From NCBI RefSeq assembly GCF_011050365.1, contig NZ_DRFV01000001.1:62001-126000 (forward strand): a stretch of DNA of 64,000 nucleotides. Direction: 5' to 3'. The stretch comes from Pseudohongiella sp. (GTDB lineage: Bacteria > Pseudomonadota > Gammaproteobacteria > Pseudomonadales > Pseudohongiellaceae). The notes under the pieces were generated by a model. It ran no database searches and had not been told where the DNA came from. It saw only the letters and a program-made list of their open reading frames with translations. Shown piece by piece: positions 1 to 64,000 of this stretch. The position numbers and the translations under genes are program-made. How positions within the stretch are numbered: position 1 is the stretch's first letter; each line of letters opens with the position of its first letter.

Positions 1-2652
1 CTGCGAGAGCGAGCTTGTTGCTCGCGAAACAGTCCTGAGTTGGTTTCTTGAGAGGCCATACCCCTTGGACAGCAGGCCAATTTGCAGGGTAAGAGACAGG
101 CACCTTTTCGACGCTGCGAACTTGGTTAAGGTCTGCAGAGCTTCACTTCCGTTCGCGGCTTCGTGATGTGCGCAAAGAGTAATCAGCTCTTCCACGACTG
201 AGAGCGCAAACTTGAAACGCCACAGCTGGATATTGCGATTAAATGACGAAAACGTATTCTTCAAAACGCCCAAGAACATTACGGCAGCGATATCGGCTGC
301 CTCTGGCCCGGAGCGCTCGATCCGTTTGGACTTGTCATCCGTGTGGAGATACCAATTGATCCAGCCAATCGCCCTGTTTTGATGAATGCGCGCTTCGTCC
401 AGTTCATCAGAAAAACAATAGGCGACGGTGAGCCGCGCATCACGTGCCCCACGCCAACCGGATCGATCATTGAATAAGCGGCGGGAAGCATCCGTGCCTC
501 CAAGGATCGTCGCCAGCGCCGGAGATCGACGAATGAACTGGTCGCCCCTCGCATTAGCCGACGCCACCTGCGAGAGTTTCATCGACAGACTTAGAGTCCG
601 GTTTAGATCTTGTTCGCGTGTTGCAAGAGAGAATGCTGCATAGAGCCGTGCGAGCTTCAGCTTGCGACGTTCATAGTCGGATTCGATTTCAGTTGGAAAA
701 TCATCTGAACCAGCAAGCTGATAAGCCCTGTTGCTGTCTCCGGTGACTACAAGTAAATGGGGCAATGCTTCGGCGGCGTAGATAGAGTCTTTCTGATGCG
801 CTTGGAGCCTCTGCGCAATGGATTGCTGCGAAGAAACCTCGCTTGCGTAGCGATCCTTGATGTAGGTCTCGGTGGGTTCGTCGCGAAAAATCGCACCATG
901 CTTGACCAGTTCAAGCATTGGCGCAAGATCGGATGCGGCACTATTGACCTGCGAGTCTGACCAGCCTAACGTCTTGGCTAGTTCGGGCAACGGAATGGGC
1001 GGCGGAAGAAGAGATAGAGCGGCAAAAAATTCAAGAATTTCAGTCTCACTCCAACCGACCGTATGTAGGTACCGGAATATTCTTTCGCATTTTCCAGCGA
1101 TCAGGTCTTCAACAGAAATTTCGGTCTGCGGCGCATTCCCGGACACATTCGTGTCCCAGCTTTCCACGAGGTACTCGAGGACACGGGCATTGCCCTGCGA
1201 ACGAGCAAGTGCCGTTGAGAATTCGACATCCGTGATATCATTGCGCCGTGTCTCAAGAAACTTCCGCGTTTCTTCCTCAGTGAACGGTTCAAGCTTAATG
1301 CGCTTTGTATAGCTGTTTCCTATTACGCTATCGATCCTATGGGGGCGCGCAGTGAGCAAGAGCCTTACACCGTCGATAGGCTCCGCACTGAGCGATGCAA
1401 GCAAGAGCCTTGGAAAGGCATCTTCATTGCGCGCATCGGCTTCCAATTGCGCATTGTCTGCCGCGTCCAAAACAATCAGTATGCCTTGCATGACGGACTG
1501 ATTTTGGACGGTCCCGCTAGCCTGCTTGAGACGCTTGCGGGCAACGCTGATCAAGCCATATTGATCGCTGTCAGTCGGAAGAAGTGGGTCGCAGAGTCCG
1601 CGTGTCGCCAGTTCATTGATGATCTGCAGTAGCCCAATTTTCGGCATGTGACGTGCCTGGGCCTCGGAGCGATATGCACCGCCACCGAAGCAATCGAAGA
1701 CGACGACCTCGAATGAATCGGTCAGATGTTTGGCTAGGCTTTGGATGAACACGGTCTTCCCGACGCCGCCGTCGGCATAAAGAAAAACAGGTAGATTGCT
1801 CGCTTCGATTTCGTTTCGGACTTCGTGCAGGGCCGAACGCTCAACGACTTCACCAACATCTACGAAACGCGTATCCGCTGGAAATAACTGATCCTCATCA
1901 CACTCTAGTGCATCCAGAACATCTTCACGCCTGATAGAATTATTGCTCTGACCCTCAATTTGCGCCTTCTCGCGGACAAGCTCCACCAACGCGTATAGTC
2001 TTTTTGCCGCCTGTCCGGTTGAGTCAGCAGACCAATCACTGACTGTTCTTCGCAAGGATCGGTTCTGTGCCGGCAAATCGTTTGTCGCAGCGCGAAACTC
2101 GATGAGCGGGAAAATGTCCCGCGCTTCGATCTCCTCTTCCTTGCACCAGGTCTTGAGGTAATTAAGTTGCGTCTTGGCGCTAACTGTCTTTGGTTTGCTA
2201 TCCTGCTTCAAACACGCGATAGCATCCCAGAGATCGTCTGAGAATTTCGCATTCGTCACGAACGCGAATAACAGCTTCTTTGCGATTTCCTTTTCCGAAA
2301 CATTTTCCCTGAAGTTTCGTAGTGTCGCGGAAAACTTCTTGATCGTTTTTTTAAGATAGGATGAGGTGACGGGATTTACCGCCTCCTTGTATTTAAACTG
2401 CAGTATTTGCTGAGCGGTACAGGTCTCGAAAGTATCTCCATTCCCATAGAAGAGGGTGAGGTCGGCAATATCCTCGGCCTCTTGTCCCAAATTTAGGCGC
2501 TCGTTTGGAGAGAGGCCCTCGACAACAATCGCGAAAAGACTGTCTTTAGGGAACACAAGCTGGAGCGCGCGCCTTGCTGCCCACCGTTCGTGAAACGTGT
2601 GCCCGGCGCGTGATACTCTGACTTTGTCTATGCTCCTTACAGCTTTGCTCAT
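1..2652 (-). CDS. Nuclease-like/STAND NTPase, probable phage-defence protein (partial)
   Basis: This minus-strand frame is open without a stop from ATG 2652 to the window edge (at least 884 residues), so the 3' end is outside. The N-terminus resembles DUF4297/Cap4-type PD-(D/E)xK nucleases: E45, D61/D64 and Q85-F-K87 are in the expected order. A P-loop NTPase follows, with Walker A ADGGVGKT at about 293-300 and a Walker B-like strand ILIVLD at 391-396. LLLTARP near residue 450 fits a STAND/NACHT-type ATPase. The rest, from about 500, is helical-looking repeat-type sequence, as expected of a sensor. Known relatives of this architecture act in anti-phage immunity, with the C-terminus sensing and the N-terminus cutting DNA. 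That role is inferred here. It is the left-most gene of the defence island. An AAGAG about 14 bases upstream is a weak ribosome-binding site. Confidence 0.75.
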   Translation of the reverse strand, partial: MSKAVRSIDKVRVSRAGHTFHERWAARRALQLVFPKDSLFAIVVEGLSPNERLNLGQEAEDIADLTLFYGNGDTFETCTAQQILQFKYKEAVNPVTSSYLKKTIKKFSATLRNFRENVSEKEIAKKLLFAFVTNAKFSDDLWDAIACLKQDSKPKTVSAKTQLNYLKTWCKEEEIEARDIFPLIEFRAATNDLPAQNRSLRRTVSDWSADSTGQAAKRLYALVELVREKAQIEGQSNNSIRREDVLDALECDEDQLFPADTRFVDVGEVVERSALHEVRNEIEASNLPVFLYADGGVGKTVFIQSLAKHLTDSFEVVVFDCFGGGAYRSEAQARHMPKIGLLQIINELATRGLCDPLLPTDSDQYGLISVARKRLKQASGTVQNQSVMQGILIVLDAADNAQLEADARNEDAFPRLLLASLSAEPIDGVRLLLTARPHRIDSVIGNSYTKRIKLEPFTEEETRKFLETRRNDITDVEFSTALARSQGNARVLEYLVESWDTNVSGNAPQTEISVEDLIAGKCERIFRYLHTVGWSETEILEFFAALSLLPPPIPLPELAKTLGWSDSQVNSAASDLAPMLELVKHGAIFRDEPTETYIKDRYASEVSSQQSIAQRLQAHQKDSIYAAEALPHLLVVTGDSNRAYQLAGSDDFPTEIESDYERRKLKLARLYAAFSLATREQDLNRTLSLSMKLSQVASANARGDQFIRRSPALATILGGTDASRRLFNDRSGWRGARDARLTVAYCFSDELDEARIHQNRAIGWINWYLHTDDKSKRIERSGPEAADIAAVMFLGVLKNTFSSFNRNIQLWRFKFALSVVEELITLCAHHEAANGSEALQTLTKFAASKRCLSLTLQIGLLSKGYGLSRNQLRTVSRATSSLSQ

Positions 2653-2749
2653 AGAGGTCTTGACTCTTAGAAATTAGTTGGCGTCACAATATCCAGGCAT
2701 AGAGCCCGAAGCCAGAACATAATATTGTAGGAAATTGAGTGCTGTGAAA

Positions 2750-2785
2750 GCCCGACTTACATCGCAGTGCCTAGCCTTGTTGGGC
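2750..2785 (-). other. Short attC-like inverted core sites
   Basis: Read on the minus strand, just after the stop of the ADP-ribosyltransferase-like gene, GCCCAAC (2785-2779) matches the integron R' core RYYYAAC exactly. GTCGGGC (2756-2750) matches the R'' core GTTRRRY with one change. The two are complementary apart from one base. At 36 bp the site is shorter than ordinary attC sites, so it may be a remnant or chance. Confidence 0.35.
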
Positions 2786-2815
2786 AATTTATTAACCTTG
2801 AGCATAGTCATCTAG

Positions 2816-3463
2816 CTAGTCATCCAAAAGAGAAAAATCTAGATGGGACCAATCAATGGAGCCTTCCAATTCGAAGTTGAACTGTTGCCATAACACCTGA
2901 GGTTCTATGTTAGATACAGAATCGCGCATCGAAATCATCTGGTTTAATTGCTCATAAATAGGATTCCCCTGTTCAGTTCGCAACCTCCCTGCAGCAACAT
3001 TTTTCAAGGTTAGAATCACAGGGCGATGAGTCTCTTGGAAAATCGTTCTCAAACAGTGACTATTCGGTACTATATTTTCGGCTTCAACGGGATTAATGGA
3101 GGCCAGTGCCATGTATGCTTGGTAGATAGTAGTCAAAAACTCAGATCCTAATCGATTACTTGTTGCATACCGGTGAGCTGTCGATTTGCTTGGGGTAAGA
3201 TAGGTATATCCGTACCTAAAATTAAATCCCCCGTCGGAGACTCTTTGCTCCAACATTGCCCTTACAATGAAATCGTTAAACTCCCACCACTCTGTGGAGT
3301 TCCGAGTATTATCCAGAGCGTGGGCCAAGTTGGCCAAGATTTCTGCGTCAAAGAGCTTCGAGTCTCGGAATCCGCCAAGGCCATGCTCTCTGATTTGGGC
3401 TAGAAAGTAGCTAGAAGTACCGTGGTAAAGAGGCACCGCCAGTCGGCCCATACTATCGATCAT
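2816..3463 (-). CDS. ADP-ribosyltransferase-like protein, integron-cassette gene
   Basis: The product is 215 residues with no signal peptide. The N-terminal LYHGTS (residues 12-17) followed by an alpha-helical stretch ending in a glycine-rich turn, and YLTPSKSTAHRYA (88-100), recall the first two blocks of ADP-ribosyltransferase folds, in which a His and a Tyr contact NAD. A third catalytic residue cannot be assigned by eye. The start at 3463 lies 19 bases inside an integron-type core site (GTTAGAC, 3488-3482), as in gene cassettes. An AAGG precedes it; ATG 3451 (MGRLAV) is an alternative start. Neighbours on both sides are defence-like genes, so a toxin or effector role is possible but inferred. 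Family assignment is tentative; the protein could equally be an unrelated hypothetical. Confidence 0.6.
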   Translation of the reverse strand: MIDSMGRLAVPLYHGTSSYFLAQIREHGLGGFRDSKLFDAEILANLAHALDNTRNSTEWWEFNDFIVRAMLEQRVSDGGFNFRYGYTYLTPSKSTAHRYATSNRLGSEFLTTIYQAYMALASINPVEAENIVPNSHCLRTIFQETHRPVILTLKNVAAGRLRTEQGNPIYEQLNQMISMRDSVSNIEPQVLWQQFNFELEGSIDWSHLDFSLLDD

Positions 3464-3481
3464 AAGGCACCGACCTTCATT

Positions 3482-3546
3482 GTCTAACGCCTTTCTTTAG
3501 CGACCAAGGCATGACTTTGCTCGATTTAAAGAGCGCGCGTTCACTA
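3482..3546 (-). repeat. attC-like recombination site 1
   Basis: This 65-bp imperfect palindrome lies between two minus-strand genes. On the minus strand it begins at the stop codon of the upstream gene with TGAACGC and ends with GGCGTTAGAC, which contains an exact R'' core (GTTAGAC at 3488-3482). The arms pair through AACGC, TCTTTA and CGA blocks, with unpaired bases between them as in attC hairpins. Length, position and orientation fit an integron cassette end. The R' core is degenerate. Confidence 0.6.
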
Positions 3547-4170
3547 TTCATCGTTTTCTACTGCGTATTCCGCGCCCCGCTGAACACGGACGTCGCTAAT
3601 GTAATTCATCTTTGTCCACAAATGAGTTCTAAGATTATCGTGTTCTGGGTTGACCAATTCCTGCATATAGTCGAGCAAGCTTTGCCTCACAGCTTTGTGA
3701 AACCGCCGAACGTCGATAACATACCCCTCACCGGTAGGCGAACGCGCAAGCATCCTGGACTCCCCACGACGTATAAGCCACATGCGTCTTGCTTCAGCTT
3801 GATGCAATAGGCCGCATCGAATATCCTTGTAATAAGAGCTCCTAGCCTCTGCATCAAAATCAGGTTGAAATCGGCGCCCCTGCAAGAAGGTAGTGACCAG
3901 CCGCCTAGATTGTCTATGCCCATTAATAATGCCCTCTCGAAATTGTTGCAGAGTTTCTAGCATCAGGCTGTCGATCGAAAGTACAACAAAACCCGAATAA
4001 GGTGAGCGGAGGCAGTTGCCAGCGTATCTGAGAAAGCGACCTTCTAAGCGGTCCTTAACTATTTTTGCAGCTTGAGCCCAATCAATTGGTCTATTTCGAT
4101 CAAGTGCAAACCAATCTCCAGACGTAAACGCTGGAGAGATCTGCAACGCCTCTATATGTGGTCCGCCCAT
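3544..4170 (-). CDS. Unknown protein with HEPN-like R-x4-H motif, cassette gene
   Basis: I do not recognise the family of this 208-residue protein with confidence. The stretch YKDIRCGLLHQAEA contains R118-x4-H123, the arrangement found in HEPN ribonucleases, where R and H sit in the last helix. The preceding segment (about 64-100, with FREGIINGHRQS) is predicted helical. HEPN proteins are common in toxin-antitoxin and abortive-infection systems, which would suit the location, but that is inference from one motif. The start ATG 4170 is preceded by GGAG at about 12 bases. The stop abuts attC-like site 1. The region upstream (4206-4275) holds a GC-rich hairpin and a one-mismatch core GCTAGGT, so it may be a worn cassette boundary. 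Confidence 0.6.
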   Translation of the reverse strand: MGGPHIEALQISPAFTSGDWFALDRNRPIDWAQAAKIVKDRLEGRFLRYAGNCLRSPYSGFVVLSIDSLMLETLQQFREGIINGHRQSRRLVTTFLQGRRFQPDFDAEARSSYYKDIRCGLLHQAEARRMWLIRRGESRMLARSPTGEGYVIDVRRFHKAVRQSLLDYMQELVNPEHDNLRTHLWTKMNYISDVRVQRGAEYAVENDE

Positions 4171-4314
4171 ACTACTACTTTCTCCGTCTCAGTTCGGCCC
4201 GTGAGTACCTAGCGCCCATGTTGTGGCGCCAAGGTGAATTGGCGCGGCGATTGCGCATGCTAACGCTGTGACAGTTTACTTTGGCCGCTCAAGAACTGTT
4301 TGTTTGGGGGTGTA

Positions 4315-5235
4315 CTATTTAGGGCCTCGTCCCAGTACCGCCTCAATTCTTGCACCTAGTCGTCTTGCTAAATCTTCCGGCGTTTCCCACGCGATACAGT
4401 TGAACTGTCTTATATCAAAGTGTAGTTCCGGCATATCGGAATTCTTACACGTCCAAAAGATGGGCAAGCCAATTCCCATTGCGTAACCCGCCTCGAAATA
4501 GACACCTCCTTTGTGTCCAGTGAAGTCCGCAACGATAAACTTGGATGCGTTAATCTGCTTAATGATTTCGTCGTCAATTCGGTTAATGTGTTCAAGCCGA
4601 TCCATCCTAACCGGCGCGTATCCGGCACCCATAACTGCGACTTGAAATCCGTTTGAATAAATTTCGTTTAGCTCTGGATGAAATGACATAGCCACGAACC
4701 CATTTAGAGACAGTGGCGAGGGTCGTTGCATTTCATCAAGTTTTATATAACCCCTCGGCAGAATCTCACATCCACCAGCCAGCGACTTCGCCTCAGCGAA
4801 GCCTTGTTCCCTCAGGACCCCCAGTAGGTAATTTACGTCTTGTTTGTTAGTAGAGTAGGTGGCTGCCAGGAATCGTGGCTCTGTAACATCGAAATGATCG
4901 CTGAGCGTTTTTAACCCGATTTGCCCTTCTTGCAGCAAAGCAAGAGCTCGCTCAGCAACGTTGGGCATGGGCGAATCGAGAATATTTCTTAGATTATCTG
5001 TAGTGATCAAAGGAATTGAACCGAAGTGATTCTGGTTCCTAATCCATCCCGAAATCTTCGCTCGCTTCTCCTTTCCGACTCCACCTGCCATCACGGTTAA
5101 AGCGGTACCGGAGATCTTGAATTCACCGCATCTCGGACATATTTGATGCACGCCGTCAAATCCACCCGAAGATACAGTTTCGGCCATTTGATCTGCGCAG
5201 GCTTCACACCTGTCCTTTTCTGTGTTTTGCGACAA
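4315..5235 (-). CDS. Zinc-ribbon plus nucleoside 2-deoxyribosyltransferase-like protein
   Basis: The product is 306 residues. I choose TTG 5235 as the start because AGGAG (5247-5243) sits 7 bases before it. The in-frame ATG at 5301 lies inside the adjoining attC palindrome. The N-terminus has two cysteine pairs, C10-x2-C13 and C33-P-R-C36, forming a probable zinc ribbon. A middle helical part follows. The C-terminal domain (about 180-300), with FVAMSF, RMDRLEHINRIDDEIIKQI, FIVADFTG and FEAGYAMGIGLPIFWTC, matches the nucleoside 2-deoxyribosyltransferase-like/TIR-like fold. In that fold a glutamate (FEAGYA) cleaves N-glycosidic bonds or NAD. Such domains occur in bacterial immunity effectors, so this may be a nucleotide or NAD-degrading effector. 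The fold is fairly sure; the substrate is unknown. Confidence 0.72.
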   Translation of the reverse strand: MSQNTEKDRCEACADQMAETVSSGGFDGVHQICPRCGEFKISGTALTVMAGGVGKEKRAKISGWIRNQNHFGSIPLITTDNLRNILDSPMPNVAERALALLQEGQIGLKTLSDHFDVTEPRFLAATYSTNKQDVNYLLGVLREQGFAEAKSLAGGCEILPRGYIKLDEMQRPSPLSLNGFVAMSFHPELNEIYSNGFQVAVMGAGYAPVRMDRLEHINRIDDEIIKQINASKFIVADFTGHKGGVYFEAGYAMGIGLPIFWTCKNSDMPELHFDIRQFNCIAWETPEDLARRLGARIEAVLGRGPK

Positions 5236-5250
5236 AATTCTACTCCTAGT

Positions 5251-5403
5251 GTCTAACGCGACACATAAGGTGCGCGCAGCGACGTGGAAAGGAAACTTCA
5301 CCCCTAAAAGTAGACGCCTATCTCACCGAGGAGGTAGGCGTCTACTTTATGGGGTGAAGTTTCAAGTCCCAGCACGAAGTGCGACTTGATGTGATTGTTA
5401 TGT
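5251..5403 (-). repeat. attC-like recombination site 2, 153-bp palindrome
   Basis: A long imperfect palindrome is centred at 5327 between the AbiGi-like gene and the deoxyribosyltransferase-like gene. The outer ends are an exact R'' core on the minus strand (GTTAGAC, 5257-5251) and ACATAAC (5403-5397), the complement of the GTTATGT found at the other end of the same cassette. The inner part is a 33-bp stem, 5292-5324 pairing with 5331-5363, with three mismatches and a 6-base loop (accgag). The outer arms pair partially (cacataa/ttatgtg). Length, symmetry and position fit a VCR-sized attC. The inner stem could also be an insertion within it. Confidence 0.65.
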
Positions 5404-5406
5404 GAT

Positions 5407-6177
5407 CTATACATCATTGTGTATTTGTTCAGCTGTTAATATTCTGCTAGAAAGTCTGTCTATATCATGTTTGGAAAATCTGTTTTTCACTACCCGAAGA
5501 TGGTTGACTAACTCAACAATGTCATTCTCACTTTCGACAACTAAGTACTTGATGTCTTCTGGTTGAAAGTTAAGCTTCAAGTGTGAGATTCGGTGATTGT
5601 GTTCTTCTTTCTGTTTTTTTGTTTTTATCCTTGTTATAGGAATAAATGGAAGGACGTCTGGCGTTGCTAGTGGCGGAACATAGCGCCACTCTCGCTCATC
5701 AGCAAATCTAAAGTTTTTAGTCGTTTTTCCATCCCTTGTAAGATTTCCTTGGTAGTTCTTTATATACCTGTATGTGTCGATTATCTTCATATAGTCGTTT
5801 GATAGCATTTGAAAAATATCGCCATCACTTACAGTATTCATGTGTCTGTATATTCCATTTAGCGCGTCATTGAAATTGTCTGCAAAGTCACAATTGTTGC
5901 TCACATACCAAACAGGGTTGAGCCCTTTTTCATTGGCCCATTTTTTATTGAGGCCAATGCCGTACTTTCCATAATTATTCATGTGGTTCTTCAATTCCGA
6001 CAATCGAAGATCACAAAAAGAAATCATTGGTACGCCAAATTCCCGAGTGCTCGTTTTGCCAACAATTTTCTCCCTTCCATAAGAAACTCTAAAAGTATCG
6101 TCTAGCAATCCAAACAAGCCATTCTTACTAGTGAAGTGAAATAGTATCTCTGGGTACAGGCTTGATTGCTTACTCAT
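5407..6177 (-). CDS. AbiGi-like abortive phage infection protein
   Basis: The 256-residue protein resembles the AbiGi family (putative antitoxin of abortive infection system AbiG). Its hallmarks are an N-terminal LFHFTSKNGL, PMISFCDLRLSELKNHMNNYG followed by YGIGLNKKWA, an NPVWYV segment, and a C-terminal-half FRFADEREWRYVPP at about 154-167. The gene is markedly AT-rich compared with the chromosome, a sign of recent transfer. No AbiGii-type partner is visible next to it, so it may work alone or the partner may be elsewhere. It starts 23 bases inside an integron-type core (GTTATGT, 6206-6200) and ends at attC-like site 2, so it forms one cassette. AAAGGA lies about 15 bases upstream, a long spacing. 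Confidence 0.75.
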   Translation of the reverse strand: MSKQSSLYPEILFHFTSKNGLFGLLDDTFRVSYGREKIVGKTSTREFGVPMISFCDLRLSELKNHMNNYGKYGIGLNKKWANEKGLNPVWYVSNNCDFADNFNDALNGIYRHMNTVSDGDIFQMLSNDYMKIIDTYRYIKNYQGNLTRDGKTTKNFRFADEREWRYVPPLATPDVLPFIPITRIKTKKQKEEHNHRISHLKLNFQPEDIKYLVVESENDIVELVNHLRVVKNRFSKHDIDRLSSRILTAEQIHNDV

Positions 6178-6199
6178 AGCTTATTCGCAGCATCCTTTC

Positions 6200-6484
6200 A
6201 CATAACAGCCTGTTTTTAAGGCCTTGGGCCTCAGAATAGTTCTTACAAGGCGGCCTCGTAATTTTCTTGCGCTAGATATATCAACCCCAAAGCCTTCGAT
6301 CAGCCTACTACCACGCCCAGCCCGTATCATGCATCCATTCGCCATAGTCGCCCCTGGCTAGGATTTATCCTTGGAGGCCACAGATTATTACCTGATTCAT
6401 CCGCTTACGTCCAACACTGTGCCAATTCGACCATATCCTGTACTATCCGTCACTATAACAAGGACATATCAACCAGGTACATTG
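6200..6484. other. Gap between cassette array and hsd operon
   Basis: No convincing gene lies here. On the minus strand a GTTATGT core (6206-6200) opens the AbiGi-like cassette. I could not find a matching R' core or a full attC upstream of it, nor an integron integrase gene. On the plus strand the segment must carry the hsdM promoter; no clear -35/-10 pair stands out. An open frame continues upstream of the chosen hsdM start to 6371, but it resembles no HsdM sequence. Confidence 0.4.
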
Positions 6485-8239
6485 ATGAATACCGAGAGCC
6501 ATTCCCAGACAGCCACCTTCCTCTGGTCAGTTGCCGACCTCTTGCGCGGAGACTTTAGACAATCCCAGTACGGCCGCATTATTCTGCCCTTTACCGTGCT
6601 GCGGCGCATGGAGTGCGTGCTGCAGGGCACCAAGGGCAAGGTTCTGGATACCGCCAAGGAGCATCGAAACAAGTCAGACTCCGTTCGCGAGCAGCTGCTG
6701 TTAAGAGCCTCTGGAAACCAGTTTTTCAACACCTCGCCATTAAGCCTTGGTACCTTGTCGGACACACAGACCAGTGATGACCTGCTGGCCTATACGCAGG
6801 CCTTCAGCAAGGATGCTCGGGAGATCTTTGATCACTTCCACTTTGAAGACTTTGTCCAGCAGCTTTCCGCCGCTGATCTGCTGTATCAGGTCGTACAGCG
6901 CTTTGCCGCCTTTGACTTGAGCCCGGCGCATATCAGCTACTTCGGCATGGGCATTATCTTTGAGGAGCTAATCCGCAAGTTTGCGGAGAGCTCGAATGAG
7001 ACAGCAGGTGAGCATTTCACGCCTCGCGACATCGTGCATTTGGCAACCTCGCTGGTGATTACCGGCCAGGATGAGAAGCTCAAGCCCAACAAAATCGTCA
7101 CCATCTACGATCCAACGGCCGGGACTGGCGGCTTCCTGTCAGAAGGCGATGAGTACATACAGACGATCAGTGAAAAGGTGACGGTGTCCTTATCTGGCCA
7201 GGAGCTTAATCCGGAATCCTACGCCATCTGTAAGGCAGACATGCTGATCAAAGGGCAGGACATCAGCAAGATCAGGCTGGGCAATACCCTCTCCGACGAT
7301 CAGCTTGCCGGTGAGCGTTTTGATTTTATGCTGAGTAACCCTCCCTTCGGTGTTGAGTGGAAAAAGGTACAGAAGCAGATCATCGATGAGCACAAGCGCA
7401 TGGGTCACGATGGCCGGTTCGGACCAGGCTTGCCGCGTGTATCCGATGGCTCGCTGCTGTTCCTATTGCATCTGGTCAGCAAGATGCGCGATCCGCACGA
7501 TGGCGGATCACGTATTGGCATTATCCTTAACGGCTCGCCCTTGTTTACCGGCGGGGCGGGTAGTGGTGAATCTGAGATCCGCCGCTACCTGCTGCAGCAC
7601 GACTACGTGGAAGCCATCGTGTCGCTGCCCAGCGATATGTTCTACAACACCGGCATCGCGACCTATATATGGCTGCTCTCCAACAACAAGTCGAAAGAAC
7701 GCAAGCGCAAGGTGCAGTTAATCGATGGCACTCAGCACTTCAGCAAGATGCGCAAGTCGCTGGGCAGCAAACGCCAGTACATCAATGACGATCAGATCGA
7801 TGACCTGGTGCGCCTGTATGGCCGCTATGAAGAAACACCAGAGAGCAAGATCTTCCCTCTGGAAGCGTTTGGTTATCGCCGCATCACCGTGGAGCGCCCC
7901 TTGCGCGACGAGCAGGGCAATGTCGTGGTGGCTCAGAAAGGCAAGAACAAAGGCAAGCCTGAAGCAGACAGCAGTCTTCGCGATAACGAGAATGTGCCAC
8001 TGGGGCAGTCCATCTACGAATATTTCGAGCGCGAAGTGAAACCCCATGTGCCTGATGCCTGGATTGATGAGACAAAAACCGATTCGTTGGATGGGGAGGT
8101 AGGCATTGTAGGTTTCGAGATTCCATTCAATCGGTACTTCTATGTGTTCAAACCGCCACGCCCGTTGGAAGAAATCGATGCTGACTTGAAGCTATGTACC
8201 GACCGAATCAAGCAGATGATTGAGGAGTTGTCAGCGTGA
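6485..8239 (+). CDS. hsdM: Type I restriction-modification DNA methyltransferase subunit
   Basis: HsdM methylates adenine in the recognition sequence using S-adenosylmethionine and is part of the M2S methylase and R2M2S nuclease complexes. The 584-residue protein has a helical N-terminal domain ([18 protein letters not shown]). The SAM-binding motif [10 protein letters not shown] is at about 209-217, and the adenine-methylase motif IV NPPF is at about 285-288. ATG 6485 is chosen because the conserved N-terminus [11 protein letters not shown] follows it; the frame is open further up to TTG 6371. The stop overlaps the hsdS start by 4 bases (GTGA), so the two are translationally coupled. All family landmarks are intact, and the complete M-S-R set suggests an active system. 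Confidence 0.95.
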
Positions 8240-9591
8240 GTTTTCCGAGATACCCCCAATACAAGAATTCTGGGGTTCCATGGATTAGCGATATGCCGCA
8301 CGAATGGACTAGAACGTATTTAAAGCATGTTGCTCATATTAACATGGGGCAGTCACCTGCTTCGAAAGATTGCAATGCAGATGGCATAGGGACGCCCTTC
8401 CTCCAAGGCAATGGGGAGTTTGATACAACATACCCATCAGCAAAGCAATATTGTCCTGTGGCCAGGAAACTAGCGGACAGGGGAGATATCTTGTTTTCAG
8501 TGCGTGCGCCTGTGGGAGCTTTAAATCTAGCAGACCGTGTCTATGGTATCGGACGTGGCCTGTGTGCAATCAAATCATTGGAAGGTATATCTAAAGGTTT
8601 TTTACGGTGGTTTCTATCTTCCTCCCAATCATTCCTTGATTCTGTCTCAACTGGTAGCACTTTTGAAGCTGTGTCTGCAGAGCAAATTGAGAATATGGTT
8701 TTAGCTCTGCCGCCTACTGAACAGGAGCAAACCCAAATCACCCGCTTCTTAGACCTCGAAACCGCCCGCATCGACGCCCTGATCGAACAGCAGCAGCGCC
8801 TGATGGAACTGCTCAAGGAAAAGCGCCAGGCCGTGATCTCTCATGCCGTCACGAAAGGCCTCGACCCAACCGTACCGATGAGGGATTCCGGGGTGGAGTG
8901 GCTTGGGGAAGTGCCGGTGCTTTGGGACGTTATGCCTAGCAAATATATCTTTGATTTTGTGACAAGTGGCTCGAGAGGCTGGGCTGAGTTCTATTCAGAT
9001 GAGGGTGACTTGTTCTTCAGAATTACAAACTTAACTAGAGACTCAATTGAGCCGAAATTGGAGTCTATTCAGTACGTGATGCCACCTAGTAATTCTGAGG
9101 GGGAGCGCTCCAGAATCAGACTTGGTGACATTCTTATATCGATCACTGCGGATCTAGGTTCCGTATGTGTTGCTGACCAATCAATTGAGTCAGGCTATGT
9201 CAGCCAGCACATCGCCCTTGCAAGACCGAATTTTAATCTATGTGCTAGTCGTTGGATTGGATATCTGGTCCTTAGCACGCCAACAAAAGAACAGCTTGTC
9301 GGCGCTGGTTATGGCGGCACCAAGGTCCAATTAAACTTGGATGATATTAAGACTTTTTTTCTAGCTGTTCCTTCGCTGGATGAACAAAAGAAAATTGTTC
9401 GATTCTTGGACGCCGAGATTGAGAAGTTTGACTCGTTAATCTATGAAGCTACCCGAGGCGTTAGCTTATTAGCCGAGCGCCGCTCCGCCTTAATCTCCGC
9501 CGCCGTCACCGGAAAAATTGACGTCCGCAACTGGCAACCACCAGCGCCTGAATCAGAACAAGAAGCACAGCAGGAGCTTGCGCATGGCTGA
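8236..9591 (+). CDS. hsdS: Type I restriction-modification specificity subunit
   Basis: HsdS determines the bipartite DNA target of the type I enzyme. The 451-residue protein shows the usual two target-recognition domains (about 15-155 and 220-370). Each starts with a SGVxWxxxxPxxW-type segment ([14 protein letters not shown] and [14 protein letters not shown]) and ends in a coiled-coil conserved region ([19 protein letters not shown] and [15 protein letters not shown]). The start is GTG 8236 inside the hsdM stop. The C-terminus overlaps hsdR by 8 bases. The two target-recognition domains have lower GC than the conserved helices, which is typical of variable domains exchanged by recombination. 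The target sequence cannot be predicted from this. Confidence 0.95.
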
Positions 9592-12500
9592 CAGCAAGGA
9601 AACGATATTCCAGCAAGACATCATCGATGCCATGACCGCTGAAGGCTGGCTCACCGGTCCTGCCAGTGGTTATGATCGTCGTGCTGCGCTGTATACCGAA
9701 GATCTGTTGGCTTACATCAAGGATGCTTGGCCCGCGCGTTGGGAGAAGTTCAGCAAGAGCAACCCCAAAGACCCGGAAAGCGTTCTCGTGCAAAAACTCG
9801 TGCGTGAGCTGGAGAAGCACGGTACGCTGGATTTGTTGCGCAATGGCTTCAAAGTACCGGGCGTCAAGATCGATCTGTGCAGCTTCAGGCCAGACCATGA
9901 CATGAACCCGGACACACATCGTCGTTATCAGGCCAACCGTCTGCGTGTGGTGCCTGAAGTGTCCTACTCACCACATTTTCGTGAGGGTAACTACAATCCC
10001 CGGCTTGATTTAGTACTTTTTGTTAATGGCATCCCCACAGCCACACTGGAGCTGAAGAGCGAGTTCAAACAATCAGTGGAGAACGCCAAGCGTCAATACC
10101 GCTATGACCGTCCCCCGGCTGATCCTCTTACCCGCAAACCGGAACCCTTGCTGACTTTCAAGCGGGGCGCATTGGTGCATTTTGCCGTGGGGCAGAGTGA
10201 AGTGGCCATGACCACGCGGCTCACTGGCAAAGACACTTGCTTTCTGCCGTTTAACATGGGCACGGAGGAGGGGGGCGCTGGCAATCCGCCCTCAAAAGAT
10301 GAGAATGAGTATGCCACGACCTACTTGTGGAATCGTCTGTTTCAGCGCGACGCCTGGTTGAAGGTTTTGGGCCGCTTTATGCACCTGCAGCAAGAGAAGT
10401 CCGAAGGTTTTGATGGCAAGATCACAGTCAAAGAAACCATGATCTTTCCGCGCTTCCATCAGTGGGAAGTGGTTAACAAGCTGATCGACACCACTCAGGT
10501 AGAGGGGCCGGGCAAGCGTTACCTGATTCAACACAGTGCAGGGTCTGGCAAGTCGAATTCAATTGCCTGGGGTGCGCACCAGTTGGCTGCGTTGTATGAC
10601 GCAAGCGGTGAGAAGTTATTTAACTCCGTTATCGTGGTTACAGATCGCACGGTGCTCGATAGCCAGTTACAGAATACGATTGGCCAGTTCGAGCATGCGG
10701 GTGGTGTCGTGGTGCCGATCACCCGGGACATCGGCAATCTAAGCAAGTCAGAACAACTGGCCGAAGCCTTGGCCAATCAAACGCGGATCATCATCGTTAC
10801 CATCCAGACCTTCCCGGCGTTGTTCGAAGCACTGGATAAATACCCCAAGCTGGCGTCAGGCCGTTACGCTGTTATCGCCGATGAGGCGCACTCATCACAA
10901 ACCGGCTCTTCAGCCAGCAAACTCAAAGCCATTCTGGGTAGCGATGCCCCTGGTGGCGGGAATGGTAGTGAACATGGCGAGGAGATCAGCGCCGAGGAGT
11001 TGCTGGATGCTGCCGTGACTGCTCGCGCGCCCAACGAGCGCATCAGCTACTACGCCTTTACCGCAACACCCAAGGCGAAGACCCTGGAGCTGTTTGGCCG
11101 TACACCGAACCCGGACATGCCTCCAAGTGCAGACAACAAACCGGAGGCGTTTCATTTGTACTCGATGCGCCAGGCGATTGAGGAAGGCTTTATTCTGGAT
11201 GTGCTGCGGCAATACACCACCTACAGCACCGCCTGGAAAATTGCGCATCCTGATGGCTCAGATGATGAAGTGGATAGCAAAAAAGCACGCATCAAGTTGG
11301 CTCGCTGGGTGCGTTTACATCCCTACAACATCAATCAAAAAGTGGAAGTGATTGTCGAGCACTTCCGCGCCAATATCCGGCATTTGCTCAACGGCCAAGC
11401 CAAAGCCATGATAGTCACTAATAGCCGCCAGGAAGCGGTGCGTTATCAGCTTGCCGTGCAGCAGTACGTGAAAGAAAATCGCATAGACGATGTGCATCCC
11501 TTGGTGGCTTTCTCTGGCAGTGTGTTGCACGATGATGTTATTCCGGAAGAGGTGACAGAGAACAGCACTCGACTTAATCCGGGCTTACAGGGTCGCGATC
11601 TGGCCAAAGCGTTCGACACGCAGGATTACAACGTCATGATTGCTGCCAACAAGTATCAAACCGGCTTTGATCAGCCCAAGCTGTGTGCCATGTACGTGGA
11701 CAAGAAGCTTCAGGGCGTTGATTGTGTGCAAACGCTCTCTCGCCTGAATCGCACATTCCCCGGCAAAGAGACTTTTATCCTCGATTTCTTCAACGATCCA
11801 AAGGACATTCTCGAAGCCTTCTTGCCTTACTACAACAAGGCGGAGCTCAATGACGTCACTGATCCCCAAATCATCTATGACGTTCAGAAAAAACTGGATG
11901 CAGAGAGCATTTATCAGTGGGATGAGGTCGAGTCATTCGCTCTCGCATTCTTCGACCCCAAAGCGGCCGCCAGCAAGCTGAGTTATTACTGCCAGCCCGC
12001 CAAGGAGAGATTTGCCAAGCGCTACAAATTCTCAGTGGAAGCGCGCAAGGACGCGCAGAATTTCTACCGCACCGCCGAAGCCAACGGTGACAGCGCCGGG
12101 CTGAAGCGCGCAGAGCATGCACTCAAGGAGGCCGGGGAGCAGGTTGATCAGCTCGATCTGTTCCGCAAGAACCTGCAGAGCTTCGTGCGTTTGTATGAGT
12201 TTCTGTCGCAGATTGTCCCCTATGAAGACCGTGAGCTGGAGCAACTGTGTGTCTTCGCCAAGCATCTCTATCCACTATTGCGGGTGGACCGTCTGGGCGA
12301 GGATGACGTTGATGTGGGGGAGTTGCAGCTAACACACTACAGGCTTACCAAGCGCCAGGAACAGCAGTTGAAACTGGCAGACACGGAAGGAGAGTATGGT
12401 CTGGAGCCCGCGACGGATGTGGGTTCCGGCAAGCCGCATGATCCGGAAAAGAAACGTCTATCCGAGATAATCCAAGCATTGAATGATTTGTTTGGAGCGG

Positions 12501-12790
12501 AGGTGACAGACGAGAATCAACTTCACTTTGCCAATGGAATTGTCACCCGGCTAAGGCAAGACGAAGAAGTGATGGCGCAAGTAAATAGCCATAGCCCTGA
12601 TCAGGTGATGCACGGGGTGTTTCCGAAGCGTGTTGTGGATGCTGTACTGGATGCGATGACGGATCACGAGAAGCTGTCGTTGGAGGTGCTGGATAATGAG
12701 ATTAAGAGCAAGGCGTTTGCGGTGTTAATATTGAAAATACTTGCAGCTGAGGCAGGGCCTCTGCAAAGCTCAGGGTTTGGAGGGTTATAG
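9584..12790 (+). CDS. hsdR: Type I restriction endonuclease subunit
   Basis: HsdR is the motor and nuclease of the type I enzyme, translocating and cutting unmethylated DNA. The 1068-residue protein starts at ATG 9584, behind AGGAG (9572-9576) and overlapping hsdS by 8 bases. The PD-(D/E)xK nuclease is visible as D142 and E156-L-K158 (LDLVLF, TLELKSE). The SF2 helicase motor has Walker A GSGKS at 320-324, DEAH at 433-436 and FTATPK at about 490. Helicase lobe 2 contains ANKYQTGFDQP and a conserved QTLSRLNR. The C-terminal helical region binds HsdM. No frame damage is seen, so the restriction function should be intact. Confidence 0.95.
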   Translation: MADSKETIFQQDIIDAMTAEGWLTGPASGYDRRAALYTEDLLAYIKDAWPARWEKFSKSNPKDPESVLVQKLVRELEKHGTLDLLRNGFKVPGVKIDLCSFRPDHDMNPDTHRRYQANRLRVVPEVSYSPHFREGNYNPRLDLVLFVNGIPTATLELKSEFKQSVENAKRQYRYDRPPADPLTRKPEPLLTFKRGALVHFAVGQSEVAMTTRLTGKDTCFLPFNMGTEEGGAGNPPSKDENEYATTYLWNRLFQRDAWLKVLGRFMHLQQEKSEGFDGKITVKETMIFPRFHQWEVVNKLIDTTQVEGPGKRYLIQHSAGSGKSNSIAWGAHQLAALYDASGEKLFNSVIVVTDRTVLDSQLQNTIGQFEHAGGVVVPITRDIGNLSKSEQLAEALANQTRIIIVTIQTFPALFEALDKYPKLASGRYAVIADEAHSSQTGSSASKLKAILGSDAPGGGNGSEHGEEISAEELLDAAVTARAPNERISYYAFTATPKAKTLELFGRTPNPDMPPSADNKPEAFHLYSMRQAIEEGFILDVLRQYTTYSTAWKIAHPDGSDDEVDSKKARIKLARWVRLHPYNINQKVEVIVEHFRANIRHLLNGQAKAMIVTNSRQEAVRYQLAVQQYVKENRIDDVHPLVAFSGSVLHDDVIPEEVTENSTRLNPGLQGRDLAKAFDTQDYNVMIAANKYQTGFDQPKLCAMYVDKKLQGVDCVQTLSRLNRTFPGKETFILDFFNDPKDILEAFLPYYNKAELNDVTDPQIIYDVQKKLDAESIYQWDEVESFALAFFDPKAAASKLSYYCQPAKERFAKRYKFSVEARKDAQNFYRTAEANGDSAGLKRAEHALKEAGEQVDQLDLFRKNLQSFVRLYEFLSQIVPYEDRELEQLCVFAKHLYPLLRVDRLGEDDVDVGELQLTHYRLTKRQEQQLKLADTEGEYGLEPATDVGSGKPHDPEKKRLSEIIQALNDLFGAEVTDENQLHFANGIVTRLRQDEEVMAQVNSHSPDQVMHGVFPKRVVDAVLDAMTDHEKLSLEVLDNEIKSKAFAVLILKILAAEAGPLQSSGFGGL

Positions 12791-12865
12791 CCCATTTCTG
12801 GCGACCGCTCCCAAAAGGCTGGTAGACCCACTCAGTAAAAGTACACATCGAAAGGAGTGCTGGAC

Positions 12866-13780
12866 TTGATTATCGGCCCAATTAAGTTTGAGTTGTACAC
12901 GCCCGACGATTTTCCTAAATGGATTGAATACTCTGCAATCTGGGCCTGTGAGTATCACTCAAGGTTATGGTTTTATGATTCAAGAACGCAGTCTTATGAT
13001 CCAGATTCTAAGCCCAAGGACCCTGAACAACGCCGGAAGGCGATTAATACGTTGAGGCGACCTATAAGGTGTCTAGTCTCGCTTGCCATGAAAGATACTT
13101 GGCTGAAAATTAGTGACCTAATTTATCCGGGTGAAGCTGATAAATCTCAGGCTTGGTTTGCCAAGGCAATTATTAGCTCTGGTGTGCACCCAAAATCAGA
13201 GCTAATGACTAAAGGAGACGCCGCTAAGTGGAAGAAAGATGCGATCTCTAAACTCGCCAAAGCCAAGGATGCACTTAATTCTATGCCAGATAACTATCTT
13301 GATTTTTTTAATAACTATCGCGCCGTTCGACTAAGCTGCTTGCAACCCTCGCAAATGCACGACAACGATGTATCATTTTCGGCTATGAGTTGGTGCCTTG
13401 GTACGGGAGTCGATCACCCAATTCCTGTTTTGGAGGATGCGCTAAAGGCGCTTAGAGAAACCCAATTTACCCCAAGTTTCTCCGGTACACACACTATTGG
13501 AGAGTCTGCAGAAAGGCAATTCTTTGTTAGATCTTTAACAGCCGCCATGATAGAAAAAACCGGAAAGAAGTACAGAAAGATTGTTGCCGAAACGACCGCG
13601 GCCGCGTTTGATTGCAACATCACTGAGCGAGAAATAATCAGGCTTACGAAAACCTTAGACGACGATACGATTAGCAACGCAAAAGGCTACTTGTTATCGA
13701 TGATCTCTGACGATTTTATTGCGGATCTTTGCAAAGACAGCGAAATAGCTAAGGCATCCTGGGAAAGAGACTTGAAATAG
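12866..13780 (+). CDS. Unknown protein downstream of hsdR
   Basis: I do not recognise this 304-residue protein. TTG 12866 is preferred because AAAGGAG (12851-12857) lies 8 bases before it; GTG 12857 would overlap that site. The sequence is soluble, rich in Lys, Asp and Trp (FPKWIEYSAIWACEYHSRLWFYD near the N-terminus), with no signal peptide, membrane segment or obvious catalytic motif. It is largely helical, with a C-terminal half that looks like a repeat of amphipathic helices. It lies 75 bases after hsdR on the same strand and has lower GC than the hsd genes. It may therefore be a separate cargo gene or an accessory to the restriction system. It does not match HsdC-type regulators or known anti-restriction proteins that I can recall. 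Confidence 0.7.
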   Translation: MIIGPIKFELYTPDDFPKWIEYSAIWACEYHSRLWFYDSRTQSYDPDSKPKDPEQRRKAINTLRRPIRCLVSLAMKDTWLKISDLIYPGEADKSQAWFAKAIISSGVHPKSELMTKGDAAKWKKDAISKLAKAKDALNSMPDNYLDFFNNYRAVRLSCLQPSQMHDNDVSFSAMSWCLGTGVDHPIPVLEDALKALRETQFTPSFSGTHTIGESAERQFFVRSLTAAMIEKTGKKYRKIVAETTAAAFDCNITEREIIRLTKTLDDDTISNAKGYLLSMISDDFIADLCKDSEIAKASWERDLK

Positions 13781-13903
13781 CTGGATAGTCTCCGCGCACC
13801 GGCACATTTAGGTAAATTTTTTATAATTTCTGCCATTCATTCGCTTGCTAGGCGTTATTTAACATTCTCACTGTCGTCCGATACCAATTGAGGAAGTTAA
13901 ATC

Positions 13904-14119
13904 ATGTCCGATACAGCAAAAAGAGCAATACCGGAAACAGGCTTTTTAAGATTAACCGACGTCCTTCAGTTTATCCCCATTAGTCGCTCAACATGGTGGC
14001 TTTGGGTTGCAAATGGCAAAGCTCCTGCGCCTATTAAGCTTGGCCCAAAAACAACTGCCTGGAAAGCTGAAGAGATAAGTGCCTTTATTGAGGAGCTGTC
14101 TAACCGAGGCAAATTGTGA
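13904..14119 (+). CDS. AlpA-family excisionase/regulator
   Basis: The 71-residue product has the AlpA/P4-Vis pattern: LRLTDVLQFIPISRSTWWLWVANGK forms a MerR-like winged helix-turn-helix, followed by PAPIKLGPKTTAWKAEEISAFIEEL. AlpA proteins control the integrase of P4-like islands and may act as excision factors. AGGAAG lies 10 bases before the ATG. Together with the P4-type integrase at 15638-16882 it marks this as an integrative island. Confidence 0.9.
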   Translation: MSDTAKRAIPETGFLRLTDVLQFIPISRSTWWLWVANGKAPAPIKLGPKTTAWKAEEISAFIEELSNRGKL

Positions 14120-14342
14120 GCTTTCTATGTGCAATAAGTGGGCATTGTAAACGATATCTTATCGACCACAGTCCCCCCGGACCTTCCAAGCAACAAGTAC
14201 CGCTTTACAGTGTCCGGAGCTACCCTCAGTGTCGCCCTGGGCCTCTGATCGACTCTGACATCAGGAAGCCCGTTTCGCATTGGCATGGGGCAGAGAAGGG
14301 CGCATGTCAGTTTGCAGACGAAGGTTTACAGTAGGAGGCTTC

Positions 14343-14762
14343 ATGGCTGTAAAAAAGCGCCGGCTGCCTTTCGATCAAAGGGGTGGAGTAGTCGTTTGTC
14401 GAAGAGATATCTACACTTCCCCTGCTTGGCTTGCCCTTTCACCTGCAGCTACAAAGTTAATGTCCTTGCTTCATATTCACTGGAAGAACGATAAGCCGGT
14501 TGACTATGGGGTGAGGGAGGCAATGGAGAAAATTGGTTGCGCAAAGGGAACGGCAAGGCGTGCATTTGAGGAACTACAGCGTTCTGGATTCATTGAAATG
14601 GTCGATGAGTCCCTGTTCAGTAGTCGCTCACAGAGCAAGGCGAGAACATGGAGACTAACATGGCTGCCATTCAAGGATGGGCTGCCGACAAACGAGTGGG
14701 AGAAATTAAGTCTACCGGGTCAAAAATGTACCTTGAAAGGCGGCTACAGGGTCAAAATTTGA
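14343..14762 (+). CDS. Winged-helix DNA-binding island protein
   Basis: The 139-residue protein starts at ATG 14343, after AGGAGG (14333-14338). Residues from about 25 to 90 (WLALSPAATKLMSLLHIHW, then YGVREAMEKIGCAKGTARRAFEELQRSGFIEMV) form a helix-turn-helix of the winged type seen in replication or control proteins of genomic islands. The C-terminus (RTWRLTWLPF) is conserved in similar island proteins from memory. The stop codon lies inside a 21-bp palindrome (14747-14767) that belongs to a cluster of related repeats, which the protein may bind. Function is otherwise unknown. Confidence 0.7.
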   Translation: MAVKKRRLPFDQRGGVVVCRRDIYTSPAWLALSPAATKLMSLLHIHWKNDKPVDYGVREAMEKIGCAKGTARRAFEELQRSGFIEMVDESLFSSRSQSKARTWRLTWLPFKDGLPTNEWEKLSLPGQKCTLKGGYRVKI

Positions 14763-14849
14763 CCCTGTGAAAAACAGCAATGGTTCTAGAGGGGCAAATG
14801 AGTACCCACACTAGGGTAACGGTTTGCAGGGTCAAATTAGTACCCACAC
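14717..14849. repeat. Cluster of GGGTCAAA-type repeats and a palindrome
   Basis: Four related elements lie at and after the end of the winged-helix gene. They are gggtcaaaaatgtacc (14717-14732), a palindrome with 10-base arms cagggtcaaa/tttgaccctg (14747-14767), and two direct repeats of the form gggNcaaatNagtacccacac at 14791-14811 and 14829-14849. The last two start 38 bases apart. They look like iterons or operators for a DNA-binding protein, plausibly the one encoded just before them. Confidence 0.55.
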
Positions 14850-14991
14850 CTACCTTGCCATACATACCGAGTTCTTACATCCCTAATGTGAGGCCAGTAA
14901 TACGACCAAACTCTCATTCAGTGGGACATGAGTAATGGGCAGCAACTACTGACATTTGCCAGATGATTTCGGTAAAAATATTGGAGGAAAT

Positions 14992-15627
14992 ATGGGCGGA
15001 TACGGAAGTGGACGGCGTTGGCACCTTAGTGCAAAAGACACAACATCAGATCATCGTCAACTCGACGTTAGGCGAATTAAACGCGAAGGCTTGCTTGCTG
15101 CTGGTAAGGGTTTTGGTTGGGTATGGGACAGAAACACTAGCAATGAGGCACGTATCTGGATTTCAGTACAGAATGATCATCTAATGTTAAGTTACAAGTC
15201 TAAAAATTCTAGCGCCGACGAGTGGCGTGATCACAATTACTCGGTTCTACTTGATAGTACAAAATGTCATTTGGGTGGTATGCGATCGTGGTTTCGATGT
15301 CCCCAGCCGCGCTGCGGGCGACGTGTAGCGATTCTCTATGTAGGAAGCATACTAGCATGCCGTAACTGTCTCAATCTGGCATATGAAAGCCAGCGAGAGC
15401 AAGAATGCGATCGATTGGCCCGGCGCGCGGGGAAGATCCGTGCCAAGCTCGGGTGGACGCCTGGAATACTAAATGGAAGAGAGTGGAGCAAACCTCCGCG
15501 AATGCATTGGAAAACGCTCGATGCGCTGCTTGCTGAATATAATCGATTTGAGCAAGCCTCTTTCCGAGGCATGTTAAAAAGAATGGGTGACGTCGACTTC
15601 TCAGTACCAATTGCCGATCGGAGGTAA
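14992..15627 (+). CDS. Zinc-finger island protein of unknown function
   Basis: The 211-residue protein starts at ATG 14992, after GGAGG at 14983-14987. The N-terminus is MGGYGSGRRW, a pattern seen in many uncharacterised proteins of mobile islands. A four-cysteine cluster lies at about 108-130 (FRCPQPRCGRR, then ACRNCLNLAYESQ) and probably binds zinc. The C-terminus is basic and helical. There is no enzymatic motif. It faces the integrase gene, with only 10 bases between the two stops. The role is unknown; DNA or RNA binding is likely from the zinc cluster and charge. Confidence 0.75.
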   Translation: MGGYGSGRRWHLSAKDTTSDHRQLDVRRIKREGLLAAGKGFGWVWDRNTSNEARIWISVQNDHLMLSYKSKNSSADEWRDHNYSVLLDSTKCHLGGMRSWFRCPQPRCGRRVAILYVGSILACRNCLNLAYESQREQECDRLARRAGKIRAKLGWTPGILNGREWSKPPRMHWKTLDALLAEYNRFEQASFRGMLKRMGDVDFSVPIADRR

Positions 15628-15637
15628 GGCAACGTCA

Positions 15638-16882
15638 CTAACTCACGACAGATAAGTGTCCACGAGAAGTGTATGTGGGCATTTTCCCGGTCGCACACTG
15701 CTCAATATGCTTAGACCACCAATCCATCATTGTTCTCCTGCGCTCGAGGTACTGAGCCCGGTTGTAAGCGGCCCTGATTGAGTTCTTGTCGACATGAGCA
15801 AGCGCGGCCTCAATCGCATCAGCGTCGAAGCCCTGTTCATTCAAGGTGGTGCTGGCCAGAGCCCGAAGCCCGTGAGAGACCAAGCGTCCGTGGAAACCCA
15901 TGCGGGCCAGCGCACGGTTGGCTGATTGCGAATTGGCAGACGCTCTAGGATTGTGATCTGAGGGGAAAACGTACTCTCGGTGCCCGCTGACTGGTCTAAG
16001 TACCTCCAGCAGCCTAAGCAACTGGGGGCTGAGCGGCACGATATGCGGTTTGTTCTTCTTCATCCGTTCGGCCGGGATGGTCCATTCCTTTTTATCAATA
16101 TCGATCTCATCCCACCGTGCGCCGGCAGCTTCGCCTGGGCGCACCATGGTATGCAATTGCCACTCAATCAGGCAGCGAGTGACCAACTTGGTATTGGAGT
16201 GCTGTATGGCATACATCAGGCTTGGCAGTTCATCTGGGCGCAGGGTTGGCAGGTTGGTGACTTTGGGTGCGCTAAAGGCCTTGCCGATGCCCGCCAGAGG
16301 GTTAGCGTGTGCAACGCCCGTATTGACTGCATACACCATGATCTCATTGACCCAGCGGCAGATCTTCTTGACGGTTTCCAGCTTCTCGTCATTCGCCAGA
16401 GGCTGGATGATCTCGATGGTGGCAACGGCCGTGACCTTGTGGATCGGCGTCCGACCCATCTTGGGGAAAATATACTTTTCCAGGCGGCCCGTGATCTTGT
16501 CGTAATAGGCGGGTGATACTTTGGCTTCTTTCAGTGTAAGCCACTTGCGGGCAATGTGTTCAAAGGTGTTGGCATATTGCTCGTTCTGCGCGCGCTGCTG
16601 ATCTTCGCGGTGTTCTTTGGGATCAATGCCCTCAGCCAGGACGGCCCGGAGCTCATCGGCCTTTTTACGTGCCGCAGCCAGCGAAACATCGGGATAAGTG
16701 CCCAAGCTGATGTTGGCGCGTTTTTTAGTGCCAGGGCGGTAGTAATTCAGAATCCAGTATTTCCCGTTCTTGGGGTGGACTCGCAGGTACAGGTTTTTGC
16801 CGTCCGCAAGGTTGTATTCCTTCTCGCGTGGTTTGGCCTGCCGGATTTCGGTATCGGTGAGCGGTCTGGTGACGCGGGCCAT
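15638..16882 (-). CDS. P4-type tyrosine site-specific integrase
   Basis: The integrase recombines the island with the tRNA gene. The 414-residue protein has the N-terminal arm-binding domain typical of P4-like integrases (LTDTEIRQAKPREKEYNLAD, then LRVHPKNGKYWILNY), a core-binding domain (about 105-190) and the catalytic domain. Catalytic residues visible are R248 (TMVRPGEA), H337-x-x-R340 (SHGLR), H363 and Y373 (AAYNR). The gene lies 190 bases from tRNA-Leu and is transcribed away from it, a common island arrangement. It appears intact, so excision may still be possible. Confidence 0.95.
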   Translation of the reverse strand: MARVTRPLTDTEIRQAKPREKEYNLADGKNLYLRVHPKNGKYWILNYYRPGTKKRANISLGTYPDVSLAAARKKADELRAVLAEGIDPKEHREDQQRAQNEQYANTFEHIARKWLTLKEAKVSPAYYDKITGRLEKYIFPKMGRTPIHKVTAVATIEIIQPLANDEKLETVKKICRWVNEIMVYAVNTGVAHANPLAGIGKAFSAPKVTNLPTLRPDELPSLMYAIQHSNTKLVTRCLIEWQLHTMVRPGEAAGARWDEIDIDKKEWTIPAERMKKNKPHIVPLSPQLLRLLEVLRPVSGHREYVFPSDHNPRASANSQSANRALARMGFHGRLVSHGLRALASTTLNEQGFDADAIEAALAHVDKNSIRAAYNRAQYLERRRTMMDWWSKHIEQCATGKMPTYTSRGHLSVVS

Positions 16883-17072
16883 AAGAAACCCCTACCCGAA
16901 GGAGGTTGTAGCAACAAAGGAATTTGCCTGAGCGTGCTTTTGTTGCTTCTTATGTTACTAAAAATTCTGGATGTAGCCAAACGGCAGTGGACGCTCTAGG
17001 ACGCATTTTCGTCTAAAGTTACTGTTTTTTAAGGGGAAAATATACTTTATTGGACTGTGTCGGACTATCTAA

Positions 17073-17159
17073 TGGTGCCCAGGAGAGGACTTGAACCTCC
17101 ACGACCTTTCGATCACTAGCACCTGAAGCTAGCGTGTCTACCAATTCCACCACCTGGGC
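17073..17159 (-). tRNA. tRNA-Leu (anticodon CAG)
   Basis: The minus strand folds into an 87-nt tRNA. The acceptor stem is GCCCAGG with CCTGGGC followed by discriminator A and an encoded CCA. The D-arm contains TGGTAGACA, and the anticodon stem CTAGC/GCTAG encloses loop TTCAGGT (anticodon CAG, complement at 17123-17125). The T-arm carries GGTTCAAGTCC, and there is a long variable arm as in leucine tRNAs. Its 3' end faces the integrase and is the likely attachment site of the island. The tRNA itself remains complete. Confidence 0.95.
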
Positions 17160-17188
17160 ATTGCGGGGTGAAGCATTTCAGAGCGCGC

Positions 17189-17217
17189 ATTTTGCCCATC
17201 TGTTTCTGAGCTGTCAA
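17189..17217 (-). promoter_or_regulatory. Promoter of tRNA-Leu
   Basis: On the minus strand a perfect -35 TTGACA (17217-17212) is followed after 17 bases by CAAAAT (17194-17189, four of six matches to TATAAT) and then a GCGCGC stretch. The predicted start is about 22 bases before the tRNA. A GC-rich discriminator is typical of stable-RNA promoters under stringent control. Confidence 0.6.
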
Positions 17218-17315
17218 TGGGTGTACACAAAATCTTCAAGAAATAAGGTGTCGCAGCGTGTATACTGGCCGCAAAATAGCGACGAAACAGACGAATAGAG
17301 AGAAATCAGAGAAAT

Positions 17316-20198
17316 ATGTCAAGACAGAAGCAGGACGGGAAGCCCACCGGGGCGGCCCAACAGACCTCCACAGGCAGTGCCCCCATCAAAGACCCCTTCG
17401 CCAACCGCGAAGCGGAAAACTACGAAAAACCCATCCCCAGCCGCGAATTCATCATGGAATACATGGAGAAAGTCGGCGAGCCGGTGAGTTACGCGCACCT
17501 GTGTGAGCATCTGGAGCTAACCGATGATGAGGATCAGCTGGAGGCCTTGCGCCGCCGCCTGATCGCCATGGCCCGTGATGGCCAGCTGATCAGCAACCGC
17601 CGTGGTGTGTATGGCCTGGCGGACAAGATGGAGCTGATCAAGGGCCGCATCCAGGGTAACAAGGAAGGCATGGGCTTTTTTATTCCGCAGGATGGTTCCG
17701 GCGACCTGTTCCTGAGTCCGGGCGAGATGGTCAAGGTATTTGACGGTGATATCGTGCTGGCGCGGGTGTCGGGCGTGGATCGCCGTGGCCGCCGTGAGGG
17801 CATGATTGTTGAGGTGCTGGAGCGCCGCACCACGCAGGTGGTCGGGCGTTTCTACCATGAGAGTGGTTTTGGTCTGGTGGTCCCGGATAACCGGCGCATC
17901 AGCCAGGAAATCCTGATTCCGGAAAAAGACATTGGCAAGGCGCAGGACGGCCAGTTCGTGGTGGCGGAAATCCGCAGCTACGCCGATAACCGCCGCAAAG
18001 CAGTAGGCGCGATCACCGAGATTCTGGGCGATCACATGGCGCCGGGCATGGAGATTGATGTGGCCTTGAGAGGCCACGGCATCCCCTTTGAATGGCCGAC
18101 CGATGTTGACCGTGCGGTTCAGGGCCTGACCGAAGAGGTGGCCGAAGCCGATCTGGCCAACCGTATTGATTTGCGCAAGCTGCCGTTTGTCACCATTGAT
18201 GGTGAAGACGCCAAGGACTTTGATGACGCGGTGTTCTGTGAACCCATGGACAATGGCGGCTCGCGTCTGTACGTGGCGATTGCCGATGTGTCGCATTATG
18301 TGAAGCCCAATTCGCCGCTGGACGATGAGGCGCAAAAGCGTGGTAACTCGGTGTACTTCCCGGGTCACGTGGTGCCAATGTTGCCAGAAGTGCTGTCCAA
18401 TGGTCTGTGCTCACTCAAGCCCAAGGTCAATCGCCTGACCATGGTGTGCGAGATGGAGCTCAACCCCGAAGGCAAGGTTGAACATTACCGTTTTTATGAA
18501 GGTGTGATTTTTTCTCACGCCCGCCTGACCTACACCGAAGTGGCGGACATGCTGGAGGAGCCGGAAAGCGATATCCGTGCCCGGTCCGGCGAGCGCCTGC
18601 GTGAGCGGTACGCCGATGTACTGCCGCATCTGGAAGCCCTCTACGCCACCTATCTTAAGCTGGCCGAAGCACGCCGCCAGGCCGGGGCGCTGGATTTCTC
18701 CAGCAACGAAACCCGTATCGTGTTTGGCGAAACGCGCAAGATCGCCGAGATCGTGCCGGTGGAGCGCAACAATGCGCACCGTCTGGTCGAGGAGTGCATG
18801 CTGGCAGCCAACGTGTGCACGGCGCGCTTCCTGGAAGACTCCGATCTGCCGGTGCTGTACCGCATCCATGAAGGCCCGAACCCGGAAAAGCTGGACAACC
18901 TCAGCGCCTTCCTGCGTGAGCTGGGCCTGGTGCTGACGCGCAAGGACAAGCCGGAGCCGAAAGACTACCAGCGTATTCTGGAAAGCGTGGGCGATCGCCC
19001 GGATGCGCGCCTGATTCAGACCATGCTGGTGCGTTCGATGCTGCAGGCGGTGTATTCGCCGGAGAACATCGGCCACTTTGGTCTGGGCTTTGATGCCTAT
19101 ACCCACTTTACCTCGCCGATTCGACGTTATCCGGACTTGTTAGTGCACCGCGCGCTGCGGTTCCTGATCCGTGAAGGCAAGAAAAAGCAGCAGATCCGTC
19201 AGGTCGACGGTGCGCCCACGCTGACGCGCAAGGAAATCTATCCGTATCAGTTAAAGGACATGCAGCATTTTGGCGAGATCTGCTCGACCTATGAGCGCCG
19301 CGCTGATGCCGCCAGTTATGACGTGCAGGACTGGCTGAAGTGTGAGTATGTGCAGGATCGCGTCGGTGATGACTTTGAGGGCACCGTGGCCTCGGTCACC
19401 GGGTTTGGTCTGTTTGTCATGCTCAACGATATTTATGTCGAAGGCCTGGTGCATATCACCGCGCTGGCTAACGACTATTACAAGTTTGATCCGGTGCACC
19501 AGATGCTGGTTGGTGAGCACAGTGGCACCACCTTCCATCTGGGTGACTCGGTGCGGGTGCGGGTCGCACGCGTAGATCTGGACGATCGCAAGATTGATCT
19601 GCAGCTGCTGGATTCCAGCGGCAACGTCGCGGCTGACAAGGCGCGCAAGGGTCGTGGCAAAGACGGTGGCAAAGGCAAAGGAGCGGGCAAGGGCGCTGCC
19701 AAGAGCGAATTAAGGGCCAAGGCCAAGGGCGAGCCCAAAACCAAGAGCACTCGCGCCGGCAAACCTAACGCCAAGGCCAAAGACAAGCTGGATGATGCTG
19801 CGCCCAAGGCCAAGGGTCGTGGTGCAGCTGCTGCCAAATCAGGCGCCAAACCGGCCGCCCGAACCGGCACCAAGGCAGGCACCAAGGCAGGCACCGCTAA
19901 AAAGGCTGCACCCAAAACCGGAGCAAAAGCTGGCGCAACATCTGAGCAAAAACCCGCCCAGAAGCGCAGGCACAAGCCGGCGCAGACGGCCGCTCAGCGC
20001 CGCGCTCGCCAGCCGGCGAAAGAGTATTCGCAGACTGCGGGTGACACGTCCTCGGCCAAACCTTCTCGTCAGGCCAATAAAAAGGCCGCCAAGAAGCTGG
20101 CGCAAAAACCCGCTCAGCAGCCGTCGCAGAATGAATCGTCTGGCAAGAAGCCGGGCATGTTCAAGCGCTTTATGAAAAAGCTTGGGGTGTCTGATTAA
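17316..20198 (+). CDS. rnr: Ribonuclease R
   Basis: RNase R is a 3'-to-5' exoribonuclease that degrades structured RNA, working with tmRNA and in rRNA quality control. The 960-residue protein has an N-terminal winged helix (about 50-100), cold-shock domains (about 110-270), the RNB catalytic domain with the aspartate cluster DGEDAKDFDDAV near 295-305, and an S1 domain near 690-770 (GTVASVTGFGLFVMLNDIYVEG). After that comes a tail of about 180 residues made almost wholly of Lys, Ala, Gly and Arg, ending FKRFMKKLGV. The E. coli enzyme has 813 residues, so the tail is much longer here and may bind RNA or ribosomes. A TATACT at 17261-17266 is a possible -10. The stop overlaps the rlmB start (TAATG). 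Confidence 0.96.
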   Translation: MSRQKQDGKPTGAAQQTSTGSAPIKDPFANREAENYEKPIPSREFIMEYMEKVGEPVSYAHLCEHLELTDDEDQLEALRRRLIAMARDGQLISNRRGVYGLADKMELIKGRIQGNKEGMGFFIPQDGSGDLFLSPGEMVKVFDGDIVLARVSGVDRRGRREGMIVEVLERRTTQVVGRFYHESGFGLVVPDNRRISQEILIPEKDIGKAQDGQFVVAEIRSYADNRRKAVGAITEILGDHMAPGMEIDVALRGHGIPFEWPTDVDRAVQGLTEEVAEADLANRIDLRKLPFVTIDGEDAKDFDDAVFCEPMDNGGSRLYVAIADVSHYVKPNSPLDDEAQKRGNSVYFPGHVVPMLPEVLSNGLCSLKPKVNRLTMVCEMELNPEGKVEHYRFYEGVIFSHARLTYTEVADMLEEPESDIRARSGERLRERYADVLPHLEALYATYLKLAEARRQAGALDFSSNETRIVFGETRKIAEIVPVERNNAHRLVEECMLAANVCTARFLEDSDLPVLYRIHEGPNPEKLDNLSAFLRELGLVLTRKDKPEPKDYQRILESVGDRPDARLIQTMLVRSMLQAVYSPENIGHFGLGFDAYTHFTSPIRRYPDLLVHRALRFLIREGKKKQQIRQVDGAPTLTRKEIYPYQLKDMQHFGEICSTYERRADAASYDVQDWLKCEYVQDRVGDDFEGTVASVTGFGLFVMLNDIYVEGLVHITALANDYYKFDPVHQMLVGEHSGTTFHLGDSVRVRVARVDLDDRKIDLQLLDSSGNVAADKARKGRGKDGGKGKGAGKGAAKSELRAKAKGEPKTKSTRAGKPNAKAKDKLDDAAPKAKGRGAAAAKSGAKPAARTGTKAGTKAGTAKKAAPKTGAKAGATSEQKPAQKRRHKPAQTAAQRRARQPAKEYSQTAGDTSSAKPSRQANKKAAKKLAQKPAQQPSQNESSGKKPGMFKRFMKKLGVSD

Positions 20199-21001
20199 TG
20201 TCCGCCCGCGAGTGGATTGTTGGTATTCATGCGGTCAGCGAGCTGCTGAAGCGGCATCCGGAAGATGTGCACGAGTTGTTGCTGCAGCAGGAGCGCAGCG
20301 ATCAGCGCATTGATGAAGTCCGGGCGCTGGCGCAGGAGCTGGGGCTACTGTTTAAAGTGGTGCCACGCGCCGAGCTGGAAAAGCGCATTGCTGGCGACAG
20401 CGGTGCATCTGGCAAAGGCGGGGCCGGTAAAAGAGCGGGCAAGAGTGCGCCGGTGCATCAGGGCGTTGCCGCCCTGTGTCAGTGGCGCGACACCGTCAAG
20501 GATGAGGCGTTTCTCAATGCCTTGCTCGACAAGCTGCCACACCCACCTTTATTACTGATTCTGGATGAGGTTACCGATCCGCATAACCTGGGCGCGTGTT
20601 TGCGCACCGCCGATGCGGCGGGCGTGGACGCGGTGATTGTGCCCAAGGACAACTCGGCGACCATGAACCTGACCGTGCGCAAGGTGGCCAGCGGCGCGGC
20701 GGAAAAGGTCAATCTGGTGGCAGTCACCAATCTCAGTCGCACCATGGCCGCCCTGCAGCAGCGCGGCATCTGGATCAGCGGCGCGGCCGGCGAGGCCACC
20801 CAAAGCCTGTATGAAGCCGACCTGACCGGCCCGCGGGCGCTGGCCATGGGCTCCGAAGGCAAGGGCCTGCGTCGGTTGACCCGTGAACATTGCGACTTTC
20901 TGCTCTCCATACCGATGGCCGGCGCGGTCAGTAGCCTGAATGTCTCCGTAGCAACGGGCGTCTGCCTGTTTGAAGCCGTAAGGCAGCGCTCAGGCAACTG
21001 A
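20198..21001 (+). CDS. rlmB: 23S rRNA (guanosine-2251-2'-O)-methyltransferase
   Basis: RlmB methylates the ribose of G2251 in 23S rRNA. The 267-residue SpoU/TrmH-family protein has an N-terminal substrate-binding domain (WIVGIHAVSELLKRHPEDV). The SPOUT knot motifs are present: LDEVTDPHNLGACLRTADAAGVDAVI near 130-155, ALAMGSEGKGLRRL near 205-220 and IPMAGAVSSLNVSVATGV near 235-252. An insertion of Gly/Lys-rich residues (SGASGKGGAGKRAGK) separates the domains at about 69-85. It forms an operon with rnr through a one-base overlap. Its stop codon lies inside the left arm of a large inverted repeat. Confidence 0.95.
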   Translation: MSAREWIVGIHAVSELLKRHPEDVHELLLQQERSDQRIDEVRALAQELGLLFKVVPRAELEKRIAGDSGASGKGGAGKRAGKSAPVHQGVAALCQWRDTVKDEAFLNALLDKLPHPPLLLILDEVTDPHNLGACLRTADAAGVDAVIVPKDNSATMNLTVRKVASGAAEKVNLVAVTNLSRTMAALQQRGIWISGAAGEATQSLYEADLTGPRALAMGSEGKGLRRLTREHCDFLLSIPMAGAVSSLNVSVATGVCLFEAVRQRSGN

Positions 21002-21132
21002 AAAACTATCTGCGTTGCCATTGCTTCGTTAAAAACAGGCTCAAGATGCTCACTTACTCCTTGTAAGCTCCGCTCTTTCGCCTGTTTTTGCCTCGCACTG
21101 ACTGCCTCGAATACGTTTTTCAGTCGCCTGAG
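20989..21132. repeat. Nested inverted-repeat element after rlmB
   Basis: Outer 18-base arms at 20989-21006 and 21115-21132 are complementary with one mismatch. An inner pair, aaaaacaggc (21031-21040) and gcctgttttt (21080-21089), is perfect. The left outer arm contains the last codons and stop of rlmB. The structure is larger than a simple terminator and resembles a small non-coding mobile or dispersed repeat (MITE- or REP-like). Termination of the rnr-rlmB transcript is a possible function. Confidence 0.55.
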
Positions 21133-21325
21133 GGCAAATTAGATTGCATCTGTCAGTAACTTTCATTAAACTTCGCGGTCCCTGAATTCCTGCCGGAAGG
21201 CACGTCTGCAGCCACGTGAAGGCTGAACAGCAGATTGAATAAGGGTTAACAGTTCACTCCTTGTCTTACCGACTTTGGCCAAGATGGCCGGGTTTACGGA
21301 AGACTTATTGCCAGAAGGAGTCTCT
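21133..21325 (+). promoter_or_regulatory. Leader of the rpsF operon
   Basis: About 190 non-coding bases precede rpsF. They contain a short hairpin tggcca/tggccg near 21276-21291 and a strong ribosome-binding site AGAAGGAG (21313-21320). In many bacteria the S6-S18 complex represses its own operon by binding a leader hairpin, so autoregulation is expected. I cannot match the bound structure with certainty by eye. Confidence 0.35.
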
Positions 21326-21823
21326 ATGAGACATTACGAGATTGTATTTGTAGTACACCCTGATCAAAGCGATCAGGTCCCTGCGATGGTTGAGCGTTAC
21401 AAGCAGATGGTTACCGAGAGCGGCGGCAAGATCCACCGTGAAGAAGACTGGGGCCGTCGTCAGCTCGCTTACCCGATCAACAAGATTCACAAAGCGCATT
21501 ACGTTCTGATGAACGTTGAGTGCAACCAGGAAGTCCTGGACGAAATCGTGACTCTGTTCCGTTACAACGACGCTATCCTGCGTAACCTTGTGATCAAGAC
21601 TGACGAAGCGGTGACTGAAGAGTCGCTGATTCTGAAAGGTGAGCGCGAAAGCCGTGAGCGTCGTGCCCGTGCCGAGCAGAAGCGTCGTCTGGAAGATGAA
21701 GCCGCTGAGCGTCAGGCTGCCCGTGAAGAAGCCGAGAGCGACAAGGACGATGACAGCGACGACGAAGACTACGATGGCGACGACGCTGACTCCGACGACG
21801 ACAGCGACGAAGACGACAAATAA
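21326..21823 (+). CDS. rpsF: 30S ribosomal protein S6
   Basis: S6 binds 16S rRNA in the platform of the small subunit, with S18. The 165-residue protein has the conserved core [44 protein letters not shown] and [11 protein letters not shown]. Start ATG 21326 is set by AGAAGGAG six bases before it. Residues from about 125 on form a highly acidic tail of Asp, Glu and Ser, longer than the Glu tail added to E. coli S6. The gene heads the order rpsF-rpsR-DUF2232-rplI-dnaB known from Pseudomonas. Confidence 0.96.
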
Positions 21824-21849
21824 TCACAGATTTTTAAAGGATATTTAAT

Positions 21850-22080
21850 ATGTCACGTTTTTTCCGTCGCCGTAAGTTCTGCAAATTTACGGCTGAAGGC
21901 ACCAAGCAGATCGATTACAAAGACCTGGAAACACTGAAGGCCTATATCTCTGAGACAGGCAAGATTGTTCCCAGCCGTATTACCGGTACCAAGGCGCGTT
22001 ATCAGCGTCAGCTGGCGACTGCCGTCAAGCGCGCGCGTCACCTGGCTTTGATTCCGTACACGGACAGCCACAACGTTTGA
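21850..22080 (+). CDS. rpsR: 30S ribosomal protein S18
   Basis: The 76-residue S18 partners S6 in the platform of the 30S subunit. The conserved features are [58 protein letters not shown] and the usual length. A single Cys (FCKF) follows the N-terminal arginines. The gene starts 26 bases after rpsF, behind AAAGGA, and is cotranscribed with it. Confidence 0.97.
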
Positions 22081-22119
22081 TCCTGCGTTTACGCGGGCTC
22101 TTGCTGAAACGAGAGTAAT

Positions 22120-22953
22120 ATGCGGGGTTTAGCACAATACGCAATGAACGGCCGCCGTCAGGCGATCACGGCAGCGCTATTGTGCGGTTTGATCCCGCTG
22201 GCCAACATGCTGACCCCGGCGATTGTGGGGTTGGTCGGTTTGCGACACGGGCCACGAGAGGCCTTGATGGTGGCAGCCTGGGCAGCACTTCCGCTGTTCG
22301 GCTGGGCGATGGCGGGGGATATTACCCCGCTGATCCTGCTGGTAGGTGTGTTTGTGCTGGCAACAGTGCTGCGACAATCTTCCTCCTGGCAGCCCACCAT
22401 GCTGGTGGCCATTCTGGTCGGAGTGGGTGCAGAACTGGCACTGCGGCTGCGGCCGGAGTTTCTGGTGTTGCTGACTGAACAGGTTGAAATGTTCATGGCC
22501 AGCGGCAATACAGAGATGCCGGCGGTACCGCCAGATATGATGCAGGGTGTCCTGATCAATCTGTTTGGTGTCATGCACATGTTCCTGGCCATATGCCTGC
22601 TGATGCTGGCGCGCTGGTGGCAGGCCTTGCTGTTTAACCCGGGTGGTTTTCAGCAGGAGTTTCACCAGTTTCGTCTGCAGCCGTCGGTTGCCGTGGCGTT
22701 GATGGTACTGTTTGTGCTGGCAAGTTTCGGCATCACGGCACTGTCCGGTTGGACCATGTATTTTGTATTGCCCCTGTTTTTTGCCGGTGTCGCGCTGGTG
22801 CACGGGCTGATTGGTATCAAGAAATTGTCGCGGCTTTGGCTGATCGCATTCTACATGCTCATGCTGAATCCGCCGCTGGCTCAGTTGTTGGCCGTGTTCG
22901 CACTTGCGGATAGCTGGTATGACTTCCGGGGCCGGATTCAGAAACAGAGCTAA
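22120..22953 (+). CDS. DUF2232-type integral membrane protein
   Basis: The product is 277 residues, with about seven to eight hydrophobic segments (for example [26 protein letters not shown], then [33 protein letters not shown] and [19 protein letters not shown]). It resembles the YybS/DUF2232 membrane protein that sits between rpsR and rplI in Pseudomonas and relatives. Its function is unknown. Position inside a ribosomal operon implies expression coupled to growth. The start at ATG 22120 follows GAGAG. The next gene, rplI, begins 23 bases after its stop. Confidence 0.8.
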
Positions 22954-22976
22954 AGAGCTTAATTGAGGAAAACATC

Positions 22977-23438
22977 ATGAACGTAATATTACTGGAAAAA
23001 GTAGGTCGTCTCGGCGGCGTTGGTGACACCGCAGCTGTGAAAGCGGGCTACGCACGTAACTTCCTGTTCCCGACAGGCAAGGCAATCCCGGCCACCAAAA
23101 CCAACCTGACTGATTTTGAAGCCCGTCGTGCTGAGCTGATGGCTGCGCACAACGAGAAAGTGGCTGCGGCCCAGGCTCGTGCTGCCAAGATCAAGGCGCT
23201 GCGCGTCGAGATCGAAGTTAACGCTGGCGACGAAGGCAAGCTGTTCGGTTCTGTTGGCACCAAGGACATCGCTGATGCCGCCAACGCTGCTGCTGGCAGT
23301 GACCTGGTGAAATCTGAAGTGCGTCTGCCGATCGGCGCGATCCGCGAAATCGGCGACTACGAGATCAGCATCGATCTGGGTTTTGACGTCGAAGAAATGA
23401 TTACCGTGGCAGTTGTACCTGCGAAGGTACAGGCGTAA
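22977..23438 (+). CDS. rplI: 50S ribosomal protein L9
   Basis: The 153-residue L9 binds 23S rRNA at the base of the L1 stalk and helps maintain the reading frame. It has the N-terminal domain [30 protein letters not shown] (given here as overlapping parts: [10 protein letters not shown] and [10 protein letters not shown]), a long connecting helix (about 45-75) and a C-terminal domain with [14 protein letters not shown] and [24 protein letters not shown] precedes the ATG. The gene ends the ribosomal part of the operon and is followed by hairpins and a terminator before dnaB. Confidence 0.97.
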
Positions 23439-23511
23439 CTGACGCCGGTAACGGATGCCCTGACGGGCCCCATCTGCTGGTTGTGAAGACAACCGTGTAG
23501 TGGGAGAATAG

Positions 23512-23547
23512 AGCACCACCGCCTTCGGGTTGTGGTGCTTTTTTTTT
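23512..23547 (+). terminator. Rho-independent terminator after rplI
   Basis: The stem agcaccac/gtggtgct with loop around ccttcgg is followed by a run of nine T. A smaller hairpin, ggttgt-gaag-acaacc, lies just upstream at 23479-23494. Because dnaB starts only 38 bases later, this may separate the ribosomal operon from dnaB or attenuate read-through. Confidence 0.85.
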
Positions 23548-23584
23548 GCCTGACTGTCAGCCTGATACCCACGCCAAAGGAACT

Positions 23585-25063
23585 ATGTCGGAATCCAAGG
23601 AATCTTCATCGCCCCGCACCGCCGGGGGTTCGCAAAGTGCCGGTAGCGGGCAAAGTGCCGGTAGCGGGCAAAGCGCCGGCGGCGGACAAAGTGCCGGCGG
23701 CGGACAGAGTGTCCTGTCTTTAAAGGTACCGCCCAATTCGGTGGAAGCCGAGCAGGCTGTGCTGGGCGGGCTGATGCAGGACAACAGCGCCTGGGACGAT
23801 GTCGCCGAGGTGCTGCAGGCGGAGGACTTCTACCGCCACGAACATCAGCTGATCTTCAACGTCATGCTCAAACAGGTGGAAACCAGTAAACCCATTGACG
23901 TGGTGACCCTGGTGGAAGCGCTGGACAGTTTGAACGAGCTGGAAACCGCCGGCGGCCTCGAATACCTGACCGACCTGGTCAGTCATGCCCGCGGCACCGC
24001 CAACATCACCGCGTATTCCCAGATCATTCGCGAGCGCGCCACGCTGCGTACGCTGATTCGGGTGTCCAACGAGATTTCCGACAATGCCTTCAACCCGGCC
24101 GGTCGTCCGGCGGCTGAGGTGCTGGATCTGGCAGAGCAGAAAGTATTCCAGATCGCTGACAACCGCGCCCAGGATGGTGGTCCGCAGCAGGTCAATCCGC
24201 TGCTGACCAAGGCCGTGGAAAAGATCGATGAACTGATCAAGTCCAAGGGGGGCATCACCGGGCTGTCCACGGGCTACAAAGACCTGGACAAGAAAACCTC
24301 CGGTCTGCAGAAATCCGATCTCATTATTGTCGCCGGTCGTCCGTCCATGGGTAAAACCACCTTTGCCATGAACCTGGCCGAGCATGTCGGTTTAAGCCAG
24401 GACAAACCGGTACTGATTTTCAGTCTGGAGATGCCGGCAGAGAGCCTGATCTTCCGTATGCTCAGCTCCATCGGCCGTATTGACCAGACCCGTTTGCGCA
24501 GCGGGCAGTTGGAAGACGAGGACTGGCCCAAGCTGACCTCGGCCATTGCCAAATTAAAAGACCGCCCCATCCTGATTGATGATGCGGTGGGCCTGAGCCC
24601 CACGGAAATGCGCGCCCGTGCCCGGCGTATCGCGCGTGAATACGGTGGTATCGGTCTGGTGGTGGTCGACTATTTGCAGCTGATGCAGATCAAGGGTTTT
24701 GGCGATAACCGGGTCGGTGAAATTTCCGAAATCTCACGCTCGCTGAAAACCATGGCGCGTGAATTTGAATGCCCGGTCATTGCCCTGTCGCAGTTGAACC
24801 GGAGTCTGGAGCAGCGCCCCAACAAGCGTCCGGTAATGTCGGATCTGCGTGAATCGGGCGCTATCGAGCAGGACGCGGATATCATTGCCTTTGTTTATCG
24901 GGACGAAGTGTATAACGAAGACACCCAGGACAAAGGTATCGCGGAAATCATCATTGGCAAGCAGCGTAACGGCCCCATCGGCACGGTGAAACTGGGCTTT
25001 ATCGGACATTTGCTGCGTTTCGAAAACCTGGCGCTGCCGGACTACGACGACAATTATGGTTGA
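23585..25063 (+). CDS. dnaB: Replicative DNA helicase
   Basis: DnaB is the hexameric 5'-3' helicase at the replication fork. The 492-residue protein starts at ATG 23585 after AAAGGA. It has the N-terminal primase-interacting domain (VPPNSVEAEQAVLGGLM) and a RecA-type core with Walker A GRPSMGKTT near 250, EMPAESLIFRMLSS, and Walker B VVVDYLQLM. SQLNRSLEQRPNKRPVMSDLR and the DnaB signature FVYRDEVYNED follow. Unusually, residues 17-40 are four copies of a six-residue Ser/Ala/Gly/Gln repeat encoded by an 18-bp tandem repeat. The stop overlaps alr by 8 bases. Confidence 0.96.
   Translation: MSESKESSSPRTAGGSQSAGSGQSAGSGQSAGGGQSAGGGQSVLSLKVPPNSVEAEQAVLGGLMQDNSAWDDVAEVLQAEDFYRHEHQLIFNVMLKQVETSKPIDVVTLVEALDSLNELETAGGLEYLTDLVSHARGTANITAYSQIIRERATLRTLIRVSNEISDNAFNPAGRPAAEVLDLAEQKVFQIADNRAQDGGPQQVNPLLTKAVEKIDELIKSKGGITGLSTGYKDLDKKTSGLQKSDLIIVAGRPSMGKTTFAMNLAEHVGLSQDKPVLIFSLEMPAESLIFRMLSSIGRIDQTRLRSGQLEDEDWPKLTSAIAKLKDRPILIDDAVGLSPTEMRARARRIAREYGGIGLVVVDYLQLMQIKGFGDNRVGEISEISRSLKTMAREFECPVIALSQLNRSLEQRPNKRPVMSDLRESGAIEQDADIIAFVYRDEVYNEDTQDKGIAEIIIGKQRNGPIGTVKLGFIGHLLRFENLALPDYDDNYG
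23633..23704 (+). repeat. Four 18-bp tandem repeats inside dnaB
   Basis: Units caaagtgccggtagcggg (23633-23650 and 23651-23668) and caaagNgccggcggcgga (23669-23686 and 23687-23704) encode QSAGSG/QSAGGG-type residues ahead of the folded N-terminal domain. The in-frame unit length means copy changes would lengthen or shorten a flexible leader without frameshift. Confidence 0.9.
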
Positions 25064-26207
25064 TATGCCCCGGGTCGATGCACATAGCTGGGCCGAGATC
25101 GATCTGGCCGCTGTCCAGCACAACTTCCGGCGCGCCCGGCACTATGCCCCGGCAAGCCGTTTGTGTGCGGTGATCAAGGCCAATGCCTACGGTCATGGCG
25201 TGGAGCCGATTGCCCGCGCATTGAGCAATGAGCTGCAGGGCGGTGACTGTTTTGCGGTTGCTACCCTGGCCGAAGCGCGGCGCGTGTATCAGGCGCTGGG
25301 CCTGCGCGATATTCTGATTCTGCGCGGCCCGCTTGATGCGGCAGAACTGACCGAGATCCTGGCCACCGGCTTCATGTGGGTGTTGCACTCGCCGTGGCAG
25401 GCTGACCTGCTCAAGGCGTCGCTGACGCAGGGCATGATGTTCCAGCCGCTGCGCATCTGGGTGAAAACCAATACCGGCATGAACCGGCTGGGCATGTCCC
25501 CCCAGGCCTTCGCCGACATCTGGCCGTGGCTGAAAAATCTGCCGCAAAAAAAATCACTGATGCTGATGTCGCATTTTGCGACCGCCGATGAACCGGACAA
25601 ACCGCTGGCGGCGGAACAGTTAAAGAATTTTCAGGCGCTGGCAGACAGCGTGGCGCTGGATCCGGACAGCGAGGGTATGAGCCTGTCGGCATCAGCGGGC
25701 ATCCTGGCCTGGCCGTCGGCGCAGTTCAGCATGTGCCGGCCGGGCATCATGCTGTACGGTGCATCCCCGATGGTGGGTGAGCATGGGCCCGCTTTTGGTC
25801 TGCAGCCGGTGATGAACCTGAAGTCGCGCCTGGTGACCACCAATGAGGTCAAGGCTGGCGACACTGTCGGGTATGGCGCCACGTATCACTGCCAGCAGGA
25901 TATGCGTGTGGGTATCATTGGCATTGGTTATGGCGATGGTTATCCACGTCATGCGCCGTCAGGCACGCCGGTATTGATACATGCCGCTGGCAAGGTGTAT
26001 GAAGCGCCGCTGGCTGGCCGTGTGTCCATGGACATGTTGACCGTGGACCTGACCAATGTCCCTGCGGTACCGGGCGATGAAGTGTTGTTATGGGGGCAGG
26101 GCTGGGGCCAGCAACTGCCCGCCGAGCGTATTGCCGATCTGTGCCAGACCATAGCCTACGAATTGTTCTGTCAGATTACCGCGCGCGTTAAATTTATTTA
26201 TCAGTAG
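25056..26207 (+). CDS. alr: Alanine racemase
   Basis: Alr is a pyridoxal-phosphate enzyme making D-alanine for peptidoglycan. The 383-residue protein has the PLP lysine K41 in AVIKANAYGHG, the phosphate-binding segment near 220 (MCRPGIMLYG), the second catalytic tyrosine in TVGYGATY near 270, and VSMDMLTVDLTNVP near 320. The start at ATG 25056 overlaps the end of dnaB; ATG 25065 is an alternative. The dnaB-alr-radA order is common in gammaproteobacteria. No separate promoter is evident, so it is probably cotranscribed with dnaB. Confidence 0.95.
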   Translation: MVDMPRVDAHSWAEIDLAAVQHNFRRARHYAPASRLCAVIKANAYGHGVEPIARALSNELQGGDCFAVATLAEARRVYQALGLRDILILRGPLDAAELTEILATGFMWVLHSPWQADLLKASLTQGMMFQPLRIWVKTNTGMNRLGMSPQAFADIWPWLKNLPQKKSLMLMSHFATADEPDKPLAAEQLKNFQALADSVALDPDSEGMSLSASAGILAWPSAQFSMCRPGIMLYGASPMVGEHGPAFGLQPVMNLKSRLVTTNEVKAGDTVGYGATYHCQQDMRVGIIGIGYGDGYPRHAPSGTPVLIHAAGKVYEAPLAGRVSMDMLTVDLTNVPAVPGDEVLLWGQGWGQQLPAERIADLCQTIAYELFCQITARVKFIYQ

Positions 26208-26217
26208 TTGTGTCCCT

Positions 26218-27615
26218 ATGGCCAAAACCGCGAAAACCAAAACCGCCTATGTCTGCAGCGACTGCGGCACCGAGCACGGCAAATGGCAGGGCCAGTGTGT
26301 GGCCTGCAAAGAGTGGAACACGCTGACGCGCATCAGTCTGGGTGGTAGCAATAGGACCACCAATCAGTCGCCCTCGGTGCAGGCGGATTTCCGCCGCCAG
26401 GGTTATGCCGGTGAGCGCTCCGCTGCGGTGCAGGATCTGTCTGAGATTGATGTGGCGGCAGTACCACGATTTTCCTCCACCATGGGTGAGCTGGACCGCG
26501 TGCTGGGTGGTGGTCTGGTGCCAGGGTCAGTCATTCTGATCGGGGGTAACCCCGGCGCCGGCAAAAGCACGCTGCTGCTGCAGATCATGTGTATGCTGGC
26601 GCAGCAGATGCCGGCCATGTATGTCACCGGTGAGGAATCATTGCAGCAGGTGGGCATGCGCGCCAAACGTTTGGGGTTGCCGGAAAAGAATCTGAAAATG
26701 CTGGCTGAAACCCAGGTCGAAACCATCTGTGAACTGGCCTCGGAAATCCAGCCCCGGCTATTGGTGGTAGACTCCATTCAGGTCATGCACAGCGGTGATG
26801 TCGCGTCAGCGCCGGGCAGTGTGTCGCAGGTGCGTGAGTGCGCCGCCTATCTGATCCGTTACGCCAAGCAGACCGGCACCGTGCTGTTTCTGGTTGGCCA
26901 CGTCACCAAGGACGGCACGCTGGCCGGTCCCAAGGTGCTGGAACACATGATCGACTGTTTCATCATGCTCGAAGGCGGCAGTGATACCCGTTTCCGCATC
27001 CTGCGCGGGCAGAAGAACCGCTTTGGCGCCGTCAATGAGCTGGGCGTGTTTGCCATGACCGAAAAGGGCCTGAAGGAAGTAAAAAATCCGTCGGCCATTT
27101 TCCTGGCGCGCACCGAAGAGGAAAGCCCCGGCTCGCTGGTGATGGTGTTATGGGAAGGCACCCGCCCCCTGTTGGTGGAAATTCAGGCCCTGGTCGACGG
27201 CGGCCAGGGCGGCAATCCGCGCCGGCTGGCGGTGGGGCTGGATCAGAACCGGCTGGGCATGTTGTTGGCGGTGTTGCACCGTCATGGTGGTCTGTATATG
27301 GCCGACCAGGATGTGTTTGTTAACGTGGTTGGTGGCGTCAAGGTCACCGAAACCAGCGCTGACCTGGCACTGCTGCTGGCTATTGTCTCCAGCTTCCGCG
27401 ACCGCGCCCTGCCACACGAGCTGGTGGTGTTTGGTGAGGTGGGGCTGGCCGGTGAGATCCGCCCGGTACCCAGCGGCCAGGAAAGACTGCAGGAAGCGGC
27501 CAAACATGGCTTCCGCAAAGCGATTGTGCCCAAGGCCAATTGTCCGAAATCGCCGATCGCCGGGATGGAAATCATCGGCGTGAGTAAACTCTCCGAAGCG
27601 TTGGCAGCGCTGTAA
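26218..27615 (+). CDS. radA: DNA repair protein RadA
   Basis: RadA (Sms) is a RecA-related branch-migration helicase acting in recombinational repair and transformation. The 465-residue protein has the N-terminal C4 zinc finger ([13 protein letters not shown], residues 13-37), Walker [11 protein letters not shown] near 105-115, the RadA-specific KNRFG motif ([11 protein letters not shown]), and a C-terminal Lon-like domain with [14 protein letters not shown]. It begins 10 bases after the alr stop, which indicates a common transcript. Confidence 0.96.
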
Positions 27616-27634
27616 GCTGACATTGGAAACCGCA

Positions 27635-28585
27635 ATGGAAAAGCAACAATTTGAACAAAAGCAGGAGCCTATTGTCTCCATCAAGAACCTGAACAAAACC
27701 TACAAGGGTGGTTTTCAGGCGCTGAAGAACATTAACCTGGATATTTACCCGGGCGAGATTATTGCCCTGTTGGGTCCCAACGGCGCCGGTAAAACCACGC
27801 TGATCTCTACCATCTGTGGTATTGCCCAGGCCACCAGCGGCACGATCACGGTGGGTGGTAAGGATATCTACAAGGATTTTCGCACCACGCGGTCCCTGAT
27901 TGGCCTGGTGCCGCAGGAGCTGACCACCGACTCCTTTGAAACACCGTGGGTAACGGTGAGCTTCAGCCGGGGTCTGTTTGGCAAAGCCAAGGATCCGGCC
28001 TACATTGAGAAGGTGTTGAAGGATGTGTCGCTGTGGGAAAAGCGCGACAACATGATCCGCACGCTCTCCGGTGGCATGAAGCGCCGGCTGCTGATCGCCA
28101 AGGCGTTGTCGCACGAGCCGCGTATTCTGTTTCTGGATGAGCCGTCGGCGGGTGTGGATGTCGAGCTGCGTCGGGAAATGTGGCAACTGGTGCACAGGCT
28201 GCGTGAAAGCGGCGTCACCATTATCCTGACTACGCACTACATCGAGGAAGCTGAAGAGATGGCCGATCGCATTGGTGTGATTGCCAATGGCGAGCTGATC
28301 CTGGTGGAAGACAAAAAGAGCCTGATGCAGAAGCTGGGCAAAAAGCAGTTGCTGCTGGAACTCAAGCAGCCGCTGGCGGCATTGCCGGATGCGCTGAAAG
28401 CATTCGAGATTGAACTGAAAGACGACGGTTACACCCTGGTTTACACCTTTGATACCCAGGCAGAACGCACCGGTATTACCACGGTGCTGGACGCATTGCG
28501 CGAAGCGCATATCAGTTTCCGCGACCTGAGCACCACACAAAGCTCGCTGGAAGATATTTTTGTTCGCCTGGTGGAGGAAGCCTGA
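27635..28585 (+). CDS. yadG: ABC-2 exporter ATP-binding protein, YadG-like
   Basis: The 316-residue ATPase has Walker [10 protein letters not shown] near 49-57, the Q-loop [13 protein letters not shown], signature LSGGMKRRL, Walker [14 protein letters not shown] and the switch LTTHY. The pattern LVPQE and GGMKRRL-IAKAL together with its length resemble E. coli YadG. It energises the membrane partner encoded directly after it (TGATG overlap). The exported substrate is unknown. ATG 27635 is preferred over TTG 27623. Confidence 0.9.
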
Positions 28586-29346
28586 TGAATCTGCATGCTG
28601 TTAACGCAATCTATCGTTTTGAAATGGCGCGCACGCGTCGTACCCTGCTGCAGAGTGTGGTGGCGCCGGTGATTTCGACCTCGCTGTATTTTGTGGTGTT
28701 TGGCGCTGCCATCGGTTCGCGCATCGACCAGATTGATGGCGTCAGCTACGGCGCGTTTATTGTGCCCGGCCTGATCATGCTGTCACTGCTGACGCAGAGT
28801 ATTTCCAACGCGGCATTCGGGATTTATTTTCCCAAGTTTACCGGCACCATTTATGAATTGCTGTCGGCGCCTGTGTCCATGCTGGAAGTGGTGCTGGGTT
28901 ATGTCGGGGCCGCGGCCAGCAAGGCGCTGGCGCTGGGGCTGATCATATTGGGGACGGCGACATTTTTTGTTGATCTGCACATTCAGCATCCCCTGGTGAT
29001 GCTGATGTTCCTGGTGCTGACCGCCGTCAGTTTCAGCCTGTTTGGTTTCATCATTGGTATCTGGGCGGATAATTTTGAGAAATTGCAGATGATCCCGTTG
29101 CTGGTGGTGACACCACTGGTGTTCCTGGGCGGCAGTTTTTATTCCATCAGCATGCTGTCACCGACCTGGCAGATGGTGACCCTGTTTAATCCGGTGCTGT
29201 ATCTGGTGAGCGGGCTGCGCTGGAGTTTTTATGGCCAGTCCGACGTCAATGTCTGGATCAGCGTGTGTATAATTTTTGGCTTTCTGGCCGCGTGCATGGC
29301 GGTGGTGGGCTGGATCTTCAAGACCGGTTACCACTTGCGCAACTGA
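28585..29346 (+). CDS. yadH: ABC-2 exporter permease, YadH-like
   Basis: The 253-residue integral membrane protein has six predicted helices (for example [20 protein letters not shown], then [70 protein letters not shown] and [19 protein letters not shown]). The conserved FLGGSFY before the last helices is typical of ABC-2 permeases. The start overlaps the stop of the ATPase gene, so the two products are coupled. A GC-rich hairpin at 29358-29390 follows and may act as a weak terminator. Confidence 0.9.
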
Positions 29347-29555
29347 CCATTGGCCTGCCCTGCCGGGCGTCACGCATCGGCGGGGCAGGGTCCTTTAGCC
29401 CCGATAAAGTCTGCATCCCTCCTGGCAAACGGCACTGTCTGTCGTTTATACAATAAACTGTTTATTCAAGTCATACCCGGTCTGGTCGATAGTCAGGTAA
29501 GAGTATTTTTCCCACTTTCCTGTTTTCACTGCAGCCACGCTGCGTAAGGCTAACC

Positions 29556-31490
29556 ATGTCCGCCAAACCATCACCTTCATTGAGCTTTGGGGCTCGCCTG
29601 ACAATCTGGATGACCGGCGTGGTGCTGGTATCTGTGGTGCTGGTGTCCAGCCTGGTGTACGCCTCGTACCGGGATTCGTTTACCGATGTCACCATGAGCG
29701 AGCTGGAGGTATCGGGCTCCCTGAATGTGCGCTCGTTCCTGGATTGGGCGCTGGCGCGACAGGACGAAATGCGTTTCCTTGCCAGTCTGGATTCGGTGCG
29801 CTTTCAGGAACTGGCGCAAATCGAACATCTAATGCTGCAGATTGCCAACGCACAGGGCTTTTATGACACCATCTTTTTTGTCGACCCCGCCGGTTCTGGT
29901 GTGGTGGGCGTTGAGTACGATGGCAGTAGCGGACGTATTCTGTCGCCGGAAGAAGCGCAGGCCTTTGCGGTGGCAGATCGCGCCTGGTTCCGGCAGGCCA
30001 TCGGTGGTGAGGACGCATTTTCGCAGCCGGTGATTTCCCGTGCCACCGGCAACCAGGTCAGCACCGTTGCCATTCCGGTGCGTGTCGCCGGCCAGGTGGT
30101 TGGCGTCATGCGTGGCGCCGTGCGTGTGGATACCATTCTTGGTCGTGTCAGCGAGCTTGGTGGTGCAGAGGGCCAGGAAGTGTATCTGCTGGGGTCCGAT
30201 GCCATGCCCGTGACGCCGACACAATCCATCCGCCAGATGGACCAGCCCGTGGATACCGTTGCGGGTGACGCCATCGCCGCTGGTCGCAGTGGCACCGGCC
30301 AGTATACCAATGCTGCCGGCACGCCGGTCGTGGGCAGTTATACCTTCATGCCTCTGTTAGGCTGGGGCCTGGTGCAGGAAACCCGCCAGGACGTAGCCTT
30401 TGCTGAACTCAATACCATGTTCTGGACCATTGTCGCGGTGACCCTGGTGGTGCTGTTGGTTGCCATCGCCGCCAGCATTACACTGGTTCGCAGTGTGGTA
30501 AAAACGCTGGGCGGCGATCCCGAATATGCCGCGCAGGTGGTGCACCGGGTAGCGCAGGGCGACCTGACCGAAGCCATCACCCTGAAGCCGAACGACACGC
30601 ACAGCCTGCTGGCATCGATCAATACCATGCAGAGCAGTTTGCGCACCATGCTGAATGAGGTCATGCAGTACGCCGAGCAGGTGGCGTCAGCCGCCACCGA
30701 GCTGACCCAGGTCAACGAAATAACCAGCGGCGGTATCATCGATCAGAACAATCGCATCGACAGCACGGCGGCGGCAATGAACGAGATGACAACCACGGTG
30801 GAGGAAGTGGCCTCCAATACGCACCGGGCGGCCGACAGTGCCCGTCAGGTCAGCGTGGACGCATCCACCGGGCGTGATGTGGTGGTGGCGACCGTGGCCG
30901 CCATCAGCGCTTTGTCCAAAGAGATTGAAAACGCGGTAAACGTAGTCACGGAATTGCGCAGCGACAGCGACCGGATTGGCAGCGTCCTGCAGGTCATTGA
31001 AAATATTGCCGAGCAGACCAATCTGCTGGCGCTGAACGCCGCCATCGAATCTGCACGCGCCGGCGAAAGCGGTCGTGGTTTTGCCGTGGTGGCCGATGAG
31101 GTGCGTTCACTGGCCAGCCGCACCAAGGATTCGACTACCGAGATTCAGTCGACCATCGAAAAATTGCAGGGCGGGGCGGTAAGGGCGGAAAAAGTCATGC
31201 AGGACAGCCGGGCCGGGGCCACGTCCATGGTGGATCGTATCCAGGAAACCGATCATGCGTTGGAGCGAATTGCCCAGGGCGTGTTGCTGATCGAGGAAAT
31301 GACCCAGCAGATCGCCAGTGCCGCCGAACAGCAGACCTCGGCTGCGCGCGAGATCAACAAGAATATTCACGGTATCAGCGACGTGGCCGAACATACCGGT
31401 CGCAGCGTGACGCAGTCGACCGAAGCCAGCGAGTCACTGGCCGGGCTCGCCGAACGTTTGCGCTCGCTGGTTACGCAGTTCCGGGTCTGA
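29556..31490 (+). CDS. Methyl-accepting chemotaxis protein
   Basis: A 644-residue chemoreceptor. Transmembrane helix 1 (about 14-36) is followed by a periplasmic PDC/dCache-type sensor (about 40-280, with [12 protein letters not shown] and [20 protein letters not shown]), transmembrane helix 2 (about 285-308), HAMP (about 310-360) and the cytoplasmic signalling coiled coil. The hairpin tip [21 protein letters not shown] is visible in parts ([16 protein letters not shown], then [15 protein letters not shown]). The ligand is unknown; dCache receptors often bind amino acids or organic acids. It lies alone, with no che genes nearby. The spacer to the previous gene has a palindrome aataaa-ctg-tttatt at 29452-29466. 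Confidence 0.93.
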
Positions 31491-31515
31491 GCAGAAGCAG
31501 ACCCGGAAGACACGC

Positions 31516-32958
31516 CTACCGGGCAGCGGAGACCTGATCCCTGCCACTTTCCTTCGCCTGGTACAGGGCGGCATCGGCCCGTGCAATGAACGGATCCAGC
31601 GCTTCGCCGGGCACATACTCGGTGACGCCCAGACTCAGGGTGACACGAAGCTGATTGCGGCCAAAGGCAACCGATTGTTCCTTGACGGCCTGACGAATGA
31701 TCCCGGCGCGCTTGATGGCTTCGTCAAAGGCGCAGTTGTCCAACAGCAGAATGAATTCTTCGCCACCCCAACGGCACAGCGTATCGCTGTGGCGGGTATG
31801 CTGCTGGATGGCCCTGGAGACTGCCTGCAACACGATATCGCCGGCCTGATGGCCATAAATATCGTTAATCTTTTTGAAATAGTCGATATCGATGCTGATC
31901 AGTGACACAGGGCGTGGATAACGCTGGGTGTTGCGGGACAGATGGTCGAAAATCATTTCGAACAGGTGGCGGTTGGCGACACCGGTTAACCGGTCTTTGG
32001 TGGCCATTTCTTCCAGACGGCGCTGGTATGAGCGCAACGTGAAATGCGCGATGATCAGCACCAGCACCATGATGGCGGCGGAAAGGCCGATATTCAGCAA
32101 CAGGGTGTTATCCAGGCGTTGTTCGGAGACGGTGGCATCCTGTTCCACGATCAGGTACCAGTCGAACTCGGGAACCAGCCGGCTGTTGAGAAATACCTTG
32201 TGGCCCTGACTGTCTTCATATTCCAGCGATGCACTGGGTGTGCTCAGAACCTGAGTGGCAACGGCGCCCAGTGAGGCGCGATCCTGCAGCCGTGAGCTGC
32301 GACCATAGCCGCGTCCGGTTAACGTGACATTGCCTTGCCGGTCGACAAAATAGATGGTGCGGTTATAGCGCTGCTGATAGGTGTCAATCAGCTCGGTTAC
32401 CGCTGCCACTGACAGGCCGACACCGGTGGCGCCCATGTACTGGCCATTGTAATCACTGACCCGGTAGTTGATAAAGATGCTGACGCGGCTGCGGTCGGCG
32501 GTATCGGTATCCACATTGACCTCGTAGGGATCACGCATACTGCGTACACGGAAATACCAGTCGTCGTCGGGGTCCTGTTCGCTCACTGTCTTCAGTATGC
32601 CGGTGGGGTGGTAATACTGACGGCTTTGCTCGGATACATAAAAGGCGGTGATGGTGTCATATTCCTGCTGTATTTCGTTCAGGTAGGCGACGATGCGACT
32701 GGGGTCTTCTTCGCCGGTCAGTGCCCAGTCGCGCACAAAGGTGTCGGTCGCCATGACCGAGGAGATCAGAATGGGGCGCAGCAGGTCGCGTTGAATCTCG
32801 GAATAGATGTTGTCACTGGTCAACGGCAGCATTTGCTCGGAGATGTTGCGGGACAGTGAGTCCTGTGCCACAAAATAACTGGTGAGACTGGTGGCCATGA
32901 AGCCGATGACCATCAGCGCCGTCAGCGCGCTGACAAATAACAGTTTTCTTTTGTACAT
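31516..32958 (-). CDS. Membrane-bound Cache-GGDEF diguanylate cyclase
   Basis: This 480-residue protein makes cyclic di-GMP. Transmembrane helix 1 (8-29) is followed by a periplasmic dCache-like sensor (about 35-280, with FVRDWALTGEEDPSRIV and WYFRVRSMRDPYEVNVDTDT), transmembrane helix 2 (about 288-308) and the GGDEF domain. The active-site signature is GGEEF (about 398-402), and an inhibitory I-site RHSD lies five residues before it, so product feedback is expected. AGGA precedes the ATG. It is convergent with the chemoreceptor gene and divergent from the DUF599 gene. The sensed signal is unknown. Confidence 0.93.
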   Translation of the reverse strand: MYKRKLLFVSALTALMVIGFMATSLTSYFVAQDSLSRNISEQMLPLTSDNIYSEIQRDLLRPILISSVMATDTFVRDWALTGEEDPSRIVAYLNEIQQEYDTITAFYVSEQSRQYYHPTGILKTVSEQDPDDDWYFRVRSMRDPYEVNVDTDTADRSRVSIFINYRVSDYNGQYMGATGVGLSVAAVTELIDTYQQRYNRTIYFVDRQGNVTLTGRGYGRSSRLQDRASLGAVATQVLSTPSASLEYEDSQGHKVFLNSRLVPEFDWYLIVEQDATVSEQRLDNTLLLNIGLSAAIMVLVLIIAHFTLRSYQRRLEEMATKDRLTGVANRHLFEMIFDHLSRNTQRYPRPVSLISIDIDYFKKINDIYGHQAGDIVLQAVSRAIQQHTRHSDTLCRWGGEEFILLLDNCAFDEAIKRAGIIRQAVKEQSVAFGRNQLRVTLSLGVTEYVPGEALDPFIARADAALYQAKESGRDQVSAAR

Positions 32959-33111
32959 CGTGATCCTGTCTGCATTGTTTTGTCGTATGATTCAAGTACT
33001 GAACTAAGACTCAGGCGTGTCAGGTCGCCGGGTCAGGGGCCGATACAACAATAAATGTTGTCCGCGGGGCCGGGCTGCGGTGGGTCCGGGCCGGATATTA
33101 CCATCAAATTA

Positions 33112-33172
33112 AAACCACGGGCAGTCATCGATGCTCATGCTGAAAGGCTTGTCAGCATGCCGCCCGTGGTTT
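33112..33172. repeat. Nested hairpin in the divergent promoter region
   Basis: aaaccacgggc (33112-33122) pairs perfectly with gcccgtggttt (33162-33172), and inside it catgctga pairs with tcagcatg (33136-33159, loop about eight bases). The structure sits between the diguanylate cyclase gene and the DUF599 gene, which diverge. There is no T run, so it is not a standard terminator. It could be an operator, a leader hairpin or a small dispersed repeat. Confidence 0.6.
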
Positions 33173-33210
33173 ACTGTCAACGCTGTAAATGTTTATCAGA
33201 TGACCGGTTC

Positions 33211-33930
33211 ATGATTCCATCAACACTGACCTACCTGCAGGAAAACCAGCTTAATGTGCTGGCCCTGATCTTCTTTCTGGGCTGTTTTCGCGGCTATCTC
33301 TACTACACCTCATTGCGCGCGGTGGATACGCCGTGTCTGGCCTATGCCATGCACCGGTTCCGCAAACAATGGATACGCATGGCGCTGACCCGGGAGAACC
33401 GGATCGCCGACACCAATATTGTCGCCAACCTTGAGCGCAATGTGTCATTTTTTGCGTCGGCCTCATTGCTGGTACTGGCTGGTCTGGTGACCCTGCTGAA
33501 CTCGTCGGATGCGGTGATGGGCATGCTGGCTGACTTTCCGTTTTCCGACCAGAGCACGCGCGGGGAATGGGAAGTCAAAGTCATGCTGCTGATGTTTCTG
33601 TTTGTGTATGCCTTTTTCAAGTTCACCTGGAGTTTGCGCCAGTACGGTCTGGTGTCGGTGATGATCGGTGGCGCGCCGGAGCTCAAGCTGCTGCCCACCG
33701 AGGAAGAAATGGCACGACACGTCGATTCAATTTCCAAGATGTCATCCAAGGCGTCGGGCAATTTTAACAATGGTTTGCGCAGTTACTACTTCAGCATGGC
33801 TGCGTTGAGCTGGTTTGTTAATGCCTGGTTCTTTATTGCGCTGTCCGCCTTCGTGGTGTTTGTGTTGTACCGCCGGGAGTTCAAATCCGACACGCTGGGC
33901 ATCATGATGGAAGACCTGCCCGACGCCTGA
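33211..33930 (+). CDS. DUF599 family membrane protein
   Basis: The 239-residue protein has an N-terminal membrane helix (VLALIFFLGCFRGYLYYTSL) and further helices near 75-95 (VSFFASASLLVLAGLVTLLNSS), 128-148 (KVMLLMFLFVYAFFKFTWSL) and 205-227 (AALSWFVNAWFFIALSAFVVFVL). This matches the DUF599 family, whose function is unknown. Start ATG 33211 is preferred because the frame upstream to 33055 is non-hydrophobic and runs through the nested hairpin. It lies 29 bases before the GGDEF-EAL gene and is probably cotranscribed with it. Confidence 0.82.
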   Translation: MIPSTLTYLQENQLNVLALIFFLGCFRGYLYYTSLRAVDTPCLAYAMHRFRKQWIRMALTRENRIADTNIVANLERNVSFFASASLLVLAGLVTLLNSSDAVMGMLADFPFSDQSTRGEWEVKVMLLMFLFVYAFFKFTWSLRQYGLVSVMIGGAPELKLLPTEEEMARHVDSISKMSSKASGNFNNGLRSYYFSMAALSWFVNAWFFIALSAFVVFVLYRREFKSDTLGIMMEDLPDA

Positions 33931-33959
33931 TACCCATAATTGATAGCGGACACCGCCTG

Positions 33960-36515
33960 ATGTTGAAATCGCTGGTCAAGAAGCGCTCCCTGATACTGTC
34001 ATTACTGACGCTGGCGTTGATAGTGGTTGCAGTGCAGCGCTATGTTGAAAACCGCTATCGTGATCAATTGCGATTTGTGCAAAATGAGACCATCAGCGAG
34101 CGTCTGAGCACCATCCGCTATCAGCTTGAAGGTGAGCTGAGCAATAACCTGTCGCTGATCAACGGCCTGGCTGCCTTCATCGCCTCCTACCCCGACTTTA
34201 CTGAAGACCAGTACGAGCTTTATGCCAGTACCGTGCTGGCGCGTGAGCCGGCATTGGTGAATCTGGCGGCAGCGCCCGATCTTGTGGTTCGCTACGTCTA
34301 CCCGTATGCCGGCAACGAAGCCGTTATCGGGCTTAACTATCTGCGACAGGCTAATCAGCGCGAGGACGTGGTGCGTGTGGTCGAGTCTGGCAGCATGATA
34401 ATTGCCGGGCCACTGGAGCTGGTGCAGGGCGGGATGGCGTTTCTCGGCAGGGCGCCGGTTTATGTGCGGGGCGACGATGGTCTCCCCGACCTATGGGGTA
34501 TTGTGTCGGCGCCGATTCTGGCGGACACCGTGTATGAAAATGCAGGTCTGACGGACCTGCCTTCAGATCTTGAATTCGCCATGCGCCGATCAGTTCAGTC
34601 TGGCGAAGACACGGTTTTTCTAGGCTCACCCGCTACCTTCAACAACCCTGCTGTCGTGATCATGCCGGTCACAGCCGGCGGTACTAGCTGGGAAATAGCG
34701 GCCGTGATGCCACTGACCCTGACGCCGGGGCTCACCGCAGTGACCCTGCTGCGTGCAGGCAGTGTCGCGGTGTTCCTGTTGCTGGCGGTGCTGGTGATCC
34801 TGCGCTACCGTCAGTTCGAAAACAATCAATCGCTAAGGCGGCTGATCTTCCGTAATGAGCGCTTCCTGCGCGCGGTTGAAACAGTGTCGCAGGTCGGCGG
34901 CTGGCGCTGGTCTGACGGGCTGTTCACTGAGCTGTCGACTCAGGCGCGGGACATCATGATGTTGCCGCGTGATGATGACAACGTCGACATGGACAGTTTT
35001 TGCTTCAGCCTGGACACCCGTGGTGCCGAGATGCTGACGCACTACATTACGCAGGCCGTCAGTTTGCGTCAGCGCATTGATCAGGAGCTGGAGCTGCGCC
35101 GCCGTGAAGGCCGTGTCATCTGGTTGCACCTGAAGGCTGAAGTGGCGGAGCTGGATGACAACCGGGTTGAACTCATTGGCGCCATTCAGGACATCACGCA
35201 GCAGAAAAAAGTGGATCAACTGATCGAGTACCAGGCCAACTATGACAGCCTGACCGGGCTGCCCAACCGCGGACTGTTCCAGGATCGCCTGCATACCGCG
35301 CTGCTGCACGCCAGGCGTCGAAGTACCCGCATTGCCGTGCTGTTTGTTGATCTGGATAACTTCAAATCGGTGAACGACAACCTGGGTCATGATGCCGGCG
35401 ATGAGCTGCTGGTTGAGTCGGCGCAGCGCATTCAGGCCAGTATTCGCACCGTCGATACCGTGGCGCGTTACAGCGGTGATGAATTTGTCGCCTTGCTGGT
35501 GGATGTGTTTTCCGCCAGTGTGGTGTCGCGGATTGCGGATGACATTGTGCTGGCAATGCGACAACCGTTTGTACTGGGCGGGCGCCAGGTGTATTGCAGT
35601 GTCAGCATTGGCGTGGCGTTTTACCCCGATGATGGTGAAAGTGTGGATACGCTGGTGATCAAGGCCGACCAGGCCATGTACGAGGTCAAGAAATCCGGGC
35701 GCAATTCCTGGCAGTTTTACACCACGGCGATGCAGTTGGAGTCGGAACAGAAACACCATTTGTTCAACGAACTGGTGATGGCGATTGAACAGAAGCTGTT
35801 GACCGTGTTTTATCAACCGATCGTGGATGCCGCCAGCGGGCGGGTTACCGGTTGCGAGGCATTGGTGCGCTGGCAGCAGGAAGAGGGCGACTGGATTGGA
35901 CCCGATATCTTTATTCCGATTGCCGAAGAGCGCGGCCTGATTAACCGTATCGATCTGTTTGTGCTGCAGTCCGCACTGCGTTTTCTTAATGAGCTGAATG
36001 CGTCATTGCCAAGCCCGATTTCGCTGTCAGTGAACGTGTCGCCGCGGGTGTTGCATTTGCGTGATGACGATGCCCAGGACTGGTTGCGGACGCTGGAGGC
36101 AGAGAAGAATGTGTCGGTCACCATTGAAATTACCGAGCGCGTGCTGGTGGAAGACAGTGTTAGTACCCATGAGATTCTGGACCAGCTGCATCGCGCAGGG
36201 GTACAGATTGCCATTGATGATTTTGGTACCGGTTATTCAGGTCTGAGTTATTTCTCACGCTTCCCTGTGTCGTCGGTAAAAATTGATCGCTCGTTTGTGC
36301 AGGATCTGGGGTTGCGCACCACCGAAACCACGCTGGTAGAAACCATTCTGCTGCTGGCGAGCAAGCTTGGTATCAAGGTGGTAGCGGAAGGTGTGGAGAC
36401 GGAAAAGCAGGCGGCATTCCTGCGCGATAATCATTGTGATTATCTGCAGGGATACCATATTTGCCGGCCACTTTCCGGACAGGACTTCCGCGACTTTGTG
36501 TCAGACAAAGTATGA
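33960..36515 (+). CDS. CHASE-GGDEF-EAL cyclic di-GMP phosphodiesterase
   Basis: The 851-residue protein has a transmembrane helix (10-28), a periplasmic CHASE sensor (about 60-240), a second helix (about 262-282), a PAS-like segment (about 300-415), GGDEF (about 425-585) and EAL (about 600-845). The GGDEF signature is altered to SGDEF (505-509), so cyclase activity is doubtful. The EAL domain keeps EALVRW (633-638), SVNVSP, IEITE, DDFGTGYSGLSY, VKIDRSF and AEGVET, so hydrolysis of cyclic di-GMP is expected. The degenerate GGDEF may bind GTP as a regulator. The last 15 bases overlap the end of the convergent decarboxylase gene. Confidence 0.92.
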   Translation: MLKSLVKKRSLILSLLTLALIVVAVQRYVENRYRDQLRFVQNETISERLSTIRYQLEGELSNNLSLINGLAAFIASYPDFTEDQYELYASTVLAREPALVNLAAAPDLVVRYVYPYAGNEAVIGLNYLRQANQREDVVRVVESGSMIIAGPLELVQGGMAFLGRAPVYVRGDDGLPDLWGIVSAPILADTVYENAGLTDLPSDLEFAMRRSVQSGEDTVFLGSPATFNNPAVVIMPVTAGGTSWEIAAVMPLTLTPGLTAVTLLRAGSVAVFLLLAVLVILRYRQFENNQSLRRLIFRNERFLRAVETVSQVGGWRWSDGLFTELSTQARDIMMLPRDDDNVDMDSFCFSLDTRGAEMLTHYITQAVSLRQRIDQELELRRREGRVIWLHLKAEVAELDDNRVELIGAIQDITQQKKVDQLIEYQANYDSLTGLPNRGLFQDRLHTALLHARRRSTRIAVLFVDLDNFKSVNDNLGHDAGDELLVESAQRIQASIRTVDTVARYSGDEFVALLVDVFSASVVSRIADDIVLAMRQPFVLGGRQVYCSVSIGVAFYPDDGESVDTLVIKADQAMYEVKKSGRNSWQFYTTAMQLESEQKHHLFNELVMAIEQKLLTVFYQPIVDAASGRVTGCEALVRWQQEEGDWIGPDIFIPIAEERGLINRIDLFVLQSALRFLNELNASLPSPISLSVNVSPRVLHLRDDDAQDWLRTLEAEKNVSVTIEITERVLVEDSVSTHEILDQLHRAGVQIAIDDFGTGYSGLSYFSRFPVSSVKIDRSFVQDLGLRTTETTLVETILLLASKLGIKVVAEGVETEKQAAFLRDNHCDYLQGYHICRPLSGQDFRDFVSDKV

Positions 36516-37673
36516 TTTCAGGGGCGGGAAGCCATTGAACTCTACCGAGCTGTAGCTGGTGGTGTAGGCGCCGGTAGAGAACCAGTACAGGCGATCACCC
36601 GTGGCCAGGTTCAGCGGCAACTCGTATTTGTACTGTTCGTACATGATGTCGGCGCTGTCACAGGTCGGGCCAGCCAGGATCACTTCCTCGGTTTCGCCGG
36701 TTTTGTCGGTGTGGATGGGGAATTTGATGGCCTCGTCCAGAGTTTCGATAAGACCGGAGAATTTACCCACGTCAGTGAATATCCAGCGGTGCAGTGCGGT
36801 GTGTGATTTGCGTGAAATCAGCACCACTTCGGACACCAGGATGCCGGAGTTGGAAATCAGCGAGCGACCCGGCTCCAGAATAATCTGCGGGAAATCGTCG
36901 CCGAAATCTTCCTTGATAAAACGTGTGATTTCTTCGGCGTAGGTGGGCAGCGTATTGGCACGGGTGATGTAGTTGGCCGGGAAACCGCCGCCCAGGTTGA
37001 TCATCTTGAGGACGATGCCGTCTTCTTCTTTCAGGCGCTCGAAAATGACCTTCACTTTGGCGATGGCCGCATCCCAGACCCCGATATCGCGCTGCTGCGA
37101 GCCCACATGGAAAGACACGCCGTAGGGTTCCAGGCCCAGTTCGCGTGCCAGGATCAGCAGGTCGATGGCCATGTCGGTATGACAGCCAAATTTGCGTGAC
37201 AATGGCCAGTCAGCGGTGTGGCTGCCTTCGGTCAGAATCCGGACATACACGCGCGAGCCGGGGGCGGCGCGGGCGATGTTGCGCAGGTCGGCCTCCGAGT
37301 CGGTGGCAAACATGCGCACACCCTTGTCGAAGAAATAACGGATGTCCTTGCTCTTTTTGATGGTGTTACCATAGCTGCAGCGATCGGCACTGACGTCCAG
37401 CCCCAGCAGTTTGTCCAGCTCGTATATCGACGCCACGTCAAAATTGGAGCCCTTGTCACGTAACAGGGTCAGAACCTCCGGTGCCGGATTGGCTTTTACG
37501 GCGTAGTACACGTTGGCGTACGGAAAGTACTCGGCCAGCGTATCGTAGTGCTCGCTGATGGTATTCAGGTCGATGACCACAAAGGGTGTTTCCTTGGTGT
37601 CAGCGAGCGCTTTTATGCGATTAAAGGTGGGCAGCGGGTAGAAATCTTCGATTCTGATGGCTTCTGTGCTCAT
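36501..37673 (-). CDS. speC: Ornithine (or lysine/ornithine) decarboxylase, alanine-racemase fold
   Basis: This PLP enzyme converts ornithine to putrescine. The 390-residue length and sequence are of the eukaryotic/Pseudomonas SpeC type, not the large E. coli type. Landmarks are the PLP lysine in YYAVKANPAPEVL near 65, FHVGSQQ (His stacking on PLP) near 190, the phosphate loop NLGGGFPANY, EPGRSLI, and the catalytic cysteine in GPTCDSADIMYE near 330. ATG 37673 is chosen because AAGGAG lies upstream, though 12 bases away; ATG 37697 is in frame. It fits the polyamine transporter operon at 57.6-61.7 kb. Substrate preference between ornithine and lysine cannot be settled by eye. Confidence 0.88.
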   Translation of the reverse strand: MSTEAIRIEDFYPLPTFNRIKALADTKETPFVVIDLNTISEHYDTLAEYFPYANVYYAVKANPAPEVLTLLRDKGSNFDVASIYELDKLLGLDVSADRCSYGNTIKKSKDIRYFFDKGVRMFATDSEADLRNIARAAPGSRVYVRILTEGSHTADWPLSRKFGCHTDMAIDLLILARELGLEPYGVSFHVGSQQRDIGVWDAAIAKVKVIFERLKEEDGIVLKMINLGGGFPANYITRANTLPTYAEEITRFIKEDFGDDFPQIILEPGRSLISNSGILVSEVVLISRKSHTALHRWIFTDVGKFSGLIETLDEAIKFPIHTDKTGETEEVILAGPTCDSADIMYEQYKYELPLNLATGDRLYWFSTGAYTTSYSSVEFNGFPPLKSYFV

Positions 37674-37800
37674 GCTAGATTTTAGCTCCTTCAGCATCGG
37701 CTGGGGACTGGATGGAAATCACTGGGCCCTGACCCGACCGGTCGGGGGCATTAACGCTCGGAGGCATTGTAACAAAGGCATCCGGCGTGGAACATTCGCA

Positions 37801-39546
37801 ATGAATATATTTTTAAAACTGGGTTGGTATTTCCGTGCGGAGTGGCGACGCTATGCCGTGGCGGGCCTGTTGCTGGTGGCGGTCGATGTCATGGAGCTGA
37901 TGATCCCCTGGCTGGTCGGGCAGTTGATTGATGACGTACTGGCGCAGCGGCTGCAACCCGAGAGCCTGTGGCGTTATGTGCTGATTATCGCCGCCCTGGC
38001 TGTTGTCATTTATGTCATGCGTTTCTTTTGGCGCATGTACCTGTTCAGTGCCTCTTTTCAGCTCGCCGAGCTGCTTCGTCAGCGCGTGTTCAAACAACTG
38101 ACGACCATGGCGCCGGCATTCTATAACAGGCACCGCACCGGTGACCTGATGGCGCGCGCCACCAATGATGTTACCGCGGTGGAGATGACCGCCGGTGAAG
38201 GCGTGCTGTCGGGGCTGGATGGTTTGGTGACCGGCGTGCTGGTGTTGTTTGTGATGCTGATGTTTATCAACTGGCAACTGACGCTGGTGGCCCTGTTGCC
38301 GTTTCCCTTTATGGCCTGGTTTTTCTATGTCATCGGCAACCGTCTGCACGATGGTTTTCGTGATGCCCAGGAACGTTTTTCCGATCTCAATGACCGGGTG
38401 CAGGAAAGTGTTTCCGGCATCCGCATGATCCGGGCCTTCGGCCGGGAGGCGCGCGAAGACGAGGTCTTCCTGTCAGTGGCCGACCGCGCCGCCGAAGCCA
38501 ATATGCGGGTGGCGACGACCGACTCCCTGTACGATCCGGCCATTTTCCTGACCGTGGGTGCCTCCTTCATGCTGTCCATCGGCATGGGGGCCTGGCTGGT
38601 GACCCGGGGTGAGATCACGCTGGGCGAGCTGACCAGTTTCACCATGTATCTGGGTTTTCTGATCTGGCCGATGTTTGCCTATGGCTGGCTGCTGAACCTG
38701 GTGGAGCGGGGCAATGCTGCCTATACCCGCATCAGTGCCTTGCTGGATGCGCGCTCACCGGTCGAAGACAGCGGTACCGAACAACAGGCACCGTCATTTG
38801 ATGTGAGCTGGCGCATTGGCCGGTTCTGCTACCCGGGCAGCGACAATGCGGCGCTGGCCAATGTCGATCTGCTGGCGCGTCAGGGCCAGACACTGGGTAT
38901 CGTGGGCGCCACCGGCGCCGGCAAGACCTCGCTGATCAACCTGCTGCTGCGGTATTACGACGACCCGGCGTGTGAGGTCGGCGTCGGGGGTATTCCGGTG
39001 TCTGGCTATGAGCTGCATGCGCTGCGCGATCTGGTCGCCGTGGTGCCGCAGGATGCCTTTCTGTTTACCGCAACCATTGCCGAGAACATTGCTTTGGGAA
39101 AACCCGGGGCTACGCTGGACGAGATTCGCGCGGTGGCGCGGCTGGCGGCCGTGGAGCAGGACATTCTGCGTTTTCCGGCTGCCTATGAGACGCTTGTTGG
39201 CGAGCGCGGGGTGACACTGTCCGGCGGGCAGAAACAACGCATCGCCATTGCCCGGGCGTTGCTGCTGGATGCGCCGATTCTGATTCTGGATGACGCGCTG
39301 TCGGCGGTGGATGTTGGCACCGAGCGCAGCATCCTGGCGCATCTGCGCGAAGCCCGCCAGGGGCGCACGACGCTGATTCTGTGCCATCGCCTGTCGGCGG
39401 TGGAAGATGCAGATCAGATTGCCGTGCTCAGCCATGGTGAGCTGGCGGAGCTGGGCACACACCGCGAACTGCTGGCCCGACAGGGCTGGTACGCCCGCAT
39501 GTTTGATTATCAGCAATTGGAGCGGGCCGTTGTATCAGGACGATGA
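37801..39546 (+). CDS. mdlA: ABC exporter half-transporter, MdlA-like
   Basis: A 581-residue fused membrane/ATPase subunit of a heterodimeric multidrug-type exporter. Six helices span about 15-290. The ATPase has Walker A GATGAGKTS near 370, signature LSGGQKQRIAIARAL, Walker B ILILDDALSAVD (aspartate in place of the usual catalytic glutamate) and switch CHRLSA. A non-canonical site in one half is typical of heterodimers. ATG 37801 is the first start followed by a membrane-protein N-terminus. It is divergent from the decarboxylase gene. The gene overlaps mdlB by 17 bases. Confidence 0.9.
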   Translation: MNIFLKLGWYFRAEWRRYAVAGLLLVAVDVMELMIPWLVGQLIDDVLAQRLQPESLWRYVLIIAALAVVIYVMRFFWRMYLFSASFQLAELLRQRVFKQLTTMAPAFYNRHRTGDLMARATNDVTAVEMTAGEGVLSGLDGLVTGVLVLFVMLMFINWQLTLVALLPFPFMAWFFYVIGNRLHDGFRDAQERFSDLNDRVQESVSGIRMIRAFGREAREDEVFLSVADRAAEANMRVATTDSLYDPAIFLTVGASFMLSIGMGAWLVTRGEITLGELTSFTMYLGFLIWPMFAYGWLLNLVERGNAAYTRISALLDARSPVEDSGTEQQAPSFDVSWRIGRFCYPGSDNAALANVDLLARQGQTLGIVGATGAGKTSLINLLLRYYDDPACEVGVGGIPVSGYELHALRDLVAVVPQDAFLFTATIAENIALGKPGATLDEIRAVARLAAVEQDILRFPAAYETLVGERGVTLSGGQKQRIAIARALLLDAPILILDDALSAVDVGTERSILAHLREARQGRTTLILCHRLSAVEDADQIAVLSHGELAELGTHRELLARQGWYARMFDYQQLERAVVSGR

Positions 39547-41290
39547 TTTACCCAGACACGTCAACCGTGGCTCGCTGAAGCGCCTGCTGCGTTATGCCCT
39601 GGCGTATCCGCAGCTGTTGAAGCAGGCGGCCGTGTTTCTGCTGCTCACCACACTGGGTCAGGTGCTGGGCCCGGTGCTGATCAAGATATTCCTGGACGAC
39701 TACGTCACCGAGGGGGTGTATCCGCTACGGGACATCACGCTGCTGGCGCTGGCCTATGCTGCCATGTATGGGGTGTCTGCGTGGGCCGGGTATTTGCAAT
39801 CCATGCGTCTGAACGAGGTGGCGTTCTCGGTGGTGCGCAGAATCCGCTCGCAGGTGTTTGCCACTGTGATGCGCAAGCCGCTGAGTTTTTTTGACCACGA
39901 GCCCACCGGCAAACTGGTCTCGCGCATCACCAATGATACCGAGGCCATCAAGGACCTGTTTCTGCAGGTGATGGCGACCTTTGTGCAGAGCGTGGTATTG
40001 ATCGTGGCGGTGTTTATTGCCATGGCGTTTCTGGACTGGCGACTGATGCTGGTGTGTCTGCTGATGATGCCGTTGATGGTGTTTGTCATGTTCAGATATC
40101 AGCGTCTGAGTGCGCCGCGTTATCACAAGGCGCGCAGCATTCTGAGTCAGATCAACGGCACGCTCAGCGAATCGATTCAGGGTATGAAAGTGATTCAGCT
40201 GATGAACCAGCAGCGCCGTTTTGATCAGCGCTTCACTGACACCAGTCAGAGCCATTTCACTGCCCGCATGCGCAACCTGAAGCTGGATGCGCTGTTGCTG
40301 CGGCCGATGCCGGATTTGTTGCGCACATTGACCCTGGCCGGTTTGTTGTTGTTCTTTGGCTGGCAGTCGATGGGGGCGGCAGTCGAGATTGGTGTCATCT
40401 ATGCCTTTATCAACTACCTGTCGCGCATCACCGAGCCGATGCTGCAAATGACCCAGCGGCTGAGCATGCTGCAGCAGGCGGTGGTAGCCGGTGAGCGGGT
40501 ATTCACTATCCTGGACGATGGCGCCGAAGATCACACGGCGGCCAATCAATTGATCGAAAGCGGCGAAGTGGCGTTCCGCGATGTGTCGTTCAGCTATGAT
40601 GGCGAACACCCGGTGCTGAGCGATATCAATTTCACCGTCAGGCCCGGTGAGTTCTATGCCATTGTCGGTCACACCGGCAGCGGCAAGAGCACCCTGATGA
40701 GCCTGCTGATGCGCTTCTACGCACCTCAGTCCGGCGACATTCTGCTCGATGGCAAGCACATCAACGAGGTAGACCAGAACAGCCTGCGTGAATCGGTCGG
40801 GGTGGTGATGCAGGACCCGTTTATCACCACTGGCAGCGTGCGCGAGAACATCACACTGGGTCAGGATATGAGCGATGAGGTCGTGCTTGCCGCCGCGGGG
40901 CAGGCTCAGATTCACGACTACATCATGACCCTGCCTGAGGCCTACAACACGCCGATGGACGAGCGCGGCAGCAACTTCTCGACCGGTCAGCGCCAATTGC
41001 TGTCATTGGCCCGGACACTGGCCCACAAGCCGCGCATCCTGATCCTGGACGAGGCCACCGCCAACATCGACAGTCACACCGAAGCGGTGATTCAGCGCGC
41101 GTTGATGATGCTGCGCGGCGACACCAGCATCATCGCCATTGCCCACCGCCTGAGCACCATCACCGCCGCCGACCAGATACTGGTATTGCATCAGGGCGTG
41201 ATCACCCAGCGCGGCACACACCAGCAGCTCCTCTCCGAAGATGGTTTATACAGGAATATGTATTTGCTGCAGCAATCACGGGTGGTTTAA
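39530..41290 (+). CDS. mdlB: ABC exporter half-transporter, MdlB-like
   Basis: The 586-residue partner of the preceding protein. TTG 39530 is chosen as the start because GGAG (39519-39522) lies 7 bases before it and it gives a normal-length protein; the longer frame upstream would overlap mdlA too far. Six membrane helices (about 20-300) are followed by an ATPase with Walker A GHTGSGKST, NFSTGQRQLLSLART in place of the canonical signature LSGGQ, Walker B ILILDEATANID with the catalytic Glu, and switch AHRLST. The pair should therefore have one canonical catalytic glutamate. The substrate is unknown. Confidence 0.9.
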   Translation: MYQDDDLPRHVNRGSLKRLLRYALAYPQLLKQAAVFLLLTTLGQVLGPVLIKIFLDDYVTEGVYPLRDITLLALAYAAMYGVSAWAGYLQSMRLNEVAFSVVRRIRSQVFATVMRKPLSFFDHEPTGKLVSRITNDTEAIKDLFLQVMATFVQSVVLIVAVFIAMAFLDWRLMLVCLLMMPLMVFVMFRYQRLSAPRYHKARSILSQINGTLSESIQGMKVIQLMNQQRRFDQRFTDTSQSHFTARMRNLKLDALLLRPMPDLLRTLTLAGLLLFFGWQSMGAAVEIGVIYAFINYLSRITEPMLQMTQRLSMLQQAVVAGERVFTILDDGAEDHTAANQLIESGEVAFRDVSFSYDGEHPVLSDINFTVRPGEFYAIVGHTGSGKSTLMSLLMRFYAPQSGDILLDGKHINEVDQNSLRESVGVVMQDPFITTGSVRENITLGQDMSDEVVLAAAGQAQIHDYIMTLPEAYNTPMDERGSNFSTGQRQLLSLARTLAHKPRILILDEATANIDSHTEAVIQRALMMLRGDTSIIAIAHRLSTITAADQILVLHQGVITQRGTHQQLLSEDGLYRNMYLLQQSRVV

Positions 41291-41315
41291 TCGAGCTAGA
41301 TGCACTCTGTTCGAC

Positions 41316-41474
41316 GGCTGGCGCCAGGGTGTATAGGCCTCGGAACGGTCGCCTTCGGCGCCCTGATTGTGGCGTACCATCCATGGCCGCCACCCTTTGG
41401 GGCGCCGCTGACGGGAGCCTAAAATTGCTCCTGGCAATTTTGTGTTCCTCGACGTACACACCCTGCCACCAGCC
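41316..41474. repeat. Structured inverted-repeat element between mdlB and ppdK
   Basis: ggctgg-n4-agggtgta (41316-41333) is complementary, with a few mismatches, to the segment at 41455-41474. Inside are ggcgccctgattgtggcg pairing with a segment near 41387-41405 and a perfect hairpin aaaattgc/gcaatttt at 41421-41441. The 159-bp element fills most of the space between two convergent genes. It may terminate both transcripts or be a small mobile repeat. No open frame of note is present. Confidence 0.5.
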
Positions 41475-41484
41475 TCGGCAGTGG

Positions 41485-44229
<2,745 letters not shown>

Positions 44230-44428
44230 GGTTCCCGGGTTCTTAAATCAGCAGAAGATGTCGATGTGCGCCTTCCTGGCAACTGAGAGGCAGTCTGGCG
44301 AGGGCCGCAAGGATAAAGCATGTGTCTGTTAAAATCCAGCTTACGGGAAGTTTTGACCGGGGCTTTATGTCTGCATTTGCTGGGAAGTGGCCGGTAATAT
44401 GCAGCAACTACGCGATAATGTAGTAATA

Positions 44429-45229
44429 CTACAAAGCAGGTATGCCGGAAGTGTTGGCATCGTCGCCATCAGGGTGGATAAAGTGGCCATTGCGCAGGAA
44501 GTACAGAGTCTGGTCGATAACTTCCATGCGCTGCATAATAAAGGTGTGTGTATAAGGGACTTCGATAAAGTCGTTCATGCCTTCTACTTTGGTGCTTTCT
44601 ACGCTGACTTTGCCGTCGTCCCGGTCGGGGAGCGCGAGCGAGAACAGCGGGCTGATCGAGCGCGTGCCGGCGATGACGCCAAGCTCAAAATCATCAGCGG
44701 GAGGCAATTGCAGGGGGACACTGTTGCTGCCGGTGCCCAGTTGCAGCGCCGGTTCGCCACTGAACAGCTCAAACCCGGGCATGCTGCCAAAAACGTCTAT
44801 CACCTCGCTGCCCCGGTTGGGCGGTGCCAACATGACAACGCGGCCGAGCTTGTTGATGGATTTCCGTGCCAGATAATGTCTGACCAGTATGCCGCCCAGC
44901 GAGTGGGTGGTGAAATGAATTTTTCGCACCAGATCCTGTTCACACTGCGCGATGCCTGCTTCAACGGCGACATCGGCGAGTTCTTCAATGCTGTGGTGAC
45001 GGGAGTCATAGTAGGTGTTGGCAACCGAATAACCATTTTCCAGAAGCTCCTGCTGCAGGCGTTTCATGGAAAAATCGGTGCGGCTGAGGCCGTGTAACAA
45101 AACTACGCATTCGGGGCCATCCGCCCGCGCCAGCGTCGGCAGCACCGTGCCGGCGGTCAGCAGGCAGAGCAGCAACAGTCGCTGCGCGCTTGCCAGGCTG
45201 CTTATGGCATTGCTGGCGGTTCTGATCAT
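44429..45229 (-). CDS. Exported lipase-like alpha/beta hydrolase
   Basis: The 266-residue protein begins with a signal peptide (RLLLLCLLTAGTVLPTLARA, cleavage about 35-36). The mature part has the lipase fold: the oxyanion segment VVLLHGLSRTD near 43-53, the nucleophile elbow THSLGG near 110-115 (Ser), and an acid/His near the C-terminus (YTHTF). It is probably a periplasmic or secreted esterase or lipase. It lies between ppdK and the slipin gene on the same strand, 21 bases after the latter's stop, so it may share its transcript. A small palindrome (tgtagta-a-tactaca, 44419-44433) overlaps its stop codon. Confidence 0.8.
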   Translation of the reverse strand: MIRTASNAISSLASAQRLLLLCLLTAGTVLPTLARADGPECVVLLHGLSRTDFSMKRLQQELLENGYSVANTYYDSRHHSIEELADVAVEAGIAQCEQDLVRKIHFTTHSLGGILVRHYLARKSINKLGRVVMLAPPNRGSEVIDVFGSMPGFELFSGEPALQLGTGSNSVPLQLPPADDFELGVIAGTRSISPLFSLALPDRDDGKVSVESTKVEGMNDFIEVPYTHTFIMQRMEVIDQTLYFLRNGHFIHPDGDDANTSGIPAL

Positions 45230-45250
45230 CCTGGTTGCTCTGTTCGCAGT

Positions 45251-46105
45251 TCAGTCATGCGCGTCAGGGCTGCTGTCAGCGGGCGCGGCTGCTTTGTCGG
45301 CCGGTTTTTGCTGCTGCGGCGCGGGTGAGGCGCCGGGCCCGGCTCCGGTTTCCTGTAGCGTGGCGCCAAGCCGGCCGAGCCCTTCCATGATGTTCATGGG
45401 CAGCGGGAAAATGATGGTCGAATTCTGTTCCCCGGCGATTTCGGTCAGTGTCTGCAGGTAGCGCAGCTGGATTGATGCCGGCTGCGTGGCCAGCTGTTTG
45501 GCCGCTTCCACCAGCTTCTGCGAGGCCTCGAACTCGCCCTGGGCATGAATCACCTTGGCGCGTCGCGACCGCTCGGCTTCCGCCTGCTGTGCAATCGCAC
45601 GAATCATGCTTTCATCGATATCGACATGTTTGATTTCAACATTGGAGACCTTGATGCCCCAGCTGTCGGTCATTTCATCCAGAATGTCCTGAACGTCGCG
45701 GTTCAGACGCTCGCGCTCGGACAGCAGTTCATCCAGTTCGTGCTGCCCCAGCACGGATCGCAAGGTGGTCTGCGCCAGCTGGCTGGTGGCTTCCATGAAA
45801 TCCTCGACATTGATGACTGCTTTTTGCGGATCAACAACGCGGAAATACAGCACCGCATTCACCTTGACCGACACATTGTCCTTGGTGATCAGGTCCTGTG
45901 ACGGGATATCCCAGACCGCTGTCCGCAAGCTGATTCTGACCATCTGCTGGATGACCGGGATCACGATGATCAGCCCGGGGCCCTTGACGGTCTGAAAGCG
46001 ACCGAGCATGAAAATCACGCCGCGCTCGTATTCCTTGAGGATATTGAAGGTGCTGAACAACAGGCCGATGACGATGGCCGCCAGTACCAGGCTGAAAATT
46101 TCCAT
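45251..46105 (-). CDS. Slipin, stomatin-like SPFH membrane protein
   Basis: The 284-residue protein has an N-terminal membrane anchor ([21 protein letters not shown]), an SPFH domain ([34 protein letters not shown]) and a C-terminal coiled coil ([31 protein letters not shown] in part). The tail is Pro/Ala-rich. Slipins form membrane microdomains and are cleaved by the partner NfeD protease. The NfeD-family gene lies directly upstream, and the two probably form an operon. Confidence 0.9.
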
Positions 46106-46138
46106 AACAACTCCGTCAATGCGTGTGGGGGTGAATGC

Positions 46139-47497
46139 TCAGGTCGGGTCCTGTTTGCTGACATGCAGGGTCAGGCCATTGATCTGATCGATGCGCAATC
46201 TGTCACCTTTGTGGACCGGTGTGCCGGTTTGGGCGGTCCAGGTTTCGCCGCTGACATGGACATGGCCTTCATGTGCAAAGTCTTCCATGGCCACTGCGGT
46301 CATCTGTAGCATTGCCGGGTCGCCGGTCACCGTTGGCTGGCGCCACGCCTTCAGTGCCGCACCCAGCACCATGATGATCAGGCCGCCGGTTGCCACCGTG
46401 ACTGCGGCGATCAGTGGCAGCGAGATCTGCCAGGCTGCCGACTCTGTGTCCATCAGCATCACCGAGCCTATCACAAAGGCTGCCAGCCCACCCAGACCAA
46501 AGACTCCAAAGCTGGGCGAGATCACTTCGAACACGATCAGTCCGATGCCGACCGCCATCAGGGCCAGGCCGGCGTAGCTGATAGGTAGTAACTGCAGAGC
46601 ATAGGCGCCGACCAGCAGGCAGATGATGCCGGTAATGCCGGGCAGCCCCAGTCCGGGGTTGTAGAACTCGAGAATCAGGCCGTAAACGCCGATCATCAGC
46701 AGGATATAGGCAATATTCGGGTTGGTGATAACATTGAGGAAGTCGTGTCGCCAGTCGGACTCAATGAGGGTGATATCGGCGTTGTCGACGTTAACGCTGA
46801 GTGTGCCGCGGGTCGTCTCCACGCGCAGACCGCTGGCGGCCTGCAGCAGTTCATCCAGATCGTTGGCGATCAGGTCAATAACGTCCTGTGCCAGTGCATC
46901 CGGGGCGGTCAGGTTGGCGGCATCGGCAACTGTCTGCGAGGCCCAGGCGGTGTTGCGTCCGCGCAGCTCCTGTAAACCCTCAAGATAGGCAGTGGCGTCG
47001 TTAATGGCTTTTTGTCCGGTCGCCGATGTCTGGGTGTCGGCGTCAGCCAGGCTCACGGGCGTAGAAGAGCCGATATTGGTTGCCGGTGACATCGCCGCGA
47101 TATGGCTCGCGGCCGTTATGTAGGCGCCGGCGCTGGCGGCCCGGGCGCCCGCTGGCGCGACCCAGGTGGCCACAGGCACCGGGGAATCGAGAATTGCGCT
47201 GACAATGTCGCGCATGGAGCTGTCGAGGCCACCGGGGGTATTCATGCGCAAAACCAGCAGTGCGACATCAGCTTCTGCGGCCCGCTCCAGCACACGTTGA
47301 ATGTGGTCTGACGTGGCCGGGCCCACCGGGCCGTCCAGATCTGTCAGCCAGACCTGGGGCGGTGCCGATTGGGTTTGCGCGGTCAGCGTTGTTGCAGCGC
47401 TCAATGACAGTAGCAGTGCCAGTAAAATGAACGGCATCAGGCGCGAGCCACGGGAGCCCCGCCGCGGTTGTCTGGCATACTTGCTTAACAGGTGCAT
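46139..47497 (-). CDS. NfeD-family membrane serine protease
   Basis: The protein has about 452 residues. A signal peptide/membrane segment (LMPFILLALLLSLSAATTLT) is followed by a ClpP-class protease domain, in which ASAGAYI carries the catalytic serine and WVAPAGARA precedes it. Then come several membrane helices (about 245-375) and a soluble OB-fold C-terminus (VSGETWTAQTGTPVHKGDRLRI). Such long NfeD proteins cleave slipin C-termini. The start is uncertain: ATG 47497 gives the best N-terminus, with ATG 47509, 47539 and 47437 as alternatives. A TATTAT at 47521-47516 may be its -10 and would argue against the longest form. Confidence 0.85.
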   Translation of the reverse strand: MHLLSKYARQPRRGSRGSRLMPFILLALLLSLSAATTLTAQTQSAPPQVWLTDLDGPVGPATSDHIQRVLERAAEADVALLVLRMNTPGGLDSSMRDIVSAILDSPVPVATWVAPAGARAASAGAYITAASHIAAMSPATNIGSSTPVSLADADTQTSATGQKAINDATAYLEGLQELRGRNTAWASQTVADAANLTAPDALAQDVIDLIANDLDELLQAASGLRVETTRGTLSVNVDNADITLIESDWRHDFLNVITNPNIAYILLMIGVYGLILEFYNPGLGLPGITGIICLLVGAYALQLLPISYAGLALMAVGIGLIVFEVISPSFGVFGLGGLAAFVIGSVMLMDTESAAWQISLPLIAAVTVATGGLIIMVLGAALKAWRQPTVTGDPAMLQMTAVAMEDFAHEGHVHVSGETWTAQTGTPVHKGDRLRIDQINGLTLHVSKQDPT

Positions 47498-47743
47498 TAT
47501 GCTTGGCATAAGCGCATAATACGCCCGTATTTGAGGCAAGTCGAATAAGCTGTTTGCGCCGTAACCGACACACTTTGTTGCAAAAATGGCATGGCAAACG
47601 TTGTACTAGTTCGAAAACTTGGTTTACGATCCGTCGCAATGCTGAAAACCAATGATGCAGATACAAGACAGAAGGTGGTAGTTGTTGTCAGGGATAGTCT
47701 CTGCCAGCGTTCAGCCGCTAAACCCTGCGGGAGGAATTGCATA

Positions 47744-48703
47744 ATGAAGAAAACCAGTATCGCTATGCTCGCTATGGCAGCTGCAGTAAGCTTTCAGGCT
47801 AACGCAGCTACCGGCGTTGACCCACTGACTGAAGTACAGCCAGTGGATGCCGAGTGGTTCTATAATGGCTCTGAGCCGGACCACATTGTTGAAGTTCCCA
47901 GTTTCAACGTTCCTGCAACCGGTGTTATCGACTACATCGACTCCGTTATTCCTCTGGAATTCGGCGAAGAGAAGTGGGTGAAAGCGGTTCAGTTCATTCC
48001 AGGTGACAAGCGCGTTCTTCACCACCTGTTGAGCTACGTTGTAGCCGATACGCCCGATGCTGGCGAAGGCATGCTCGACGAGACTGTTAACGATCCGCGT
48101 CGTGAATTCCTGGAAGGTTATGCACCTGGTAAGGAATACGCCACTGAGTTCCCCGAAAACACAGGTATCAAGGTACCTGAGGGTTCAGCTCTGCGTATGA
48201 GCATTCACTACACCTCTTTCGGTCAGGAAACGACTGACAGCACTCGTGTAGGTCTGTGGTTCGCTGACGAGAACGCAACGCCAGAGCGTGAATACCACAC
48301 GTACTCTGTTGCCACTCCGATGAACCAGATCCAGATCCCGGCTGGTGCCAGAAACCATGAAGCATCTGCTTCACATGTGTTCGATGACGACATCATGCTG
48401 TACGGTTTCCGTGCTCACATGCACTACCGTGGCAAAGCAATGAGCGCGCGTGTTGTGTACCCGGACAACTCGTCCGAGGACCTGATCAACGTAGCTGATT
48501 ACAACTTTGCATGGCAGCCGACTTACCGCTTCGATGAGCCGATGGTTCTGCCAGCTGGTTCACGCGTAGTCGTGGAAGGTCTGTTTGACAACTCTCAGTA
48601 CAACCTGGGCGTTCCTGATCCAACCGTGGATGCAATGGGCGGCCTGCAGAGCTGGGAAGAAATGTTCATCGGTTACTTCTCTTACACTGACGTTCCTGAG
48701 TAA
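47744..48703 (+). CDS. Exported PHM-like copper monooxygenase, paralogue 1
   Basis: The 319-residue protein has a signal peptide (MKKTSIAMLAMAAAVSFQANA). It shows both copper sites of the peptidylglycine alpha-hydroxylating monooxygenase/dopamine beta-monooxygenase family: H93-H94 (VLHHLLSY) and H155 (MSIHYTS) for CuH, and H225-x-H227 (RAHMHYRG) and M307 (WEEMFIGYF) for CuM. Spacings of 61 and 70 residues resemble those in mammalian PHM. Such enzymes hydroxylate a C-H bond using O2 and copper, but the bacterial substrate is unknown. Start ATG 47744 follows GGGAGGAA. A strong terminator follows. Two close paralogues lie 1.4 and 2.6 kb downstream. Confidence 0.85.
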   Translation: MKKTSIAMLAMAAAVSFQANAATGVDPLTEVQPVDAEWFYNGSEPDHIVEVPSFNVPATGVIDYIDSVIPLEFGEEKWVKAVQFIPGDKRVLHHLLSYVVADTPDAGEGMLDETVNDPRREFLEGYAPGKEYATEFPENTGIKVPEGSALRMSIHYTSFGQETTDSTRVGLWFADENATPEREYHTYSVATPMNQIQIPAGARNHEASASHVFDDDIMLYGFRAHMHYRGKAMSARVVYPDNSSEDLINVADYNFAWQPTYRFDEPMVLPAGSRVVVEGLFDNSQYNLGVPDPTVDAMGGLQSWEEMFIGYFSYTDVPE

Positions 48704-48745
48704 CTGTCAGCTGTTTGCAAGTAATTGATTGAGCAGCACAAGATC

Positions 48746-48780
48746 AAAAAGGGCTGCTTCCCTGAGAAGCAGCCCTTTTT
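48746..48780 (+). terminator. Terminator after PHM-like gene 1
   Basis: Perfect stem aaaaagggctgcttc/gaagcagcccttttt with a five-base loop cctga. The remaining 48781-49064 upstream of the next gene holds no gene or clear structure; it is AT-rich and must carry the promoter of the redoxin/cytochrome gene. Confidence 0.92.
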
Positions 48781-49064
48781 GTTTCTGCGCGAAAAGTATT
48801 TTAGATTGCACGTGTTTTAAACTGCCATAAGTTTGCGTCAGATTAAGAAATGCCGTCGTGAATAACGTATACTTGGCAACCTGATCTTTTGTTGTGCCTG
48901 AGTTTGGATTAAAGAGCTTTGCAGGACAGATTTTAATTCAGGTTGTATTAATCTAGTTGCTGTAATCTATAAGTCAGAAAAATAATATAACGTCGTGCGC
49001 CATCACCCATTTTGCTGTGGCGCTCTGCAGAATTATCCAGAGATAGTATGAGGGTTTGTTCATC

Positions 49065-49928
49065 ATGAAAAAAATTAGCTGGTTGGCGCTGGTAGCAGCT
49101 GCCGCATTCAGTATTAACGCACACGCTGCGCCAGAGCGCGTAGGCGACTTTACCCTGATCGACGATGCCGGCAAGGCCCATCAGTTGAGCAAGTATGCGT
49201 TCAACAAGGCTGTGGTTATCGTGTCGCAGGCGTCAAATTGCACCATGAACCAGGAAAACATTGCGCGTTACAAGCAGTTGCGCACAAACTGGGATCACCG
49301 TGGCGTCAGCTTCCTGATGCTGAACTCTTCAGTTGATGACGATCGTGCTGACATTCGTGCAGAAGAAGCGGTCTGGAACTATGACTTCCCGATTATGGAT
49401 GACGACGCACAGCTGGTTGCCAACGCGCTGGGCGTGACTCAGGCCGGTCAGGTTGTGGTTGTGGATCCGGTACGCATGAACGTTCTGTACCGTGGCCCGA
49501 TGCCTGCACAGTGGGCACGCGCACCACTGGGTCAGGTGCTGGAAGCTGTTGTTGCTGATGGTGCTGACTCACGTCAGATGGATACTGTGACTGTAGACAT
49601 GCCGGAAGCCGAGGGCTGTGCCCTGGACTTCCCGGTTGCCGAGCAGTACATGGCTGATGCGCCTGATTATGAGACCGAAATTGCTCCGATCCTGATCGAG
49701 CGCTGTGTCGGTTGTCACGTCGAAGGTGGTATCGGGCCGTTCGCCATGAACAGCCACATGATGATTCAGGGCTGGAGCCCGATGATTCGTGAGGTGATCA
49801 TGACCAACCGTATGCCGCCGATGCAGGTTGACCCTGCGGTGAAAAGCTTCAGCAACTCGGGCAATATCCCGACTGAAGAGCGTCAAAAGCTGATCCATTG
49901 GATCAATGCCGGTTCGCCGCGTGATTGA
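49065..49928 (+). CDS. Exported redoxin/c-type cytochrome fusion protein
   Basis: The 287-residue protein has a signal peptide (MKKISWLALVAAAAFSINAHA). Residues 25-180 form a redoxin/AhpC-like thioredoxin fold (VGDFTLIDDAGKAHQLSKY, FLMLNSS, GVTQAGQVVVVDP). It has a single cysteine, C59, in SNCTMN in place of a CxxC, so thiol-disulfide exchange is unlikely in the usual form. Residues 195-287 carry a haem-binding C214-V-G-C217-H218 and RMPPMQVDP, whose Met may be the distal ligand. In marine bacteria similar redoxin-cytochrome units occur fused to PHM domains (from memory), so this may deliver electrons or copper to the PHM-like neighbours. GAGGG precedes ATG 49065. Confidence 0.85.
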   Translation: MKKISWLALVAAAAFSINAHAAPERVGDFTLIDDAGKAHQLSKYAFNKAVVIVSQASNCTMNQENIARYKQLRTNWDHRGVSFLMLNSSVDDDRADIRAEEAVWNYDFPIMDDDAQLVANALGVTQAGQVVVVDPVRMNVLYRGPMPAQWARAPLGQVLEAVVADGADSRQMDTVTVDMPEAEGCALDFPVAEQYMADAPDYETEIAPILIERCVGCHVEGGIGPFAMNSHMMIQGWSPMIREVIMTNRMPPMQVDPAVKSFSNSGNIPTEERQKLIHWINAGSPRD

Positions 49929-49947
49929 TTGCGTGTAAGTGATTGAT

Positions 49948-49984
49948 AAAAGGGCCGTTCTTCGAAAGTGGAACGGCCCTTTTG
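49948..49984 (+). terminator. Terminator after redoxin/cytochrome gene
   Basis: Stem aaaagggccgttc/gaacggccctttt with a ten-base loop. It starts 20 bases after the stop codon and separates this gene from the second PHM-like gene. Confidence 0.9.
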
Positions 49985-50113
49985 CGTTGCTGCAGACTAC
50001 ACTTCACCTTGTAACTCAGTGTCAAAGGGTATACGCTGAAAATACCAGAAAATAAAAAAGTCAGTTCAATCAGGCCATCATGTCGATAGGCTTGAAACCT
50101 GCGAGAGGTGCTT

Positions 50114-51070
50114 ATGAAAATCAAGACGACACTAACGGCTGCAGTGGCCATTGCCGCAGGCAGTCTTGCCCACGCCGGCGTTGATCCGCTGACACAAATC
50201 CAGCCGCCACAGAGCGAATGGGTGTATGACGGCAGCGCGCCTGACCACATCGTTGATGTGCCTGCCTTCCAGGTGCCGGCCACGGGTGTAATTGACTACA
50301 TCAACACCGTTATCCCGCTGGAGTTTGAAGACGAACGCTGGGTCAAGGCTGTGCAGTTCATTCCGGGCGACAAGCGCGTGCTTCACCACCTGCTGTCTTA
50401 CGTTGTCGCTGACAACCAGGACAACGAAGGCATGATTGATGAGGCGGTGAATGATCCGCGTCGCGAGTTTCTGGAAGGTTATGCGCCTGGTAAGGAGTAT
50501 GCCACCGAGTTTCCGGAAAACACCGGTATCAAGGTGCCTACAGGCTCTGCGTTGCGCATGAGCGTGCACTATACTTCGTTTGGTCAGGAAACTGAGGACA
50601 GCACACGTGTGGGCCTGTGGTTTGCCGACAAAGATGACGAGCCGGAACTGGAATACCACACGCACTCGGTATCACCGGGTAACCGTACCGAGAACATTGT
50701 GATTCCGCCCGGCGCCATGAACCACGAAATGGCGGCAACGCATGTGTTTGAAGAAGACATCCTGTTGCGCGGTTTCCGTGCGCACATGCACTACCGTGGT
50801 AAGGCCATGGCAGCACGCGTGATCTATCCCGACAATACCTCGGAAGAGATCATCAATGTGCCGAACTATAACTTCGCCTGGCAGCCAACTTACCAGATGG
50901 AAGAGCCGATGGTGATTCCCGCTGGCTCGCGTGTCATCGTGGAAGGTCTGTTTGACAACTCCCAGTACAACCTGGGTGTACCGGACCCGACTGTGCCGGC
51001 CCTGGGCGGCCTGCAGAGCTGGGAAGAGATGTTTATCGGCTACTTCTCATACACAGACATTCCCGAGTAA
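50114..51070 (+). CDS. Exported PHM-like copper monooxygenase, paralogue 2
   Basis: The 318-residue protein has signal peptide MKIKTTLTAAVAIAAGSLAHA. The copper ligands are H91-H92, H152, H224-x-H226 and M306, all conserved relative to paralogue 1. Over the mature region it is by eye roughly three quarters or more identical to the other two copies, with most differences in surface loops (for example ADKDDEPELEYH). It has GAGAGG before ATG 50114. It is separately transcribed, with a terminator before and after. Differences near 185-200 (SPGNRTENIVI) may affect substrate choice. The substrate is unknown. Confidence 0.85.
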   Translation: MKIKTTLTAAVAIAAGSLAHAGVDPLTQIQPPQSEWVYDGSAPDHIVDVPAFQVPATGVIDYINTVIPLEFEDERWVKAVQFIPGDKRVLHHLLSYVVADNQDNEGMIDEAVNDPRREFLEGYAPGKEYATEFPENTGIKVPTGSALRMSVHYTSFGQETEDSTRVGLWFADKDDEPELEYHTHSVSPGNRTENIVIPPGAMNHEMAATHVFEEDILLRGFRAHMHYRGKAMAARVIYPDNTSEEIINVPNYNFAWQPTYQMEEPMVIPAGSRVIVEGLFDNSQYNLGVPDPTVPALGGLQSWEEMFIGYFSYTDIPE

Positions 51071-51094
51071 AATCAGGAGTCTGGTGAGTTACTC

Positions 51095-51128
51095 AAAAAG
51101 GCGGTCCAGAGATGGGCCGCCTTTTTTT
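51095..51128 (+). terminator. Terminator after PHM-like gene 2
   Basis: Stem aaaaaggcggtcc/gggccgccttttttt with loop agagat, followed by a T run. Confidence 0.9.
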
Positions 51129-51309
51129 GTCAATAGACCTGTAACATTTTATTGCAATTTGCCTCGGGCCTATATTGTTTTGCACGATTGACTGGTTTAG
51201 AGTCTGAGCTAATGCAAGGCGGTTGTATGCAGATCATAATAAAAATGACAAATAGCATCGCGGCCTACATGCGGCCGCGCCCTCACAGGTTGTGACAGGA
51301 GCCGTAATA

Positions 51310-52266
51310 ATGAAAAAAACCACGTTGTCCGCAGCACTTGTGTTGACGGCCGTCTGGGGCATGCATGCCCAGGCCGGAGTCGACCCGCTTTCCCAGATCC
51401 AGCCCCCCGCAAGCGAATGGACCCACGACGGTTCCGCGCCCGATCACATCGTTGAAGTGCCGCCATTTGCGGTACCTGCAACGGGTGTTATCGACTACAT
51501 CAATTCCGTGATTCCGCTGGAATTTGGTGAGGAGAAGTGGGTGAAGGCCGTTCAGTTTATCCCCGGCGACAAGCGTGTATTACACCATCTGCTGTCATAT
51601 GTGGTCGCCGATGATCAGAACAACGAAGGCACGATCGACGAGGCTGACAATGATCCGCGCCGCGAGTTTCTCGAAGGTTATGCCCCCGGAAAGGAGTATG
51701 CCACCCAGTTTCCCGGCAACACCGGGATCAAGGTGCCGGTTGGTTCGGCGCTGCGCATGAGCATTCACTACACGTCATTCGGCCAGGAAACCGTCGACAA
51801 TACCAAAGTTGGTTTGTGGTTCTATGATGAAAACGAGGCGCCCGAGCTGGAGTACCATACGCATTCTGTCTCCGCCAATGGCGCCGATCGCCTGGTGATT
51901 CCACCGGGTGCCATGAATCACGAAATGGCAGCCAGCCATGTTTTTGAAGACGATATCGTGCTGCATGGTTTCCGTGCTCACATGCATTACCGGGGCAAGG
52001 CGATGTCAGCACGGGTGATCTACCCGGACAACACTGTGGAAGACATCATTAACGTGGCCGACTACAACTTTGCCTGGCAGCCTACTTACCGTATGGACGA
52101 GCCGATGGTGTTGCCGGCAGGCTCCAGAGTCGTGGTCGAAGGCTTGTTCGACAACTCTAAATATAACCCGGGTAATCCGGACCCGACCGTGCCTGCCATT
52201 GGCGGACCGCAGAGCTGGGAAGAAATGTTTATCGGCTATTTTTCTTACACAGACCTGCCGGAATAA
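51310..52266 (+). CDS. Exported PHM-like copper monooxygenase, paralogue 3
   Basis: The 318-residue protein has signal peptide MKKTTLSAALVLTAVWGMHAQA. The copper ligands are H92-H93, H153, H224-x-H226 and M306. It differs from the others at YDENEAPELEYH and in the C-terminal loop KYNPGNPDPTVPAIGGP. AGGAG (51297-51301) precedes ATG 51310. With its own promoter region (51129-51309) and terminator it is a further independent copy. Keeping both metal sites in all three copies implies each is catalytic. It ends 120 bases before the Old Yellow Enzyme gene. Confidence 0.85.
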   Translation: MKKTTLSAALVLTAVWGMHAQAGVDPLSQIQPPASEWTHDGSAPDHIVEVPPFAVPATGVIDYINSVIPLEFGEEKWVKAVQFIPGDKRVLHHLLSYVVADDQNNEGTIDEADNDPRREFLEGYAPGKEYATQFPGNTGIKVPVGSALRMSIHYTSFGQETVDNTKVGLWFYDENEAPELEYHTHSVSANGADRLVIPPGAMNHEMAASHVFEDDIVLHGFRAHMHYRGKAMSARVIYPDNTVEDIINVADYNFAWQPTYRMDEPMVLPAGSRVVVEGLFDNSKYNPGNPDPTVPAIGGPQSWEEMFIGYFSYTDLPE

Positions 52267-52306
52267 GGTAAGTTAGTAAGCTGATTCGATAAGCAGACCG
52301 AAACAA

Positions 52307-52340
52307 GAAGGCTGCTTCCTGAGCGGAGCAGCCTTTTTTT
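52307..52340 (+). terminator. Terminator after PHM-like gene 3
   Basis: Stem aaggctgctt-cc/gg-agcagcctt with loop tgagc, followed by seven T. It separates the PHM-like genes from the reductase gene. Confidence 0.9.
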
Positions 52341-52385
52341 ATGGCTGAATTTCCATTTTTACTATCTGAGTACGGGTAACAAGAC

Positions 52386-53483
52386 ATGTCGATAGATGCT
52401 TTATTGCGACCTTTTACAACACCAAAACTGAGCCTGAAGAATCGACTGCTGATGGCGCCGATGACGCGCCAGTTTTCGCCGAACGGCGTGCCAGGGGCCA
52501 ATGTTGTTGATTACTACCGCCGTCGCGCTGAAGGTGACGTTGGCCTGATCATCACCGAAGGCACAACGGTGGGCCATAAAGCTGCGTCATTCGATGCCTC
52601 TATCCCGAACTTCCATACCGATGAGGCGCTGGCTGGATGGGCCGAAGTGGTCAAAGCTGTCCACGCCGCCGGTGGCAAGATTGCGCCGCAGTTGTGGCAT
52701 GTCGGTTGTGCCCGCAAACCAGGATCCGGGCCGTTCCCGGATTATCCCAGTGCCACGCCATCAGGCTTTGCCCTGCCTGGCAAAAAAGTGGGCGAGCCGC
52801 TGAGCACAGCGGAAATCGACGATATCGTGAAAGCCTTTGGTGATGCTGGTCGTAATGCCAAAACCCTCGGCTTCGATGCGCTGGAGATTCACGGCGCGCA
52901 TGGCTACATGATTGATGACTTCCTGTGGGAAGGTCTGAACACGCGTGATGACAAATACGGCGGCTCGCGTGCCAAGCGTAGTCAGTTTGCCGTAGAAATT
53001 GTGCAGGCAATTCGTGCCGAAGTGGGTGAGGACTTCCCCATCATTTTCCGCTTTTCACAGTGGAAACAGCAGGATTATGATGCACGCCTGGCGACCACGC
53101 CTGAGGAGCTGATGGAAGTTCTGGCGCCTATTTCTGATGCCGGCGTTGATATATTCCATTGCAGTCAGCGTCGATTCTGGGAGCCGGAGTTTGAGGGCTC
53201 AACCCTGAATCTGGCGGGCTGGACTCGCAAGCTGCTGAACAAGCCGACGATTACTGTGGGCAGTGTCAGTTTGAACGAGGAATTCATTACTACCTTTATG
53301 GGTGGGGAAGCGGGTAGCGCCGATATCGGTGAGCTGCTGCAACGCATGGAAGCGGACGAGTTTGACCTGGTTGCTGTGGGTCGGGCATTGATCGCTAATC
53401 CGGACTGGCTCAAGCAGGTGCAACAGGGTGATGTTTCGTCCCTGAAAACTTACGATAAATCCTTGTTGGCTGCGCTCGCTTAA
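52386..53483 (+). CDS. NADH:flavin oxidoreductase, Old Yellow Enzyme family
   Basis: The 365-residue FMN-dependent (beta/alpha)8-barrel enzyme reduces activated C=C bonds or demethylates N-methyl compounds. Visible are PKLSLKNRLLMAPMTRQFS at the N-terminus, GLIITEGTTVG, PQLWHVG (substrate-binding region), ALEIHGAHGYMIDDFLW near 160-175 and VGRALIANPDW near the C-terminus. No fused flavodoxin or Fe-S domain is present, so it is a classical single-domain member. It lies 38 bases before the BCCT transporter and may share its transcript. Confidence 0.92.
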   Translation: MSIDALLRPFTTPKLSLKNRLLMAPMTRQFSPNGVPGANVVDYYRRRAEGDVGLIITEGTTVGHKAASFDASIPNFHTDEALAGWAEVVKAVHAAGGKIAPQLWHVGCARKPGSGPFPDYPSATPSGFALPGKKVGEPLSTAEIDDIVKAFGDAGRNAKTLGFDALEIHGAHGYMIDDFLWEGLNTRDDKYGGSRAKRSQFAVEIVQAIRAEVGEDFPIIFRFSQWKQQDYDARLATTPEELMEVLAPISDAGVDIFHCSQRRFWEPEFEGSTLNLAGWTRKLLNKPTITVGSVSLNEEFITTFMGGEAGSADIGELLQRMEADEFDLVAVGRALIANPDWLKQVQQGDVSSLKTYDKSLLAALA

Positions 53484-53521
53484 GAGCGCAACTGGTAGCA
53501 GAAAAACAAAAACGGAGAACG

Positions 53522-55135
53522 ATGATGTTTGATCGATTAGCCGGATTTTTGGGTCTGAATGCCATTCCCCAGATATTCTTCAGTGCAGCAGGCATAGCGA
53601 TACTGTTTGTCTGCCTTGCTATCCCTTTCAACAGTGAGTTCGCGGCGTTTTTTGGCGCCGTGGGCACATTTACATTTCAGTACTTTGGCTGGTTCTATGT
53701 GCTCAGCGTCAGTGGTCTGCTTATCTTTCTGGTCTGGCTGGCGCTGAGTCGTTACGGTCATGTCAGGCTCGGCCCCGATGATGAGGGGCCGGAGTATCCC
53801 ACCGTCACCTGGTTTGCCATGCTGTTTGCAGCGGGTATCGGTACCATCCTGATGTTCTGGGGCGTGGCCGAGCCCCTGTCGCATTTTGCCAATCCGCCTA
53901 TTGAGGGGGTAGAGGCCGGTACTGTTGATGCGGCAAAAAATGCGATGAATATCGCGCTGTATCATTTTGGTTTGCACACCTGGACCATCTTCACCCTGCC
54001 GGCGTTGGCGATCGCCTACTTTACCTATCGTCAGGGTCTGCCGATGCGAATCAGCAGTATCTTTTATCCGGTTGTGGGCGACAAAATATTTGGCCCGCTG
54101 GGGTGGGCTATTGATGTGATCGCCTTGCTGGGCACCCTGTTTGGTGTGGCGGTCTCGGTCGGGCTGGGGACACTGCAATTGAACAGTGGGCTCAATGCCG
54201 TGCTGGGTGTGCCCATCAGTCAGCTGTCACAGCTGCTCATTGTGGTGGTGATCACGGCGGTGGCCACTGTGTCTGTGGCGCTGGGGCTGGACCGCGGCAT
54301 CAAGCGCCTGTCGGAATTCAATATCGTGCTGGCACTGATCGTGATGCTGTTTGTCTGGCTGGCCGGCCCGACGCTGTTTATCACCTCCGGCATTGTGCAG
54401 AATTTTGGTAACTACATGCAGAACCTGCCGTGGATGTCATTCTGGACCGAAGCCTATCAGGGTACCAGCTGGCAGCAGAGCTGGACGGTGTTTTACTGGG
54501 CATGGACGATTTCCTGGGCGCCGTATGTGGGCATTTTTATAGCACGCATCTCCAAAGGTCGTACCATTCGCCAGTTTGTCGGTGGTGCTCTGGGCGCACC
54601 CTTGCTGTTCACCGTGGTGTGGTTCTCGGTGTTCGGGTTGGCGGCCATGGATCTGGAGCTGAATCAGGGTGTGGATCTGACCACGCAGGTGCAGGCAGAT
54701 GTGTCGGTGGCATTGTTCGACTTCCTCAGCTACTTCCCGGCGTCGACGCTGATATCGGTACTGAGTCTGGTGGTTATTGTGGTGTTCCTGACCACGTCGG
54801 CTGACTCGGCGGCACTGGTGGTGGATGTGCTGTCGCGCAGTGACAAGCAGCCGAGTCTGACCTGGCAGCGTATTTTCTGGACCCTGTTGCTGGGCCTGAT
54901 CGCAGCAACGCTGTTGCTGGGTGGGGGCCTGCCGGCGCTGCAGAACGTCATCACCACGCTCGGCTTCCCGTTCTGTGTGCTACTGGTGTTCATGGCCTAT
55001 TCGTTGTTGCGCTCGCTGCACGCCGATTACCTGGGTTACACGCTGGCTGAGTCGGCAGCAGGCAAAGTGCCGCATATGGATCCGATGGGGTCCAGGCCGT
55101 CAGACAGTAAAGGCGCTTCACACCCCAAAGAATAG
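53522..55135 (+). CDS. BCCT-family betaine/carnitine/choline-type transporter
   Basis: The 537-residue secondary transporter has about twelve membrane helices. The BCCT signature region WTVFYWAWTISWAPYVGIF, followed by ARISKGRTIRQFV, lies near 325-355; its Trp-rich segment forms the quaternary-ammonium aromatic box. The N-terminus is short, and the C-terminus ends in a soluble tail, so a long osmosensory domain is absent. Start ATG 53522 (or ATG 53525) follows GGAG. With the upstream flavin reductase it may serve uptake and catabolism of a methylated amine or sulfonium compound, but that is inference. Confidence 0.92.
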   Translation: MMFDRLAGFLGLNAIPQIFFSAAGIAILFVCLAIPFNSEFAAFFGAVGTFTFQYFGWFYVLSVSGLLIFLVWLALSRYGHVRLGPDDEGPEYPTVTWFAMLFAAGIGTILMFWGVAEPLSHFANPPIEGVEAGTVDAAKNAMNIALYHFGLHTWTIFTLPALAIAYFTYRQGLPMRISSIFYPVVGDKIFGPLGWAIDVIALLGTLFGVAVSVGLGTLQLNSGLNAVLGVPISQLSQLLIVVVITAVATVSVALGLDRGIKRLSEFNIVLALIVMLFVWLAGPTLFITSGIVQNFGNYMQNLPWMSFWTEAYQGTSWQQSWTVFYWAWTISWAPYVGIFIARISKGRTIRQFVGGALGAPLLFTVVWFSVFGLAAMDLELNQGVDLTTQVQADVSVALFDFLSYFPASTLISVLSLVVIVVFLTTSADSAALVVDVLSRSDKQPSLTWQRIFWTLLLGLIAATLLLGGGLPALQNVITTLGFPFCVLLVFMAYSLLRSLHADYLGYTLAESAAGKVPHMDPMGSRPSDSKGASHPKE

Positions 55136-55141
55136 GTTTCA

Positions 55142-57325
55142 TCAATAGCCTGCTAGAGCGCGCAACAACCAGACCTGATGAATGCGGGTGTTGCGTGCGA
55201 AATCCCTGTCGATGCTGGCGGCAGAAAAAGCTTCGATGGTAAATCGCTCCGCCAGCGTCTCATCCAGTTTGAATTTGCGCATATTGGTGGAGAATATCAA
55301 CGTTCCCTGCGGACGCAGGCGTTGCATGCACAACTCAATCAACTCACCGTGGTCGCGCTGAATGTCCAGCACGTTGTCCGTGCTCTTGGAATTGGAGAAC
55401 GTGGGTGGATCCAGGAAGATCAGATCAAAGTCCTGTTTGCATTTTTGCAGGTAGCGCAGGCAATCCATTTCCACCAGCTCATGGGCGCGCAGGTTCAACT
55501 GGTTCAGTTCCAGATTGCGCCTGGCCCAGCTCAGGTAAGTGTTGGACAGGTCGACACTGACCGTGCGGCGGGCGCCGCCCAGTGCGGCCTGTACGCTGAC
55601 CGAGCCGGTGTAGCAAAACAGGTTCAATACATCCTTGCCCTCAGCATGTTGATGCACGTAACGACGCATCGGGCGATGATCCAGAAATAGTCCGGTGTCC
55701 AGGTAACGTTCCAGATTGACGATCAGTCTGGCGTCGCCTTCCTGCACCACAATGTCCTGACCCTGTTCGCGAGTCGGCTGGTATTGCTGTTTGCCGCGCT
55801 GGCGTTCGCGCACCTTGATGCTGACGAATTTTGCCGGCAGCTGCATTACAACCTGCACCGCCAGCACGCTCTGGCGACGTCGTTGTTCGGCATCAATCTC
55901 GGTGACCGATGCGGGGGCTTTATATTCCTGCATGTGAATGTGACGCTGGCCATCGACGTCGGTATAGACGTCGATGGCAAAGGCGTACTCGGGCATGTCG
56001 GCATCATACAGCCGGTAGCAATCATGGCCCTGCTGCCGCGCCCAGCGGCCGATATTCTTCAGGTTCTTGCGCAGGCGGTTGGCGAGCATCTGTCCGCCGT
56101 TGTCGAGCGCGTCTTCGGTGACCAGCTGGCTATCGTCCACAGCGGTTTTGCGGGTCTGGTAAACCGATGAGTCATCCACCCGGAACAGCAATAATTTTGC
56201 CGGCAGCGCACCATTAAACAGAGCGTATTGTTTATGGCTGTGAATGCCGATCAGTTTGCCCCATTCCGGACGTGCGGTGAACACCGCAACGTCTGCGCCC
56301 ATGGCCTCGCGGCGAATGACATCGCCCAGCTCCTGGTACAGGGCCATGACTTCGGCATCGTCTCCCAGGCGTTCGGCGTACGGCGGGTTGGTGATCAGCA
56401 GCGTCGGCGGTTGGCCGAGCTTGACCTCATGCAAGGATGCCGAGGTGAATTCGATATGATCCCAGATTCCGGCGCGTTCGGCGTTACGCCGGGCCATGCC
56501 CAGTGCGCGCAGATCCTGATCGCTGCCCAGTGCCTGTCCGGTCCAGTGCGCTGCGCGCTGTTTGCGAAGCTCGGCTTCCTCGCGCACCGTTGCGGCTGCG
56601 GCCTGGTCATGGTGCGGCCAGGCGGATAACTGGCTTTCGCGTAACAGTCCGGGGGCGATGTCCAGCGCCATCAGCACCGCTTCAATCAACAGTGTGCCGG
56701 CGCCACACATGGGGTCAAAGATGCTGGCATTGTCCTGTTGCATCAGGGTTGGCCAGTTGGCGCGCATCAACAGGGCGGCGGCCAGGGTTTCCTTCATTGG
56801 CGCTTCGCCCTGTTCCTGGCGATAACCGCGCCGGTGCAGACTGCCGTCCACCAGGTCAATGCCGAGGATGACGCGGCCTTTCTTGATCACGGCATGGATG
56901 CGCAGGTCCGGGTCCTGTTTTGATACATCAGGCCGGTTCTGGCCGCTGTTGCGGAACTGGTCAACAACGGCATCCTTGATGCGCTGGGCGATGAACTGGG
57001 TGTGGTTCAGGTTGTGCGTGGTACCGGCGGCGCTGATGGCGAAGCTGTCGGTGTTGCTCATGTGCTGCGTCCAGTCGATACTGTCGGCAGCGGCGTACAG
57101 CGCATCCGCATCGGGCACCACCTGTTGGTGCAGGATCAGGATGATACGGTTGGCAATCCGGGAAAACATCACGGCCCGATAGGCTTCCAGCAGGCAACCG
57201 CTGAAATTGACGCCGGCAACGGTTTCGCGAATGTCAGTGGCACCGCATTGCCGCAGCTCCTCTGCCAACAGAGGTTCGAGGCTTTTGGCGCAGCTGGCGA
57301 AGAAAGAAAACGTACTGTCTGACAT
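55142..57325 (-). CDS. rlmKL: Bifunctional 23S rRNA methyltransferase RlmKL
   Basis: The enzyme makes m7G2069 and m2G2445 in 23S rRNA. The 727-residue protein starts at ATG 57325 (MSDSTFSFFASCAKSLEPLL), the family's usual start; the open frame continues upstream without similarity. It has a THUMP domain (about 45-160), a first methyltransferase (RlmL) with FDPMCGAGTLLIEA and ITNPPYAERLG, and a second (RlmK) with NLFCYTGSVSVQAALGGA and FLDPPTFSNSK. The length is like E. coli RlmKL (702 residues). It is convergent with the BCCT gene, with six bases between the two stops. Confidence 0.95.
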   Translation of the reverse strand: MSDSTFSFFASCAKSLEPLLAEELRQCGATDIRETVAGVNFSGCLLEAYRAVMFSRIANRIILILHQQVVPDADALYAAADSIDWTQHMSNTDSFAISAAGTTHNLNHTQFIAQRIKDAVVDQFRNSGQNRPDVSKQDPDLRIHAVIKKGRVILGIDLVDGSLHRRGYRQEQGEAPMKETLAAALLMRANWPTLMQQDNASIFDPMCGAGTLLIEAVLMALDIAPGLLRESQLSAWPHHDQAAAATVREEAELRKQRAAHWTGQALGSDQDLRALGMARRNAERAGIWDHIEFTSASLHEVKLGQPPTLLITNPPYAERLGDDAEVMALYQELGDVIRREAMGADVAVFTARPEWGKLIGIHSHKQYALFNGALPAKLLLFRVDDSSVYQTRKTAVDDSQLVTEDALDNGGQMLANRLRKNLKNIGRWARQQGHDCYRLYDADMPEYAFAIDVYTDVDGQRHIHMQEYKAPASVTEIDAEQRRRQSVLAVQVVMQLPAKFVSIKVRERQRGKQQYQPTREQGQDIVVQEGDARLIVNLERYLDTGLFLDHRPMRRYVHQHAEGKDVLNLFCYTGSVSVQAALGGARRTVSVDLSNTYLSWARRNLELNQLNLRAHELVEMDCLRYLQKCKQDFDLIFLDPPTFSNSKSTDNVLDIQRDHGELIELCMQRLRPQGTLIFSTNMRKFKLDETLAERFTIEAFSAASIDRDFARNTRIHQVWLLRALAGY

Positions 57326-57598
57326 GGGCTGAAGGTCTGTCCGGAAGTTTGGGGCGCCATGATAATACGAATTGCGTTGGAATGCCCGCCGGGGCTGCTG
57401 ACTATGCGTCGAAACTGCCTGCGAACCCTTATGGTGCAAGGCTTTTCCGGTGATTTCAAAAGCGTAGAAAATACTTTTCTTTTTGCCAGATTACTCTATT
57501 ATGCGCGTTTTATGGCGGGCACTATTGCAGGTCGAATAGTGGCCCCCGGAACGGCTGGTTTCCCCTCTTTATCGCAGTCTCCGCGGAGGAGTTCCCTG

Positions 57599-58726
57599 AT
57601 GAAAAAAGTTGCTTGTGGTCTTGCTCGTGTCATAGCCTGGTTCACTGTCCGAGCCACTGGTCTGGTTTTCGCCGGCAGCGCCCTTAATGCGGCCGCTCAG
57701 GGCAGTGTCAATGTTTACAACTGGTCGGACTATATTGCCGACGACACCATCAGCAATTTCCAGAGCCGGACTGGTATCAGCGTTTCCTACGATGTCTACG
57801 ATTCCAACGAAGTGCTGGAAACCCGTATGCTGGCAGGACGCAGCGGTTACGATCTGGTCGTGCCCACGGCGCGTCCGTTTGCTGACCGCCACGTCCGCGC
57901 CGGCTTGTATCAGCCGTTGGACAAAAGCCTGCTGGACAACTACGGTAATCTGGACCCGGTGATTCTGCAGTCGCTGGCCGATATCGATCCGGGCAATCAG
58001 TATCTGCTGCCTTACATGTGGGGTACCACCGGCATCGGCTACAACGTCGACAAAGTGAAAGAGATCCTGGGCGATGATATGCCGCTGGATACCTGGCGCC
58101 TGGTGTTTGATCCGGAAATTGTGTCGCGTCTGTCGGCGTGCGGCGTGTCGCTGATGGATGACGCCACCGAAGTGTTTGTTGCGGCCCGTGCCTACCGTGG
58201 CCTGCCCACCGATGACTACAGCAGTGCCGCCGCCCAGGAAGCTGCTGACGTGGTGGCAGCAGCGCGGCCGTACATTCGTTACTTCCACAGCTCGTCCTAT
58301 ATCAGTGACCTCGCCAATGGCGATCTGTGTGTGGCCCATGGTTATTCGGGTGACGTGCTGCAGGCGCGCGACCGCGCCAATGAGGCTGACAACGGCGTCA
58401 ACATCGCTTATGCCGCGCCTGCGGAAGGTGCTGTGGTGTGGACCGACGTGTTTGCCATTCCGGTTGATGCCCCCAATGTTGCCAACGCCCACGCCTTCCT
58501 GAACTATATTATGGAACCCGAGGTTATTGCCGGGGTGAGCAACTATGTGGCGTATGCCAATGCCAACAGTGCCTCGGTGTCGCTGGTGGATGACGTCGTG
58601 CGCAACGACCCGGGCATCTATCCACCGGCGGCGACGCAGGAGCGCTTCATCGTGCTGCAAACGCCGAGTGATTCACAGATTCGCAGCATGAACCGGTTGT
58701 GGACCCGGGTGAAAACCGGACGCTGA
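57599..58726 (+). CDS. potF: Putrescine-type polyamine ABC transporter binding protein
   Basis: The 375-residue periplasmic binding protein has a signal peptide (about 1-34) and then SVNVYNWSDYIADDTISNF, the start typical of PotF/SpuD-family proteins. The ligand-region features YDVYDSNEVLETRMLAGRSGYDLVVP, LPYMWGTTGIGYN and VAHGYSGDVLQA are present. Start ATG 57599 follows GGAGGA (57585-57590). It is the first gene of a four-gene operon with the ATPase and two permeases, and pairs functionally with the decarboxylase gene at 36.5-37.7 kb. Putrescine is the likely ligand; spermidine is not excluded. Confidence 0.9.
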   Translation: MKKVACGLARVIAWFTVRATGLVFAGSALNAAAQGSVNVYNWSDYIADDTISNFQSRTGISVSYDVYDSNEVLETRMLAGRSGYDLVVPTARPFADRHVRAGLYQPLDKSLLDNYGNLDPVILQSLADIDPGNQYLLPYMWGTTGIGYNVDKVKEILGDDMPLDTWRLVFDPEIVSRLSACGVSLMDDATEVFVAARAYRGLPTDDYSSAAAQEAADVVAAARPYIRYFHSSSYISDLANGDLCVAHGYSGDVLQARDRANEADNGVNIAYAAPAEGAVVWTDVFAIPVDAPNVANAHAFLNYIMEPEVIAGVSNYVAYANANSASVSLVDDVVRNDPGIYPPAATQERFIVLQTPSDSQIRSMNRLWTRVKTGR

Positions 58727-58765
58727 GGTAAGACCAACTTTGCAGGCCAGATTGGAGGCGGGTGG

Positions 58766-59878
58766 ATGAATAACGTTGTTGCCAATGCTGAGCAGGAACC
58801 GCTGGTCAGAATCCGGAACCTGAGCAAGGTTTTTGGCAGCACGTATGCCGTGGACAATATCAGTCTGGATATTGAGGAGAAAGGGTTTTTCTCCCTGCTG
58901 GGTTCGTCCGGCTGCGGCAAGACCACGCTGCTCAGAATGCTGGCCGGTTTCGAAACGCCGACCGAAGGCCGCATTTTTATCGACGGCAAGGACGTCACTG
59001 ATCTGCCGCCCTACGAACGTCAGGTCAATATGATGTTCCAGAGTTATGCGCTGTTTCCGCATATGACGGTGGCAGACAACATTGCCTATGGCCTGAAGCA
59101 GGAGCGCATGGCCAGGCCCGGGCGCGATGAGCGCGTGCGCGAAATGCTGTCGCTGGTGCAGATTGAAAAACTGGGTCACCGTAAGCCGCATCAGCTGTCC
59201 GGCGGCCAGCGTCAACGTGTGGCATTGGCGCGGGCGCTGGCCAAGCTTCCCAAAATCCTGTTGCTGGATGAACCGCTGGGTGCACTGGACCGCAAGTTGC
59301 GCGAACAGACCCAGTTTGAACTGGTCAATTTGCAGGAGCGTCTGGGCATCACCTTTATTGTGGTGACGCATGATCAGGAAGAGGCCATGACCATGTCGTC
59401 GCGAATTGCGCTGATGCGTGAAGGGCGTATCGAGCAGGTGGACTCTCCGCAACGCATGTACGAGTTTCCGCAGAGCCGCTACGCGGCTAACTTCATTGGC
59501 AATGTGAACCTGTTTGATGGTGTTGTTACCAGCCAGAGCGGTGACCAGGTGCTGGTGGACAGCGAGGAGGCCGGCGGTCAACTGTGCGTTCGCCACAGTC
59601 AGCCGATGACGGTGGGCATGCCGATAACCGTTGCCGTGCGCCCGGAAAAAATCCGCATGGTACAGGCCGGCGATGATCTGCCCAATCAGATGCAGGGTGT
59701 GATACGCGAGATTGCCTACCTGGGTGACGAGTCGATTTACCATGTTGAGCTGGCCTCGGGCAAACGCGTGAAATATACCCAGCCCAATGTGCAGGCGTTG
59801 GCCGAGTTGCCGTTGACCTGGGGCCAAACCATTGCCCTGGGCTGGCACGCCGACCGATGCGGGTTACTCGCGCAGTGA
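58766..59878 (+). CDS. potG: Polyamine ABC transporter ATP-binding protein
   Basis: The 370-residue ATPase has Walker A GSSGCGKTT near 49-57, Q-loop FQSYALFPHMT, signature LSGGQRQRVALARAL, Walker B ILLLDEPLGALD and switch THDQEEAMT. A C-terminal TOBE domain (about 290-365, VAVRPEKIRM) follows. It is the energy subunit of the potFGHI-type importer. The gene overlaps the first permease gene by 22 bases, so the two are coupled. Confidence 0.93.
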   Translation: MNNVVANAEQEPLVRIRNLSKVFGSTYAVDNISLDIEEKGFFSLLGSSGCGKTTLLRMLAGFETPTEGRIFIDGKDVTDLPPYERQVNMMFQSYALFPHMTVADNIAYGLKQERMARPGRDERVREMLSLVQIEKLGHRKPHQLSGGQRQRVALARALAKLPKILLLDEPLGALDRKLREQTQFELVNLQERLGITFIVVTHDQEEAMTMSSRIALMREGRIEQVDSPQRMYEFPQSRYAANFIGNVNLFDGVVTSQSGDQVLVDSEEAGGQLCVRHSQPMTVGMPITVAVRPEKIRMVQAGDDLPNQMQGVIREIAYLGDESIYHVELASGKRVKYTQPNVQALAELPLTWGQTIALGWHADRCGLLAQ

Positions 59879-60828
59879 CCGGGTATGGCGGCGGTGCCGG
59901 TGCCCTGGCAGGCTTGCGCGCGCGCTGGCGCCGGCTGACCGTGGGTCGCTGGCTGGTGACCGGGATTCCCTGGCTGTGGCTGGTGATATTTTTCTGCCTG
60001 CCGTTTCTGTTTATTCTCAAAATCAGTCTGTCCGAGCCTGCGTTGGCGCAGCCGCCTTATCTGAACTGGATTCGCGAAACCGCCGACGGACTGGTCAGCA
60101 TCGTGGTCAATTTTGGCAATTATGGCCTGCTCTGGGATGACAGCCTGTATGTCAGTGCCTTGTTTGGCTCGCTCCAGGTTGCCGCAATTTCAACGCTGCT
60201 GTGTCTGCTAATTGGTTACCCGATGGCGTATGCCATTGCGCGAGCACCCACACATCTGCGCATGCCGCTGTTGATGCTGGTGATCCTGCCGTTCTGGACC
60301 TCGTTTCTGATTCGTATCTATGCCTGGATGGGCATCCTTAACACCAACGGCATTCTCAATAATTTTCTGCTCTGGCTGGGTGTGATTGAGCAACCGCTGG
60401 AAATCATGCATACATCGCTGGCGGTCTATATCGGTGTCACTTACGCCTACCTGCCATTCATGATTCTGCCGCTTTATGCCACCTTGTCGCGACTGGATCC
60501 GGTATTGCTGGAAGCGGCCGCAGATCTGGGAGCGCGCCCGGCCAAACAGTTTCTGACCATCACCTGGCCGCAGTCAGTACCGGGTGTCATTGCCGGCGCC
60601 ATGCTGGTATTCATTCCGGTCATGGGTGAGTTTGTGATTCCGGATCTGCTGGGTGGGCCCGACTCGCTGATGCTGGGCAAGCTGATGTGGACCGAGTTTT
60701 TTAATAACCGGGACTGGCCGGTGGCCTCGGCGCTGGCCGCCGTGCTGCTGGTGGTGCTGATCATTCCGTTCCTGCTGCTACGGCATTACGAATCGCGCGC
60801 GGAAGCGAACGGGGAGGAGGCCGCATGA
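59857..60828 (+). CDS. potH: Polyamine ABC transporter permease 1
   Basis: The 323-residue membrane protein has six helices, from WLWLVIFFCLPFLFILKISL to SALAAVLLVVLIIPFLLL. The EAA loop EAAADLGARPAKQFLTITWP near 220-240 contacts the ATPase. It begins inside the potG gene; an ATG with GCGGGTTAC follows. It overlaps potI by four bases (ATGA). Confidence 0.93.
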   Translation: MRVTRAVTGYGGGAGALAGLRARWRRLTVGRWLVTGIPWLWLVIFFCLPFLFILKISLSEPALAQPPYLNWIRETADGLVSIVVNFGNYGLLWDDSLYVSALFGSLQVAAISTLLCLLIGYPMAYAIARAPTHLRMPLLMLVILPFWTSFLIRIYAWMGILNTNGILNNFLLWLGVIEQPLEIMHTSLAVYIGVTYAYLPFMILPLYATLSRLDPVLLEAAADLGARPAKQFLTITWPQSVPGVIAGAMLVFIPVMGEFVIPDLLGGPDSLMLGKLMWTEFFNNRDWPVASALAAVLLVVLIIPFLLLRHYESRAEANGEEAA

Positions 60829-61661
60829 GCGCAATCAAACAACACAGGCGCGCCGGTTTCCCCTGGCTGTGGACAGCGCTGGCGTTTGGTTACGTGTTCC
60901 TGTACGCGCCGATTCTCAGCCTGATTGTGTACTCGTTTAATGAAAGCCGCCTGGTGACGGTGTGGGCCGGTTTCAGCACGCGCTGGTACGGTGAACTGAT
61001 GCAGAATGAGCAGCTGTTGTCAGCCGCCTGGCTCAGTATCAAGGTGGCCGCCGTGGCAGCGACAATTGCGGTGGTGCTGGGGACGCTGGCGGCGATGACA
61101 CTGGTGCGCTTCCGCCGGCAGTGGGGTGCCCGTTCCATGGGCATCATGGTGGCCGCGCCGCTGGTAATGCCGGAGATCATTCTGGGGCTGTCATTATTGT
61201 TGTTATTCATGTCGATGGCCGATCTGATTGGCTGGCCTGCGAGCCGGGGACAGGGCACCATCATCATGGCGCATGTCACCTTTTGCATGGCGTATGTCAC
61301 CGTGGTGGTGCAAAGCCGGCTGGCATACATGGATGCGTCGCTGGAAGAAGCTGCCATGGATCTGGGTGCGCGTCCGCTGAAGGTGTTCTTCACTATCACC
61401 CTGCCGGTCATTGCGCCATCGCTGGTGGCGGGCTGGCTGCTCGCCTTTACGCTGTCGATGGACGATCTGGTGGTCGCCAGCTTTGTCTCCGGGCCCGGTG
61501 CCACCACCTTGCCCATGGTGGTCTATTCCAGTGTCAGGCTGGGCGTCAGCCCGCAGATTAACGCGCTGGCAACCATCATCATAGCCGTTGTCGTGGTGGC
61601 AGTATCGGTGGCCGGCTACCTGATGTATCGTCAGGACAAACAGCGCACCAATATGCAGTAA
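60825..61661 (+). CDS. potI: Polyamine ABC transporter permease 2
   Basis: The 278-residue membrane protein has six helices and the EAA loop EEAAMDLGARPLKVFFTITLP near 178-197 (given in part: EEAAMDLGARPLK). NESRLVTVWAGFSTRWYGEL is typical of PotI. Its ATGA start overlaps the previous gene. It completes the importer. Confidence 0.93.
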   Translation: MSAIKQHRRAGFPWLWTALAFGYVFLYAPILSLIVYSFNESRLVTVWAGFSTRWYGELMQNEQLLSAAWLSIKVAAVAATIAVVLGTLAAMTLVRFRRQWGARSMGIMVAAPLVMPEIILGLSLLLLFMSMADLIGWPASRGQGTIIMAHVTFCMAYVTVVVQSRLAYMDASLEEAAMDLGARPLKVFFTITLPVIAPSLVAGWLLAFTLSMDDLVVASFVSGPGATTLPMVVYSSVRLGVSPQINALATIIIAVVVVAVSVAGYLMYRQDKQRTNMQ

Positions 61662-61748
61662 ACTGTTGCTCCCTATTTCAGCGCTTTTGCGCGCAAGGTT
61701 CACTATGATAATCCCGACATACCCAGTGCGATTCACCGGACGGATCGC

Positions 61749-62567
61749 ATGCTGAGTTATCGCCACGCCTATCACGCCGGCAATCATGCTGACGTACTGA
61801 AACATCTCACGCTGCTGGCGATACTGCAGCAGCTACGCAACAAGGACAAACCCTTTGTGGGCATCGACAGCCACAGTGGTAATGGTTTCTATAACCTGGG
61901 CAGTGAGCCCGCGCGCAAAACCGGCGAAGCCGCAATGGGATTCATGCGCTTGTGGCAGCAACGCAGCCGTTTGCAGGATGCCGATCTGCTGGGTGACTAT
62001 CTGACGCTGGTGGCTGATGTGAATCCGGTGGACACCGGCGCTACCATTGGCAACTATCCCGGATCGCCGGCCATCATGCAGTCGCAACTGCGCGATGACG
62101 ACCACCTGGTACTGATGGAGTTGCACAGTACTGAAATTGAGCATCTGCGCGACAACTTCAGGCGCGACCCGCGTATCAGCATTCATCACCGTGATGGTTT
62201 TGAGGGGGCCGTGGCACTGACGCCACCGACGCCGCGCCGTGGCCTGATGCTGATGGATCCGGCCTACGAGAACAAGGCCGACTATCAGCAGGCGATCAAA
62301 ACGGTGCAGGCAGTGCATCGGCGTTGGCCGACAGGTATCATTGCGCTGTGGTACCCGATGTTGGGGCAGTCGCGCGATCTCAGTGGTCTGGTGAAACAGA
62401 AGCTGGGCAATGCGGCTGACAGCATCAGTATTGAGTTGACGGTGGCGCCGCAGTCGGATGCGTTCGGCATGCACGGCTCCGGCATGATAATTCTTAATCC
62501 GCCCTGGCAACTGAGCGAGCGGGTGAACGCAGCACTGAGCAAGGTTCAACCGCTGTTGCAGGTATAA
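61749..62567 (+). CDS. rlmJ: 23S rRNA (adenine-2030-N6)-methyltransferase
   Basis: RlmJ methylates A2030 in 23S rRNA. The 272-residue protein has the family's start MLSYRHAYHAGNHADVLKH, GIDSHSGNGFYNL (SAM-binding), YPGSPAIMQSQLR, and ELHSTEIEHL. The usual catalytic motif DPPYE reads DPAYE (near 159-163) here, a single conservative change that may or may not matter. RlmJ length in E. coli is 280. It lies alone, after potI. Confidence 0.92.
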   Translation: MLSYRHAYHAGNHADVLKHLTLLAILQQLRNKDKPFVGIDSHSGNGFYNLGSEPARKTGEAAMGFMRLWQQRSRLQDADLLGDYLTLVADVNPVDTGATIGNYPGSPAIMQSQLRDDDHLVLMELHSTEIEHLRDNFRRDPRISIHHRDGFEGAVALTPPTPRRGLMLMDPAYENKADYQQAIKTVQAVHRRWPTGIIALWYPMLGQSRDLSGLVKQKLGNAADSISIELTVAPQSDAFGMHGSGMIILNPPWQLSERVNAALSKVQPLLQV

Positions 62568-62581
62568 GGCAGAGCGCTGTT

Positions 62582-63139
62582 ATGGGGAAAACCATGAAAA
62601 CATTCGAAGCTGGACGACTGGCGCTGATATTGGCATTGCCGCTGTCCATGGCAGCGATGCCGGCCCTGGCGCAAGAGGCTTCACCCGGACAGGAGGCTTC
62701 ACCGACACAAGAGGCTTCACCAGGACAGGAGGCCTCACCGACACAAGAGGCCTCACCGGCACTGAGGTACAGCGGCATTGACCTGTCGCCCGGCACCGAG
62801 CACGCCGGGGAGTTGGCAGATTTTCATCCACAGATGAGCGATGGTACCCACGCCGATTGCTTTCAGTTACGACCACAGCCCGGCATGGAGTACACCGTCA
62901 CCTTGCGCTCCGCTGATTTCGACAGCTTTCTGCTGGTCGGCGTGGGCAACTGTGACGAGGTGCTGATTCAGTTCGAGAATGACGACTTTGAAGACGAAGG
63001 GCTGGATTCACAACTGGTGTTCGCGGCGGAATACGACCTGTATTCGGTGTATGTAAACACCTACGATCCGGGCACCACGGGCAACTACTCCTTGTCGATA
63101 GAAGCCCGCCTGTTACCTATGGCGCCCGCTGCAGACTGA
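62582..63139 (+). CDS. Small exported PPC-domain protein with repeat linker
   Basis: The 185-residue protein has a signal peptide (about 1-31, ending ALA-Q). A linker of EASPGQ/EASPTQ repeats (32-58) is followed by a beta-rich domain (about 60-180; SGIDLSPGTEHAGELADF, YTVTLRSADFDSFLLVGV, GNYSLSIEA) resembling the bacterial pre-peptidase C-terminal (PPC) fold. There is no catalytic domain. It is probably a periplasmic or surface protein. ATG 62594 behind GGGGAA is an alternative start. It shows no clear relation to its neighbours. Confidence 0.75.
   Translation: MGKTMKTFEAGRLALILALPLSMAAMPALAQEASPGQEASPTQEASPGQEASPTQEASPALRYSGIDLSPGTEHAGELADFHPQMSDGTHADCFQLRPQPGMEYTVTLRSADFDSFLLVGVGNCDEVLIQFENDDFEDEGLDSQLVFAAEYDLYSVYVNTYDPGTTGNYSLSIEARLLPMAPAAD
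62675..62758 (+). repeat. 18-bp tandem repeats in the PPC-domain gene
   Basis: Units gaggcttcacccggacag and gaggcttcaccgacacaa alternate, giving a 36-bp higher-order period over about 4.7 units. They encode EASPGQ and EASPTQ. Synonymous changes (gct/gcc) in later copies show the expansion is not entirely recent. Confidence 0.9.
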
Positions 63140-63143
63140 TTGC

Positions 63144-64000
63144 TCAGCCCTGGTTCTCGGAACCGATATCGTCTGTTATCTGACGGGCCTGTTCGGTCGG
63201 GTCTGCCTCGGTTTTTTCCGGACCGATCCAGCGAACTTCATACAGGTCGTGACGCTGATCCTTGGCGTTGGTCACCGAGCCTTCGTGACGCACCTGCACC
63301 AGTTTGTCCAGGTCCAGATCGGCCACCAGGGCCATCTCGGTGTTGGGCGTACTCTCTGCCATGATGGCATCGTGCGGGAAGGCAAAGTCTGACGGCGAAT
63401 ACACCGCTGACTGCGCGTACTGTATGTCAACGTTGTGCACCTGTGGCAGGTTGCCGACGCTGCCACCGATGGCGACATAACACTCGTTTTCGATGGCCCG
63501 CGCCTGTGCACAGCGCTGCACCCGCAGGAAACCGTTTTTGGTGTCGGTCCAGAACGGCACAAACAGAATGTCCATGCCGCCCTTGGCAAGCATGCGCGAC
63601 AGTTCCGGAAACTCCACGTCGTAACAGATCAGGATGCCGATGCGCCCCGCGTCGGTGTCGAATACCTGCAGGCTGTCGCCGCCATCGATAACCCAGTCGC
63701 GACGCTCGTGCGGCGTGATATGCAGTTTGGCCTGCGAGTCGACAGTGCCGTCGCGGCGACACAGATAGGCTTTGTTCAGCAGCTTGTCGCCCTCCATCAC
63801 CGGAATACTGCCGGCAATGATATTGATGTTGTAAGTGATCGCAAACTCCGACAGTGCCTCAATGGAGCGGGTGGCAAAAGTGGAGAGGAAGCGGATCGCT
63901 TCGAACTGGTTGGTCTGGTCTCCCAGGCCCATCAACGGGGCATTGAAGAATTCGGGGAATAGTACAAAGTCAGCCTGGTAGTCGGCCATGGTGTCGACGA
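63144..64000 (-). CDS. Nitrilase-family carbon-nitrogen hydrolase (partial, 3' part)
   Basis: At least 285 residues are visible; the frame continues past the right edge, so the start is missing. The nitrilase triad is clear: E in VLFPEFFNAPL, K in AKLHITPHERRDW and C in GILICYDVEFPELSR. Long stretches (FVPFWTDTKNGFLRVQRCAQ, IENECYVAIGGSVGNLP) resemble the C-terminal half of the GNAT-plus-nitrilase bifunctional family of about 510 residues, so an acetyltransferase domain may be encoded outside the window. The substrate is unknown. The stop lies four bases from the end of the convergent PPC-domain gene. Confidence 0.85.
   Translation of the reverse strand, partial: VDTMADYQADFVLFPEFFNAPLMGLGDQTNQFEAIRFLSTFATRSIEALSEFAITYNINIIAGSIPVMEGDKLLNKAYLCRRDGTVDSQAKLHITPHERRDWVIDGGDSLQVFDTDAGRIGILICYDVEFPELSRMLAKGGMDILFVPFWTDTKNGFLRVQRCAQARAIENECYVAIGGSVGNLPQVHNVDIQYAQSAVYSPSDFAFPHDAIMAESTPNTEMALVADLDLDKLVQVRHEGSVTNAKDQRHDLYEVRWIGPEKTEADPTEQARQITDDIGSENQG

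Follow-up and report, generated by a model that had tools for sequence, protein, structure and literature searches.

A probable periplasmic PHM-type dicopper monooxygenase system with a haem c partner in Pseudohongiella sp.

Introduction

Two-copper hydroxylases of the PHM type take part in the synthesis of animal peptide hormones and of noradrenaline. Textbooks present PHM and DBM as enzymes that depend on ascorbate. A disulfide-rich chain is typical of the eukaryotic members of the superfamily. Passages of two papers list both enzymes as eukaryotic (PMC7435645, PMC8812541). In a literature search of titles and abstracts, with subscription papers mostly outside it, we found no characterised bacterial member of PF03712 (Cu2_monoox_C) and no bacterial PHM-like enzymes with a redoxin or cytochrome.

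Here, we describe four genes in a window of 64,000 nucleotides (the whole stretch of DNA analysed) from Pseudohongiella sp. Export of the four products was judged by eye.

47744..48703, + strand, PHM-like copper monooxygenase copy 1 (P0001), 319 aa
49065..49928, + strand, redoxin (AhpC/TSA) plus mono-haem c domain (P0002), 287 aa
50114..51070, + strand, PHM-like copper monooxygenase copy 2, 318 aa
51310..52266, + strand, PHM-like copper monooxygenase copy 3, 318 aa

The copies resemble rat PHM (1phm/1opm) and human dopamine beta-hydroxylase (4zel) in the two-domain fold, predicted for copy 1 over its full length, and in six putative ligands that align in register. They differ from these enzymes in sequence (14–19% identity), in having neither cysteines nor a match to PF01082, and in being bacterial, probably periplasmic, and provided with a separate or fused haem c partner.

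Results

PHM-like copies and their predicted fold

A preliminary description of this DNA had reported three paralogues of 318–319 residues with the ligand set of PHM/DBM, and this was confirmed. The copies are intact genes with pairwise identities of 77, 77 and 81%. In copies 1, 2 and 3, respectively, HH starts at residue 93, 91 and 92, the histidine of HYT is residue 155, 152 and 153, HMH starts at residue 224 in the latter two and 225 in copy 1, and the methionine ligand is residue 307, 306 and 306. The ligand spacings reported earlier (61, 70 and 80) are exact in copy 1, and copies 2 and 3 deviate from them by at most 2 residues. A signal peptide had also been assigned to each copy; by eye, each N-terminus is signal-like, with a lysine, a hydrophobic stretch and A-x-A. 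The term tandem triplication was accurate as to three copies on the same strand, but the triplet is not contiguous, since the redoxin-haem c gene separates copies 1 and 2.

The predicted fold had been chosen beforehand as a point at which the PHM assignment could fail. The structure of copy 1, predicted from 28 sequences (pLDDT 86.5, pTM 0.81), was a PHM fold: in a Foldseek search against the PDB, ranks 1–31 were all PHM or dopamine beta-hydroxylase chains (E 3.5e-13 to 3.7e-9, probability 1.00), and the first match after these was unrelated (E 1.6e-5). All three copies scored above the Pfam gathering cut-off for PF03712 (26.9, 29.1 and 27.6 bits; cut-off 23). None of them matched PF01082, the N-terminal domain, and among the relatives only 2 of 28 did (best E 0.046). 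As the fold match of copy 1 spans the N-terminal half, we read this absence as a limit of the Pfam model.

Sequence searches of the PDB with copy 1 and with profile A3 returned no chain up to E 1, and NCBIfam held no family for the three proteins up to the same value. Profile A3 was built from 28 sequences, namely the three window copies plus 25 of 31 non-redundant representatives; representatives containing unknown letters, a near-copy of copy 1 and a row bearing an insert were omitted. Since the PDB searches were empty, the link to PHM is carried by the fold, the modest Pfam match of the C-terminal domain and one bridging protein. This protein, L142, is by eye a haem c-PHM fusion. In its alignment to rat PHM (1opm, E 2.8e-7), VHH, QVHY, H-x-H and DEM find their counterparts, and the same columns match in its alignment to the window copies. 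By alignment through L142, the six putative copper ligands of the copies are thus in register with those of rat PHM. A divergent paralogue from the same genome, L138, was also considered as a bridge to PHM and was dropped, as it gave a single chance match.

Conservation of the putative copper sites

The nearest relatives (76 loci, L006–L081) come from 213 confirmed stretches, of which the best 80 were kept. Among the PHM domains of at least 250 aa in these loci, the six ligands were complete in 155 of 157; one of the two incomplete domains lacks the CuM pair, and the other is truncated at a contig end.

The possibility exists that the proteins are not hydroxylases and bind copper in order to store or sense it or to carry out another redox reaction. 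The substrate pocket residues vary between subfamilies, the three copies have no cysteines, and we know of no activity for any close relative, all of which would fit such a role. We hold, as regards the cysteines, that cysteine-free chains are compatible with the PHM/DBM superfamily and that disulfides are not defining outside eukaryotes. The retention of both copper sites, including the unusual methionine ligand, in nearly all domains argues against a non-hydroxylase role, as do the invariant haem motif of the partner and the strong constraint on the copies (both below), and we consider it very unlikely.

Redoxin-haem c partner

The N-terminal domain of P0002 matched Pfam AhpC/TSA (33.2 bits, cut-off 26), and in the fold search with P0002 the 50 matches listed were redoxin or thioredoxin-like chains, ResA, CcmG and TlpA among them. 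CxxCH lies at residues 214–218. The haem domain of P0002 itself is below the Pfam cytochrome c cut-off (14.5 versus 27 bits); PF13442 was matched at E 0.05 or better by 14 of 24 redoxin-haem c rows (best 3.4e-6). Both CxxCH and the methionine of RMPP are kept in all 24 rows, which come from alignment A6 (L064, L046 and L075 omitted). The active-site cysteine C59 is present in P0002, yet it is not conserved, being missing in 5 of the rows.

It could be argued that the PHM-like proteins are true monooxygenases while P0002 serves their assembly or protection, by Sco/TlpA-like copper delivery or by peroxide removal, and another reductant drives the coppers. The redoxin fold and its relatives are consistent with this, and the C59 and C185 positions are both cysteine in 17/24 rows, as would suit a function in thiol or disulfide chemistry there. 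However, both cysteines are missing in 5/24 rows and one is missing in 2 more, against a haem motif found in 24/24. Moreover, only 45 residues precede the haem motif of L142, a distant fusion, too few to accommodate a redoxin domain. An assembly or protection role is accordingly unlikely in our estimation, and P0002 is probably the electron donor of the PHM-like proteins.

The redoxin-haem c gene and the fused relatives had been overlooked in the preliminary description; both give a likely electron donor.

Fused relatives and distribution

In fused proteins of OM182/Pseudomonadales (e.g. L048 and L051), the N-terminal half matches P0002 and the C-terminal half the PHM profile, and the window proteins are split at the junction. 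The redoxin-haem c and PHM parts lie in one frame in 61/61 of the more distant loci (L021–L081); the contigs of L073 and L079 start within this frame and show only the final 45–60 redoxin-haem c residues. The parts are separate genes in L006–L017, L019 and L020. Because both parts share one frame in all the more distant loci, we read the window set as a variant of a bacterial redoxin-haem c-PHM family in which the polypeptide has been split and its PHM part triplicated. A search for the same gene set in other genomes found PHM copies and the partner gene in 14/14 congeners, and the distribution across 137 family genomes was counted in favour of the monooxygenase reading. Besides being one polypeptide, the fused relatives differ in their neighbours, which encode an NHL propeller, a HupE/UreJ-like protein and a CstA-like protein.

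Terminator-like hairpins and neighbourhood

Each of the four genes is followed by a strong terminator-like hairpin that ends in U residues:

48736..48790, + strand, terminator-like hairpin after copy 1, z -5.6
49940..49995, + strand, terminator-like hairpin after the redoxin-haem c gene, z -4.9
51085..51140, + strand, terminator-like hairpin after copy 2, z -5.0
52295..52350, + strand, terminator-like hairpin after copy 3, z -4.5

With 200 shuffles each, no shuffled sequence folded equally well at three of the hairpins, and one did so at the copy 3 hairpin. A terminator consensus scan did not list any of the four, probably because A-T stem pairs consume the T tail. Each copy had been described as having its own promoter gap and terminator; the hairpins fit the latter, but separate promoters do not emerge from the 6 sigma-70-like sites of the region, against 4.1 ± 1.8 in shuffles. 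Since each gene has its own hairpin, co-expression as a single operon is not implied.

The downstream flavoenzyme (52386–53483) and BCCT transporter (53522–55135) were considered as pathway partners and rejected as evidence, because members of the genus share much of the block 41485–57439 (each gene in 6 to 12 loci, the window included) and because the PHM-redoxin pair in L019/L020 adjoins different genes, for a DUF1456 protein and a methyltransferase.

Copy history

It had been proposed that the three copies reflect selection for dose or for different substrates. Strong constraint was found (dN/dS 0.02–0.05 for the copies versus their counterparts in L007), and copy 1 forms its own clade across the genus (support 100/99), so the copies have long been kept distinct. 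On the other hand, copy 3 is interrupted by stop codons in 2/14 congeners and is thus not indispensable. Triplication mainly for gene dose, compatible with the monooxygenase reading, is a real possibility, though we would put it at somewhat below even. It would agree with R223, Y311 and all ligands being common to the three copies at 77–81% identity, with the loss of copy 3 and with the four PHM copies of one congener; the old copy 1 lineage and the separate hairpin of each copy speak against it.

Substrate hints

In PHM, Arg240, Tyr318 and Asn316 serve carboxylate binding. Like rat PHM, all three copies carry an arginine two residues before HxH and a tyrosine four after the methionine, whereas the position of Asn316 is isoleucine in all three. 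Animal PAM combines PHM with PAL. At another site of this genome, a PAL-like NHL propeller is encoded next to a fused paralogue; the window cluster, in contrast, has no propeller gene.

When the propeller was searched as a whole, in part or as a profile, the PAL chains 3fvz/5wm0 were matched, always below TRIM-type NHL chains; with a short piece as query, 3fvz was the sole PAL match (E 0.12). The invariant propeller residues in A5 (R76, H133, Y204, H253, R268 and H350) resemble, in order and spacing, what we take to be the active-site set of PAL; a literature search for a list of these residues found none. A motif pattern devised after these residues had been seen was complete in 46/56 members of the propeller cluster. 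The PAL idea therefore draws on overall similarity and on the resemblance of these residues, and is a hint. The Arg/Tyr pair, together with the PAL-like propeller, likewise hints at carboxylate substrates.

Discussion

We consider it fairly likely that the four genes constitute a periplasmic PHM-type dicopper monooxygenase system that is reduced by haem c rather than by ascorbate. In copy 1 numbering, CuH would be bound by H93, H94 and H155, and CuM by H225, H227 and M307. O2 would be used at CuM for the C-H hydroxylation of a small or peptide-like substrate. In P0002, a degenerate redoxin domain would carry the c-type haem, and the protein would pass electrons from the respiratory chain singly to both coppers, the role that ascorbate has in animals. 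The system may have originated from a single redoxin-haem c-PHM polypeptide that was split at the domain junction, after which the PHM half would have acquired its own signal peptide and then multiplied within the genus.

In a more speculative scheme, which we ourselves regard as rather improbable, the periplasm would host a two-step chemistry resembling that of PAM. The haem c-driven PHM-like enzymes would hydroxylate the carbon beside nitrogen in carboxylate substrates (for example N-acylglycines or peptidylglycines), the PAL-like propeller would yield amide and glyoxylate, and the CstA-like carrier, a relative of a pyruvate carrier, would import the oxo acid. The three copies would then act on different members of the substrate class.

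A bacterial branch with a built-in or neighbouring haem c would show how a respiratory chain can drive copper sites of this kind, and the copies would be a cysteine-free system in which to study the two-copper mechanism. Little-studied marine bacteria would gain a periplasmic oxidation route that has no NCBIfam name.

Three PHM-like genes and a redoxin-haem c gene

The 3.63 Mb genome of the window (G000, contig C1) carries three PHM-like genes, the products of which share 77–81% identity and contain no cysteines. The best-matching loci were in gammaproteobacterial assemblies (97 and 95%), followed by Pseudohongiella loci (86% and below). A gene for a redoxin-haem c protein (P0002) lies within the cluster, and the AhpC/TSA domain of the protein scored 33.2 bits against the Pfam cut-off of 26.

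47744–48703, + strand: PHM-like copy 1, 319 residues
49065–49928, between copies 1 and 2: redoxin-haem c gene, 287 residues, AhpC/TSA domain and C-terminal CVGCH
50114–51070, + strand: PHM-like copy 2, 318 residues
51310–52266, + strand: PHM-like copy 3, 318 residues

The preliminary description had ascribed to each copy an HH pair, a third His, an HxH motif and a Met, and all of these were located: in copies 1, 2 and 3, respectively, HH starts at residue 93, 91 and 92, the third His is residue 155, 152 and 153, HMH starts at 225, 224 and 224, and the Met is residue 307, 306 and 306. It had also given each copy its own promoter gap and terminator. The terminators were supported, as a hairpin ending in U residues and far more stable than shuffled sequences follows all four genes (z −5.6, −4.9, −5.0 and −4.5 in gene order). 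Promoter-like sites around the four genes were not more frequent than expected by chance, and separate promoters are therefore a guess.

The flanking block (41485–57439) encodes PPDK-like, NfeD, Band 7, flavoenzyme, BCCT carrier and RlmKL-like proteins (PPDK and RlmKL named by eye). It is largely common to the genus and thus no marker of a pathway.

Predicted fold and copper ligands

The structure predicted for copy 1 from 28 aligned sequences had a mean pLDDT of 86.5 and a pTM of 0.81. When this model was compared with solved structures by Foldseek, ranks 1–31 were all PHM or dopamine beta-hydroxylase (E 3.5e-13 to 3.7e-9, query TM 0.52–0.65, identity 14–19%), in agreement with the PHM fold proposed earlier; the first other chain was unrelated (E 1.6e-5). 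Searching the PDB by sequence, with copy 1 or with the profile, did not find PHM. The only Pfam domain detected in the three copies was the C-terminal PF03712, which was above the cut-off in each; with a threshold of E 0.1, it was detected in 26 of the 28 sequences aligned.

A search of 398 genomes of the phylum with PF01082 gave a single match, none being in G000:

L142, 1033–2277, − strand: fusion gene, 414 residues

By eye, this protein has a CxxCH motif 45 residues from its start, with an RTMPP motif, and then the PHM domain. It aligned with rat PHM (1opm) at E 2.8e-7, chain positions 63/64, 128, 198/200 and 270 falling on the HH, H, HxH and M of L142; counted along the alignment with an offset of 44, these are H107, H108, H172, H242, H244 and M314. 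In rat PHM, H242, H244 and M314 are the CuM ligands. Residues H93, H94, H155, H225, H227 and M307 of copy 1 share columns with the L142 ligand residues in the alignment containing both (A7). H107, H108 and H172 are described as CuH ligands in part of PMC6123673. All six ligands were present in 155 of 157 PHM domains of loci L006–L081; one exception is cut by a contig end and the other, in L072, lacks the HxH pair. In the latter fused protein (L072:9158–10861), the CuH histidines and the Met are kept, and R-x-N replaces the CuM pair.

Substrate pocket

In rat PHM, counted in the L142 alignment, an Arg (R240) lies two residues before HxH and a Tyr (Y318) four after the Met; both have a role in binding the substrate carboxylate. 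All three window copies have Arg and Tyr at these positions. Across the 157 domains the two residues vary jointly (RY 114, GF 18, AW 9, MF 8, LF 4, TQ 2, MY 1, one cut off; counts inflated by related sequences). This joint variation resembles a switch of specificity from one subfamily to another, in which the window copies would be on the PHM-like side. The position of N316, the third pocket residue of rat PHM, is Ile in the window copies.

The haem c partner

Of 213 confirmed stretches, the best were retained, giving 76 loci; of these, all 61 of L021–L081 contain a single reading frame matching P0002 in its N-terminal part and the PHM profile in its C-terminal part. The P0002 match stops at HWI-A-G-PR, where the fused proteins enter the PHM part. 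In the model of P0002 (pLDDT 86.9, pTM 0.83), the N-terminal part folds as a redoxin; a haem domain did not come up among the 50 fold-search matches listed. CxxCH and the RMPP Met are invariant in an alignment of 24 redoxin-haem c sequences, five of which lack the redoxin cysteine pair and two of which have half of it. L142, from a distant lineage, joins a haem c motif to PHM with no room for a redoxin domain. Since CxxCH is kept, the redoxin cysteines vary and L142 lacks room for the redoxin, the sequences indicate that haem c is the invariant redox element adjoining these PHM domains.

Paralogues and a possible second step

G000 contains 12 matches to the 28-row PHM profile A3 and 13 to a second profile (A1). 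The 12 are the three copies, seven redoxin + PHM frames, a 510-residue divergent relative and a 101-residue fragment. One fused gene lies near a propeller gene at locus L131 (G000:C5):

L131, 8137–9330: PAL-like NHL propeller gene
L131, 12845–14647: fused redoxin-haem c-PHM gene, with propeller, HupE/UreJ-like and CstA-like genes

The L131 neighbours were named from their similarity to genes identified in L034. Genes of the same kinds are found together elsewhere, e.g. in L034; members of the propeller, HupE/UreJ-like and CstA-like clusters were present in 37, 38 and 39 loci among those compared.

The propeller matched the PAL half of rat PAM over residues 59–365 (E 1.1e-10), with five TRIM-type NHL chains scoring above PAL. 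Strong matches to it (E at most 1e-150) were found in 13 of 15 genus genomes and in G017, G018, G019 and G020; weaker ones occurred in G015, G022 and G023, three family genomes without a PHM-like match. The window cluster has no propeller gene. In the PAM reaction, as described in part of PMC6529398, PHM acts before PAL and glyoxylate is released. The propeller beside a fused gene is a hint at the substrate; on a speculative and rather improbable reading, these bacteria would carry out PAM-like two-step chemistry.

Two further fused genes have other neighbours. At L134 (G000:C8, 7042–14336), one lies a few kilobases from PQQ-biosynthesis-like genes, so named by eye, for a metallo-beta-lactamase-fold and a radical SAM/SPASM protein. 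At L136 (G000:C16, 8613–12882), another and a gene for a molybdopterin-binding dehydrogenase subunit are arranged tail to tail.

Distribution and history

In a survey of 137 family genomes (E 1e-100), all 15 from the window's own genus had standalone copies: three in 13, four in one (G009) and two in one (G011). Among the three-copy genomes, the third copy has stops in G004 and is partial in G005 and G006. A third copy of G011, outside the count of two, was found in a separate search and has five stops. Stop codons interrupt the third copy in two of 14 congeners:

G004:C54, 2515–3318: third PHM copy with stops
G011:C21, 24940–25632: third PHM copy with stops

Among the genomes listed for other genus groups, a single short-frame copy is present in each of six of g5 and one of g7, two of g5 have none at this threshold, each g4 genome with a match shows a single one in a long frame, and those of g2, g6 and g8 have none; 48 more genomes, beyond those listed, are match-free. 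In a phylum-wide sample the profile matched four of 397 genomes, including G000 and one weak match with a stop, and the branch is therefore narrow.

Looking for the gene set elsewhere, as had been proposed, recovered PHM copies adjoined by the redoxin-haem c gene in 14 of 14 congeners (L084–L095, L103, L109). The order PHM, redoxin-haem c, PHM, PHM was found in all 12 loci L006–L017, counting the last PHM whether complete, truncated at the contig end or reduced to a remnant. L019 and L020 show PHM, redoxin-haem c, and L018, a 5.6 kb contig, PHM alone.

A 57-row tree separated 38 standalone from 19 fused PHM rows by a 100/100 branch, the standalone side being nested among fused rows upon midpoint rooting. 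Copy 1 of the window and 12 loci form a single clade (support 100/99); copies 2 and 3 are resolved less clearly. By a simple counting method (dS 0.65–1.07), dN/dS against the L007 counterparts was 0.046, 0.040 and 0.019 for copies 1, 2 and 3. A history that fits is one in which a fused gene would have split and its PHM half then multiplied.

Relation to known systems

Passages of PMC7435645 enter PHM and DBM in the eukaryote column only, and part of PMC8812541 describes PHM as widespread in eukaryotes. Passages of PMC8371827 discuss monooxygenases of Pseudohongiellaceae and its sister family and name P450; the word copper is absent from them. No paper on a haem-partnered PHM from bacteria came up in our literature search, which was of limited coverage. 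The PHM-like proteins of the window belong to the PHM/DBM superfamily, as judged from their fold, ligands and C-terminal Pfam domain. Unlike PHM/DBM, the window system has a haem c partner, separate genes and a triplication, and its copies are devoid of cysteines. Because each PHM copper accepts one reducing equivalent from ascorbate, as stated in part of PMC6123673, haem c would be a natural substitute, and may replace ascorbate as the electron source for the copper sites.
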